DNA from: Actinomycetes bacterium
Lineage (GTDB): Bacteria; Actinomycetota; Acidimicrobiia; Acidimicrobiales; Acidimicrobiaceae
Direction of reading: 5' to 3'
Length of the DNA stretch: 45,296 nt
NCBI GenBank assembly: GCA_021777475.1
Contig: JAJYDM010000007.1
Span: 1-45,296, forward strand
Shown here: one piece after another, positions 1 to 45,296 of the stretch
Layout of the letters: the number at the start of each line of letters is the position of its first letter
Numbering within the stretch: position 1 is the stretch's first letter
Program-made: the position numbers and the translations under genes
The notes under the pieces: generated by a model
Told to the model about the DNA's origin: nothing
Databases searched by the model: none
The model's input: the letters and a program-made list of their open reading frames with translations, nothing else

Positions 1-2
1 TT

Positions 3-569
3 GCCACATTTGTGAGCGAGGCGCTGAAGGGCGGCGTTGATGTCCTGCAGCTGAGGGAGAAAAAAGCAGACGCCAGGACGATCATCCGCCATGCGAAAGA
101 GTTGAAGAGGATTACTCAAGATTTTGGCGTTCCCTTCTTCATCAACGATAGGCCCGACATCGCCCTGGAAGTTGAGGCAGATGGTGTCCACGTTGGACAG
201 GATGACGTTGACGTTGACTTGGTGCGAAAAATCATGCCGGATGTCCTCGTCGGACTATCGACACACGCGGACGATGAGCTAAAGGGAAGCCTTGGCAAGG
301 CGGTCGACTATATTTCAGCTGGTCCAATAGCTGCAACCCCTACAAAACCCGGAAGAGTTGGCACTGGTGTGGACTATGCCGTGCGCGCATCGTCGCTATC
401 ACCGAAACCAGTATTTGTAACGGGAGGCGTTGAGCCGTCCCTTATAAAAGACCTTGCTTCCCGGGGAATACGCCATTTCGTCGTAGTTCGCTACCTGACA
501 GAATCACCCGATCCGCGCCTTGCCGCGCGTCAGATGCGGACGGTAATCGACGAGAACCTGGCCTCTTAG
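3..569 (+). CDS. thiE: Thiamine-phosphate synthase (5' end outside window)
   Basis: ThiE joins the thiazole phosphate and the HMP pyrimidine diphosphate to make thiamine phosphate in the cytosol. The reading frame is open to the left edge, so the true start and about 25 residues of the TIM barrel lie outside the window; the first visible GTG (12) is internal. Visible family motifs, in order: QLREK (diphosphate binding), INDRPDIA, ADGVHVGQDD, GLSTH, then DYISAGPI followed by ATPTKPGR, and VTGG near the C-terminus. The 3' end overlaps the convergent hydrolase gene by 4 bp. No neighbouring thiamine gene is visible on this side. Confidence 0.93.
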   Translation, partial: ATFVSEALKGGVDVLQLREKKADARTIIRHAKELKRITQDFGVPFFINDRPDIALEVEADGVHVGQDDVDVDLVRKIMPDVLVGLSTHADDELKGSLGKAVDYISAGPIAATPTKPGRVGTGVDYAVRASSLSPKPVFVTGGVEPSLIKDLASRGIRHFVVVRYLTESPDPRLAARQMRTVIDENLAS

Positions 570-1321
570 TTGTTGTTGCGCTCCATCCAGCCAAGTAGTA
601 TTGCCATCATCCGAGGATCAGAAGTTAGATCGTGATCGCCTGCGGTGAGCGCATGCGCCTCCGCCGTCACTCCCGAAACGGTCAGGAACTCCCGCAGGCG
701 GGAATCAGGCACAACTTCATCGTCACGACCACTTATTACAAGCCACTGCTTCGACCCAAGCAGATCAGCTGATTTGGCCGGATCCAAAGTCTGCAGCTGT
801 TTCGTCCAAAGGTCTATTTCCGTCGACTTGGCTGGCACTTTTACCCCAACTGCCTGCGCTTTTCTAAAAAGCAGCTGCGGCTTTGTGGAGTAATCTGAAA
901 GATCCACCAGTGGTGAAATCGTCGCGACACCGCGCACTGCTTCAGATCGCGCTGCCACGTAAAGACAGACAACTGCCGCCAGATCATAGCCAGCGATTAA
1001 AACGGACTTGGCCTGATTAGTCGCAACGAAGTGGTCGGCCGCTATTGTCATATCATCGCACCAGTTCATTGGTGAAAAGCGCCCCGCCGAGCCATCGATT
1101 CCGGAGCATAGCAGTGACAGCACCGTCCAACCCGACTGATTGGCTATCCTCTCCACAAGCTCTTTGTGAAACAGGTCTGTGACGACAACTGGCCTCGCAA
1201 TTGGCAAACCGAAATTGAAGATCAACATCTGGCTGCTCTGACCCGCATGTTTCACTTTAGGACTGCTCTGAGATATATAGCCAAGTATTTTCCCCTGGCT
1301 CCCCTCGATCTCAATCTCCAA
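566..1321 (-). CDS. Alpha/beta-hydrolase fold protein with Asp at the nucleophile position
   Basis: A 251-residue cytosolic protein with the layout of a small alpha/beta hydrolase. The nucleophile elbow is A-GYDLA (residues 110-115), so the usual Ser of GxSxG is Asp113. The acid position is GRDDEVVP (D200/D201) and the base is H230 in GDHD. An Asp nucleophile is known in dehalogenase-like members, but this protein is otherwise closer to serine aminopeptidase/dienelactone-type folds, so activity cannot be assigned. The start is TTG at 1321: an in-frame stop lies two codons upstream, and GGCGG/GTGAG precedes it. The gene is convergent with thiE (4-bp overlap). Substrate unknown. Confidence 0.75.
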   Translation of the reverse strand: MEIEIEGSQGKILGYISQSSPKVKHAGQSSQMLIFNFGLPIARPVVVTDLFHKELVERIANQSGWTVLSLLCSGIDGSAGRFSPMNWCDDMTIAADHFVATNQAKSVLIAGYDLAAVVCLYVAARSEAVRGVATISPLVDLSDYSTKPQLLFRKAQAVGVKVPAKSTEIDLWTKQLQTLDPAKSADLLGSKQWLVISGRDDEVVPDSRLREFLTVSGVTAEAHALTAGDHDLTSDPRMMAILLGWMERNNN

Positions 1322-1782
1322 TTCTCACCGCCTTCAGTCTGTAGGCCTGCACAACCCCGACAAAGTCAGGCCCATAAACCTGAGATGAAAGATGTTCACT
1401 GACATATCCTAACTCATATGCGCAATCGTCCCTTTGGCTTGATTGATCCAAACCCCGATCATTTCTAAGGACTTATCCAGGTAAATTTAGGCCACACTAT
1501 GACAGTCGTCAGGTGTCGGTCGCCGCGCCTTTCGCGCCGGTCCGCATTAACAACCTGTGAACCTAAAATCCCCTGAATATGCAGCGGGGAAAGTCGCCAC
1601 TCTCTCACCCGGAAATCGCCCTCCAAATGCATAACTTGAGAGTCGGTCAACTGACAGTACAGTGCGCCGGACGCCATCTTCTCGAAAAAGTAAAAGTGCA
1701 TAAAAACTGCCCAATTCCAGAGCCGCCAAAAGCCCTGCACTTTGAAGTCGCGCCAGGGTCCCGGCACTCTTTGCTATCGGCA
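1322..1782. other. Intergenic region without a supported gene
   Basis: About 460 bp between the acyl-CoA dehydrogenase and the hydrolase, both on the minus strand. Short open frames exist on both strands, but none has a recognisable domain. The minus-strand frame beginning TTGATG at 1786 overlaps the dehydrogenase stop and encodes 78-79 residues without a family. It presumably holds the promoter of the downstream hydrolase gene; I see no clear terminator hairpin. Confidence 0.4.
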
Positions 1783-2895
1783 TCAAAGACCGATGATCTC
1801 CGCTAACCTCTCTCTGAAGTAGGCGGGAGAACCAAACATCAGCTCAGAGGACTTGGCCCTTTTAAAATACAGATGGGCATCATGTTCCCAGGTAAACCCG
1901 ATTCCACCGTGAATCTGAATGTTCTCTGCCGCGGCAGAGAAATAGGCCTGGGAGCAAAAGGCCTTGGCTAAAAAGGCTACAGTTGGCAACTCCTCCGGTT
2001 CATTGTCCACAACCCAGGAGCCATAATAGGCGGCAGACCTAGCCGACTCAATGTCGACAAGCATATCGGCACACTTATGCTTGATCGCCTGGAATGATCC
2101 TATCGGCCTACCAAATTGAATCCTTGTTTTCGCGTACTCCACTGCCATCTCCAACACGTGCTGCGCACCCCCAACCTGTTCGGATGCCAGACAGATAAGT
2201 GACTTGTTGAGCATCGCCTCATAGTAGGCAATCCCAGCCCCCGGAGAACCCACCAACAGTGCCGGGGTTGCCTCGAACGCTAGCGTAGTCAACTTCCGTG
2301 TCATATCAAGAGAAAGCTGCGGCGCTTTTGAAATCGATCTTTCTGAACCGTCGACAAGGTAAAGGCTCGTCCCATCTTGATTCCTTGCCAGCACGAGAAT
2401 ATGTGTTGCAGTGAAGCCGTCAATAACGTATGGCTTCTTACCGCTTATATGCGCCACGTCTCCTGTAGTAGCGACAGTGGAGATCTCGATCGTGGACCAA
2501 TCAGTATCGGATTCACTCGCTGCCACCGCAAGACGAACTTCTCCTGACGCGACCTGTGGAAGATAGTGCGAACAAATTACCTCATCCCCGGAGGCTAGGA
2601 GAAGATTTACCCCCATTGCAACGGTTGAGAAATATGGCGCACAAAGTAGGGCCCGTCCCATCTCTTCAAATACGACCCCCAATTCAACTTGGCCGTAGCC
2701 AAGCCCACCGAACTCTTCGGGTATTGCCACCGCCGTAAGCCCCAGTTGATTGGCCATCTGGCTCCAGACTTTCGGGTCGAATCCCTCTTCAGTCTCCATC
2801 AGTCGCCTAACCTCCGAAATCGGAGACCGATCCTCCAGGAAGCGGCGGACGGAGCGTCGAAATTCTTCCTGTTCTTCGCTGAAGGCGAAATTCAC
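1783..2895 (-). CDS. Acyl-CoA dehydrogenase family protein (FadE-like)
   Basis: A 370-residue FAD-dependent acyl-CoA dehydrogenase, normally catalysing alpha-beta oxidation of an acyl-CoA thioester. Visible: N-terminal helical domain with IPEEFGGLGYG (~60), the flavin-contact segment RIQFGRPIGSFQAIKH (~265) and the C-terminal IQIHGGIGFTWEHDAHLY typical of actinobacterial FadE proteins. The usual late Glu-Gly-Thr catalytic segment appears as LMFGS, so the base is not obvious. In some actinobacterial FadE heteromers one subunit lacks the base, but no partner gene is adjacent. The GTG start is supported by GGGGAG six bases upstream. Divergent from the MBL gene. Substrate unknown. Confidence 0.88.
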   Translation of the reverse strand: MNFAFSEEQEEFRRSVRRFLEDRSPISEVRRLMETEEGFDPKVWSQMANQLGLTAVAIPEEFGGLGYGQVELGVVFEEMGRALLCAPYFSTVAMGVNLLLASGDEVICSHYLPQVASGEVRLAVAASESDTDWSTIEISTVATTGDVAHISGKKPYVIDGFTATHILVLARNQDGTSLYLVDGSERSISKAPQLSLDMTRKLTTLAFEATPALLVGSPGAGIAYYEAMLNKSLICLASEQVGGAQHVLEMAVEYAKTRIQFGRPIGSFQAIKHKCADMLVDIESARSAAYYGSWVVDNEPEELPTVAFLAKAFCSQAYFSAAAENIQIHGGIGFTWEHDAHLYFKRAKSSELMFGSPAYFRERLAEIIGL

Positions 2896-3023
2896 TTTGG
2901 CTCCCCTGTTGACCTTGGCCTTTGGAAACTACCTCTGAACAATTTTGAATACAAGCACTAGCCTTATCTAAACAAGAACAATTTACTCCAAGGTCATTTG
3001 TCGCGCACACCCGGGAGACGATA

Positions 3024-3638
3024 TTGAGACTCGAACCATTCATATCCGAAAATGGATTGGAAATCTACCGTACCGTTGTGGTTCCCATTCAAAATAACGT
3101 CTACATCGTGAGATGCTTCGAAACAGGAGATTCACTTCTGATCGATGCCGCCAACGAACATCAGATTTTGATTGACATCTCAAGCCAATTGAAAGTAAAG
3201 ACAATCGTCGAGACTCGTGGCCACTGGGACCATGTTGGCGCAGTCGAAGAGCTACGCAATGCCGGATACAGTGTTGGAGTCGCTGAAGATGACGCGAGAA
3301 TGTTGCCGAGCTTCGACTACTTAATTGAAGACAACCAGACCATCGCCATAGGAAGACTCCGGTTCCATGCGATCCTGACACCCGGACATACTCCGGGGTC
3401 TGTGTGCTTCACTATTGAAGGGCACGACTTGGTATTCAGTGGCAACACACTGTTCCCCGGTGGTCCGGGCGCAACCCGATTCGAAGGTGGTGATTTCCCG
3501 ACGATCATCGAATCCATCGAGACCAGGCTTTTCTCAAAATTACCTCCTCAGACTGTCGTGCTTCCTGGTCACGGCCCACACACTACTATCGGCGAAGAAT
3601 CGCCCAAGCTGCCGGAATGGATCGCCCGAGGCTGGTGA
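3024..3638 (+). CDS. Metallo-beta-lactamase fold hydrolase
   Basis: A 204-residue MBL-fold protein related to glyoxalase II-like hydrolases. The metal motif region is RGHWDH at residues 65-70: the usual first His of HxHxDH is Arg65, while H67, D69 and H70 remain. TPGHTPGS (~118-125), the FSGNTLF strand with its Gly/Asp region, and LPGHGPHT near the end supply further metal-ligand positions. It may bind a single metal or be altered in activity. The TTG start at 3024 is preceded by GGGAG with about six bases spacing. Followed by the nitroreductase 45 bp downstream on the same strand, so cotranscription is likely. Substrate unknown. Confidence 0.82.
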   Translation: MRLEPFISENGLEIYRTVVVPIQNNVYIVRCFETGDSLLIDAANEHQILIDISSQLKVKTIVETRGHWDHVGAVEELRNAGYSVGVAEDDARMLPSFDYLIEDNQTIAIGRLRFHAILTPGHTPGSVCFTIEGHDLVFSGNTLFPGGPGATRFEGGDFPTIIESIETRLFSKLPPQTVVLPGHGPHTTIGEESPKLPEWIARGW

Positions 3639-3683
3639 ATATGACTAACATCGGAATAACAAGTCACAAGAAACAGTAGGCAG

Positions 3684-4268
3684 ATGGAAGAACCAGCAAC
3701 AATTTTGTCAGCACTCCTTAATCGACGGTCCATCAGCCGCCTGAAAGAGCCCGGCCCAACGTTGGAACAGCTAGATACAATCATCAGGGCAGGCGCATCG
3801 GCCCCCGACCACGGACGACTCAAACCCTGGCGATTTGTCATATTCCAGGGCGAAGCACGATTTAGATTTGGAGAACTCCTGGCAGAGTCCCTAAAGCTGC
3901 GGATAGAAAGACAAGGGCTTACCGCGTCAGAAAGCCAGCTCGAAAAGGAGAAGTTCAAGCTTCTCAGGGCACCTGTCATCGTGGCGGTCTGTGCGGCCAT
4001 AGATCATGAACATTCGATCCCGGCAATCGAGCAGTTCGCTGCCACCGCAGCTGCATGTGAAAACATGCTGATTGCAGCAACCGCCCTCGGTATAGGATCC
4101 ATGTGGCGTACCGGAGATCCCAGTTACGACATCTCAATTAAGGCCGCCCTCAATCTGAAAGAGTCCGACATGGTGACTGGCTGGCTTTATTTTGGGTCAG
4201 CAGAAGCTAAAACTGTGCCAAATATTCAGAATTACAACCACAGTCAATATGTGACATATTGGCATTAG
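3684..4268 (+). CDS. YdjA-type nitroreductase family flavoprotein
   Basis: A 194-residue FMN-binding protein of the nitroreductase superfamily. It opens with LLNRRSISRL (the Arg-Arg-Ser segment contacting FMN phosphate), then ASAPDHGRLKPWRFVIF, which is characteristic of the YdjA subgroup, and IPAIEQFAATAAACENMLIAA, ending with WRTGDP. YdjA-like proteins are minimal nitroreductases that reduce nitro or enal compounds with NAD(P)H in vitro; the natural substrate is usually unknown. ATG start with an AGGCAG ribosome site. It lies between the MBL gene and the suf promoter palindrome; its stop is only 58 bp before sufC1. Confidence 0.88.
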   Translation: MEEPATILSALLNRRSISRLKEPGPTLEQLDTIIRAGASAPDHGRLKPWRFVIFQGEARFRFGELLAESLKLRIERQGLTASESQLEKEKFKLLRAPVIVAVCAAIDHEHSIPAIEQFAATAAACENMLIAATALGIGSMWRTGDPSYDISIKAALNLKESDMVTGWLYFGSAEAKTVPNIQNYNHSQYVTYWH

Positions 4269-4289
4269 AAAATAAATATCGAATCAGAG

Positions 4290-4313
4290 TTTCTCCTATC
4301 GAGATAGGACTAA
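4290..4313 (+). promoter_or_regulatory. Palindromic operator candidate upstream of sufC1
   Basis: TCCTATC-GA-GATAGGA is a perfect 7-bp inverted repeat with a 2-bp centre (4294-4309); nine of eleven positions match if the arms are extended to 4290-4313. Its centre is 25 bp before the sufC1 ATG. The oriented core CTATCGAGATAGG matches 12 of 13 positions of a palindrome upstream of sufB (21037-21060). A regulator site for iron-sulfur biogenesis is inferred; the binding protein is not encoded in the window. Confidence 0.6.
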
Positions 4314-4326
4314 TAGACTGTAGGCC

Positions 4327-5073
4327 ATGGAACGTTCGCTTTTTGCAATTGAAGACCTGCATGTGGCCGCTGGAGAGCAGGAGATCCTCAAGGGCCTGTC
4401 GCTCACTGTCAAGAAGGGGGAAGTCCATGCAATCATGGGTCCAAACGGCTCGGGCAAATCGACCCTTGCCAATACCCTGCTGGGAAACCCGGACTACGAA
4501 ATTACCTCGGGTTCCGTCCGCTTCCACGGTGAAGACATCACTCACTGGTCAACAGATGCAAGGGCTAAAGCCGGAATCTTTCTGGCGTTTCAATACCCTC
4601 AGGAAATTGCAGGTGTTTCTGTAATACAGTTTCTGCGACAGGCACTATCCGCCCGCAAGGCAACAGATGTTTCGGCAATTGAAATCCGCTTTTCAATGCT
4701 GGAATGGATGCAGAAGCTTGGCATGGACCCCTCCTTCGCACAACGGTATCTAAATGAAGGATTTTCAGGCGGAGAAAAGAAACGTAATGAGATACTTCAG
4801 ATGGCGCTCCTGGAACCCGAGGTTGCGATTTTGGATGAGACCGATTCAGGACTTGATATTGACGCCCTCCGCGTGGTTGCAAGGGGTGTCAACGAAGTGC
4901 GCAAGGAAAACTCCGACCTTGGGGTGATTCTGATCACGCACTACCAGAGAATCCTTGACGAACTCTCGCCAGATTTTGTCCACGTTATGATCGACGGAAG
5001 GATCGTCGCCTCTGGCGGGATGGAACTATCGCAAAAGCTGGAATCTGAGGGCTACGAGGGATGGAGAGAATGA
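4327..5073 (+). CDS. sufC: Fe-S cluster assembly ATPase SufC (copy 1)
   Basis: SufC is the cytosolic ABC-type ATPase of the SufBCD scaffold that builds Fe-S clusters. The 248 residues carry Walker A GPNGSGKST (38-46), a Q-loop in AFQYP (~88), signature FSGGEKKR (146-153), Walker B VAILDE with SGLDIDAL (167-181) and H-loop H205. The long FQYPQEIAGVSVIQFLRQAL helical segment and LNEGFSGGEKKR are of the usual actinobacterial SufC type. First gene of sufC1-sufS-sufU; its stop overlaps the sufS start (ATGA). sufB and sufD are not adjacent but lie 14.5 and 7 kb away, which is unusual. A second, different SufC is at 10907-11695. Confidence 0.96.
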   Translation: MERSLFAIEDLHVAAGEQEILKGLSLTVKKGEVHAIMGPNGSGKSTLANTLLGNPDYEITSGSVRFHGEDITHWSTDARAKAGIFLAFQYPQEIAGVSVIQFLRQALSARKATDVSAIEIRFSMLEWMQKLGMDPSFAQRYLNEGFSGGEKKRNEILQMALLEPEVAILDETDSGLDIDALRVVARGVNEVRKENSDLGVILITHYQRILDELSPDFVHVMIDGRIVASGGMELSQKLESEGYEGWRE

Positions 5074-6320
5074 ATACGCCCACCACTGCAACACCTTTAA
5101 ATGTGACCGAAATCCGCAAGGATTTCCCAATCTTCACCCACCAGAATGGCAAGGCTCTTTACTTCCTTGATTCTGCCGCATCTTCCCAAAAACCGCTTTC
5201 AGTTTTGCAGGCGATGGACAACTACTATTCCACAACCCATGCAAACGTTCACCGTGGGGTTTACCAAATTGCCGAACATGCCACGGAACTGTACGAAGGC
5301 GCACGAGTAAAGATAGGCCGGTTCATTGGAGCCCCTAACCCAGCACGCGAGACTATTTTTACCAAGAATGCCACCGAATCCATAAACCTGCTCTCGACAT
5401 GTCTTACGCGGGGCAGGTTGAAAAAGGGCGATGTGGTTGTTCTAACTGAGATGGAACACCATGCCAACCTGGTTCCATGGTTGATTGCAAAGGAACAGTT
5501 TGGAATTGAACTCCGCTACATAAAAGTGGACAGCGAAGGCTACCTCGCTCTCGACAACATCGACGAGATTCTTAGTGGTGCCAAAGTCCTAAGTGTGACA
5601 CTTGCTTCCAATGTCCTTGGAACGTTGCCCCCCGTTGCCCATCTTGCAGAATTGGCTCATAAGCATGGTGCCATTGTCATTGGAGATGGTGCCCAATTCG
5701 TCCCACACATGGTAACCGACGTAACCGATTTGGGCCTGGATTTTCTTGCCTTCACGGGCCACAAGATGCTGGGCCCAACTGGTATTGGGGTACTTTGGGG
5801 CAAGTCAGAACTTCTTGAGGCTCTGCCGCCTTTCATGGGCGGAGGCGATATGATCACAGACGTTACCCTTGATGGGTTCACTCCGAACGAGCTCCCGTGG
5901 AAATTTGAGGCAGGCACTCCGCCTATTGCAGAGGCCATTGGACTGGGAGCTGCAGTAGACTACCTGCAGGATCTAGGCATGCAAAATATAAGGGAACACG
6001 AAATCAAACTCCTCTCCTATGCATTCGAAAGACTTGAATCGAACTTCGGAAAGAACATAGTTATCCACGGTCCGAGAAATATTCAAGACCGAGGCGGTGT
6101 TATCTCATTTGACTTCAGAGATATTCACCCTCATGATATATCCCAAATACTCGACCAAAGCGGGGTCTGCGTCAGGGCAGGTCATCACTGTGCCAAACCT
6201 CTCATGCGGCACCTTGGAATTGCTGCAACTGCCCGAGCGTCGTTTCATATCTACAATGAGCCGGCAGATGTGGATGCTCTGGTAGATGCACTTGGTAAGG
6301 CCCAAGCTTTTTTTGGCTAG
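5070..6320 (+). CDS. sufS: Cysteine desulfurase SufS
   Basis: A PLP-dependent cysteine desulfurase (class II, SufS/CsdA type) that removes sulfur from cysteine and passes it as persulfide to SufU. Using the ATG at 5070 (ATGA overlap with the sufC1 stop, GGAGAG just upstream) the protein has 416 residues; an alternative ATG is at 5061. Visible: ATESINLL, EMEHHANLVPW, the PLP Lys in TGHKMLGPTG (about K232) and the catalytic Cys in RAGHHCAKP (about C374). Length and motifs are normal. Middle gene of the sufC1SU operon; sufU begins 18 bp downstream. Confidence 0.96.
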   Translation: MNTPTTATPLNVTEIRKDFPIFTHQNGKALYFLDSAASSQKPLSVLQAMDNYYSTTHANVHRGVYQIAEHATELYEGARVKIGRFIGAPNPARETIFTKNATESINLLSTCLTRGRLKKGDVVVLTEMEHHANLVPWLIAKEQFGIELRYIKVDSEGYLALDNIDEILSGAKVLSVTLASNVLGTLPPVAHLAELAHKHGAIVIGDGAQFVPHMVTDVTDLGLDFLAFTGHKMLGPTGIGVLWGKSELLEALPPFMGGGDMITDVTLDGFTPNELPWKFEAGTPPIAEAIGLGAAVDYLQDLGMQNIREHEIKLLSYAFERLESNFGKNIVIHGPRNIQDRGGVISFDFRDIHPHDISQILDQSGVCVRAGHHCAKPLMRHLGIAATARASFHIYNEPADVDALVDALGKAQAFFG

Positions 6321-6338
6321 GTTAAAAAAGGAGAAACA

Positions 6339-6809
6339 ATGCCTGGTCTTGAAGACCTCTATAGAGAAATAATTCTCGATCACTACAGGAACCCGCGCAA
6401 CGAAGGTACGTTTCCCACTCCGCCGGCGATCAAAGCCGAGGGACACAATCCTCTGTGCGGCGACGAACTCACCGTATTTCTAATTCTGGATGGTGATGTG
6501 ATCAAAGACATTCACATCACTGGCCAGGGATGTTCTATCTCACGTTCCTCCGCTTCATTGATGTCTGTCGCAGTCAAGGGAAAGTCCCTCAAGGAGGTTG
6601 ACCACCTCTTGAAGATCTTCAAGTCGATGATGTCGATTTCCACCAATGCCAGCGGTGAACCAGAAGCAGTAGAGCCAATCGAATACTCCGAAAGGGAGTT
6701 GGGCGAGTTGATCGCACTGCAGGGTGTCGTAAAGTTCCCTGTAAGAATCAAGTGCGCAACTCTTTCATGGAATACCCTCGTTCAAGCACTTGAGGATAGG
6801 GCGAGCTGA
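6339..6809 (+). CDS. sufU: Sulfur-transfer protein SufU
   Basis: SufU is the zinc-bound sulfurtransferase that accepts sulfur from SufS in Gram-positive bacteria and actinobacteria. The 156-residue protein keeps all zinc/sulfur residues: C40 and D42 in NPLCGDE, C65 in GQGCSIS and C139 in IKCATLSW. The extra loop between them (about 80-135) separates SufU from IscU. ATG start with an AAAAGGAGAAAC ribosome site. Last gene of the operon, closed by a perfect palindrome. The SufT (DUF59) gene often found next is absent here. Confidence 0.95.
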   Translation: MPGLEDLYREIILDHYRNPRNEGTFPTPPAIKAEGHNPLCGDELTVFLILDGDVIKDIHITGQGCSISRSSASLMSVAVKGKSLKEVDHLLKIFKSMMSISTNASGEPEAVEPIEYSERELGELIALQGVVKFPVRIKCATLSWNTLVQALEDRAS

Positions 6810-6826
6810 AAGTCGAAAACCTTTAC

Positions 6827-6864
6827 AATCAAGTAAGGGGGCCATATGGCCCCCTTACTTGATT
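6827..6864. terminator. Perfect 38-bp palindrome between convergent genes (terminator)
   Basis: Two fully complementary 19-base arms meet with no spacer (central CCAT/ATGG). The RNA would form a long stem with a GC-rich middle (GGGGGCC/GGCCCCC). It sits 17 bp after the sufU stop and 33 bp before the end of the convergent glycosidase gene, so it can serve both strands. There is no T-run on either side, so classical intrinsic termination is only inferred. Confidence 0.7.
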
Positions 6865-6897
6865 CGATCGCAGGTCTTCGCAGCTATCGATACCTTG

Positions 6898-8118
6898 CTA
6901 TCCACCTACCGGCCGCGCAAATGCTGCAATGAAGTCTCTAGCGGTACCCTCGAAATAGCGCTGGGGCGGTCGCTGCATGTTGTAGACCAGCCGCGTCCCA
7001 TTCGAAGGAGCTGCCAATCCGCCATTTGGAGGATTGAAGTAAAAATAGTCGACCCAAGTGGTGTTGATATCCAGCTCCATAGCACGCACCGCTCCTGCCC
7101 GTTGGAGCAGTCCCGCGAGCGTGGCGACACTCAATCCGGGTCCGGCGGCGTAAACAATTGCCCCGTTTGCGGTGACACCGACACCTGACCGCCACACCAA
7201 AACGCTGTTACCAACCGTGGCACCCCATTGCTGGTAATTGGGTGAGTAAACTCCGGAAGTGATCTTTCCATTATCCACTATCAGCGAGAGGTTCTGTCTG
7301 ACGGACACGACATTTGAGGTGAGCTTCTGATCCCGTCCCCACGCAACCACGTTGGCGGTTCCGTTTGAATATATAACAAAGGAAGCCTGACCATTTACGA
7401 GGGGATCAGCGGTTCGGCCGTTGGAGTAGTACCCACCTCGGGCGTCTACCATCCTGAAGCCGGAGTTGAAAGCCGCCACCAACGACGCGGCCTGAGATGA
7501 ATTTATTGGTGCCATGTTAGGCCACGGACCACCTCCGGGTTCAGCCCCACCTGCAAATAGGGTGAATGAAAGAAGCTTCGGATCCATCCATGCAAGTCCA
7601 GCCACCAAGGAAGTGTGAACCGGATCTGGGCGCATTGTAGTCACGTATAAACCATGCAGACCTCCAATTGTCCTTCCCTCAGGCTGCCAAACCCCCTCGC
7701 CGGGCAATGGATTCGGCACGAACGGAACAACATTTTGCGGAGTCGGTAAATGTGGAGGACCGGATGCTACGGTTGTAGAGGGCGACTTGACATGAGCAGT
7801 GTCCAGAATTGCACCCTTCGGAGGTGTGCCACCTTTTGGCGGCTGGTGCCATGTGTACCAGACATTTTCAGCTACCCTGAGTATTTGCCCACCTCCGTGT
7901 CCTCGCAGCCACTCGACCGCTTTCAGCGCTTCACTTTGCTGATTCGAAGCCGTCAAGGCGGACCCGAACGACCAAGTGAAGGTACTTAACAGCATCACTG
8001 CGACTACAAGGATTGCCGCTCTAAGCTTTGGACTGCGGACCCTGTGTTTCCGTCTACTTCTTGGATTGAAACTGCCACGCAAAGGTTGAACTGGTCGCAT
8101 TTCTTGGGAGGTTTTCAC
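6898..8118 (-). CDS. Membrane-anchored phosphodiester glycosidase (NAGPA/DUF2233) family protein
   Basis: A 406-residue protein with a basic N-terminus, one membrane segment (about residues 33-53), a Pro-rich linker and a C-terminal domain with features of the NAGPA family: FNSGFRMVDARGGYYSNGR, ASFVIYSNG, NLSLIVDNGKI, VGVTANGAIVYAAGPGLS and AMELDINTTWVDYF. The family cleaves sugar phosphodiester bonds; bacterial members are mostly secreted or cell-wall enzymes of unknown substrate. The domain is probably outside the membrane. GTG start at 8118. It follows a response regulator and a kinase on the same strand with a 67-bp gap, suggesting cotranscription with, or control by, that system. Confidence 0.78.
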   Translation of the reverse strand: MKTSQEMRPVQPLRGSFNPRSRRKHRVRSPKLRAAILVVAVMLLSTFTWSFGSALTASNQQSEALKAVEWLRGHGGGQILRVAENVWYTWHQPPKGGTPPKGAILDTAHVKSPSTTVASGPPHLPTPQNVVPFVPNPLPGEGVWQPEGRTIGGLHGLYVTTMRPDPVHTSLVAGLAWMDPKLLSFTLFAGGAEPGGGPWPNMAPINSSQAASLVAAFNSGFRMVDARGGYYSNGRTADPLVNGQASFVIYSNGTANVVAWGRDQKLTSNVVSVRQNLSLIVDNGKITSGVYSPNYQQWGATVGNSVLVWRSGVGVTANGAIVYAAGPGLSVATLAGLLQRAGAVRAMELDINTTWVDYFYFNPPNGGLAAPSNGTRLVYNMQRPPQRYFEGTARDFIAAFARPVGG

Positions 8119-8185
8119 TGTGCATAGATCCTAGGCGCTTAAGCTTACATAATCATGAAATAGCTGTTCAAGAGACATATATTTC

Positions 8186-9733
8186 TCAGATCGTAGGAAT
8201 TCTGACGATAAACCTGGCACCTTTGGATCCATCGCGATTTCCTGTAACCTCCACCGTTCCCCCGTGCGCTTCCACGATGGCTCGCACAATTGCCAGGCCC
8301 AGACCCGAACCACCGTCGTCGCGAGATCTCGCCTCATCCAATCTTGTGAACCGTTCAAAGATCTTCTCCCTCAGCTCTTCTGGTACCCCCTTACCATCGT
8401 CGGCAACTTCGAGTTGCACCAATCCGCCTTCTTTATTGAGCGCGAACGTCACCCTGCTCTGAGCATGCCGGGCTGCGTTGTTCGACAGATTTCGAACCAC
8501 CCGCAACAGGTAGTGAGGATCTCCCGTGACTCTTCCGCCACTGACTGCCCTGGTATCCACCGTCAACTTTCCCGAAAGTCGAAGCCTTGCCGCCTCACCA
8601 AGAACTAGATCGTCCATATCAACAGGTAGCAGAGTGTGAACCAGCACCTTACCGGAATCAGACTTGGCAAGCATCAGCAGATCCTCTACAATCCGTTGCA
8701 TCCTCCTGGACTCTTCAAGTGCATCGATCGCAGTCCCCCGCCAATCGGTGGCCTCCGGATGAAGAAGGCCGACCTCAAGCTCAGTCTGAATCACAGACAG
8801 CGGACTTCGTAATTCATGAGACGCATCGGCCACAAAGCGCTTGGACCTCTCGGCGGAATTATCAAGCCTTTCGAGCATCTGATTCATTGTCACGGCAAGT
8901 TCTGAAATCTCGTCTCTAGCCGGAGGAACCGAAATTCTATTGTGAAGATTCGAACCAGTTATAAGAGCCACTTCTCTGCTGATACGCTCCACCGGTTTGA
9001 GCGCTCTTGCAGTCAGAAGTATCACCAGAAGCGCGACGACACCCAATAACAAAGGAAATGCAATCGAAATCACCCTGACGACGGTCAACGCTGATTGATC
9101 CACCGTAGCCATCGATTCCATAGCCACGATTCTGAACACTGAATCATAGGTCTTTGTTACCACCTTCTGAGGTTGGGCAACAGTAGAAGACTGAGCATTT
9201 TGCGAGTCCTGGCTGCCAGGACTGAGATTGAGCGTAAGACCGCTTGGCTCATTTGTGACCGTCAGATGTATGCCACCTGGAACGCCTACTACTGTCGTGA
9301 CCATGACCGCCTGCCGATCAGACTCGTCCGGGTCACCAATGAGCATGCCTTTTGGGACAGCACGGTAGGAAACTTCCGTTTGTGGACTGTTGAACGAAGG
9401 CAGGGCTGAGGACTGCCCGTAAACGTTGGACGTCGATGCAATGACATTGTTCCGGGAATCAAGCACCTGAACAGCTATCTCGCTCCTAGGGAGAGGAAGC
9501 GGATTGGATATGGAACCTGAACTCACGAGCGAGGCGACCGCCGCCTCTTGAGTCCTGGTCTGGTTGATCACGGAACTTTGAAGCTGAGACCTTAGCGTCG
9601 TCAGCAATACCCTCGATGCGCCAAAGAGCGCAATCCCCACCACCAGAACAGATACGAGCGCAATCTTGAATCTAACGGAATAGAGCCACCGGTGGAACCA
9701 GGAGTAACTCCTTTGTCCATCTTGCGAAGCCAC
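8186..9733 (-). CDS. Two-component sensor histidine kinase
   Basis: A 515-residue membrane kinase. TM1 is about 22-40, then a roughly 175-residue extracytoplasmic sensor rich in Ser/Gln with no recognised fold, TM2 about 219-243, HAMP to ~290, H-box FVADASHELRSPLS with phosphoacceptor H306, N-box RVVRNLSNNAARHA, and ATP-lid motifs DDGKG and GSGLGLAI. The order and short HisKA domain resemble actinobacterial CutS/TcrY-type kinases. The GTG start lies 4 bp after the response regulator stop, so the two are coupled. It presumably phosphorylates that regulator; the signal is unknown. Confidence 0.92.
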   Translation of the reverse strand: MASQDGQRSYSWFHRWLYSVRFKIALVSVLVVGIALFGASRVLLTTLRSQLQSSVINQTRTQEAAVASLVSSGSISNPLPLPRSEIAVQVLDSRNNVIASTSNVYGQSSALPSFNSPQTEVSYRAVPKGMLIGDPDESDRQAVMVTTVVGVPGGIHLTVTNEPSGLTLNLSPGSQDSQNAQSSTVAQPQKVVTKTYDSVFRIVAMESMATVDQSALTVVRVISIAFPLLLGVVALLVILLTARALKPVERISREVALITGSNLHNRISVPPARDEISELAVTMNQMLERLDNSAERSKRFVADASHELRSPLSVIQTELEVGLLHPEATDWRGTAIDALEESRRMQRIVEDLLMLAKSDSGKVLVHTLLPVDMDDLVLGEAARLRLSGKLTVDTRAVSGGRVTGDPHYLLRVVRNLSNNAARHAQSRVTFALNKEGGLVQLEVADDGKGVPEELREKIFERFTRLDEARSRDDGGSGLGLAIVRAIVEAHGGTVEVTGNRDGSKGARFIVRIPTI

Positions 9734-9737
9734 TTAG

Positions 9738-10415
9738 CTAGCCACCATTTTCCTCTAAGAGGTACCCCACTCCGCGTATAGTTCTGATTGCTCTCTTGTC
9801 GTACGGAGTGTCGATCTTCTTGCGCAAGTAGCCGATGTATACCTCAACGATATTCGAATCGCCTTCGAAGTCATAGTCCCAAACATGCTCAAGAATAACC
9901 TTCTTGGTGAGCACTTCGCCTTTCCTGCGCAAAAGAAGCTCAAGAAGGGAAAACTCTCTGGAAGTCAGAACGATGTCAACGTCCCCCCTGGTGACCGAGT
10001 GACTGGCCGGGTCAAGATGAAGGTTGCCGGCAGAGAGTACCACTGGCCGCTCGGATACTCCCCGCCTCAGTAGAGCACGCATCCTTGCCAACAAAACAGT
10101 GAAGGAGAACGGCTTTGATAGGAAGTCGTCAGCGCCAGTATCCAGCGATTCAGCCTCATCCAACTCACCATCCTTGGCCGTCAGCATGAGTATTGGAGTC
10201 CAGACTTCCCTCTCCCTGAGAGTTCCGCAAATCTTGAACCCGTTCATTCCCGGAAGCATTATATCCAATAGAATCAGGTCATAGGGGTTTTCTGTGGCCA
10301 TCCATAGACCCTCGGTCCCGTTTTGAATGACGTCAACGGCAAAACCCTCGGCCTCCAGCCCCCTTTTCAGCGCTTCGCCCAAACGCACTTCATCTTCGAT
10401 TACCAGGACCCTCAT
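9738..10415 (-). CDS. OmpR-family response regulator
   Basis: A 225-residue DNA-binding response regulator starting at the ATG of MRVLVIEDE (10415), which has GTGAGG about seven bases upstream; a longer TTG-started frame to 10448 is less likely. Receiver domain: acidic pair E7/D8, phosphoacceptor about D51 in LLDIMLPG, and a conserved Lys in SKPF. C-terminal winged helix: LTSREFSLLELLL, HVWDYDFEGDSNIVEVYI and TIRGVGYLL. First gene of the regulator-kinase-glycosidase group. Its 5' region is an unusually long 490-bp stretch without genes. Confidence 0.93.
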   Translation of the reverse strand: MRVLVIEDEVRLGEALKRGLEAEGFAVDVIQNGTEGLWMATENPYDLILLDIMLPGMNGFKICGTLREREVWTPILMLTAKDGELDEAESLDTGADDFLSKPFSFTVLLARMRALLRRGVSERPVVLSAGNLHLDPASHSVTRGDVDIVLTSREFSLLELLLRRKGEVLTKKVILEHVWDYDFEGDSNIVEVYIGYLRKKIDTPYDKRAIRTIRGVGYLLEENGG

Positions 10416-10854
10416 CCGTTGCCTCACTAAAAACTCTAGAGTACCCAACTGCCACTCTAGCCTTGGCCTTTCTAAAATGAGTTATCAAGACGTTGTTCTT
10501 GCTTATTGTCCCTATACCATAAGCCGCCACTAATTAGTAATGCCTAAGAAAGATCATCGCAAAGACTTCTGCATTTTCACTTAAACCGACATGACCTTTG
10601 CACAGAAACCCGAGCCTCGGCCAAAGAAAGCAAAAAGGGGGAACCGGCAAGTTGACAAGAAACTGCAGTCATAGGGTTCAGAATTTTCCGGTAAAACGCG
10701 AATACCATAATCCGGGGTTAAAGAATGATACTGAGCCGAGCAGCGCCCGACCCAGTATCACAATATCGTCGCGAGTGCGACGCCCCCTCCGCAAGAACCT
10801 CTGGCCAGTGGCACTCCCCAGGGCCACTTACCTACTTTCAACACTATACACTGC

Positions 10855-10872
10855 TTGTGAAAAATTTCACAA
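10855..10872. promoter_or_regulatory. CRP/FNR-type palindrome 1
   Basis: TTGTGAAAAATTTCACAA has perfect TTGTGA/TCACAA half-sites with a 6-bp centre, which is the classic CRP-family geometry TGTGA-N6-TCACA. It overlaps the -35 region of a possible minus-strand promoter. Regulator binding is inferred from the consensus. Confidence 0.6.
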
Positions 10873-10887
10873 TCGTTGAGCAGAATT

Positions 10888-10905
10888 TTGTGAAAACCGT
10901 CACAA
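10888..10905. promoter_or_regulatory. CRP/FNR-type palindrome 2
   Basis: TTGTGAAAACCGTCACAA has the same perfect half-sites and 6-bp centre as the first site, with centres 33 bp apart (about three helical turns). It ends 1 bp before the sufC2 stop codon. Relative to a minus-strand start near 10836 its centre is about -60, a usual class I activator position. Confidence 0.6.
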
Positions 10906-10906
10906 T

Positions 10907-11695
10907 TTATCTTGGAAGTCCAAAAATGTCGGCCCCAATGGCTTCTTTGAGGTCCTCGGTAATACCGTATTCGGCATATCCAGTCTTTTCCAATTGTTCG
11001 GCAAGTTCCGAGCCGCCGGTAGCAACGATCTCGCCACGTACCAATACGTGCACACGATCGGGACGAAGCTCCTTCAATAACCTGGAATAGTGGGTGATTG
11101 CCAGCACACCCAGTTGATCGTCATTGGTCGCCCTCTCCACTCTTTTTGAAACGTCGCGAAGTGCATCGATGTCCAGTCCAGAATCAATCTCGTCAAGAAC
11201 TGCAAATTTTGGCCTGAGCACTGCTAGCTGCACCATCTCGTTCCGCTTCTTCTCTCCGCCGGAGAAATCAACATTTAACGATCTTCCCAATAAAGCAAGT
11301 GGAAACCCGAGCTCATTTGCCTCCCGCAGGACGTTCTCATGGAGACCGGACGCATCTTTGGCACCGGTTTCAAATGCGGCATTCAAAGCATCTTCAAGAG
11401 AGACTCCTGGAACTTCTATGGGATACTGGGAAACAAGGAACAGTCCCGCCTGGGCTCTCTTCCATGCCGGCAAAGCAAGAATATCTTCGCCGTCTAAATG
11501 AACCGATCCACCTGTCACCTGATAGCCAGGCTTTCCCATCAGAACATGAGAAAGGGTCGATTTACCTGAGCCATTCGGACCCATTATGGCATGAACTTCT
11601 CCGCTCTTGATCTCCAGATCTATTCCACGGAGAATTTCTTTTGGACCAACATTTGCCTGCAGATTCTCTATCCTGAGTACATGCTGTAAAGTCAA
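10907..11695 (-). CDS. sufC: Fe-S cluster assembly ATPase SufC (copy 2)
   Basis: A second SufC-type ABC ATPase, 262 residues, with Walker A GPNGSGKST (39-47), Q-loop in VSQYP (~90), signature FSGGEKKR (144-151), Walker B FAVLDE with SGLDIDAL (164-179) and H202. It differs clearly from copy 1 between the Q-loop and the signature, and has a longer C-terminus. The TTG start overlaps the Rieske stop (TTGA), so translation is coupled. Third gene of sufD-Rieske-sufC2; the natural inference is that it is the ATPase partner of this SufD. Whether it replaces, competes or pairs with copy 1 in SufBC2D is open. Confidence 0.94.
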   Translation of the reverse strand: MTLQHVLRIENLQANVGPKEILRGIDLEIKSGEVHAIMGPNGSGKSTLSHVLMGKPGYQVTGGSVHLDGEDILALPAWKRAQAGLFLVSQYPIEVPGVSLEDALNAAFETGAKDASGLHENVLREANELGFPLALLGRSLNVDFSGGEKKRNEMVQLAVLRPKFAVLDEIDSGLDIDALRDVSKRVERATNDDQLGVLAITHYSRLLKELRPDRVHVLVRGEIVATGGSELAEQLEKTGYAEYGITEDLKEAIGADIFGLPR

Positions 11696-12009
11696 CTTAT
11701 CACCACCAAAACTCTGTCCCCCTCGAGGACCACGTCATAAACAGGCACTGGTTTGGTTGCCGGCAGACACGTCGGCTTGCCTGTCTCAAGTGAAAACGTT
11801 GACCCGTGTTTCCAACACTCAAGCTCTTTTTCTTCCACAAGCAGCTCACCTTCCGAAAGTGAATAGTTGGCATGGCTGCAGCGGTCGCCAATTGCGTAGA
11901 AGGTATCCTCTATTCGAACGAGTGCTATCGCAAGACCATCGGTATCAAACCTCCGTGCCGTGCCACTTGGCATATCGTCTTTGCCGCATAGATCGATCTT
12001 TCTGCTCAT
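11692..12009 (-). CDS. Rieske [2Fe-2S] ferredoxin in suf operon
   Basis: A 105-residue soluble Rieske protein of the bphF/NirD-like type. The cluster ligands are visible as CSH (Cys-x-His) and CWKH (Cys-x-x-His), about 17 residues apart. Such a protein is regularly encoded within actinobacterial suf operons, where an electron-transfer role in cluster assembly is proposed but not proven. I place the start at the ATG at 12009, which overlaps the sufD stop as ATGA; a longer frame to 12027 lies inside sufD. It overlaps sufC2 by 4 bp at its 3' end. Confidence 0.9.
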   Translation of the reverse strand: MSRKIDLCGKDDMPSGTARRFDTDGLAIALVRIEDTFYAIGDRCSHANYSLSEGELLVEEKELECWKHGSTFSLETGKPTCLPATKPVPVYDVVLEGDRVLVVIS

Positions 12010-13259
12010 TGCTGCAAATCCTCCCACTTCCTTGCCGCCAAAACCATGAGTGCACCCTTTACTCCAGGGATCTCTATCCTTTCGGCCATTTCGGCAAAAA
12101 ACCCTCCGACGATCAGCCTCTGCACCAGGTCGGGCTTGATCCCACGGCTCTCAAGGTAATATTGCTGATCCTCGTCGATCGGCCCAACTGAAGAAGCGTG
12201 GCTGCACCGTACATCATTCTCTTGTATATCAAGATTCGGAACTGAATCTGCCCGGGCTCCTTCGGAAAGAACGAGATTCTTATTCGTTTGAAAGGCGTCA
12301 GTAGAACTTGCGCCTTTGTCCACTTTGATCAATCCCGAATAGACCAGGTGCGAATCGTTTGCCGCCGCGCCTTTGAAGTAGAGTTCACTTCTGCCGTTCC
12401 TGGCGCTGTGCTCTTGAAGAGTCCTGAAGTCAAGGACCTGGTCTCTGCTGCCGAAGTAGGCGGCATTGAGACTCGAATCGGCACCTGCCCCAGCGATCGT
12501 CGAAGTTGTGAACAGCCGGGCATAGTCACCTCCCGCGACTATGGACATCGATCGCAACCTGGCATTGGCCATTAGCCGTGACGCCTGATGGCCAACCATA
12601 GTGCATTTTGGGCCAAGGTCTTGCAATAGCAGATACGAAAGACTCGACCCCTCCTCCTGGAAGATCTTCGTCATGGGCACCGCCAACAACTCTGACTCCG
12701 TCGGAGACAGCAACACCTCAATCACCTGAGCCCTAGCACCGGACTCCAACTTGATGCAGAAATTTGGGAAAACTGCAGTCGCCTTGTCGGCATCAAGATA
12801 TCTGAGGACAATCACTGGCCTGGCGGAATCGTACTTTGAAGAAATTGAGAGTGAAATCGGATGTGACAAAAGAGCGTTCAGATGCGAAAACAGATCTGCA
12901 CCCGAAAAGTCATACGCTATATCTTCTGGATCCAACAACCTCAGCGAAATTTCAGCGGGTGGCTCGAATCCAGGATCAATGATGCCGTTGTAAGTCTTGA
13001 TAACCAAAGGCTCAATACTGGCCTCCAAGACTGAGCCAGCCATAACCGAATCGGATTCCCTGACTCTTGATTGATCGAAATCTATCGAATACTTGGCGAG
13101 ATCGAGATCATCAATGCTGGAATAGCGCCACTCCTCAATTTCGGAGGTTGGCATCTCCAGCGAATCGACTGTCGCTCTGATCTCGCTGATACGTGGGGAC
13201 CCGCCATGTCTGGCTACAGCACCTTCAAGGCCTTTGGTCCATGCGCTCGAGAGTTGAAT
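12006..13259 (-). CDS. sufD: Fe-S cluster assembly protein SufD, probable ATT start
   Basis: SufD is the scaffold partner of SufB in the SufBC2D complex. Family features include EEWRY near the N-terminus, a beta-helix core, and the C-terminal EGARADSVPNLDIQENDVRCSHASSVGPIDEDQ region followed by YLESRGI. The first ATG (13154) would remove a typical N-terminal helix. The frame stays open upstream to a stop at 13269-13271 and contains no ATG or GTG there, but a perfect AAGGAG (13265-13270) sits five bases before an ATT codon (13257-13259), giving 417 residues. First gene of sufD-Rieske-sufC2, with 4-bp overlaps throughout. sufB is not adjacent. Confidence 0.9.
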   Translation of the reverse strand: MQLSSAWTKGLEGAVARHGGSPRISEIRATVDSLEMPTSEIEEWRYSSIDDLDLAKYSIDFDQSRVRESDSVMAGSVLEASIEPLVIKTYNGIIDPGFEPPAEISLRLLDPEDIAYDFSGADLFSHLNALLSHPISLSISSKYDSARPVIVLRYLDADKATAVFPNFCIKLESGARAQVIEVLLSPTESELLAVPMTKIFQEEGSSLSYLLLQDLGPKCTMVGHQASRLMANARLRSMSIVAGGDYARLFTTSTIAGAGADSSLNAAYFGSRDQVLDFRTLQEHSARNGRSELYFKGAAANDSHLVYSGLIKVDKGASSTDAFQTNKNLVLSEGARADSVPNLDIQENDVRCSHASSVGPIDEDQQYYLESRGIKPDLVQRLIVGGFFAEMAERIEIPGVKGALMVLAARKWEDLQQ

Positions 13260-13290
13260 TTTTACTCCTTAAGTGTCGCAAAGCATCAAA

Positions 13291-13310
13291 ACGGTTTACA
13301 GGTTTACCGT
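13291..13310 (-). promoter_or_regulatory. Direct repeat in the sufD promoter region
   Basis: On the plus strand GGTTTAC occurs twice with one base between (13293-13299, 13301-13307), flanked by ACGG/CCGT-type symmetry. It lies 32-52 bp before the ATT start of sufD on its coding strand, where an operator or promoter would be expected. It is unlike the palindrome upstream of sufC1 and sufB. Confidence 0.3.
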
Positions 13311-13337
13311 TAGATTCTACTACCGCATGCTTAATTT

Positions 13338-13355
13338 CTAACAACCAGATGTTAG
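13338..13355. promoter_or_regulatory. Inverted repeat upstream of the crotonase gene
   Basis: CTAACA-ACCAGA-TGTTAG is a perfect 6+6 inverted repeat with a 6-bp centre in the sufD/crotonase divergent region, about 93 bp before the crotonase start. The size suits a TetR- or GntR-family fatty-acid regulator, but no regulator gene is nearby. Confidence 0.35.
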
Positions 13356-13439
13356 TAAATAGCTTCAACAGCCAACAAAGAAGATCGGAAATTGGCAAAT
13401 TGCTTAATAGCAGTCTAACGAAGCGCTATAGTCGCTGAT

Positions 13440-14252
13440 GTGGAGCCGACTGTAACACCGGTGATGTACACAGAAGTCAGGGGTCATACCGGCTACCTCT
13501 GGCTCGACCGGGCCGAGAGATCAAACGCCATGGGAACTGAGTTTTTTGAGCAGTTGCCGGAGACGGTCTCAGAGCTTGACAGCAATCCCGATGTGAGAGT
13601 CATTGTCATCGGCTCTACATCCAGACACTTTTCAACTGGCCTTGACCTGACCGAGATGCAACGGCTTCTCATGGGTACACCTGACGGTGGTCGCACAATG
13701 GACCTTGGCACGATCAAGGATCTCCAAGACAGCATCGGTTCGTTGGCTGCCTGTAAAAAACCCGTCATTGCCGCAGTGAGCGGCTACTGCATCGGTGGAG
13801 GTGTCGACCTCATAGCTTGCGCGGACGTGCGTCTGTGTTCAGCTGATGCGACATTTTCTGTGCGTGAGACGAGACTTGCAATGATCGCCGACCTTGGGTC
13901 GTTGCAGCGGCTTCCCGCCATCATGGCACGAGGCCACCTCTGCGAAATTGCTCTCACCGGAAAGGACGTTTCTGCAACTGCGGCGCATGAAATTGGCCTC
14001 GTCAATCATGTCTACCGCGACAAGGTTGACCTGTTTAATAATGCTGCGGCACTCGCGAGCGAGATCGGCGCAAACTCACCTGCGGCAACCCAGGGCGTGA
14101 AAGAGTCTCTGAAAAACCATTATGACAAAGAGATCGCCGAAGAACTGGATTTCGTTGCCGGGCTAAACCTGCTCCAGCTCAGATCTCCTGATCTCATCGA
14201 AGCAGTTAAGGCACACCTTGAGAAGCGCAAACCGCACTTCGGTGATGACTAG
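13440..14252 (+). CDS. Crotonase family protein, probable dienoyl-CoA isomerase
   Basis: A 270-residue enoyl-CoA hydratase/isomerase superfamily protein. The oxyanion-hole regions are HFSTGLDL and GYCIGGG. Three acidic residues match the delta(3,5)-delta(2,4)-dienoyl-CoA isomerase set: Asp in GGGVDLI, Glu in FSVRETR and Asp in IADLGSLQR. Isomerisation of a dienoyl-CoA in unsaturated fatty-acid oxidation is therefore the best guess, with plain hydratase as the alternative. The GTG start at 13440 is exactly seven bases after TATAGT, which suggests a leaderless transcript; ATG at 13464 is an alternative. It overlaps the convergent Cys-rich gene by 4 bp. Confidence 0.85.
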   Translation: MEPTVTPVMYTEVRGHTGYLWLDRAERSNAMGTEFFEQLPETVSELDSNPDVRVIVIGSTSRHFSTGLDLTEMQRLLMGTPDGGRTMDLGTIKDLQDSIGSLAACKKPVIAAVSGYCIGGGVDLIACADVRLCSADATFSVRETRLAMIADLGSLQRLPAIMARGHLCEIALTGKDVSATAAHEIGLVNHVYRDKVDLFNNAAALASEIGANSPAATQGVKESLKNHYDKEIAEELDFVAGLNLLQLRSPDLIEAVKAHLEKRKPHFGDD

Positions 14253-14590
14253 GCCTTCTTTCGCCTGAAGAATAGGCCCTTCTTTGACTTCTTCTCTTCT
14301 TTAAGTACGTCATCTAGAACCTCAGGCAGGACTGAATCCACTACAGCTTCTGCATCGCGCAACATCGCAGATATTTCCTGTGGATCGCCATCAGGCTCTT
14401 CCTCTGTCTTCGGGGGTATCAGAGATCCGTGCACCCAGGCGACATCGGCAAGTCTTCGCTCGTATCTGGCACAGTCGCTGGGACAGCGCCACGGAGCTTC
14501 AGGAGCAAGATCTAAAACACAAAACCGCGCAACTTCCCCGGAAGGGTATGTCCTACTCTGAAAATGCTTACATTCTTCCCGCATCGCCAT
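14249..14590 (-). CDS. Small Cys-rich conserved-type protein, function unknown
   Basis: A protein of about 113 residues from the ATG at 14590 (ATG at 14584 and TTG at 14599 are alternatives; GGTTGGGA precedes 14590). The N-terminal half has CKHF, then FCVLDLAPEAPWRCPSDCARYERR: four cysteines plus one His, a spacing that could bind zinc or an Fe-S cluster. The C-terminal half is acidic and ends in a highly basic tail. I do not recognise a named family. Convergent with the crotonase gene and divergent from htrA. Confidence 0.65.
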   Translation of the reverse strand: MAMREECKHFQSRTYPSGEVARFCVLDLAPEAPWRCPSDCARYERRLADVAWVHGSLIPPKTEEEPDGDPQEISAMLRDAEAVVDSVLPEVLDDVLKEEKKSKKGLFFRRKKA

Positions 14591-14788
14591 TGATCCCAAC
14601 CTATTCGATCCCTGAATGTTTCAAGTTCATTCATATTGCCATGCTGACGGAATATATCTAACGCCAAGCGCCTTAAGTAATTAAACGTTTTAAACGATAC
14701 TCAGACCTTCCCCAGAATTCTCAAAGCTTTACAGTGCAGAATGTATCTAAAGCAACAGACAAGAACGTTTCAACAACAGGTGGTAAAA

Positions 14789-16282
14789 GTGGAAATCAAC
14801 CAAAACGAACCAAATGACACTCCTGAGGCAAAAGGTGCCGGGGACCTAGGTTCGCGAGACACCTTTGAAAACTCTTCCGAAATAAACGAGTCAGTTGCCG
14901 CACCTTCCAATGGAGATGCCACGGAACTCGATTCAACTACCGATTCTCTCCCAGGCAACCAAATTCCCGGAGCCGAAATCCAGGAAGCGCAGCTTCTTGG
15001 CGATGAAGAGACCACCGATTCTCTACCTTCTATCCCCAAGCCATTCCCGGAACCTGATTACCCCCTCTCAGGTCCCGGGAATGGTGCCCCCACCAAGAGG
15101 AAGAGGGCAAAAAGAGAACGGAAACCACTATCCCCGCTTGCCAAAGCGGTTACAGTAGCCGCTGTCGTATCTCTCATCCTTGGCGGTTCGGCCGGGGCCG
15201 TTGTAGCCAAGCTGACATCATCCAATACGTCTAAGACAACTGTCATCACCACACCGAGTACCAATGGCACTGTCACTGCCACACCTACCGACATACAAGG
15301 AATTTTGTCCAAGGTTGAGCCCGCTGTAGTCGACATTCAAACAAGCGGGACAATAACCCAGGGCGGATTCTTTGGAGGCACACAACAATTTCAAGCCGCT
15401 GGAACTGGAATGATAATTACTTCCAATGGAGAGGTGCTCACCAACAATCACGTCATTGCAAACGCGTCCACCATCAAGGTCCAACTGTTCAATCAGACAA
15501 AATTGTACAATGCGACCGTCATTGGCGCTGATCCATCACATGACGTGGCGGTCATCAAGATCCAGGGCGTATCAAACCTTCCCACCGTCACATTCGGAAA
15601 ATCATCGAGCCTTCAAGTTGGTGATTCCGTAGTGGCAGTGGGTAATGCCTTGGCGCTGCAGGGCCTGCCTACGGTTACGCAAGGAATTGTCTCAGGTTTG
15701 CACAGATCGATATCGACAGGCTCCAACGGCACAACGGCCGGACCAACTACTCTGACTGACATGATCCAGACTGACGCGCCAATAAATCCAGGTAACTCTG
15801 GTGGCCCGTTGGTGAACTCAAGCGGTCAAGTGATCGGCATGAACACCGCAATCATTGCCAGTACCGGCTCCGAGCCGACACAAAACATCGGCTTTGCAGA
15901 GGCAATCGATTCGGTACTGCCAATTGTCCATCAGATTGAAGCCCACCCGAATACATCCACCAGCACGATAACCAGCGGCAAGGCGTTCCTTGGAGTTGAC
16001 ATCGAAACCTTGACGCCACAGATCGCGGCCCAGCTTGGCCTGCCTTCAAACCTATCGGGCGTTATCGTAATTCAGGTGGTGCCTGGTTCTCCGGCAAGCA
16101 CTGCAGGCATCACAGCCGGTTCAGTTATAACCAAGGTCGACAATACAACAGTGAAGACGGCAGCAGAGCTGGTAACGGCAATCCAAAAGAAAGCGGCTGG
16201 GGATCGAGTCACCATCTATTGGACAAATAGCAGCGGATCTGGGTCGGCAGTCGTCACACTGGGAAGTGCACCAACCGCCTGA
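14789..16282 (+). CDS. HtrA/DegP-family membrane serine protease with PDZ domain
   Basis: A 497-residue protease from the GTG at 14789, preceded by AGGTGG with five bases spacing (a longer ATG frame from 14741 exists). Residues 1-105 are acidic and disordered, a basic stretch precedes one TM (about 118-142), then a Thr-rich linker and a trypsin-like domain with His in TNNHVIA (about 221), Asp in SHDVAVI (about 252) and Ser in GNSGGPLV (about 337), then a C-terminal PDZ domain (GVIVIQVVPGSPA). The protease domain should face outside and degrade or sense misfolded envelope proteins. A response regulator and a kinase follow, as in the mycobacterial pepD-mprAB set, though here the protease gene comes first. 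Confidence 0.94.
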   Translation: MEINQNEPNDTPEAKGAGDLGSRDTFENSSEINESVAAPSNGDATELDSTTDSLPGNQIPGAEIQEAQLLGDEETTDSLPSIPKPFPEPDYPLSGPGNGAPTKRKRAKRERKPLSPLAKAVTVAAVVSLILGGSAGAVVAKLTSSNTSKTTVITTPSTNGTVTATPTDIQGILSKVEPAVVDIQTSGTITQGGFFGGTQQFQAAGTGMIITSNGEVLTNNHVIANASTIKVQLFNQTKLYNATVIGADPSHDVAVIKIQGVSNLPTVTFGKSSSLQVGDSVVAVGNALALQGLPTVTQGIVSGLHRSISTGSNGTTAGPTTLTDMIQTDAPINPGNSGGPLVNSSGQVIGMNTAIIASTGSEPTQNIGFAEAIDSVLPIVHQIEAHPNTSTSTITSGKAFLGVDIETLTPQIAAQLGLPSNLSGVIVIQVVPGSPASTAGITAGSVITKVDNTTVKTAAELVTAIQKKAAGDRVTIYWTNSSGSGSAVVTLGSAPTA

Positions 16283-16286
16283 CCTG

Positions 16287-16308
16287 CACATAGGCTCCAC
16301 ATAGGCTC
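16287..16308 (+). promoter_or_regulatory. 11-bp perfect tandem repeat before the response regulator
   Basis: CACATAGGCTC is repeated twice head to tail (16287-16297, 16298-16308) in the 54-bp gap between htrA and the response regulator. An 11-bp period is one helical turn, the usual layout of OmpR/PhoB-type half-sites, so it may be an autoregulatory box of the downstream regulator. Confidence 0.45.
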
Positions 16309-16336
16309 CAATTCGAACTACAGGGGAACACAATAA

Positions 16337-17056
16337 ATGCAGCCGCTGCAATCCAAGACAGTGATCGGCCGAGTATTGGTGGTCGACGACGAAACACCCA
16401 TAACAGAATTGGTGACCATGGCCCTCAGGTATGAAGGGTACCAGATGGAACAAGCTCATTCGGGACGGGAAGCAATCGAGAAAGTCACACAGTTTCATCC
16501 AGATCTGCTCATTTTGGACATAATGATGCCAGATCTGGATGGTTACGAGGTGGCAAGAAGGCTTCGACAGGAAAACCAGCAAGTTCCAATAGTCTTTTTG
16601 ACCGCAAAGGACTCCACCGAGGACAAAGTTCGTGGGCTGGGCATAGGCGGTGACGACTACGTAACCAAACCTTTCAGCCTCGAAGAACTCTCGGCTCGCG
16701 TTGCGGCCGTACTGAGGCGGACGCGCGGGGACTCCTCCACCTCCACCAGACTTGTCTTTGAGGACTTGGAGCTGGATGAAGAGACGAGAGAGGTATACAG
16801 GGACGGTAACGTAATCGAACTCACGGCGACTGAGTTCCGCCTACTGAGATTCCTCATGTTAAATGCTAGAAGAGTAGTGTCAAAGGCTCAAATTCTGGAC
16901 CATGTCTGGGAATACGACTTTGGCGGCGACGCTAATATTGTCGAAACCTACATCTCCTATCTGAGAAAAAAGATCGGCACTTCAGATGATGCACCCTTGA
17001 TCAAGACGATCAGAGGTGTGGGCTACTCGCTTAGGAGCCAATCAAATCCAAAGTAG
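16337..17056 (+). CDS. OmpR-family response regulator (MprA/TrcR-like)
   Basis: A 239-residue response regulator. Receiver: acidic D17/D18, phosphoacceptor D61 in LILDIMMPDLDG, LTAKD and K111 in TKPFS. Winged-helix DNA-binding domain: LTATEFRLLRFLM, HVWEYDFGGDANIVETYISYLRKK and TIRGVGYSL. ATG start with AGGGGA upstream. It lies 54 bp after htrA and 9 bp before the kinase gene. By analogy with MprA, it probably controls envelope-stress genes including the adjacent protease. Confidence 0.94.
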   Translation: MQPLQSKTVIGRVLVVDDETPITELVTMALRYEGYQMEQAHSGREAIEKVTQFHPDLLILDIMMPDLDGYEVARRLRQENQQVPIVFLTAKDSTEDKVRGLGIGGDDYVTKPFSLEELSARVAAVLRRTRGDSSTSTRLVFEDLELDEETREVYRDGNVIELTATEFRLLRFLMLNARRVVSKAQILDHVWEYDFGGDANIVETYISYLRKKIGTSDDAPLIKTIRGVGYSLRSQSNPK

Positions 17057-17065
17057 GATATTGCC

Positions 17066-18604
17066 GTGCAATGGAAAAAACTGTCACTAAAGGCGAGACT
17101 CGTCGTTGCAGTGACGTCATTGCTGTTCATCGGAATGGTCATAGCCGACATAGCGACCTATTCCGCCCTCAAGTCCTTCTTGGTGACAAAACTCGACCAA
17201 CAACTGGTTGCTTCAGTAACTCCGGCATCGCGATCACTTGCCAGGGCGATGCTAGGAGAAAATGTAAGTCAGTCAGAATTTGCATTCGTACCATTTGGCA
17301 GTTATGGCGAATTGATCACCAGCAACGGGTCGTCTTTTGTTGCCGCATTTGTTCAGAATCCATCTCAGGCGGGTTCTCCGCCAACGCTACCCTCAATCAC
17401 TCCCAAGAACAATCCGGTTGCCTTGAACCGGCCATTCAATGTGGCCAGCACCGGTGATCCCAACCTTCATTACAGGGTCATCGCAGAGAAGAACTCGACC
17501 ACCGGTGCGATAACCATTTTGGCAATTCCCTTAACCGGCGTTGCAGCAACTCTGGGCCGCCTGGTCTTAATTGAAATCCTTGTCTCGCTCTCCGTCCTGA
17601 TTGTTCTGGCGGCCCTTGGAACTTATCTTGTAGGATTAGGTCTGAGACCTCTTGACAAGATGGCAGAAACTGCCAATGAAATCTCCGAGGGTAACCTCTC
17701 GGCAAGGGTCGAGACAAAGGACAACCAGGCAACCGAAGTTGCCCGGCTTGCGAAAGCCCTGAACTCGATGCTTAGCCAACTCGTCACGGCCCTGGAACGC
17801 AGAGGCCAGTCGGAGGCTAAACTTCGCCGATTCGTTGCCGACGCATCTCATGAACTGCGAACCCCGCTGACGTCGATTCGGGGGTACGCCGAACTAGTGA
17901 GACAAAGGTCGGGCACACTTGATGAGTCAGAAACAAAACGAGCGATGGAGAGGATCGAATCGGAATCGATCCGCATGGGGAGTCTCGTAGAGGATCTGCT
18001 CTTGCTGGCGAGACTTGACCAAAACCGGCCGGTCGAAAAGCTGCCAGTTGATTTCACAGAACTTGTGAACGACTTGATCCAGGATATCCGAACTGTCGAA
18101 CCTTGCAGAAATATAGAAGCATCTGTGGAGGACGACCTTTGGATCATCGGCGACAAAAACCGCATCACCCAGGTGATCTCAAATCTGTTTTCTAATCTGC
18201 GATTTCATACCCCCGAATGCACTCCTGCAAGAGTCTCGCTCGGACACATTCAACCGAACGAGCTTAGACAATTTGAAGGCCTCGGCCTTGTGAGGGCCGA
18301 CGACGACGACTTCACCGTCCCTTCTGAAGGCAAGTATGAAATCATTCGTTTCGCGCTGGTTGATTCCGGCCAAGGGATAGAAAAGTCAGCCCTCAAAAAC
18401 GTTTTCGAGAGGTTCTATCGGACTGAGTCTTCACGGTCTCGTGATTCCGGCGGAACTGGACTTGGACTTTCGCTGGTCGCATCGATAATTCGAGCACACG
18501 GTGGAAGTGCCTGGGTCGCCAGTGAAGGCCTCTCAAAAGGTACAACCTTTGGATTTGACCTGCTGATCGACGTCTCTGAAATCAATGATTCGGCCGATTT
18601 ATAG
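17066..18604 (+). CDS. Two-component sensor histidine kinase (MprB-like)
   Basis: A 512-residue membrane kinase with TM1 about 12-30, a ~135-residue outer sensor region, TM2 about 166-191, HAMP to ~245, H-box FVADASHELRTPLTSIRGYAEL with H262, N-box region NLFSNLRFHTP, then a longer than usual acidic insert (RADDDDF) before DSGQGI, and GGTGLGLSLV. GTG start, with GGATA upstream. Translationally close to the response regulator, its likely partner. The insert between the N-box and the ATP lid is slightly unusual but does not remove a motif. Confidence 0.93.
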   Translation: MQWKKLSLKARLVVAVTSLLFIGMVIADIATYSALKSFLVTKLDQQLVASVTPASRSLARAMLGENVSQSEFAFVPFGSYGELITSNGSSFVAAFVQNPSQAGSPPTLPSITPKNNPVALNRPFNVASTGDPNLHYRVIAEKNSTTGAITILAIPLTGVAATLGRLVLIEILVSLSVLIVLAALGTYLVGLGLRPLDKMAETANEISEGNLSARVETKDNQATEVARLAKALNSMLSQLVTALERRGQSEAKLRRFVADASHELRTPLTSIRGYAELVRQRSGTLDESETKRAMERIESESIRMGSLVEDLLLLARLDQNRPVEKLPVDFTELVNDLIQDIRTVEPCRNIEASVEDDLWIIGDKNRITQVISNLFSNLRFHTPECTPARVSLGHIQPNELRQFEGLGLVRADDDDFTVPSEGKYEIIRFALVDSGQGIEKSALKNVFERFYRTESSRSRDSGGTGLGLSLVASIIRAHGGSAWVASEGLSKGTTFGFDLLIDVSEINDSADL

Positions 18605-18640
18605 CCCATTACTGCTCAACCTGAACCTACCGAAATGGGC
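18604..18640 (+). terminator. Possible hairpin after the kinase gene
   Basis: GCCCATT (18604-18610) and AATGGGC (18634-18640) can pair around a 23-base loop directly at the kinase stop codon. There is no T-run next to it, so this is only a weak terminator candidate. Confidence 0.3.
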
Positions 18641-18747
18641 AATCACTCGTATGACAGCGTCAACAGCTACTGGAATTTGTCCAATAAAATCAAGTTTTTT
18701 GGCGCAACCGGTGGCTTGAGCCCAAAATCTTTGCAAGACTCTGTGAA

Positions 18748-19509
18748 ATGGAGCTAAATGAGTTGATAAACCATTTCAAGCAAGAATGCCAGCAATTCGC
18801 CACCTTATGCGCCCCGGTACTTGATCATGCCGTGCCGAGCTGTCCCGGCTGGACTGTTCAAGATCTCATAGAACACCTTGGAACAGTTCATCGCAGAGCG
18901 GCTTTGCGCGTGGGAACAGACGTTGATCCAACTGGTTACGAGCTTAATCTTCCAACCGAATCTTCGGAGATACTCACTTGGTTCAACGAAGGCTGGCAAA
19001 ACCTCTACCAAATATTTACCACCTATCCGGCCGACTATAAGGCTTGGAACTGGAGCGGGAAAGACCAGACACTTGAATGGATGATCAGGCGGCAAGCTCA
19101 TGAGGCTGCAGTCCACCGTTTCGACGCCGAACTTGCACACATGGGAATTCCAAGTGTAAATGCCATCAAGTCATTACCAGCCGAATCAATACCGTTCGGA
19201 TTTGCACCACTATTCGCGAAGGATGGAATCGACGAAAGACTCGATGTCACAATTGCCAGCCGAAGGAACCTCGTGGGCTCGTTACCAGGATCTCTACATC
19301 TGCACGCAACCGACATAGATGCCGAATGGACAATCAGGCTGACCGACGGAGTCATGACCATTGACAGAGGACATCAAAAAGCGGATGCCGCGATCAAGGC
19401 AACGGCTTCGGAATTGTATCTATGGAGCTGGGGTCGTCTGCCTGCGGACATACTTCTGTGTTTTGGCGATTTGGAGGTTATTGATGCATGGAAAAAGCTC
19501 CCCGCCTAA
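18748..19509 (+). CDS. Maleylpyruvate isomerase family (mycothiol-dependent, DinB-like) protein
   Basis: A 253-residue protein of the maleylpyruvate isomerase N-terminal fold. The metal-site histidines are visible in PGWTVQDLIEHLGTVHR (~33-49) and in RRQAHEAAVHRFDAE (~115-128). The C-terminal half resembles the MDMPI C-terminal domain (ASELYLWSWGRLP). Members use mycothiol as thiol cofactor, which fits an actinobacterium, but the actual substrate is rarely known. ATG start. The last codons form the left arm of a strong terminator hairpin, with the stop codon in the loop. Confidence 0.88.
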   Translation: MELNELINHFKQECQQFATLCAPVLDHAVPSCPGWTVQDLIEHLGTVHRRAALRVGTDVDPTGYELNLPTESSEILTWFNEGWQNLYQIFTTYPADYKAWNWSGKDQTLEWMIRRQAHEAAVHRFDAELAHMGIPSVNAIKSLPAESIPFGFAPLFAKDGIDERLDVTIASRRNLVGSLPGSLHLHATDIDAEWTIRLTDGVMTIDRGHQKADAAIKATASELYLWSWGRLPADILLCFGDLEVIDAWKKLPA

Positions 19510-19525
19510 GGCGGGGAGCTTTTTC
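19491..19525. terminator. Bidirectional terminator with the TAA stop codon in its loop
   Basis: Two perfect 16-base arms (19491-19506 and 19510-19525) surround the three-base loop TAA, which is the stop codon of the upstream gene. The arms end in five A/T bases plus GC-rich stems (GCTCCCCGCC), so both strands carry a U-run after the stem: a textbook two-way intrinsic terminator between the convergent isomerase-like gene and sufB. Confidence 0.92.
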
Positions 19526-19560
19526 ATCTGCTAGGAAGCCTCCGGCAGAACCAAAAACCT

Positions 19561-20961
19561 CTATCCGATCGAACCATCCATCTGAAGTTCGATCAACCGG
19601 CTCCATTCGACGGCATACTCCATCGGAAGCGTCCTTGTTACCGGCTCAATGAAGCCATTGACGATCAGACCCATGGCCTGTGACTCCGACAGCCCGCGAG
19701 ACATAAGATAGAACAGCTGCTCATTTCCAATCTTGGAAACTGTCGCCTCATGTCCAATCTGGGCATCGCGTTCGTTGACTTCCATATATGGCTTGGTTTC
19801 TGAAATTGAATGATCGTCAAGCAGCAAAGCGTCACATCGGACAAAGCTTCGTGAACCCTTCGCCCCCTCATCCACATGGACCAACCCTCTATATGTCGAT
19901 GTCCCCCCATCTTTGGAGATGGACTTCGAAATGATCGTAGAGCTTGTCTCTGGTGCCGCGTGAACCATCTTTGCACCGGCGTCCTGATGCTGGCCTTGTC
20001 CGGCATATGCCACTGAAAGAACTTCGCCGGAAGCCTTGGGCCCGACAAGGTACACAGCTGGATACTTCATGGTCAAACGCGAACCGATGTTGCCGTCGAT
20101 CCACTCAACCCGGGCTTCAGCCTCAGCTCGAGCCCTTTTGGTAACGAGGTTGTACACGTTGTTTGACCAGTTTTGTATTGTGGTGTAAGTAATCCTTGAA
20201 CCTGGCTTGGCGATGAGTTCCACGACTGCCGAGTGAAGGGAATCGGTTGAATAGACAGGGGCTGAACATCCCTCGATGTAGTGAACCTGCGACCCCTCGT
20301 CGGCAATTATGAGCGTACGCTCGAACTGCCCCATGTTCTCCGCATTGATCCTGAAATACGCTTGCAGCGGCATCTCAACTTTGACGCCTGGTGGTATGTA
20401 TATAAACGACCCCCCGGACCACACTGCACTGTTCAAAGCCGCAAACTTGTTGTCATTTGGGGGAATGATCGTCCCGAAATGTGCACGGACAAGATCTGGA
20501 TACTCCCGCAAAGCCGTATCCATATCGGTAAAAATAACGCCCTGCGCTGCAAGGTCTTCCCTATTCTTGTGGTACACAACCTCAGACTCGTACTGAGCTG
20601 TCACCCCAGAAAGGTACTTGCGCTCTGCCTCGGGAATTCCCAACTTTTCATAAGTGCGTTTAACCGATTCCGGAAGCTGATCCCAGGAACTCACCTGCTT
20701 TTCAGTCGGCTTTATATAGTAAAAAATATCGTTGAAATCAAGGTCAGGCATATTGACTGCGAACCATGGGAGCATAGGTTTTTTCTCAAAATACCTAAGA
20801 GAGCGCAATCTAAACTCCCGCATCCACTCAGGTTCGCCTTTCATCCAAGACATCTCTTTGACGATCTCTTGATTAAGACCCTTCTTCGGCTTAAAGACAT
20901 AGTCCTCGACATCCGCCCAACCAAGTTGATATTTGCCGAGATCTAGACCAGCTGTAGACAT
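19561..20961 (-). CDS. sufB: Fe-S cluster assembly scaffold SufB, free-standing
   Basis: SufB is the scaffold subunit on which clusters are assembled within SufBC2D. The 466 residues show the standard SufB order: N-terminal WGWADV-like segment and FRLRSLRYFEK, IYIPPGVKVEMPLQAYFRIN, IEGCSAPVYSTDSLHSAVVEL (~229-249), TIQNWSNNVYNLVTKRA, and the conserved Cys in VRCDALLLDD (C376) near GHEATVSKIG. ATG start with AGGCGG seven bases upstream. It stands alone, 7 kb from sufD and 14.5 kb from sufC1SU, closed by a shared terminator and preceded by the palindrome also found before sufC1. Confidence 0.96.
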   Translation of the reverse strand: MSTAGLDLGKYQLGWADVEDYVFKPKKGLNQEIVKEMSWMKGEPEWMREFRLRSLRYFEKKPMLPWFAVNMPDLDFNDIFYYIKPTEKQVSSWDQLPESVKRTYEKLGIPEAERKYLSGVTAQYESEVVYHKNREDLAAQGVIFTDMDTALREYPDLVRAHFGTIIPPNDNKFAALNSAVWSGGSFIYIPPGVKVEMPLQAYFRINAENMGQFERTLIIADEGSQVHYIEGCSAPVYSTDSLHSAVVELIAKPGSRITYTTIQNWSNNVYNLVTKRARAEAEARVEWIDGNIGSRLTMKYPAVYLVGPKASGEVLSVAYAGQGQHQDAGAKMVHAAPETSSTIISKSISKDGGTSTYRGLVHVDEGAKGSRSFVRCDALLLDDHSISETKPYMEVNERDAQIGHEATVSKIGNEQLFYLMSRGLSESQAMGLIVNGFIEPVTRTLPMEYAVEWSRLIELQMDGSIG

Positions 20962-21036
20962 TATCGATCCGCCTTCAGAACTTGAAAAACACCTCTTTGG
21001 ATCACTCTCACAGATATATTCTAGGGCTTTGACAAA

Positions 21037-21060
21037 TTATCCCTATCTGGATAGTAATAA
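21037..21060 (-). promoter_or_regulatory. Palindromic operator candidate upstream of sufB
   Basis: On the coding strand of sufB the core reads CTATCCAGATAGG, against CTATCGAGATAGG before sufC1. The full 24-bp element has arms matching at nine of eleven positions. Its centre is about 87 bp before the sufB ATG, overlapping a possible -35 region; TAGAAT 17-18 bp on could be the -10. A common suf regulator is inferred. Confidence 0.6.
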
Positions 21061-21143
21061 CTATGCCACTTTTTCTTGTTCTTGCCAAGACATGAACCCG
21101 GCCAAACCGAAAAAACTATAAATTTCAACTAGCCTTGGCAGGA

Positions 21144-23207
21144 ATGACAACTTTAGAAGACTTGTTCCAAAGCGCGGGCGCTCCTCCGAAAGCTGAGAAA
21201 CTCCCAGTCACCCTTACACACTTCGAAAACGATCGGATTGACGAGTACTACTGGATGCGCGATAGAGAATCGCCCAAAGTCGCCGACCTGCTCATGGAGG
21301 AAAACTCATACACGAAAAGAGTTATGAGCGAGTTGGAGGACCTGGAAAATCGTCTCTTTGGTGAAATCAGGGAGCGGGTTAAAGAGACCGACCTTTCCGT
21401 TCCCGTTCGAAAGGGCAACTACTTATACTTCTCCAAGACAGAGGAGGGAAAACAGTATCCCATTCACGTCAGAAGGAGGGTCGACAAGGAATCAGAGGAG
21501 ACACTCCTGGACGAGAATCAAGAATCCATTGGACACGATTTCTTTGCCTTGGGCGGGCTGTCGATCTCGCCAAATGAGGGCCTTATCGCTTATCTGACGG
21601 ACATTGATGGCTCTGAACTATACACTCTCACGATCCGAAATATATCGGAGCCCGAAAAGATATTGGCACAACTTGAAGAGTGCTACTACGGCATTGCATG
21701 GTCACTCGATTCCAAGTTTGTATTTTTCACAAAGACAGACACCCAGATGCGTCCCTATCAAGTATGGAGATTGGATCTCGAAGAAGGTAAAGCTGAACTG
21801 GTATTTCAAGAAGATGATGAAGGCTACTTCGTCGGGATCGGAACCACAAAGGACGACAGGTTCATAGTTGTCGACGCGGCCTCGAAAACCACTAGCCAGA
21901 TTTTCCTAATCGACGCCTACTCTCCCCTGAGACCACCAGAACGCTTCACCGAGAGAGTCAAGGGCCTGGAATACTCCATCGAGCATTGGCGAGACAAGTT
22001 CTTCGTAGTAACGAACCGCGACAATCCCGACTTTAGCCTCATGGTGGTGGACCAAGGCACCAATGACCACAGATACTGGGAACCATATCTCGAAATCACT
22101 CAAGGTGTTCGTCTGCTCGAAATTGAAGTCTTTTCCGACTTCATAGCGATAGAAGAGAGGCATCAGGCGACCACGCGACTGCGCGTAATCGACCTGCGCT
22201 CAAGAGCAATCTACGAAGTGCCCAAGACAGAAGAAGTGTCGTCAATCTACATTGGAGAGAACGAGGAGTTCGACTCCAAAGTGCTCAGATATGAATACTC
22301 TTCGATGATCACCCCCAGATCGGTCTTCGATCTTGACCTGGAATCTAGGTCATCCACTCTCCTCAAGCAGACTGAAGTATTAGGTGATTTCGCAAGCTCC
22401 AACTACACCACCTTCAGGGTCTGGGCCGATTCGAGAGACGGCACAAAGATCCCAATTTCCGTACTCTGTCGTTCAGACATCATCCCAGACGAAAAAGGCC
22501 ATCCAACCCTACTCTATGGGTATGGCTCATATGAGCACTCGATCGATCCAGCTTTCTCTTCGCTTCGACTGAGCCTCATCAATCGCGGTATGGTTTTCGC
22601 CTACGCTCACGTCCGGGGAGGCGGTGAAATGGGCCGAGCCTGGTATCTGGATGGAAAACTTGAAAATAAACCTCATACATTCACAGACTTTATCGATTGC
22701 ACCAGGGCACTCGTAGACCTGGGATGGTCCGATCCCAAAAGAATTGCGGCCAGAGGCGGAAGTGCCGGGGGCATGCTAATGGGAGCAATTGCCAATATGG
22801 CACCTGACCTTTATCGAGCCATTGTTGCCGAAGTTCCGTTTGTGGACTGTCTCACTACGATACTTGATCCCTCCCTACCCCTGACCACCTTTGAGTGGGA
22901 GGAGTGGGGCAACCCGGTTACCGACAAAACGATCTACGACATCATGAAGTCATATGCTCCCTACGAGAACGTGGTCCAAGCTCAGTACCCCTACATGCTT
23001 ATCACGGCGGGAATTAATGACCCCCGTGTCTCGTATTGGGAGCCGGCAAAGTGGGCTCAAAGACTGAGAGATAGGACAATCAACCCCAGAATCATCCTGA
23101 AAACGGAGATGGGAGCCGGCCATCAAGGCCCTTCTGGAAGATACGAGACCTGGCACGATGAAGCGTTTGTCTATGCATTCATTCTGTCAGCGCTAGAGCT
23201 TGAATAG
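21144..23207 (+). CDS. ptrB: Oligopeptidase B / prolyl oligopeptidase family (S9A) protease
   Basis: A 687-residue cytosolic serine peptidase from the ATG at 21144 (TTG at 21135 also possible; neither has an ideal ribosome site). The N-terminal PVTLTHFENDRIDEYYWMRD is the oligopeptidase B signature, followed by a seven-bladed propeller and a C-terminal alpha/beta-hydrolase domain: Ser in RGGSAGG (about 540), Asp in TAGINDPRV (about 626) and His in GAGHQGPSGR (about 660). It cuts short peptides, typically after basic residues in the oligopeptidase B branch. Divergent from sufB and isolated. Confidence 0.93.
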   Translation: MTTLEDLFQSAGAPPKAEKLPVTLTHFENDRIDEYYWMRDRESPKVADLLMEENSYTKRVMSELEDLENRLFGEIRERVKETDLSVPVRKGNYLYFSKTEEGKQYPIHVRRRVDKESEETLLDENQESIGHDFFALGGLSISPNEGLIAYLTDIDGSELYTLTIRNISEPEKILAQLEECYYGIAWSLDSKFVFFTKTDTQMRPYQVWRLDLEEGKAELVFQEDDEGYFVGIGTTKDDRFIVVDAASKTTSQIFLIDAYSPLRPPERFTERVKGLEYSIEHWRDKFFVVTNRDNPDFSLMVVDQGTNDHRYWEPYLEITQGVRLLEIEVFSDFIAIEERHQATTRLRVIDLRSRAIYEVPKTEEVSSIYIGENEEFDSKVLRYEYSSMITPRSVFDLDLESRSSTLLKQTEVLGDFASSNYTTFRVWADSRDGTKIPISVLCRSDIIPDEKGHPTLLYGYGSYEHSIDPAFSSLRLSLINRGMVFAYAHVRGGGEMGRAWYLDGKLENKPHTFTDFIDCTRALVDLGWSDPKRIAARGGSAGGMLMGAIANMAPDLYRAIVAEVPFVDCLTTILDPSLPLTTFEWEEWGNPVTDKTIYDIMKSYAPYENVVQAQYPYMLITAGINDPRVSYWEPAKWAQRLRDRTINPRIILKTEMGAGHQGPSGRYETWHDEAFVYAFILSALELE

Positions 23208-23357
23208 TGACAGTCACCAAAGTGTCAGCTCCAAGCGGTCTTGCATGAGACTTGATATAAAACTGACATGGTTGGCCTGGCAACAAGAATCAGAACTATG
23301 GTCGGCCTATCGTTGCCACTCGCCCATTTCACAAATTATTCGTTAACCCGAACACCC

Positions 23358-24446
23358 CTAAGCCTTGACACCCTGTCTGAAGGTGAAGTTATATACGCCC
23401 GGCGCTGCCGAGAAACTGACCGGCTGCCCATTTGCGGTGATGGTAAGGACACCTACATTTCCTGTACGAATCCACATCGAGCTAGTGAGGGTAAACGTCT
23501 TGCTTCCGCCACTTGGAATTATCCCTTCCCATAGCACCTTCGACCCCGGTGCAACGGACTCTTCGACCCAAGCTGGCGCAGAGGCACTAATCCCTATAGT
23601 GATTGAAGGCGAGTTCACAAAATAAGTTGCACCCACATTATCAGCCGTCGTCGGCGTCAGAGGGCCTGCAGGAGCTATAGGTGCCTCGGTAGTGGCCGTA
23701 GTCGACTTTGACTTGCCTATTGGTTTCGTCGAAGTTACCGAAACCGAACTTTTGCCCGACGTATTTGGATTTGAGGAGTTCAAGGAAACCACAACAGCCC
23801 CGAAACCCACGAGCACGATCACCGATGCCGCCGCCAGGATCTTGGTGTTGAACCGCCGGTCGAATCCAAAAACTCGAGCACCTGGTGGCTCCTCAGCTGC
23901 CTCTTGCGCCGCATCATCGAATCGGAGGACCTCGGTATGTACTTTCGAACCACCTGGTCTAGCGCTTGAGCTCAACCGCGCACGCCTTTGCACTGGAACC
24001 GATTTCTCCATGGGCACCACGGGCATCTCAGCATCGAGCGGAGCATCATCCGTGTGCGGCTTCGCTTGAATCTGAGAGGCCTGCATTTCATTGGCATGAC
24101 GTTCACCAAGGTATGGGCTCTTGTTTGATGGGCGACCTCTCCTAGATGTACCAGAAGTTGCAGAACCCGCCCGGTATACACGTCTCTTAGATGAGGAGGG
24201 CCCTTTTACTCCGGTGGCTTTGCCGACGACCCTTACATGTGATGGAAGTGACGTGAAACTGTCGGACCCAGCCTCAGCGACACCGTCATCCGAGTGGTTT
24301 TCAGATTTAACGACACCAGACAGTTGATCCATATGCTGGTGAAAACTGGCAATGGATTTCTTTTCCGATCGAGCCCTCGATGAAAGCGCAGCTCCAAGGA
24401 AAATTACAACTACCAATACTAATAATGCCAAAACAAATAAAGCCAA
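23358..24446 (-). CDS. Two-TM protein with RodZ C-terminal-like (DUF4115) domain
   Basis: A 362-residue protein: an N-terminal membrane segment (1-22), a long charged and disordered middle (25-200), a second TM (~203-222), a Ser/Thr-rich linker and a C-terminal beta domain (~278-355) with AWVEESVAPGSKVLWEG, TSSMWIRTGNVGVLTITANG, the pattern of the DUF4115 domain of RodZ. The HTH domain that starts RodZ is absent. The TTG start is well supported by GGAGG six bases upstream. A role in cell shape or envelope is only suggested by the domain. Downstream of rfbC on the same strand. Confidence 0.72.
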   Translation of the reverse strand: MALFVLALLVLVVVIFLGAALSSRARSEKKSIASFHQHMDQLSGVVKSENHSDDGVAEAGSDSFTSLPSHVRVVGKATGVKGPSSSKRRVYRAGSATSGTSRRGRPSNKSPYLGERHANEMQASQIQAKPHTDDAPLDAEMPVVPMEKSVPVQRRARLSSSARPGGSKVHTEVLRFDDAAQEAAEEPPGARVFGFDRRFNTKILAAASVIVLVGFGAVVVSLNSSNPNTSGKSSVSVTSTKPIGKSKSTTATTEAPIAPAGPLTPTTADNVGATYFVNSPSITIGISASAPAWVEESVAPGSKVLWEGIIPSGGSKTFTLTSSMWIRTGNVGVLTITANGQPVSFSAAPGVYNFTFRQGVKA

Positions 24447-24584
24447 CTCTTACCTCCGGACTTACCGTCGCTAGAGCAGGTACAACAACTAAGGCCCCGT
24501 TTTCACGATATTTGGCAAAAAGTAAGAACACACAAAGACAATGACATGTGGGAACCTATGAATCCTCACTTAAAGGGTATCTGA

Positions 24585-25136
24585 TCAGGATCGCATTACT
24601 GCACGTGGAAGCAAATACTCCTTGATATCTCTTCTGAGAGGGTTTTTTGCGTCTCTCGGTGAGTAAATCGGCGAATCAACCGCCCACCTAGCGCCGATTT
24701 CAGGATCGTCCCATGCAACGCCAAGTTCGTCAGAGGGATTGTAGTAACTGTCCACAAGATATGTCAGGGTCATGTCGGTGATGGCCGCGAAGCCGTGGGC
24801 AACTCCGGGTGGAATGAAGATACCGATTTCGTTCGAATCACCCGCTTCGATCTCCAGAGTTCTGCCTTCGGTCTCGGATCCAACTCTCAAATCATGGAGG
24901 ACAACCTGGGCTCTGCCCCGGAGAACATACCAGTAGTCGGCTTGATGGAGATGGTAGTGCAGTCCTACTAGCGATCCAGAAGTCTTGTCGGATCGCGACC
25001 CCTGAACCATTTCTCTACCAAGGGGAAACCATGAACGCCTGTAACTCTCGAGAAAACGACCACGGTCATCGGCAAACGACTGAGGTTCAACAATCATCAC
25101 ATCTGCTATCCGTTCAGATTCATACACCTTGGCCAC
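24585..25136 (-). CDS. rfbC: dTDP-4-dehydrorhamnose 3,5-epimerase family protein
   Basis: A 183-residue cupin of the RmlC type, acting on dTDP-4-keto-6-deoxyglucose for rhamnose-like sugars of surface polysaccharide. Visible: DDRGRFLESYR, SGSLVGLHYH (catalytic His), YWYVLRGRAQVVLHDLR, IPPGVAHGF, YYNP and WDDP. I choose the GTG at 25136 because GAGG lies six bases upstream; TTG at 25142 is the longer option. No rmlA, rmlB or rmlD is nearby, so the pathway must be completed elsewhere or the protein may be a family variant. Confidence 0.87.
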   Translation of the reverse strand: MAKVYESERIADVMIVEPQSFADDRGRFLESYRRSWFPLGREMVQGSRSDKTSGSLVGLHYHLHQADYWYVLRGRAQVVLHDLRVGSETEGRTLEIEAGDSNEIGIFIPPGVAHGFAAITDMTLTYLVDSYYNPSDELGVAWDDPEIGARWAVDSPIYSPRDAKNPLRRDIKEYLLPRAVMRS

Positions 25137-25305
25137 ATTCAACCTCGCCTTGCAATTTGGTCCGACACTCTTCGCTGAGATCTTACAAGGAGAAACTGAC
25201 GTTTACCATATCGCCAGCGACAGTCCGCCGACGACAACCTGAACAACCGCAAGAACTCAAAATTCTCGCATTACCTACATTGCATAGCCGGACCAGAAGG
25301 AGCGG

Positions 25306-25806
25306 TCAGGTGTCCCGAAGCTGAATAAACCCGCCAAAATTTCCACGAAAATAGGCCAAAGGCTCATTGACGTGGTCGACTTGCCCCACGGCAACAACTC
25401 TGCCGATCGCTATTAGGTGATCTTCGACCTCAATTGATTGCACAAGTTCGCAGTCGAGCCAGACCAATGCCGCGTTCAGTACCGGATTGCCACTTTCGCG
25501 AGACATCCATGAATGAGTCGTGAAACGGATGCTCGGATCCATGAATGCGAAGTCTCGGGCAATCCGGGCCGAATCAGTACCAAGAATATTCACGCAAAAC
25601 TTCTGGCGCATTGCAATGGTGGAAAAGGTTCGCGAAGTTCGCGCCAATGAAATCAATATTGTCGGTGGGTCAAGAGATAAGGAAGTAAAACTTTGACAGG
25701 TAAAACCCACCGGACCCTCATCAGAGGCTGCGGTGACAACCGTGATGCCGGTTACGAACGAACCTACGGCCTTTTTATAGTCCTCGACGCTGAATTCACC
25801 TACCAC
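25306..25806 (-). CDS. Flavin reductase-like domain protein
   Basis: A 166-residue FMN-binding split-barrel protein of the HpaC/HsaB type, which supplies reduced flavin to a monooxygenase. Typical segments: VGSFVTGITVVTA, GFTCQSFTSLSLDPPTILISL, FCVNIL, and a C-terminal PLAYFRGNFGGF. GTG start with AGGTGA upstream. It lies 42 bp downstream of the MBL hydrolase on the same strand, so the two may be cotranscribed. No monooxygenase partner is visible, so its partner is unknown. Confidence 0.9.
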   Translation of the reverse strand: MVGEFSVEDYKKAVGSFVTGITVVTAASDEGPVGFTCQSFTSLSLDPPTILISLARTSRTFSTIAMRQKFCVNILGTDSARIARDFAFMDPSIRFTTHSWMSRESGNPVLNAALVWLDCELVQSIEVEDHLIAIGRVVAVGQVDHVNEPLAYFRGNFGGFIQLRDT

Positions 25807-25848
25807 CCAATCACCTCGACTACGGCTACCGAAGTTCTCAAATCAAAA

Positions 25849-26703
25849 CTACTGGATTTGAACAGTCTTGCCTTCGCGGGCCGCAAAAACATGGATCGCA
25901 CCCTTCGACCCACTGTCCTGATAGTGCCGCTCAATCGACTCCAGCTCCGTGTCAGACCTGCTCGGATCGTGGTGGAAGAACGCCAATGCCTTAACGTTAG
26001 ATTGAGCCGCGACCTCCAATGCATAGTCGTACGTCGAATGGCCCCAATGTGCCTTTTCCGCAAACTCAGCAAGCGTATATTGAGCATCGTGGATCAAAAT
26101 GTTGGCGTTTGCACATAGGTCCAGGACCGAATCCTTGACAGTCGCATTGTCCGCAGGCGCTTGATGGTCAGGCATAAACACGACTACCTTTTCGTCAACT
26201 TCTATCCGGTAAGCAAAGGTCGCATTTGTGTGGTCTACAAGACATGGAACAACCTTCGGACTTCCGGGCTGGTCAAGAACAATGCCACCGCCATCGAGGG
26301 TCTCGATGGCTATTTCGCCGCTCAGCTCTGCCAGAACAATCGGAAAATATGGTGAACCGATTAGGGTCCGTAGGCTTTCAGCTAATTCGATGCCATTTTC
26401 ACTAGGCCCATAGACGGCCAACCTTGCTCCTTTTCTATCTATCGGCGCAAAAAATGGAAGGCCTTGGATATGATCAAAGTGCAGATGAGAAAGTAGTGCG
26501 GTGCCGAAAAAGGAACCGTCAAGCGGCTGGTGCGCCGCAAATCTGGTCAGGCCAGTCCCCAAATCCAATATCAGCGGAAATTTACCATCTACGTCGGCGT
26601 CAGCGTAGAGAACCACACAAGAAGTGTTTCCACCAAATTTCAAATTCTCTCGATTAGGAGTCGGGTGTGACCCTCTGACTCCAAAAAATTCAAGCCTCGC
26701 CAT
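25849..26703 (-). CDS. Metallo-beta-lactamase fold hydrolase (PDE/RNase Z-like)
   Basis: A 284-residue MBL-fold protein with an intact HLHFDH metal motif (~93-98), an N-terminal GVRGSHPTP and GGNTSCV segment, a His in the VDHTN region, Asp in MPDHQ, His in HWGHST and a C-terminal FFHHDPSRSD. This arrangement is common in bacterial MBL proteins annotated near phosphodiesterases. A phosphodiesterase-like role is possible but unproven. ATG start. First gene of a likely pair with the flavin reductase. Confidence 0.85.
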   Translation of the reverse strand: MARLEFFGVRGSHPTPNRENLKFGGNTSCVVLYADADVDGKFPLILDLGTGLTRFAAHQPLDGSFFGTALLSHLHFDHIQGLPFFAPIDRKGARLAVYGPSENGIELAESLRTLIGSPYFPIVLAELSGEIAIETLDGGGIVLDQPGSPKVVPCLVDHTNATFAYRIEVDEKVVVFMPDHQAPADNATVKDSVLDLCANANILIHDAQYTLAEFAEKAHWGHSTYDYALEVAAQSNVKALAFFHHDPSRSDTELESIERHYQDSGSKGAIHVFAAREGKTVQIQ

Positions 26704-26935
26704 GGGTACCTACCACCATAGCCACAATTTCGAAGAACCCAAAATTCCCCAATTCGAGAAAGACAGCGGAATACGTCGACGATTGAAATGAACCGAAATG
26801 ACGGCAATGAGTTTTGGAACCCTCAGGCAATATGTATCAAATGCCGATTGACAAGTCCCAGCAACTCTCCCCATGGCAATCTCTGTCATCTGCCGTATTT
26901 ATGGCATCAGGATGAAACCATGGTCCGCCGAAGAT

Positions 26936-27448
26936 TTAGCTCCAGTTTGCGTCAGTATAAGGACGCTTGCGCGCAGGTGCAAAATCCTTTTTCCAAACCA
27001 TCACCTTGCGCTTGAAATAGCAGACCTCAAGCCCATCTTGGTTGAATCCCTTGGTCTCAACCGAAACAATGCCCCTATCTGGCTTCGACTTGGACTCGGC
27101 TACCTCCAAGACCCTGGTCTCAGCATAAATAGTGTCTCCATGAAACGTCGGGTGAAGGTGCTTCAGGGATTCGACCTCAAGGTTCGCAATTGCCGCGCCA
27201 CTGATATCTGGAACACTCATACCCAGTACCAGAGAGTAAACAAGATTTCCCACGACCACGTTCCTCTTTTGGACTGTCTCGTTCTCGGCAAAATAGGTGT
27301 TCGTATGCAGAGGATGGTGATTCATAGTGATCATGCAAAAAAGATGGTCATCTGCCTCGGTAATGGTCTTCCCCGGCCAATGACGGTAAATGTCACCGGG
27401 TTTGAAGTCTTCAAGGTAGGCCCCAAAAGGCCTTTCATAAATTGTCAT
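26936..27448 (-). CDS. mch: Mesaconyl-CoA hydratase (single-hotdog MaoC family)
   Basis: A 170-residue MaoC-type hotdog protein. HWPGKTITEADDHLFCMITMNHHPLHTN contains the hydratase Asp/His pair, and NLVYSLVLGMSVPDISGAAIANLE plus the following HPTFHGDTIYAET segment are, from memory, nearly the same as in actinobacterial ethylmalonyl-CoA pathway proteins. The reaction is hydration of mesaconyl-CoA to beta-methylmalyl-CoA. ATG start two bases after the stop of the DUF6941 gene, so the two form an operon. Methylsuccinyl-CoA dehydrogenase and malyl-CoA lyase are within 5 kb, which supports the assignment. Confidence 0.83.
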   Translation of the reverse strand: MTIYERPFGAYLEDFKPGDIYRHWPGKTITEADDHLFCMITMNHHPLHTNTYFAENETVQKRNVVVGNLVYSLVLGMSVPDISGAAIANLEVESLKHLHPTFHGDTIYAETRVLEVAESKSKPDRGIVSVETKGFNQDGLEVCYFKRKVMVWKKDFAPARKRPYTDANWS

Positions 27449-27450
27449 AG

Positions 27451-27906
27451 TTACTGAACTCCCGGAACTTGACCTAGACCTACGTCATCCAATGATCTTG
27501 TTGAGAAAGAGAGAACCCAGTCTTCATCAGACTGACCGTCAACGATGAGTTTCCAGTTGAAGCGCTGACCGGGATTGAACGGCAAGGGACCGATGTTCAC
27601 AGCCATATTCACAGAGACTGGAGCTCCCTCTACGGCCCCTTGAGGGCGACCCACCTGGAAGTCACCTCTCACCTCCACTGGCCTAGGCCCTTCTGGGGTG
27701 TCAAAGACGACTTCCTTGCCATCCGCATCCTCAAGGTACAGTTCCCAATGGTGCGGATCTTCGAGTTCCGTCCACGACACGTCCAGCTTCAAAGCTATCG
27801 CCATGGGTGTCGGCTGTGGGCCTACCACCGTCCAGCCGCCACCCAATATGAATAGCTTCCCCTCTGCCACTAAGGCAGAGTCACAAAGTAACATCATCGC
27901 ATTCAC
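27451..27906 (-). CDS. DUF6941-type conserved protein, function unknown
   Basis: A 151-residue protein with LLCDSALVAEGKLFILGGGWTVVG near the start and a beta-rich body ending in the segment PGQRFNWKLIVDGQ. This is the pattern of the DUF6941 family, whose function is not known. The GTG start at 27906 is eight bases after TAGTGT, consistent with a leaderless transcript; ATG at 27897 or 27894 are alternatives. It leads the operon with mch (2-bp gap) and is divergent from a methyltransferase with only 24 bp between the two starts. Confidence 0.75.
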   Translation of the reverse strand: MNAMMLLCDSALVAEGKLFILGGGWTVVGPQPTPMAIALKLDVSWTELEDPHHWELYLEDADGKEVVFDTPEGPRPVEVRGDFQVGRPQGAVEGAPVSVNMAVNIGPLPFNPGQRFNWKLIVDGQSDEDWVLSFSTRSLDDVGLGQVPGVQ

Positions 27907-27930
27907 GGCTTATTACACTAGCGTGAAGTT

Positions 27931-28590
27931 ATGGCGAATCGTGTGGCAATTGAACTAAGAGACGACGTTTACCGAAGACCTCTAGAAACCGCGACGGAAC
28001 GACTCGGAATAGGCACTGGCTGGAAATGCGTAGACGTCGGCGCGGGAGGTGGAGACGTAAGCGTTGCGCTTGGAAAGATTGTTGGGCCATCGGGCAGGGT
28101 GTTTGCGGTGGATATCGACCCCCAACGTCGAGACCAGGTTGCCGAGATTGCAGCACGCGAAACTCAGGTAATCGCACTCACTCAGGCGGCAGAAGAAATG
28201 GTGCTGCCGGAAAAGGTCGACCTGGCGTTCTGCAGGTTCCTGCTTCTCCAGGTGATTGACCCGAGAAGAGTGATCGAACGCATGGCAAGCGTAGTAAAGA
28301 ACGGCGGGTGGATTGTCATTCAAGAAGCAATCACCTCAGCCGGTCGTGTCGGTGAAGCTCCAATCAGTGCTCTCAGCAGCTCTATGAAACATCCGGACAT
28401 AGGGATCATGGTTCCACAACTTGTCAATCGACTTGGATTAGAGATGACCGACTGCTGGGCCGAGGCACCGGTCGGTTTGGGTGACACTTCTGTTTCCAGG
28501 TATCTCGAAGCCATGACCGATGTTCTGGTTGTGGACGAACCCGTTATGCTGCCGCCAGTCGTGACCACAATTGCCCGGGTGACCACATAG
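27931..28590 (+). CDS. Class I SAM-dependent methyltransferase
   Basis: A 219-residue Rossmann-fold methyltransferase. Motif I is VDVGAGGGDVS (~35-45), motif II VFAVDIDPQ (~57-65), followed by AAEEMVLPEKVDLAFCRFLLLQV and NGGWIVIQEA, the normal order of class I enzymes. The substrate cannot be told. ATG start with no good ribosome site; TAGCGT or TACACT upstream could be a -10 of a leaderless or very short leader transcript. Starts 24 bp from the divergent DUF6941 gene. Confidence 0.85.
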   Translation: MANRVAIELRDDVYRRPLETATERLGIGTGWKCVDVGAGGGDVSVALGKIVGPSGRVFAVDIDPQRRDQVAEIAARETQVIALTQAAEEMVLPEKVDLAFCRFLLLQVIDPRRVIERMASVVKNGGWIVIQEAITSAGRVGEAPISALSSSMKHPDIGIMVPQLVNRLGLEMTDCWAEAPVGLGDTSVSRYLEAMTDVLVVDEPVMLPPVVTTIARVTT

Positions 28591-28659
28591 ATACCTTGCC
28601 TTCATAGGTTTGGCTTCGCCAATTAGCCAGCTACCGGCTCGAAGGTATATTCTTTCTGT

Positions 28660-30249
28660 ATGTTCGAGCCTGATATCCAATACGCAGCGCAAGTCGTTGA
28701 AAATGCAAAAAATATTGTCGACAGGGCAATACAGCGGCTTGCCGCCGAGGGCGATCCAGATCAGCATCAGGTTGTCGCCTATGACCTAGCTCATATCGCC
28801 TCCGGCGTTGAGGCGTCTCGCGCCATACTTGACTATGGCGCCAAAGGTAGCGTCGAAGCAAAGCTCGTGTGCGTCTTCATCGCCGATGTGGCTCACGATC
28901 TTGCCTCAAAGACCTTTGGCCGTGAAAAGGAATGGGGTGTTGAATCGAATTCCTTGGACGAACTCCGCAAGTTCGCAAACAAGTACAGGGACCCACAATT
29001 TGTTGCGTCAGTGGCCATGTCATCGGGTCCGCTGCACCTAGATCCCGAGTTCGCAATGGTGAGGGACTCATTTCGCAGATTCGCCACCGACAAGATCGTC
29101 CCACGGGCTGACCGCATTCACAGAGAAAATCAGGACATTCCTGAGGACATCATTTCCGGACTGGCCGAGATGGGCGCCTTCGGACTGTCAATCCCTGAAG
29201 AATTCGGCGGATTCGCCTCGGGCGGCGGCCACGATTACACAGCAATGGTTATTGCCACTGAGGAGCTGTCAAGGGCTTCTCTCGGCGCGGGCGGCTCCTT
29301 GATAACCCGGCCAGAAATTCTGGCCCGAGCGCTGATCAGAGGCGGCACCCCCGATCAGAAGAACCACTGGCTCCCAAAACTCGCAATGGCAGAAGTGCTG
29401 GCTGCCGTGGCGGTAACGGAACCCGACTACGGATCTGATGTGGCCAACCTGACCACTTCCGCGGTGCGGGTCGAGGACGGATGGCTGGTAAATGGGGTAA
29501 AAACCTGGTGCACATTCGCAGCACGAGCGGATGTGCTAATGCTTCTGGCCAGAACGGATCCAGACCGGTCAAAAGCACACAGAGGATTATCACTCTTCAT
29601 TGTTGAAAAGCCCCGGGGCGATGGTAGAGGATTCGTGTTCAACCAGGACCCCCGTCCGTCAGGTAATACAGGGCGGATGGAGGGCAGGCCGATCGAGACC
29701 ATCGGTTACCGTGGCATGCACTCATATGAAATATCATTCGAAAACTGGTGGATTCCTGCGAACTCCCTCGTTGGAATGGACGATGGACTGGGCAAGGGAT
29801 TTTACTTCCAAATGGAAGGTTTCGAGAACGGACGTATCCAGACCGCGGCCAGAGCCGTCGGCGTCATGCAGGCGGCCTATGAAGCTGCAGTGGACTATGC
29901 AAACAACCGCAAAGTATTCGGACAGCCGATCATGGACTATGAACTCACGCAGGCGAAGCTGGGCCGCATGGCTGCGATAATACAGGCGTCCCGACAGTTC
30001 GCATACCACGTTGCAAATCTGATGGCCAAGGGAGAGGGATCATTGGAAGCCTCAATGGTCAAAGCTTACGTTTGCCGAGCCGCGGAATGGGTCACTCGGG
30101 AAGCCATGCAAATCCATGGTGGAATGGGTTATGCTGAAGAATTTTCTGTCAGCAGGTACTTCGTGGATGCCAGAGTGCTGTCAATATTCGAGGGGGCGGA
30201 CGAGACCCTGTCACTAAAAGTGATCGCTCGAAAGCTTATCAAGCAGTAA
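28660..30249 (+). CDS. mcd: (2S)-methylsuccinyl-CoA dehydrogenase (probable)
   Basis: A 529-residue acyl-CoA dehydrogenase with an extra helical N-terminal domain of about 130 residues before the usual fold (LDPEFAMVRDSFRRFA onward). This extension marks methylsuccinyl-CoA dehydrogenase of the ethylmalonyl-CoA pathway, which makes mesaconyl-CoA. Further signs: AVTEPDYGSDVANL, VNGVKTWCTFAARADV, NNRKVFGQPI and a C-terminal catalytic Glu in IFEGADETLSLKVI. The ATG is eight bases after TATATT with no Shine-Dalgarno sequence, suggesting a leaderless mRNA. Mesaconyl-CoA hydratase and malyl/methylmalyl-CoA lyase genes flank it on the other strand. Confidence 0.87.
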   Translation: MFEPDIQYAAQVVENAKNIVDRAIQRLAAEGDPDQHQVVAYDLAHIASGVEASRAILDYGAKGSVEAKLVCVFIADVAHDLASKTFGREKEWGVESNSLDELRKFANKYRDPQFVASVAMSSGPLHLDPEFAMVRDSFRRFATDKIVPRADRIHRENQDIPEDIISGLAEMGAFGLSIPEEFGGFASGGGHDYTAMVIATEELSRASLGAGGSLITRPEILARALIRGGTPDQKNHWLPKLAMAEVLAAVAVTEPDYGSDVANLTTSAVRVEDGWLVNGVKTWCTFAARADVLMLLARTDPDRSKAHRGLSLFIVEKPRGDGRGFVFNQDPRPSGNTGRMEGRPIETIGYRGMHSYEISFENWWIPANSLVGMDDGLGKGFYFQMEGFENGRIQTAARAVGVMQAAYEAAVDYANNRKVFGQPIMDYELTQAKLGRMAAIIQASRQFAYHVANLMAKGEGSLEASMVKAYVCRAAEWVTREAMQIHGGMGYAEEFSVSRYFVDARVLSIFEGADETLSLKVIARKLIKQ

Positions 30250-30375
30250 ATCTTCAGCCGCATAAACTTCCCGGGGAGCATCCAGGCCGATGACTTCAAC
30301 GTCTTGATCTTTGCTCCTTCGTCTATGGTACTCTTGAGTTGACATTTTCAGGAGCATCCGAGGGAGTCGTACATC

Positions 30376-31167
30376 TTGAACTTCGTAAGGCAGCGCCTTG
30401 CCACGATACTCCTCGTCATAGGTCTCATTTTGGCCTGGATATGTCTCACGGCAGTCGTAATTCGGCAAACGCTTCTGCTTTCCGCGAAGATCCCAAGCTA
30501 CGCAACCACGGCACTAAAAAATCCGACTGTCAGATCCGCAGTGAGCGACTTGATCGTGAAATCTGTAAAACACTCTTATCCGGTTCTCTCGCAGATTCCC
30601 ACAGCTCAGTTGAACACGGCCGTCGATCGGGCATTGACTCAACCGGCCGTGGCATACGAATTCGCAAACGTCACACTGCAGATTCAGCAGCATTTTATTG
30701 GACTGAGCAATCAGCAAATTGTATTGGGAGGCCCGGCACTGTCCACAGCCGTAGCCCAGATCATTTCACCAAACAATCCCACACAACGGCAACTGATCGA
30801 AAAGATCCCATTTACCTATGCCATTTCCACCAGTTCAATTCCATCAATTGGAAAATACTTTCAATGGATCGGTAACCTCATAAGCGTTTCGGCATACAGC
30901 GGTGCAGTGCTTCTGGTATCAGCCATCGCCGTATCCGCAAAGAAAAACAGGACACTTAGGAAGATCGGAATCGCCTTCATAATGTTCTCGGCATTCGAAG
31001 TAGCCGTATTCTGGTTGCTTCCAAAGTACGTGCTTTCACACTTTCACAGCGGACCCGAAGTGGTGGTTTCCGGAATAATGGCAGCGGCCGGCAGCGCCAT
31101 AGTGCCGATATACGTTGGAGTGTTGGGAGCCGGGATCGCCTTTACTGCTGTATCACTTCTCATATAG
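30376..31167 (+). CDS. Integral membrane protein, function unknown
   Basis: A 263-residue protein with a first TM at about 9-31, a large soluble loop (~35-160) with repeated Val/Ser/Gln-rich helices (PTVRSAVSDLIVKSV, AQLNTAVDRALTQPAV), and three further TMs (~165-185, 195-215, 232-262). This looks like actinobacterial membrane proteins with an extracytoplasmic helical domain, but I do not recognise a named function. TTG start at 30376 with AGGGAG nine bases upstream. Closed by a hairpin terminator shared with the convergent lyase gene. Confidence 0.75.
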   Translation: MNFVRQRLATILLVIGLILAWICLTAVVIRQTLLLSAKIPSYATTALKNPTVRSAVSDLIVKSVKHSYPVLSQIPTAQLNTAVDRALTQPAVAYEFANVTLQIQQHFIGLSNQQIVLGGPALSTAVAQIISPNNPTQRQLIEKIPFTYAISTSSIPSIGKYFQWIGNLISVSAYSGAVLLVSAIAVSAKKNRTLRKIGIAFIMFSAFEVAVFWLLPKYVLSHFHSGPEVVVSGIMAAAGSAIVPIYVGVLGAGIAFTAVSLLI

Positions 31168-31184
31168 ACTTAAAGACATTTCAA

Positions 31185-31220
31185 GTTGTGGCGGTCACCG
31201 AGTGTCGGGACCGCCACAAC
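31185..31220. terminator. Hairpin terminator between convergent genes
   Basis: GTTGTGGCGGTC (31185-31196) pairs perfectly with GACCGCCACAAC (31209-31220) around a 12-base loop, 17 bp after the membrane protein stop and 33 bp before the end of the lyase gene. The flanks (TCAA, CCAACTTTG) are only weakly T-rich, so termination on either strand is inferred from position. Confidence 0.7.
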
Positions 31221-31252
31221 CCAACTTTGTTCAAAGAATGTTAAAACTCGGA

Positions 31253-32191
31253 CTACTTTGTCGACCTGACCATGCCAGCACGTTCGCCGCGGCCGATGAA
31301 CTTTGTCGCCATCTTGCGACTGGCCTCGTCGATCATTTCGTCGCCAAACATGACAGCACCCATCAGGTCCACCTCGGTAGCAGCCTTGTAGGCGTCTAAA
31401 ATGTCCATCGCTTTGTCGAACTGCTCCTGCGATGGAGAGTACAGTTCATTGATCAGCGTCACCTGATCAGGATGGAGTGCCCATTTTCCGTCATAACCCA
31501 AAGTAACGGTCCTGTAGCAGTAATCCCTTAGAGCGTCGAGATCCCGAATCTTAAGGAACGGGCCATCAATGACCTGAAGGCCATTTGCACGGCCAGCCAT
31601 GAGGATCTTCGAGAAGACGTAGTTGAAGTGGTCACCTGGATACTCACTGATTTGAACACCGCCGGTCAAAACGGGCATCTCCATCGATGCTGCAAAATCG
31701 GCAGGACCGAAAACGATGGTCTCTAGCCGCGGAGAGGAAGCGCATATCTCCTCGACATTAATCAAGCCTTTGGTGGACTCAATTTGAGCCTCGATTCCTA
31801 TATGGCCTCTTGGAAGGCCAGAATTGATCTCAACCTGAGTGAGTAAAAGGTCCAAGGCTATGACGTCTGAGGCACTTTGAACCTTCGGAAGCATCACTTC
31901 ATCGAGGCGTTCGCCTGCTTGACCAACGACTTCGATTACGTCAGCGTATGTCCATCTGGTATCCCAGGCATTGACACGGACGCAAAGAACTCTGTCATCC
32001 CAGTCGAGTTCACGGATGGCACGGACAACCTGACCTCTAGCGGCTGGTTTTTCCAACGGCGCCACCGAATCCTCAAGATCGAGAAATGACATATCAGCCT
32101 TGATTGTGGGAGCCTTCTCCAAGAACCTTTGGGAAGACCCAGGTACCGACAGGCAAGATCGGCGCGGTAAATTACGGCTACGTTCGGACAT
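31253..32191 (-). CDS. mcl: Malyl-CoA / beta-methylmalyl-CoA lyase (HpcH/HpaI-CitE family)
   Basis: A 312-residue CitE-like CoA lyase that cleaves beta-methylmalyl-CoA to glyoxylate and propionyl-CoA (and malyl-CoA to acetyl-CoA and glyoxylate). Visible: RRSCLSVPGSSQRFLEKA, the metal Asp/Glu pair in FLDLEDSVAPLEK, VRVNAWDTRWTY, MLPKVQ, GIEAQIE, FGPADFAASM and GDEMIDEASRK, which closely follows actinobacterial pathway enzymes. The ATG at 32191 is exactly seven bases after a perfect TATAAT, so the transcript is probably leaderless; the longer TTG frame to 32233 is then excluded. Confidence 0.88.
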   Translation of the reverse strand: MSERSRNLPRRSCLSVPGSSQRFLEKAPTIKADMSFLDLEDSVAPLEKPAARGQVVRAIRELDWDDRVLCVRVNAWDTRWTYADVIEVVGQAGERLDEVMLPKVQSASDVIALDLLLTQVEINSGLPRGHIGIEAQIESTKGLINVEEICASSPRLETIVFGPADFAASMEMPVLTGGVQISEYPGDHFNYVFSKILMAGRANGLQVIDGPFLKIRDLDALRDYCYRTVTLGYDGKWALHPDQVTLINELYSPSQEQFDKAMDILDAYKAATEVDLMGAVMFGDEMIDEASRKMATKFIGRGERAGMVRSTK

Positions 32192-32204
32192 TTGAGAAAT
32201 TATA
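32192..32204 (-). promoter_or_regulatory. TATAAT -10 box giving a leaderless mcl transcript
   Basis: On the minus strand TATAAT-TTCTCAA-ATG places a perfect -10 hexamer seven bases from the start codon, so transcription should begin at the A of the ATG. No Shine-Dalgarno sequence precedes it. The -35 region is weak. Confidence 0.6.
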
Positions 32205-32257
32205 CTGAACTTTCCGCGATTTTCCCAGTCCAACGCAAACCATGGATACGCATTAAT

Positions 32258-33478
32258 CTAGGAAACCAGATCCTTGGGAAGCACCTGCTCGGTTATCAAT
32301 CTCCTAAAACGCCCTACTCTGGTCGAATCCAGCACCTGATCCGGTGATCCCACGAAAGACTTAACAAGTTGGTATCCCTCCACGTAGCACGTTATATAAG
32401 CGCGCCAAGTTGGATCAGTGAGAAACTCCACCGCCTTTTCCGCGCGCGGTCGGGATAAAAGCGCATCTCTTTCCAGGTTCTCCACCACAGTATCGGCAGG
32501 AACCCCATCCTGGTGAAGGTCCCACGCCGCATTGCCACGCACCTTTGACAGGGTCTCAAATGCGGAGCGCGTCTCCTTCAACTCTTGATCCGGATAGTTC
32601 GTACCCCGCTTAATCATCAGTTCTGATACAAGAGTGAACTCCTCGTCGCCCAGCAGAACCTCGAGTCCGAAATCTGCCAGACCCTCCGCAATCAAACATT
32701 GCGGGGTTCCAACAAGGAAGATGGACTCCTCCAATTGTCCACGTTTGTTGAACAGATTCACCTCTTTTCGCGTATGCTCACTGTGATGACCCGGATAAGC
32801 CTCATGGGCAACAAGGTGAGCCAGCGACGTCGAAAGAATTGGCAGGTCGGCATTGATGGCAACCCGGGATTTGAGATTGCCGAGATAGTAGTTGAAACCT
32901 GACCACGGCTTAGAAGTCACGATCTCAAACTCCAAATTCTCCCCCTCTGGGAGTCCAAACAATTTAGATGTCCGCTCCCTGAAAACTTCCGTAAGATCCA
33001 TCAAAATGGGTTTGAGCTTCTCGGGTAACACTACAAACGACTCGCGGTAAGCGACAAGCCGGTCCTTTAGTGCGCCGACGCCGGGAATAAGGCTGTCCAA
33101 CACCCTGAGCGCTTCGTCGATCTCATCACGAAGAACACGTCTTGGGCGTATGCCGTAACAGCGTTCCACCTCCGTCAGGTAGTCAACCTTAACACCCGCC
33201 AATTTCTGGGCCGTGGTTAATAACCCAACTACCTGAGCACGGAGCCACGCCACCCTTGCGGGGTCATGCGACAATTCGGTGGCATCCAAAGCGACACGGG
33301 AGTCGATTGCTCCAATCAGCTCGCGGGCAATCTCCACTAGTTTCCGCGGATCGAGTCTCCCATGGCTGTCGACCTTGTCAGCCAACTCCTTGGGACCGTA
33401 ATAGGCATCGACCAATCCGTCAATATATTTGTTCAGCTCCAAGCCAAGAGAAAGATAGTCCTCCACCAAAGTCGACAC
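32258..33478 (-). CDS. DUF885-type putative metallopeptidase
   Basis: A 406-residue protein if started at the GTG at 33478 (GGTGA seven bases upstream); the frame is open to a TTG at 33565, which would overlap the upstream hydrolase gene. The metal signature HEAYPGHHSEH lies at about 225-235, with a likely third ligand in IAEGLADFG, the pattern of the DUF885 family of zinc-dependent peptidase-like proteins. No signal peptide is seen. Substrate unknown. It is 44 bp downstream of the dienelactone hydrolase gene on the same strand, and 66 bp before mcl, which has its own promoter. Confidence 0.82.
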   Translation of the reverse strand: MSTLVEDYLSLGLELNKYIDGLVDAYYGPKELADKVDSHGRLDPRKLVEIARELIGAIDSRVALDATELSHDPARVAWLRAQVVGLLTTAQKLAGVKVDYLTEVERCYGIRPRRVLRDEIDEALRVLDSLIPGVGALKDRLVAYRESFVVLPEKLKPILMDLTEVFRERTSKLFGLPEGENLEFEIVTSKPWSGFNYYLGNLKSRVAINADLPILSTSLAHLVAHEAYPGHHSEHTRKEVNLFNKRGQLEESIFLVGTPQCLIAEGLADFGLEVLLGDEEFTLVSELMIKRGTNYPDQELKETRSAFETLSKVRGNAAWDLHQDGVPADTVVENLERDALLSRPRAEKAVEFLTDPTWRAYITCYVEGYQLVKSFVGSPDQVLDSTRVGRFRRLITEQVLPKDLVS

Positions 33479-33522
33479 TGTGTTGTCACCGTTCCTATCC
33501 GCAAGCCGCGCCGGGGTAGCGA

Positions 33523-34203
33523 CTAATGAATGTGCTCCTTGAGAAACGGAACCAACCTGTCCCAAGCCTGTGCTGCCGACTGCGAATCATACACCTCAGG
33601 TCTAGTGTCATTGAAAAATGCATGATGGGTTCCTGGATAGATAAAAAACTCCACATCCTTCCCCATTGACTGAAGCTGCGCCTCGAGCGCCCTAGAGGCC
33701 TCCGGCGATGCTGCATCGTCGTGTTCCGCATAATGGCCCTGAATTGCGGCTGATAGGTTTTTGAAATCTGGCCCTGGATTCGGCCAAGATACGACGCCAT
33801 AAAACGGCGAGCACGCGGAAACCGCATCGGGACGGTCTGCTGCAAGGACCAGCGCCAGTGCTCCGCCCATGCAAAACCCAACCACGCCAACACTTGTGCC
33901 ACCACTGCGCTTGAGCAGCTCGGTAACTGCGCCACTCATGTCCTTTGCCGCCTGAGGCAGCTCCATCGCCATCATGGCCTTTGCAGCGGAATCCGGCTCC
34001 CTGGCCACAGTTCCGTGATAGAGGTCTGGCGCAAGTGCATAAAATCCGTTTGCGGCAAACCGGTCACATATGTCCTTGATGTGGTCAACGAGACCCCACC
34101 ACTCTTGGATCACAACAACCCCAGGAGCCAACTTTTCTCCCGGCGAAGCTAAATATCCGGTGGCAGACGTTCCATTGCTTGGAAATTCGATGATTTGTCC
34201 CAT
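33523..34203 (-). CDS. Dienelactone hydrolase family protein
   Basis: A 226-residue cytosolic alpha/beta hydrolase with the Cys nucleophile typical of dienelactone hydrolases: GFCMGG (C111), Glu34 in VIQEWWGL, which activates the Cys, Asp162 in EHDD and His in GTHHAFFND (~193). Length matches the family. Dienelactone hydrolases open the lactone ring in chlorocatechol breakdown, but many family members act on other esters, and no aromatic-degradation genes are nearby. ATG start, no strong ribosome site visible. Probably cotranscribed with the DUF885 gene. Confidence 0.92.
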   Translation of the reverse strand: MGQIIEFPSNGTSATGYLASPGEKLAPGVVVIQEWWGLVDHIKDICDRFAANGFYALAPDLYHGTVAREPDSAAKAMMAMELPQAAKDMSGAVTELLKRSGGTSVGVVGFCMGGALALVLAADRPDAVSACSPFYGVVSWPNPGPDFKNLSAAIQGHYAEHDDAASPEASRALEAQLQSMGKDVEFFIYPGTHHAFFNDTRPEVYDSQSAAQAWDRLVPFLKEHIH

Positions 34204-34365
34204 GGAGGAAAAACTACTCTAACCGTAAGGAAGGTGCAATCAAAAACAGAGGGGCAAAATGACAAAAACACCACTTTTTTAACTCGTCGCAACCATGCAA
34301 AGGAATTTCCACCTGCTCCGGGCTATTGAATACCGATTAAAAACGACAAGGAGATCAGAAGACAG

Positions 34366-35103
34366 TCATCCCAACATTGGCCCGGCAGATCTCAACATTT
34401 CCTGAGGAACGCGCCATCTGACCAGTCGCTCAATGGCAGCAGAAACGATTGGGCTCCCCTGGTACAAGATCAAATGTGAGTTATCCAGCACGACGACTTC
34501 GGTCTTTGTCCGATCTGCCACGTTTTGCCGACGGCGCGATTCGAGCGAATCACGGATAACTCCCGCAGCAAGGGAAAAATCACTTGCCCATAGGGTTACC
34601 CGCCCGCTCCAACCATCCTGGACGGCGTCCTCGATGAGAGACACTGTGCCAGTTGGCACTAGGGCAAAGCGGGAAGACACCAGGTCACTCGCGACTACGA
34701 GAGATCCTGCGGGGTACGAACGAAGCCAGGCAGTCCTTAGATCTGCGTCCATACCGGTAGCGACTGTTTCAAAGGTCTCCCCGTCGAAGGCGATGCGGCC
34801 GTTTCGAGTGACCTGAATGTCCGAGGAGGAGTTTGCAAAATTGAAGATGCTCCTTGGAGTGGAAAACTCGCCGATAAGACTCCAGGCCTCCTCCTCCGGG
34901 AAAACTGACCCAGCGATACGAGCTGCGAGCATCCAAATAATTCCGTAATCGCAATGCCGATCCAATAGTCTCCGCAGAGCGGACACCAACATAGACCTGT
35001 CATTTGCCATCTCGGCAATAACATATGTCGCTTCGATGGCGAGATCTAATGGGTCTTCGCCATCGAAGCGAGCAAGATATCGTAGCCGCTCCAGAGGGTT
35101 CAT
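34366..35103 (-). CDS. Conserved-type protein of unknown function
   Basis: A 245-residue soluble protein. The N-terminal half is helical (LRYLARFDGEDPLDLAIEATYVIAEM, LVSALRRLLDRHCDYGIIWMLAARI), the C-terminal half has alternating hydrophobic strands (GSLVVASDLVSS, RFALVPTGTVSLIED, VTLWASDFSLAAGVI, TEVVVLDNSHLI). This resembles nucleotide- or sugar-phosphate-binding folds in general outline, such as eIF2B/isomerase-like proteins, but I see no diagnostic motif. ATG start. It sits between fumarase and the hydrolase pair on the same strand with separate gaps. Confidence 0.65.
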   Translation of the reverse strand: MNPLERLRYLARFDGEDPLDLAIEATYVIAEMANDRSMLVSALRRLLDRHCDYGIIWMLAARIAGSVFPEEEAWSLIGEFSTPRSIFNFANSSSDIQVTRNGRIAFDGETFETVATGMDADLRTAWLRSYPAGSLVVASDLVSSRFALVPTGTVSLIEDAVQDGWSGRVTLWASDFSLAAGVIRDSLESRRRQNVADRTKTEVVVLDNSHLILYQGSPIVSAAIERLVRWRVPQEMLRSAGPMLG

Positions 35104-35155
35104 GACTTGAAACTACCACGCCTCGGCCGGCTATTTGGTCGCTACCTAAGAATGG

Positions 35156-36547
35156 TCACTTGAGGATTCCACCCCTAGTCATTGCCATTACATCAAGAGC
35201 CTTGTCAACCTCTTCGGGCGTCAGGAGTCCTTCCTCGAGAACAACTGCTCTAAGGTCCTTCTTTTCCTTCAGAGACTTCTTGATCACCCGTGCGGCAGCC
35301 TCATATCCGATGTATGGGTTGAGTGCGGTCCCGATTGAGGGACTCGAAAGGGCGTAGCTGAGACACCTTTCACGATCGGCTTCGATCCCCATTACGCACT
35401 TTTCGGCCAGCGCATTTGCCACAGAAGAGAGCAAAGAAATCGACTCAATAATGTTCCTCGCAATAACTGGAAGCATGACATTGAGTTCCAGATTTCCTGC
35501 GGATCCACCAAAAGCTACGGCCGCATCATTACCAATTACCTGGGCTACCACCTGACACACCGCTTCTGGCACCACCGGGTTCACCTTTCCCGGCATGATT
35601 GATGATCCTGGCTGCAAATCAGGAAGATGGATCTCACCAAGTCCGCAGCGTGGTCCGGATGACATCCACCTCAGATCATTTGCAATTTTATAAAACGAAA
35701 CTGCAATCGTTCTCAATACCCCGGAGGCTTCGACCAGCGCGTCTCTCGCACTCTGTGCTTCAAAATGGTCACGGGCCTCTGACAGGGGAAGCGCTGTCGA
35801 TGAAACCAGCAGCTCAATAGTTCCACGTGCAAATTCAGCCGGAGCATTTATGCCTGTGCCAACGGCAGTACCACCAAGCGGAAGTTCGCCGACGCGGGCA
35901 AGGAGTGAGTTCACCCGTTCCACCCCATATCTTACCTGGGAAGCATACCCGGAAAATTCCTGGCCCAAAGTTACAGGAGTAGCGTCCATGAGATGGGTGC
36001 GTCCTGACTTAACCACATCTTGAAACTCCACACTCTTGGAACTCAAGGCGTCCGACAGATTATTCAAGGCGGGGATTAGCGAGTTCTTTAGAAGATTTGT
36101 AGCAGCTAGATGAATCGCTGACGGAAAGATGTCATTTGAGGACTGCGACGCGTTGGTATCATCATTTGGCTTGACCATTTTTCCAAGCATTTCCCCAGCT
36201 ATAGTCGAAAGCACTTCGTTCATATTCATATTTGATGAAGTCCCCGAGCCAGTTTGATAGACGTCGACAGGGAAGTGGTCGTCGTAGTCGCCGTTGGCCA
36301 CTCGGACTGAGGACTGGTATATTGCCTCGGCAACCTCGGCGTCGATCACTCCCAACTTTGCGTTTTGTCTTGCAGCGGCTCCCTTAATTGTGGCCAGAGC
36401 CCAAATGAGCGATCGGCTAATTCGCAGCCCCGAAATTGGAAAGTTCTCGACCGCCCTCTGCGTCTGGGCCTGCCACTTGGCATTAATTGGAACTCGCACT
36501 TCGCCCATCGAGTCATGCTCGATTCGAAATTCTGTTTCCTGAGACAT
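35156..36547 (-). CDS. fumC: Class II fumarate hydratase
   Basis: A 463-residue cytosolic TCA-cycle enzyme interconverting fumarate and malate. [36 protein letters not shown] and the superfamily signature [11 protein letters not shown] (~314-324) are present. The His in [10 protein letters not shown] (about H185) is Gln in most aspartases, so fumarase is preferred over aspartate ammonia-lyase. I choose the ATG at 36547, which has GAGG six bases upstream, over the longer frame to 36559. Divergent from the NlpC/P60 gene across 250 bp. Confidence 0.93.
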
Positions 36548-36796
36548 TCGTGACCTCACCTCTCAACAATCCGCAACCCAACAGAACAAAACTAGTCAAA
36601 TTGAACCCAACTAGCTAATCGAATGCACCACAGAGAATGGAACGCTCTCCCATCCAGTCCTAACACCGTTACCGACAGTGTTCACAAATCTGTTGAATAA
36701 TTTACCAACACCTACCAGCGCTTTTGTATCTTATACTTAAATTATTTCAAAATAAACGGCATTCGTGACCTTGAGCAGACTAAAGTCATCAGCGTC

Positions 36797-37924
36797 GTGA
36801 AACCACTTTGGATGCTCTCAAAGGTGAAGTTGAAACCCAGGACTTCGCTTAAAAGAAAAACCACACTGGCCGTCGTGATGGTGGGGGCAGCTACATTCGC
36901 TCAGCTGCTACCGAGTGGTGGTACTGCCAATGCTGAGACTATCGCCAATGCCAGAGCACAGGCTGCATCAATAGCCGCACGATTGAATTACCTTGGGGGG
37001 CAAGTTTCCCTCCTCGCTGAAAAGTACAACCAGGCGCAAATATCTCTTTCGCAAGCCACTCAGAAAGTCCGCGCCGCCCAAGCACAGATCGCACAAACTA
37101 AGTCAAATATCACATCAATCAAGTCTCAACTTGCCCAGGAAGCGATCAATGCCTACGTGACCGGTGGAAATCTCAGTGAGTTCTCGACGCTACTTAACGA
37201 AAATCCCACGGAAGCCTCAGTTCGTCAGGAATATTTGAACACGGTCACCACTTCACAGACTGACTTGATCGCACTTTATCAGGGAGCCACCCAGAGTCTG
37301 CAACTTCAACAAACATCTCTGAAATCACTGCGGGCGCAGGCTGCTTCAGTGTTCACCGAGGTAACATCGGCCAAAAATGCCGCCCAATCAGCATCTGACC
37401 AGGAACGCGCACAGCTTGCTTCAGTCAACTCGACGATAGCCACACTCGTTGCCCAACAGCAGACCTACTTAGCACAACAAGCCGCAGCCAAGGCACAGCA
37501 GACAATACTGAATACTCCTACTCCTGCCAGCTTTAGTGCGCCATCTCCGGTCAGCTCTGTTCCAGCTGCAAGCGGAGGACAAGCCGGCATTGCAATTTCA
37601 TGGGCCCGTCAAGAACTTGGCAAGCGCTATGTGTTTGGAGGCGCAGGACCTAACGTGTTTGACTGTTCTGGTCTGACCCAATTCATCTATGCCAAAGCGG
37701 GCATCTACCTGCCCCACTCGGCGGCAGCGCAGTACAGTGATACCTCCAGGGTATCCCTTTCTGCGCTTCAACCAGGTGATTTGGTTTTCTACTACTCTCC
37801 AATAAGCCATGTGGCAATATACATTGGGGGTGGCCAAGTCATTCAGGCTCTGAACGAATCCGCGCCAGTTGAGGTCTCGGGGATCTTCTGGGCTGGTGTT
37901 CCGGTAGGCGCCGGACGCGTCTAA
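36797..37924 (+). CDS. Secreted NlpC/P60 peptidoglycan endopeptidase with coiled coil
   Basis: A 375-residue exported cell-wall hydrolase. A basic N-terminus and hydrophobic core (KTTLAVVMVGAATFAQLL) followed by TANA form a signal peptide cut near residue 46. Residues 48-235 are Ala/Gln-rich coiled coil as in PcsB/RipA-type proteins. After a Pro/Ser linker the NlpC/P60 domain begins at about 262, with catalytic Cys290 in FDCSGLTQF and His338 in SHVAIYIGGG. It probably cuts peptide cross-links during cell separation. GTG start at 36797; ATG at 36812 is possible. Followed by a small hairpin. Confidence 0.93.
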   Translation: MKPLWMLSKVKLKPRTSLKRKTTLAVVMVGAATFAQLLPSGGTANAETIANARAQAASIAARLNYLGGQVSLLAEKYNQAQISLSQATQKVRAAQAQIAQTKSNITSIKSQLAQEAINAYVTGGNLSEFSTLLNENPTEASVRQEYLNTVTTSQTDLIALYQGATQSLQLQQTSLKSLRAQAASVFTEVTSAKNAAQSASDQERAQLASVNSTIATLVAQQQTYLAQQAAAKAQQTILNTPTPASFSAPSPVSSVPAASGGQAGIAISWARQELGKRYVFGGAGPNVFDCSGLTQFIYAKAGIYLPHSAAAQYSDTSRVSLSALQPGDLVFYYSPISHVAIYIGGGQVIQALNESAPVEVSGIFWAGVPVGAGRV

Positions 37925-37939
37925 AGTCCACCGTGGACT
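37925..37939. terminator. Short hairpin after the NlpC/P60 gene
   Basis: AGTCCAC-C-GTGGACT is a perfect 7-bp inverted repeat immediately after the TAA stop. No T-run follows, and the next gene starts 45 bp on in the same direction, so it could be a weak terminator or mRNA-end structure. Confidence 0.35.
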
Positions 37940-37984
37940 CTGGCCTCTCCCTAGACTACCCCAAGCAAATTCACGGAGGGTTAA

Positions 37985-38923
37985 ATGCGCAGTGTAGTCA
38001 TTGTTGATAATGAGGTCACCGTAGGCGAGGTTCCAGATCCCATTTGCGGTTCGGAAGAACTGCTGGTGGAGGTGAGGTCAGCGGGTCTAAATGCCGCCGA
38101 TATACTTCAAAAAAATGGCTTTTACCCTGCACCTCCAGGTATTCCTCAAGATATTCCGGGCCTCGAATTTGCAGGTGTTGTCAGAGAGGTGGGAAGACAA
38201 ACTTCCGGGTTCAGGGCCGGAGCCGCCGTAATGGGCGTCATAGGTGGTGCCGCCCAGGCCGAACTGTGCAAGATCCATTATTCAAATGCCGTGCTGATAC
38301 CCGATAGCCTCGACATGACCAGTGCTGGGGGATTCTGCGAAACCTACTTCACAGCTTATGATGCCCTGTTCCGACAAGCCGGCCTGCACCTGTCAGAGCG
38401 ACTTCTAATTAATGGTGCATCAGGTGGAGTCGGCCTAAGTGCCATCGCATTGGCCAGAGCGACCAACGCCAAAGTAACGGCTTCGGCACGTCATATAGAG
38501 CATCATGAAACCCTGAGACAGTTGGGCGCCACGCCGATCCTTCCAACTGATCTTGCTGACAACGGACCATATGACGTCATCTTGGAACTCGTTGGCGCAA
38601 TCAATCTGCACGATGACCTGGCCGCACTGGCAATGGAGGGAAGACTATCTGTAATCGGGGTAGGTGCGGGTGCCAAAAGCGAAATCGACCTGCGCATTCT
38701 CATGGCGAAGAGAGCCAGAATCTTTGGCTCCACATTAAGGTCCCGTCAAACATTTGAAAAGGCGGTGCTAGCGAATGAGATCAAAACACACGTTTTGCCA
38801 CTCTGCGAGCTTGGGAAAACACCAGTAACAGTTGCCGCTACTTTCGACTTCGCCAACGTCAAAAAAGCATACGAGATGTTCACCAAGCCTGGAAAACTTG
38901 GAAAGATCATTTTGACACTCTGA
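37985..38923 (+). CDS. Zinc-independent quinone oxidoreductase (MDR family)
   Basis: A 312-residue medium-chain dehydrogenase/reductase of the quinone oxidoreductase/PIG3 type. Visible: SAGLNAADILQKNGFYPAPPGIPQDIPGLEFAGVV, then FCETYFTAYDALF, and the NADPH-binding INGASGGVGLSAIALA. The catalytic zinc Cys and His of alcohol dehydrogenases are absent. It likely reduces quinones or enones with NADPH. ATG start with a strong GGAGGG ribosome site. It is convergent with an SDR gene, 36 bp apart. Confidence 0.92.
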   Translation: MRSVVIVDNEVTVGEVPDPICGSEELLVEVRSAGLNAADILQKNGFYPAPPGIPQDIPGLEFAGVVREVGRQTSGFRAGAAVMGVIGGAAQAELCKIHYSNAVLIPDSLDMTSAGGFCETYFTAYDALFRQAGLHLSERLLINGASGGVGLSAIALARATNAKVTASARHIEHHETLRQLGATPILPTDLADNGPYDVILELVGAINLHDDLAALAMEGRLSVIGVGAGAKSEIDLRILMAKRARIFGSTLRSRQTFEKAVLANEIKTHVLPLCELGKTPVTVAATFDFANVKKAYEMFTKPGKLGKIILTL

Positions 38924-38959
38924 AACCCGCGTTCCAGCGATTTCGGTGTCGTGGTTTGC

Positions 38960-39724
38960 CTAGATTATCGACCAGCCGCCATCAACAACAATGGTTTCTC
39001 CCGTTATGTAACTCCCTGCCTGGGAGGCCAGTAGAAGGAGAGGGCCGTCCAGTTCGTGAAGCTCTCCAGTTCTCCCCATCGGGCACCTTTTACGGATGAA
39101 ATCCTGTCCGTGCGGATCGCCAAACATGCCGTGAGTCATTTCGGAAGGGAACCATCCCGGAGCAATTGCGTTCACACGGACTCCCCTCCGCGCCCACTGG
39201 GCCGCCAACTCGCGCGTCAAATTCACCACTGCGGCCTTTGACGCGGCATAAGACGCCTGGGGAATTTGACCTGATGCGAGAAGACCGGCAATCGAAGATA
39301 TATTGACTATCGACCCTTGACCCGCCTCCAACATGACCCGCCCCACCAGTTGTGAAAGAACAAACACGCTCTCAAGGTTGACGGCCATGATCGATCTGAA
39401 TTTCTCGGGAGACTCCTTTTCGGCGGGCTCAGGGTCACTTATTCCGGCATTATTCACACAGATATCGATCCTCCCAAACTTCTTGACCACGAAGTCCACC
39501 AGCGCCTCAAGATCTGAGTCTTTAGTTACATCACACTGGAAACCGGATGCGGACTCCCCGATTGAGGTTATGACCGATTCGAGCTTTTCTTTGCGTCTAG
39601 CCGCTAGCACAACTTGGGCTCCAGCACTTGCCAATACCTCAGCAAGGTGAGCACCAATGCCTGAGGAAGCGCCGGTGACAATGGCCACCTTCTCATCAAG
39701 TCGAAACAACGACGTCGAGTCCAT
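38960..39724 (-). CDS. Short-chain dehydrogenase/reductase
   Basis: A 254-residue classical SDR. Cofactor motif TGASSGIG (~18-25), NNAGIS, catalytic Ser in VNISSIAG, Tyr and Lys in YAASK, then the PGWFPSEM region and a C-terminal GETIVVDGGW. An Arg-Arg after the second strand (LAARRKEKL) suggests NADP(H). The substrate is not evident; this form is close to 3-oxoacyl reductases and gluconate-type dehydrogenases. ATG start with AAGG eight bases upstream. Confidence 0.93.
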   Translation of the reverse strand: MDSTSLFRLDEKVAIVTGASSGIGAHLAEVLASAGAQVVLAARRKEKLESVITSIGESASGFQCDVTKDSDLEALVDFVVKKFGRIDICVNNAGISDPEPAEKESPEKFRSIMAVNLESVFVLSQLVGRVMLEAGQGSIVNISSIAGLLASGQIPQASYAASKAAVVNLTRELAAQWARRGVRVNAIAPGWFPSEMTHGMFGDPHGQDFIRKRCPMGRTGELHELDGPLLLLASQAGSYITGETIVVDGGWSII

Positions 39725-39905
39725 GGAATAACCTTCTCGATAGAAAATAAGCCCTTACTAAAACTGCGGCACCCCACCAACCACAATCTCGGCAATCACC
39801 ATCTACGTCTGGTCAGCAGAATTGGCGTCGAGACTAAATAATGTGGCTGGGCCTATAGAATGTTAGCTGAGCTTGTCGCATATCTCAAATAGCAAGGAAT
39901 CCCGA

Positions 39906-40709
39906 ATGCGTCCCATTCCCGTAGATTTTCACCTTGGACCTCTAACCATCCACACTTATGGGATCGGATTGGCAATAACTTTCTATTTTGCCTATCGATA
40001 TTACGAGCGCAGGCTCCGCAACAATGGCTACGACTCCGAGTGGTTGCACAAGTCATTTCTGTGGATCATTGCCGGAGCGATTGTTGGAGCCAGGATCGTT
40101 CATGTCATCGCAAATATTACCTACTACATGCACAATCCTGGTGAAATTGTCCTTATATGGCATGGAGGACTTTCTTCCTATGGTGGTTTGGCAGGAGCAA
40201 TTCCTACCGCTATTTATTTCAAGAACCGCCTAGCACCCGAGCTTTCTTACGCCAAGGCATTCGATCTCATAGCGCCAGTGTTGGTGTCTGCATGGGCAAT
40301 GGGAAGGCTTTTGGGCCCGCAGCTAATGATCAATGGTGGAGGAAGACCAACCAATGCCTGGTACGGACTAAAGTACGCTGGTCAGGTTGGGTACCGAATA
40401 CCGGTGCCAATATTTCAAGCGATGGAAGACTTTGTCGTCTTTTTATTGCTGTTGAGGTTGGAGAAGTACTTTAGAGAGCGGAATGCCCCGAGTGGAGCAC
40501 TCATTGGCGCTGCCACACTGCTTTGGAACATTCCGCGGTTCACTGACGAGTATTTTTGGTTAGCAGTCCCCCAGCTTTGGGATGCGGTTGAAGTCTTCTC
40601 AATCATCGTCGTTGTTGCTTCGGCAATCTACCTCTCCATTCTGTTCAAGAATGCGTCAACTGCAAAGAGAAAGAACGAAACGCCCGCGATAGAGCCATCC
40701 GAGATATAG
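39906..40709 (+). CDS. Prolipoprotein diacylglyceryl transferase-like membrane protein
   Basis: A 267-residue multi-pass protein related to Lgt, which transfers diacylglycerol from phosphatidylglycerol to the lipobox Cys. The N-terminus (FHLGPLTIHTYGIGLAITFYFAY), GARIVHVI and LIWHGGLSSYGGLAG are typical. The Lgt signature is altered: where Lgt has GR-x-GN-x-x-N-x-E, this protein reads GRLLGPQLMINGGGRPT, and the FHGG His is Tyr. It may be a paralogue with changed activity. ATG at 39906, with AAGGA eight bases upstream, is preferred to TTG at 39873. Followed 25 bp later by pncB. Confidence 0.78.
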   Translation: MRPIPVDFHLGPLTIHTYGIGLAITFYFAYRYYERRLRNNGYDSEWLHKSFLWIIAGAIVGARIVHVIANITYYMHNPGEIVLIWHGGLSSYGGLAGAIPTAIYFKNRLAPELSYAKAFDLIAPVLVSAWAMGRLLGPQLMINGGGRPTNAWYGLKYAGQVGYRIPVPIFQAMEDFVVFLLLLRLEKYFRERNAPSGALIGAATLLWNIPRFTDEYFWLAVPQLWDAVEVFSIIVVVASAIYLSILFKNASTAKRKNETPAIEPSEI

Positions 40710-40734
40710 AATCCTTCGAAACACAAGAAGTAAA

Positions 40735-42081
40735 ATGACTACTTCGCTCTTCACAGACCTCTATGAGCTGACAATGCTGGAAGCAAGTCTGCAATCCGGC
40801 GTGGCATCCAGGATGAGTTCGTTTGAAGTCTTCACCCGTTCCCTGCCACCAGGAAGGCGATATGGGGTCGTTGCGGGCGTGGGCCGGGTAACCGAAGCCA
40901 TCGCCGACTTTAACTTTGGTTCCGAGGAAATCGAGTACTTGGAAAGCTCAGGGCGGTTCACCAAAGAAACGCTGAAGTACCTGTCTAACTTTCGCTTTAC
41001 CGGAGATATTTGGTCATATGAAGAGGGCGATGTCTACTTTCCCTTTTCACCGATAATGCGCGTTGATGCTCCGTTCGGTCAGGCCATCTTGCTTGAAACA
41101 GTCATCCTATCCATCATGAACTTCGACTCCGCCGTGGCGGGGGCAGGTTCAAGAATGGTTTCCGTCGCCGGTGGCCGCCGTTTGGTGGAGATGGGCTCAC
41201 GGCGTACCCACGAGCAGGCGGCCGTCAGTGCGGCACGCGCCGCCTACATCGTCGGCTTTTCAGCCACATCAAATCTTAGGGCTGGCCAGCAATACGCGAT
41301 CCCAACGACCGGCACCGTAGCCCATGCATTCATGTTGGCACACGACGACGAAAAGAGTGCCTTCGCTGCTCAAATACGTGCTCAAGGCGCAGACACGACT
41401 GTACTTGTGGACACCTACAATATCGAAGATGCGATAAGAGACGCAGTTTCCGTAGCAGGCACTTCACTTGGAGCGGTACGAATCGATTCCGGAGATCCAC
41501 AAAGTGAGTCTCGCAAAGCCCGGAAATTGCTGGATTCGCTTGGCGCAACAAAGACGCAAATCGTCATTTCCGGTGACCTTGACGAGTACAGCATTGAGCA
41601 ACTTGCGCATTCGCCGATCGATGGCTTCGGAGTGGGTACCAGACTAGTTACAGGATCAGGCGCCCCAACAGCGAACTTCGTCTATAAATTGGTCGCAATC
41701 GACAAAGGTCTTGGCCGAATACTCGAACCCGTTGCCAAGACATCAGCGGCAAAGGAAACGCTGGGTGGAAGAAAGTTTGCCTGGCGCGTATTCGACTCTG
41801 ACAACAAGGCCGTAATGGACTTCCTGGAACTGACCGACTCAGTAGCTACCGCAGGCCGGCCATCCATCTTGGGGACTCAAAAGATCCGACCTTTGCTCAA
41901 GACAGTCGTTCGCCATGGAGAACCAGTTCTTAAAACTCGTCTGGACGACATGAGAGCCCTACATTTAGACTCTCTGGGCGAACTGGACGACTCGGCAAAG
42001 GAAATCTCGGCCGGCAACCCCGCCTTGGATACATTGCTCCTCGACTCGAACGGTAACCTAGTTCGTGCCTTTGCTGGCTGA
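40735..42081 (+). CDS. pncB: Nicotinate phosphoribosyltransferase
   Basis: A 448-residue cytosolic enzyme of NAD salvage that makes nicotinate mononucleotide from nicotinate and PRPP. FTDLYELTMLEA at the N-terminus, the GSRRTHEQAA motif, SNLRAGQQYAIPTTGTVAHAFMLAH (with the phosphorylated His region) and RIDSGD, ISGDLDEY and GVGTRLVTG phosphate-binding loops are in normal order. ATG start with AGAAG upstream. It probably shares a transcript with the Lgt-like gene. Length is normal. Confidence 0.95.
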   Translation: MTTSLFTDLYELTMLEASLQSGVASRMSSFEVFTRSLPPGRRYGVVAGVGRVTEAIADFNFGSEEIEYLESSGRFTKETLKYLSNFRFTGDIWSYEEGDVYFPFSPIMRVDAPFGQAILLETVILSIMNFDSAVAGAGSRMVSVAGGRRLVEMGSRRTHEQAAVSAARAAYIVGFSATSNLRAGQQYAIPTTGTVAHAFMLAHDDEKSAFAAQIRAQGADTTVLVDTYNIEDAIRDAVSVAGTSLGAVRIDSGDPQSESRKARKLLDSLGATKTQIVISGDLDEYSIEQLAHSPIDGFGVGTRLVTGSGAPTANFVYKLVAIDKGLGRILEPVAKTSAAKETLGGRKFAWRVFDSDNKAVMDFLELTDSVATAGRPSILGTQKIRPLLKTVVRHGEPVLKTRLDDMRALHLDSLGELDDSAKEISAGNPALDTLLLDSNGNLVRAFAG

Positions 42082-42196
42082 CTCTCCTGAAGGATAGGCA
42101 GCGAAAACAGTCAACTCCAAGCCTCGATGATTATCGTACACGACTTTCCGGAGCAGGCCCCATGTGATCTCCACCTAATTCGCACATCCAACTGGA

Positions 42197-43072
42197 TCAA
42201 TAGGCCTCGACAATGTAGCTCGATAACTCCGGCCAGGCTTTCTGAGCCCAAGGACCAAAAACCTTGTCCGTGAGAACACCAACAGCGAGATTACGTTCAG
42301 GATCAATCCACAGAAACGTGCCCGCCGCACCGAAATGGCCAAAGGTAGTTGGGGAGTTGAGCCTCGAAGTCCAATGGGGAAACTTGTCACCCTTGACTTC
42401 AATCCCCAACCCCCAATAGTTGCGGGTCATTTCACCAAAACCAGGCAGTATGCCGGACAGCTCAGGCAGGTATGGGGCCTTGGCCAATTTCAACAAATCG
42501 ACGTCCACAAATGGCGTGCCAAAAATAAGAGCCCTGGCGAGAGCAAACAGGTCCTTGAGGCTACCAAGGACACCTGCCGCGGCCCCACGGCTCCCTGCGT
42601 TTGGCCATAAATCACCACTAATGACGGCCGTGTCCATTCCCGCCACCTCAAACAAGACCTCTGATAGGTAGTCCTTAAAAGAGAAACCGGTCGCGACTTC
42701 AAGGCTGGCCGCCAATAGTTCAAAGCCAGAATTTGAGTAGATCCGCTTAGTCCGGGGTGGGATAACCGGTCTTTGACTGAAGATATCGGCAGAATCGTCT
42801 ATCTCGGTTGCCAGCCCCGATGCGTGGGCTAGAACATCCGAGAGTACGGACCCATTTGACAGTATCTCATCAAGCATGAACACACCTTCGGAAACCGCTG
42901 ACAACATCCCGAGGGCACTTGCCAGCTTGCTTACAGATGCCCACTTGAAGGCTTTGCCCCACTCTCCGAAAACATCCTCGGAGCCGGTCGCGATGTCAAG
43001 AACAAAGCACGCATAGTTCTTGACCGGCCACCCCTTGAGCTGCTCCAGCAATCCACTGCGGCGATCAGACAC
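42197..43072 (-). CDS. Serine beta-lactamase-like hydrolase (class C/EstB type)
   Basis: A 291-residue serine hydrolase of the penicillin-binding fold. The SxxK motif is S46-V-S-K49 in KWASVSKLAS, the YxN motif is Y112-S-N114 in IYSNSGFELLA, and HFG in FGHFGAAGTFLW replaces the KTG box, as in esterase-type members. No signal peptide is visible, so it is probably cytosolic and more likely an esterase or peptidase than a resistance enzyme. GTG start with GGAG five bases upstream. Convergent with pncB. Confidence 0.87.
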   Translation of the reverse strand: MSDRRSGLLEQLKGWPVKNYACFVLDIATGSEDVFGEWGKAFKWASVSKLASALGMLSAVSEGVFMLDEILSNGSVLSDVLAHASGLATEIDDSADIFSQRPVIPPRTKRIYSNSGFELLAASLEVATGFSFKDYLSEVLFEVAGMDTAVISGDLWPNAGSRGAAAGVLGSLKDLFALARALIFGTPFVDVDLLKLAKAPYLPELSGILPGFGEMTRNYWGLGIEVKGDKFPHWTSRLNSPTTFGHFGAAGTFLWIDPERNLAVGVLTDKVFGPWAQKAWPELSSYIVEAY

Positions 43073-43856
43073 ACATCTCCAAGCTACCGATCATCAACGC
43101 GGGCTAGCGACCAGACGAATCTCACCTGTGAAACCCAGCCCCGTGCTAAATTGGATTCCCAGCTTAGACTGCTGGAAATTCATAAAGGACCCGAAGTAAT
43201 CCGATGATGCGTCTGGTCGACGATTCCTGCTGCAAATCACCCAGTAAATTAGATGAAAGGACTCCAAGAATTTCCGAACTCTGGACGGTTTCTCTGCCAA
43301 TCTGGGTCTCGCCACCCCAAAGATACTACGGACTATTTGCTAAGAATTCTTACACTCCCTTTTTTGCACGGCCGCATACATAATTTCGGCCACCAAAGGG
43401 GAGCGGCCGAGCATTCCTGGATCGGAAACCTGTGCGCCCTACAATCTCAAAGAGGCGCTCATGGATCAATTAACCCACGTAAGGGACAGGTCCACCGCTT
43501 CAGCTATCGAAAACTCATAGCTGAAGCGTAAATACGGTCTCAGGCGAAAACGTTATCCCGACCTAGAAGGTTACGAGCGCTGCAGCTGTCCCTCCCTCTC
43601 GAAATATTAAAAGGTGATCCGCGCTTCCTGTCCCCATTTACTTTCATTGAGACACAAAATAAAAGTGATGTGACCCGAAGAACAGCAGAAGTCCCCATTT
43701 ATCCTCAAGAGGCGAGACGAGTCAAACGATTCAAGTCAGGCCCGATCCCACCCCAGGACACCTAACCATTTTGCATATCAAGCCCTGGCGTCGAAATAAA
43801 CCCAGGGGGGTGATTTTTGTCGTTATCAATAGATTATGTTAATCAATAACCCAACG
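43073..43856. other. 780-bp region without a supported gene; possible mobile-element relic
   Basis: Short frames on both strands have no recognisable domain. The stretch holds a strong hairpin (43496-43528), an 11-base motif GTCCCCATTTA present twice (43630-43640, 43691-43701), a GGGGGGTGATTTTTGTCG stretch near 43804 and the AT-rich tail of the adjacent tRNA gene. Such debris next to a tRNA suggests remains of an inserted element, but no transposase or integrase can be read. Confidence 0.35.
43496..43528. repeat. Strong isolated hairpin
   Basis: CGCTTCAGCTAT (43496-43507) pairs perfectly with ATAGCTGAAGCG (43517-43528) around a 9-base loop. It lies in the gene-free stretch, about 420 bp from the serine hydrolase start and 330 bp from the tRNA. 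No T-run follows on either strand. Confidence 0.55.
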
Positions 43857-43941
43857 TACCCGGGGCGGGACTCGAACCCGCATGGCCCCTCCGGGCCCGG
43901 GGGGTTTAAGCCCCCTGCGTCTACCATTCCGCCACCCGGGC
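43857..43941 (-). tRNA. tRNA-Leu (anticodon UAA)
   Basis: An 85-base class II tRNA. On the minus strand: acceptor stem GCCCGGG pairing with CCCGGGT (first pair G-U), anticodon stem GGGGG/CCCCC with loop CTTAAAC, hence anticodon TAA, a long variable arm, T arm GCGGG-TTCGAGT-CCCGC and discriminator A at 43857. The CCA end is not encoded. Long variable arm, A73 and anticodon all agree on leucine (UUA codons). Confidence 0.93.
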
Positions 43942-44005
43942 AAACTTGTCAATAAATCTAGGCTACCTGTGCTTTAAACAAATTCACTTTGCCGCACTTT
44001 TTATC

Positions 44006-44857
44006 TCACACGCCTCTAAAGGTGAACCGTCCACGATCAAGGACCGCAAGACCTGCCTGGTTCTCTACAAGAAATACAGCTCCATCCTCAGTACGCCAAA
44101 TTGTCGTGGTCAAAAGATCTCCCGGGTAAACGGGGGCAACGAAACGGGCTGACATAAAACCAAACTGCGACGTGTCAAATTCACAACAGGAGTCCAGCAA
44201 CGCACGACCCGCAAATCCATATGTGCACAGGCCATGTAAAATAGGACGCTCGAAGCCCGCCTGAAGCGCAAACTCTGGATCCGAATGCAGCGGATTGCGA
44301 TCTCCGTTAAGCCTATATAAGAGTGCCTGGACACGTTGAGTCTCGTAAGTCGTGACAAAATCTGGATCCCTGTCTGGCAGGGCGACCGCCTTCACTCGGT
44401 TACCCCTGGAACCGCCAAAGCCACCCTCACCTCGAATAAACACGGTAGAAAACGTCTCAAAAAGAACTTGCCCAGAGTGTGTCTCCGTCGTGGTGAACTT
44501 TACATCGACGGTCGCGCCCGTAATACGGTCGTAAATACCTTCCACCTGCGTAAAAGTTTCAACCTCCGCAGCCGGAGGCAAATCAGCCACAACCCTTACC
44601 TGCTGTTCCAAATGCAGCAACTTAGAATAGTCAAACGAGCCAATCCTGTTCCAGATTTCCATTACCGCCGGACCGACCCCAACCACACTGAATGTCGGTA
44701 AAACCTTCTGTGCAATTCCGTGAGAATTCTCAGTGGTAAAGGCAAGTTCAGAAGTCCCGGAACCAACACTCAGGGCATATAGAATTGCGTCCTTGGAGTC
44801 CCACTTATGAGGATAAGGCCCCAAACTCACACCAAGCATATCCAAATCTAATGCCAT
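44006..44857 (-). CDS. Two-hotdog (R)-enoyl-CoA hydratase 2 / MaoC-like protein
   Basis: A 283-residue protein with two hotdog domains, as in hydratase 2 of peroxisomal multifunctional enzyme. The second domain carries the hydratase motif YRLNGDRNPLHSDPEFA, with the catalytic Asp and His, followed by PILHGLCTYG. The first domain lacks it, as is usual. It hydrates trans-2-enoyl-CoA to (3R)-hydroxyacyl-CoA. Start at the ATG 44857, with GAGG seven bases upstream. The gene lies between the tRNA-Leu and a region leading to a probable transposase end. Confidence 0.9.
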   Translation of the reverse strand: MALDLDMLGVSLGPYPHKWDSKDAILYALSVGSGTSELAFTTENSHGIAQKVLPTFSVVGVGPAVMEIWNRIGSFDYSKLLHLEQQVRVVADLPPAAEVETFTQVEGIYDRITGATVDVKFTTTETHSGQVLFETFSTVFIRGEGGFGGSRGNRVKAVALPDRDPDFVTTYETQRVQALLYRLNGDRNPLHSDPEFALQAGFERPILHGLCTYGFAGRALLDSCCEFDTSQFGFMSARFVAPVYPGDLLTTTIWRTEDGAVFLVENQAGLAVLDRGRFTFRGV

Positions 44858-45189
44858 CAAAATCCTCGAATTCGCAACACAGATGCCTTAGTCGATAATA
44901 GATGATGATCCTGCGACCACAGGTTCTAACCGCGAGAAGTCGACAATTTGCTTACCACCAATCTCCTACGCCAGAGACCCCTAAAACCCTTTTTCCCAAA
45001 CTGCAACTGGTACGCCACCCTCAATACATTCAAGTTCCCGAATCAAAATGGGATCCAGTTCGCAAAACCTCGGCCGGTCGCAGTCCAGTTCCGTCGCGCG
45101 GACCCCATGTACTCTTTCATGTGCGGTGGCTCTGTTGAAATCAACGAACCGAACGCGACCATCAGCATGCCTAACATGAAGATTGATAT
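44858..45189. other. Upstream region of the hydratase, no supported gene
   Basis: About 330 bp between the hydratase start and the stop of the partial frame at the right edge. Overlapping short frames exist on both strands, including a minus-strand frame open for more than 60 codons and out of phase with the partial transposase-like frame. None matches a family I recognise. It should include the hydratase promoter and, if the transposase call is right, one end of an insertion sequence. Confidence 0.35.
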
Positions 45190-45294
45190 TTACCCAGCTT
45201 CCGCTAAGGGGGTAAGAGCTACGGCGTAGCCCATTTTACGAAGCTGATCTATGGCACGGTTTCTGACCTTATCGGGGTTAAGTCTCGTGTAATA
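45190..45294 (-). CDS. C-terminal fragment of a probable transposase (5' end outside window)
   Basis: The last 34 codons of a minus-strand frame entering from the right edge read YYTRLNPDKVRNRAIDQLRK followed by MGYAVALTP and a stop. A basic RNRAIxQLxxMGYxVxLTP tail like this is familiar from the ends of insertion-sequence transposases, but I cannot name the family from so short a piece. Start, length and intactness cannot be judged. Confidence 0.4.
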   Translation of the reverse strand, partial: YYTRLNPDKVRNRAIDQLRKMGYAVALTPLAEAG

Positions 45295-45296
45295 GT

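Follow-up and report, generated by a model that had tools for sequence, protein, structure and literature searches.

A 24-bp imperfect palindrome that precedes two distant suf units of an Acidimicrobiia genome is probably the operator of the Fe-S assembly regulon of this class, through which an autoregulated, mrp-linked and SufR-related sensor would control dispersed genes. Judging from sequence, we give this reading a probability of about 0.77. For Acidimicrobiia with a split suf locus, it defines an operator, lists a gene set and names a candidate regulator; if true, it would describe a SufR-type sensor with a different operator, a different genomic home and a wider regulon. A literature search returned no paper joining SufR with Acidimicrobi*, nor Acidimicrobiia with sufB and regulation, and the titles and abstract openings it retrieved described no comparable system.

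The window, that is, the whole 45,296-nucleotide stretch analysed, carries its suf genes in three separate units: sufC1-sufS-sufU, a lone sufB, and sufD followed by sufC2. A mycothiol-type protein is also encoded there. The features that matter for the argument are the following.

4290..4313, no strand: candidate operator of sufC1-sufS-sufU, 24-bp imperfect palindrome; found in 7/7 genus genomes, score 27.4 with a matrix from other genera
4314..4319, + strand: putative -10 TAGACT of sufC1, abutting the operator, 7 nt from the ATG, in the conserved TAATAGACTGTA block
4327..5073, + strand: sufC1 (TIGR01978, 330 bits, above cut-off)
5061..6320, + strand: sufS (TIGR01979, 529 bits, above cut-off)
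6339..6809, + strand: sufU (TIGR01994, 142 bits, above cut-off)
10907..11695, - strand: sufC2, second sufC copy, downstream of sufD (TIGR01978, 281 bits, above cut-off)
12006..13154, - strand: sufD, without operator in its own genus (TIGR01981, 217 bits, slightly below the cut-off of 222)
19561..20961, - strand: sufB (TIGR01980, 703 bits, above cut-off)
21018..21023, - strand: putative -10 TAGAAT of sufB, 13 nt downstream of the operator, in the conserved CCTAGAAT (8/8)
21037..21060, no strand: candidate operator of sufB, 24-bp imperfect palindrome; found in 8/8 genus genomes, score 28.3 with the same matrix

The sequence-only reading had pointed to a word, CTATC[C/G]AGATAGG, shared by the regions before sufC1 and sufB and lying each time inside a 24-bp imperfect palindrome. 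We indeed found it in both places, as CTATCGAGATAGG at 4296-4308 (+) and CTATCCAGATAGG at 21042-21054 (-), each read in the direction of its own gene. Its common orientation weighs little, since the element is a palindrome. The window held no further copy, as had been claimed: the complements of the two palindromes came within 2 and 3 mismatches of the word, and all remaining matches had 3. Taken alone, the short word was only mildly unusual in the window, with 25 matches at up to 3 mismatches against a shuffle mean of 15.3, and 2 of 100 shuffles reached an equally high count. In the genome as a whole (2,283,183 bases), the exact core CTATC-N2-GATAG occurred in three places, the two suf sites and one within a reading frame. 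With one mismatch allowed, the core was not commoner than its reversed control (58 vs 51), and so the evidence rests on the full 24 bp. At up to 3 mismatches, the 24-mer was found upstream of sufC1 and sufB only, and its reversed control nowhere. The two promoters share the consensus TTnnYMCTAY-N4-RTAGKnnnAA, and a pattern search of the 2.28-Mb genome hit three places, upstream of sufC1, sufB and nfu. When the window was scanned with a matrix built from other genera only (41 sites), the sufB and sufC1 palindromes took the top two ranks, and the next score was 2.4.

Conservation within the genus followed the same lines. Upstream of sufC1, all seven aligned genomes kept TTTCTCCTAYC, a variable centre and TAGGA, followed by the block with the putative -10, while the DNA immediately 5' of the conserved stretch varied among genomes. 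This alignment omits L028, whose contig ends inside the gene, and G003, which gave no sufC1 orthologue. Upstream of sufB, the eight aligned genomes (G006 gave no full sufB) shared a TTAYTACTAT...GATAGG.ATAAT block, again followed by the putative -10 block. The pattern search over nine genus genomes returned 16 places, namely eight sufB, seven sufC1 and one nfu site (in G004), and the reversed pattern returned none in any of the nine. As for nfu, its orthologue in eight genus genomes was preceded in every case by a site 42-43 nt upstream, with scores of 19.5 to 23.0.

We then turned to the class and the phylum. The pattern was present in 123 of 198 class genomes and its reverse in 10 of 198. 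Outside the class it stayed at control level: 16 of 269 phylum genomes had it, and 27 of 269 had its reverse. The proposal of a shared operator was open to refutation if the motif turned out unconserved or equally frequent in random DNA; genus, class and phylum controls gave neither result. A matrix trained on the genus only found a sufB site in 39 of 47 loci from L093 to L139, whose SufB is 71-88% identical, and in none of 33 other loci; one of these 47, L135, offers 13 bases before sufB, too short to show a site. The same scan found a sufC1 site in three other-genera loci (L102, L114 and L133). The scans of sufD regions in the genus of the window, and of Rrf2, nfu and regulator/mrp regions, used a matrix trained on the genus and SufB-locus sites, so that its own SufB count, 40 of 47, is partly circular.

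The sites also showed gene specificity. The 84 that we examined are the 83 distinct places among the class pattern matches listed and, in addition, the nfu site of G004. They are spread over 41 genomes, nearly all of the same order as the window, and all but G004 belong to the 198-genome search. Among these listed sites, 80 of 84 lay before sufC1, sufB, sufS, sufD or nfu, or between the candidate regulator and mrp/apbC. By blastp, 79 were assigned to a gene starting within 250 nt (sufB 31, sufC1 27, regulator plus mrp 15, sufS 2, sufD 2, nfu 2), and one more, L275, was assigned to sufB by its reading frame. The remaining four stayed unassigned and are about what chance would yield in 40 genomes, if 0.03 per Mb are expected under uniform composition.

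The region before sufD deserves a separate word. The sequence-only reading had seen no copy there, and a matrix scan of the upstream region likewise found none in the species or genus of the window. This did not extend to other genera, where the genus-trained matrix found a site before sufD in seven loci (L110, L112, L113, L114, L125, L126 and L129). The missing sufD operator is a trait of this genus. All eight aligned genus loci carry instead a conserved block with TAACATCTGGTTGTTA upstream of sufD (window 13339-13354, - strand), whose repeat TAACA-N6-TGTTA, exact in six of the eight, is unlike the suf operator. It could be a site for another regulator.

A candidate for the regulator came out of the same survey. 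The site between regulator and mrp emerged from a pattern search built without such sites, and accounts for 15 of the 84 examined. In the genome of the window the gene lies outside the window itself (G000:C79:16475-17167), divergent from the Fe-S carrier gene mrp/apbC. All seven divergent regulator/mrp loci of the genus carried one and the same weaker site (score 15.0). Among the 30 best regulator loci of the class, 29 faced mrp, and 20 had a site scoring at least 11, leaving 10 without. The protein begins with a winged helix, PF12840 being above cut-off in the protein of the window's genome and in three other members. It continues with a MetOD1-like output domain, above cut-off in 3/3 class members and slightly short of it in the protein of the window's genome. 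Three cysteines, C226-x12-C239-x32-C272 in its own numbering, were invariant in 13/13 sequences, and the triad was kept in 40 of 42 of a wider set; they align with the cysteines of SufR. A predicted structure (mean pLDDT 63) resembled ArsR-type chains (best E 1.5e-3), and sequence searches of the PDB gave weak matches at most, chiefly to ArsR-type chains. As the model is modest and had no PDB match at E 0.001, it supports the fold of the DNA-binding domain only.

Kinship with SufR was apparent, and so were the differences. In nine actinobacterial loci, a profile of the regulator retrieved a SufR-like protein whose gene sits immediately ahead of sufB, at E values of 2e-17 to 5e-9. In a tree of 42 proteins, the regulator clade was separate from canonical SufR (100/100), its exact placement being unsure owing to long branches. 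Paralogues with the same cysteine triad, including one in the genome of the window, branched with the regulator clade. Against the SufR model TIGR02702, three members scored 25.2, 30.5 and 32.6 bits, far below the cut-off of 178.8. The SufR operator described in cyanobacteria and S. avermitilis, CAAC-N6-GTTG (PMC8593673, PMC11995493), did not occur in the window; as a control, it was found upstream of sufB in two of the nine actinobacterial loci (Saccharothrix and Streptomyces), seven being without it. Given the model score, the separate clade and the different operator, we call the protein SufR-related. Among the families that the sequence-only reading had put forward, of which the searches covered SufR and Rrf2, SufR nevertheless fits best, being represented by a homologue with a site in its own upstream region. 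Its broader suggestion, one regulator acting through a new suf operator, gains support from the sites kept before sufC1 (7/7) and sufB (8/8) and from those before suf, nfu and regulator/mrp genes across the class, binding itself being the step we infer.

The regulator also tended to occur with the motif. With matches required to reach E 1e-30, so that six weaker ones fall away, we found it in 114 of the 123 genomes that bear the motif and in 17 of the 75 that do not. This left 17 genomes with regulator and without pattern, and nine with pattern and without regulator. The association is confounded by descent and by f21, a family without either. When its 42 genomes were excluded, the figures were 114/120 and 17/36. 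In these 42 genomes of ~1 Mb, no regulator was found at E 1e-30 and the pattern occurred in three; it is probable that this small-genome family lost the regulation.

A binder from the Rrf2 family, IscR-like, was an alternative, and in fact our first candidate. The genome of the window encodes three Rrf2 proteins, all of which match the IscR model, below its cut-off. Counted at E 1e-6 or better (seven weaker matches among those listed being dropped), Rrf2, too, co-occurred with the motif, in 113/123 motif-bearing vs 27/75 motif-less genomes, or 113/120 vs 27/36 without f21, so that co-occurrence alone is not decisive and the sites decide. In G043, an Rrf2 gene even stands opposite sufC1 with a site between them. 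An operator near the rrf2/iscR gene, reflecting autoregulation, is typical of IscR. Yet none of the three Rrf2 loci of the window's genome had a site scoring at least 5, and across the class none was found at 30 Rrf2 genes scanned, the best score being -4.2, and Rrf2 was dropped after these upstream scans. Moreover, seven genomes combined the motif with a SufR-like gene and gave no Rrf2 match at E 1e-6, and the Rrf2 genes beside sufC1 (G043) and near sufB (L108) encode no three-cysteine stretch, as judged by eye from their translations. Both had looked promising at first; the L108 gene is followed, by eye, by sulfate-type ABC transporter-like genes. We therefore regard an Rrf2 regulator, one of the families suggested from the sequence, as improbable. 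Two Rrf2 proteins of the window's genome, L053:1441-2535 (C72, 364 aa) and L054:943-1905 (C109, 320 aa), have a C-terminal stretch of ~200 residues with no Pfam match.

It is just as improbable that the palindrome is bound by yet another protein, either the SufR-like paralogue of the same genome (C72:3983-4546) or a member of a family such as DtxR or Fur. The paralogue does have the same cysteine triad, but no site scoring at least 5 turned up in the opening 8 kb of C72, where it lies (L091), and it is the regulator/mrp intergenic site that recurs throughout the class. Incidentally, the paralogue (L212) shares its contig with one of the two extended Rrf2 genes. We consider it very unlikely that the palindrome is no operator at all and instead matches by chance, is simply part of a promoter or forms a structure in RNA. 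The mild enrichment of the short word in the window would be in keeping with chance; the reversed controls (0/9 genus genomes; 10/198 vs 123/198 class genomes) and the gene specificity of 80 of the 84 listed sites examined are not. A sigma-70 consensus scan found no promoter around sufC1, and around sufB three weak ones, none with TAGAAT. An Rfam scan of the window returned nothing but one tRNA, away from the operators, and both window sites, lying upstream of the putative -10s, are probably not transcribed with suf.

The preferred reading, an operator bound by the mrp-linked, SufR-related sensor, can be put in mechanistic terms. What the DNA and proteins show directly is where the sites lie, how well they are conserved, which genes they accompany, that the regulator is homologous to SufR and that it has the cysteine triad; binding to the site, carriage of a cluster, and repression are what we infer. 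Two regulator molecules would pair and contact the 24-bp palindrome with their ArsR-type winged helices, while Cys226, Cys239 and Cys272 of the output domain would carry an Fe-S cluster. Loaded with the cluster, it would occupy the sufC1-sufS-sufU, sufB, nfu and sufR/mrp promoters and block RNA polymerase; upon iron or cluster shortage, the cluster would be lost and the genes released. The regulator would thereby control its own gene too. The positions of the operators relative to the putative -10s would suit a repressor blocking RNA polymerase, as SufR is described elsewhere (PMC8593673, PMC6034842). The sufB operator lies upstream of its putative -10, a geometry that would also allow activation.

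The SufR-related regulator probably works like SufR. As described for SufR of Synechocystis, Rv1460, Streptomyces avermitilis and Corynebacterium glutamicum, it has an N-terminal winged helix and C-terminal cysteines starting with C-x12-C; those reported for Rv1460 are C203, C216 and C244 (PMC6034842), and those of cyanobacterial SufR follow C-X12-C-X13-C-X14-C (PMC8593673). Like SufR, it would have suf genes as targets, and a site stands upstream of its own gene. Unlike SufR, it belongs to a separate clade, is encoded beside mrp and not sufB, is paired with a 24-bp operator in place of CAAC-N6-GTTG, and would act on several units, nfu and mrp among them. The idea that a single Fe-S sensor governs the genes of Fe-S assembly recalls IscR, as presented in PMC8593673; the DNA-binding family differs, however, and the Rrf2 genes scanned were without such a site. 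A further likeness, drawn from its description, is to RisR, which coordinates the dispersed Fe-S biogenesis machineries of Myxococcus xanthus (PMC9973013), in that one regulator would again govern dispersed machineries. Unlike the present case, M. xanthus, a delta-proteobacterium, is described there as having two, ISC and SUF.

How far the regulon reaches is a more speculative matter. G021, a genome from another family, had five sites among the matches listed, at sufB (by eye) and at genes for a SufC-type ABC protein, a SufBD-family protein, a ferritin and an imelysin. The ferritin and imelysin sites are those of L341 and L343, and the ferritin gene faces a solute-binding-protein gene. These sites hint, in one genome, that the regulon may have grown to iron storage and uptake. 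It is conceivable, though less likely than not, that the clade of mrp-linked SufR relatives is a class-wide Fe-S regulator with its own 24-bp operator, extended in some families to iron storage and uptake and acting there as a master iron regulator. An Actinomycetes MAG (L149:687-1403) has a regulator of the new type divergent beside sufB, the operator being absent; it possibly links the regulator clade to suf outside Acidimicrobiia.

Finally, the sufB operator of the window also lies ~75 nt upstream of a divergent gene for an S9 (prolyl oligopeptidase) peptidase (21135-23207). Eight sufB sites among the 84 examined, including that of the window (L002) and L200, precede or share the intergenic space with a divergent S9 peptidase gene, seven of them being labelled so in the gene assignment, and the peptidase may be co-regulated with sufB.
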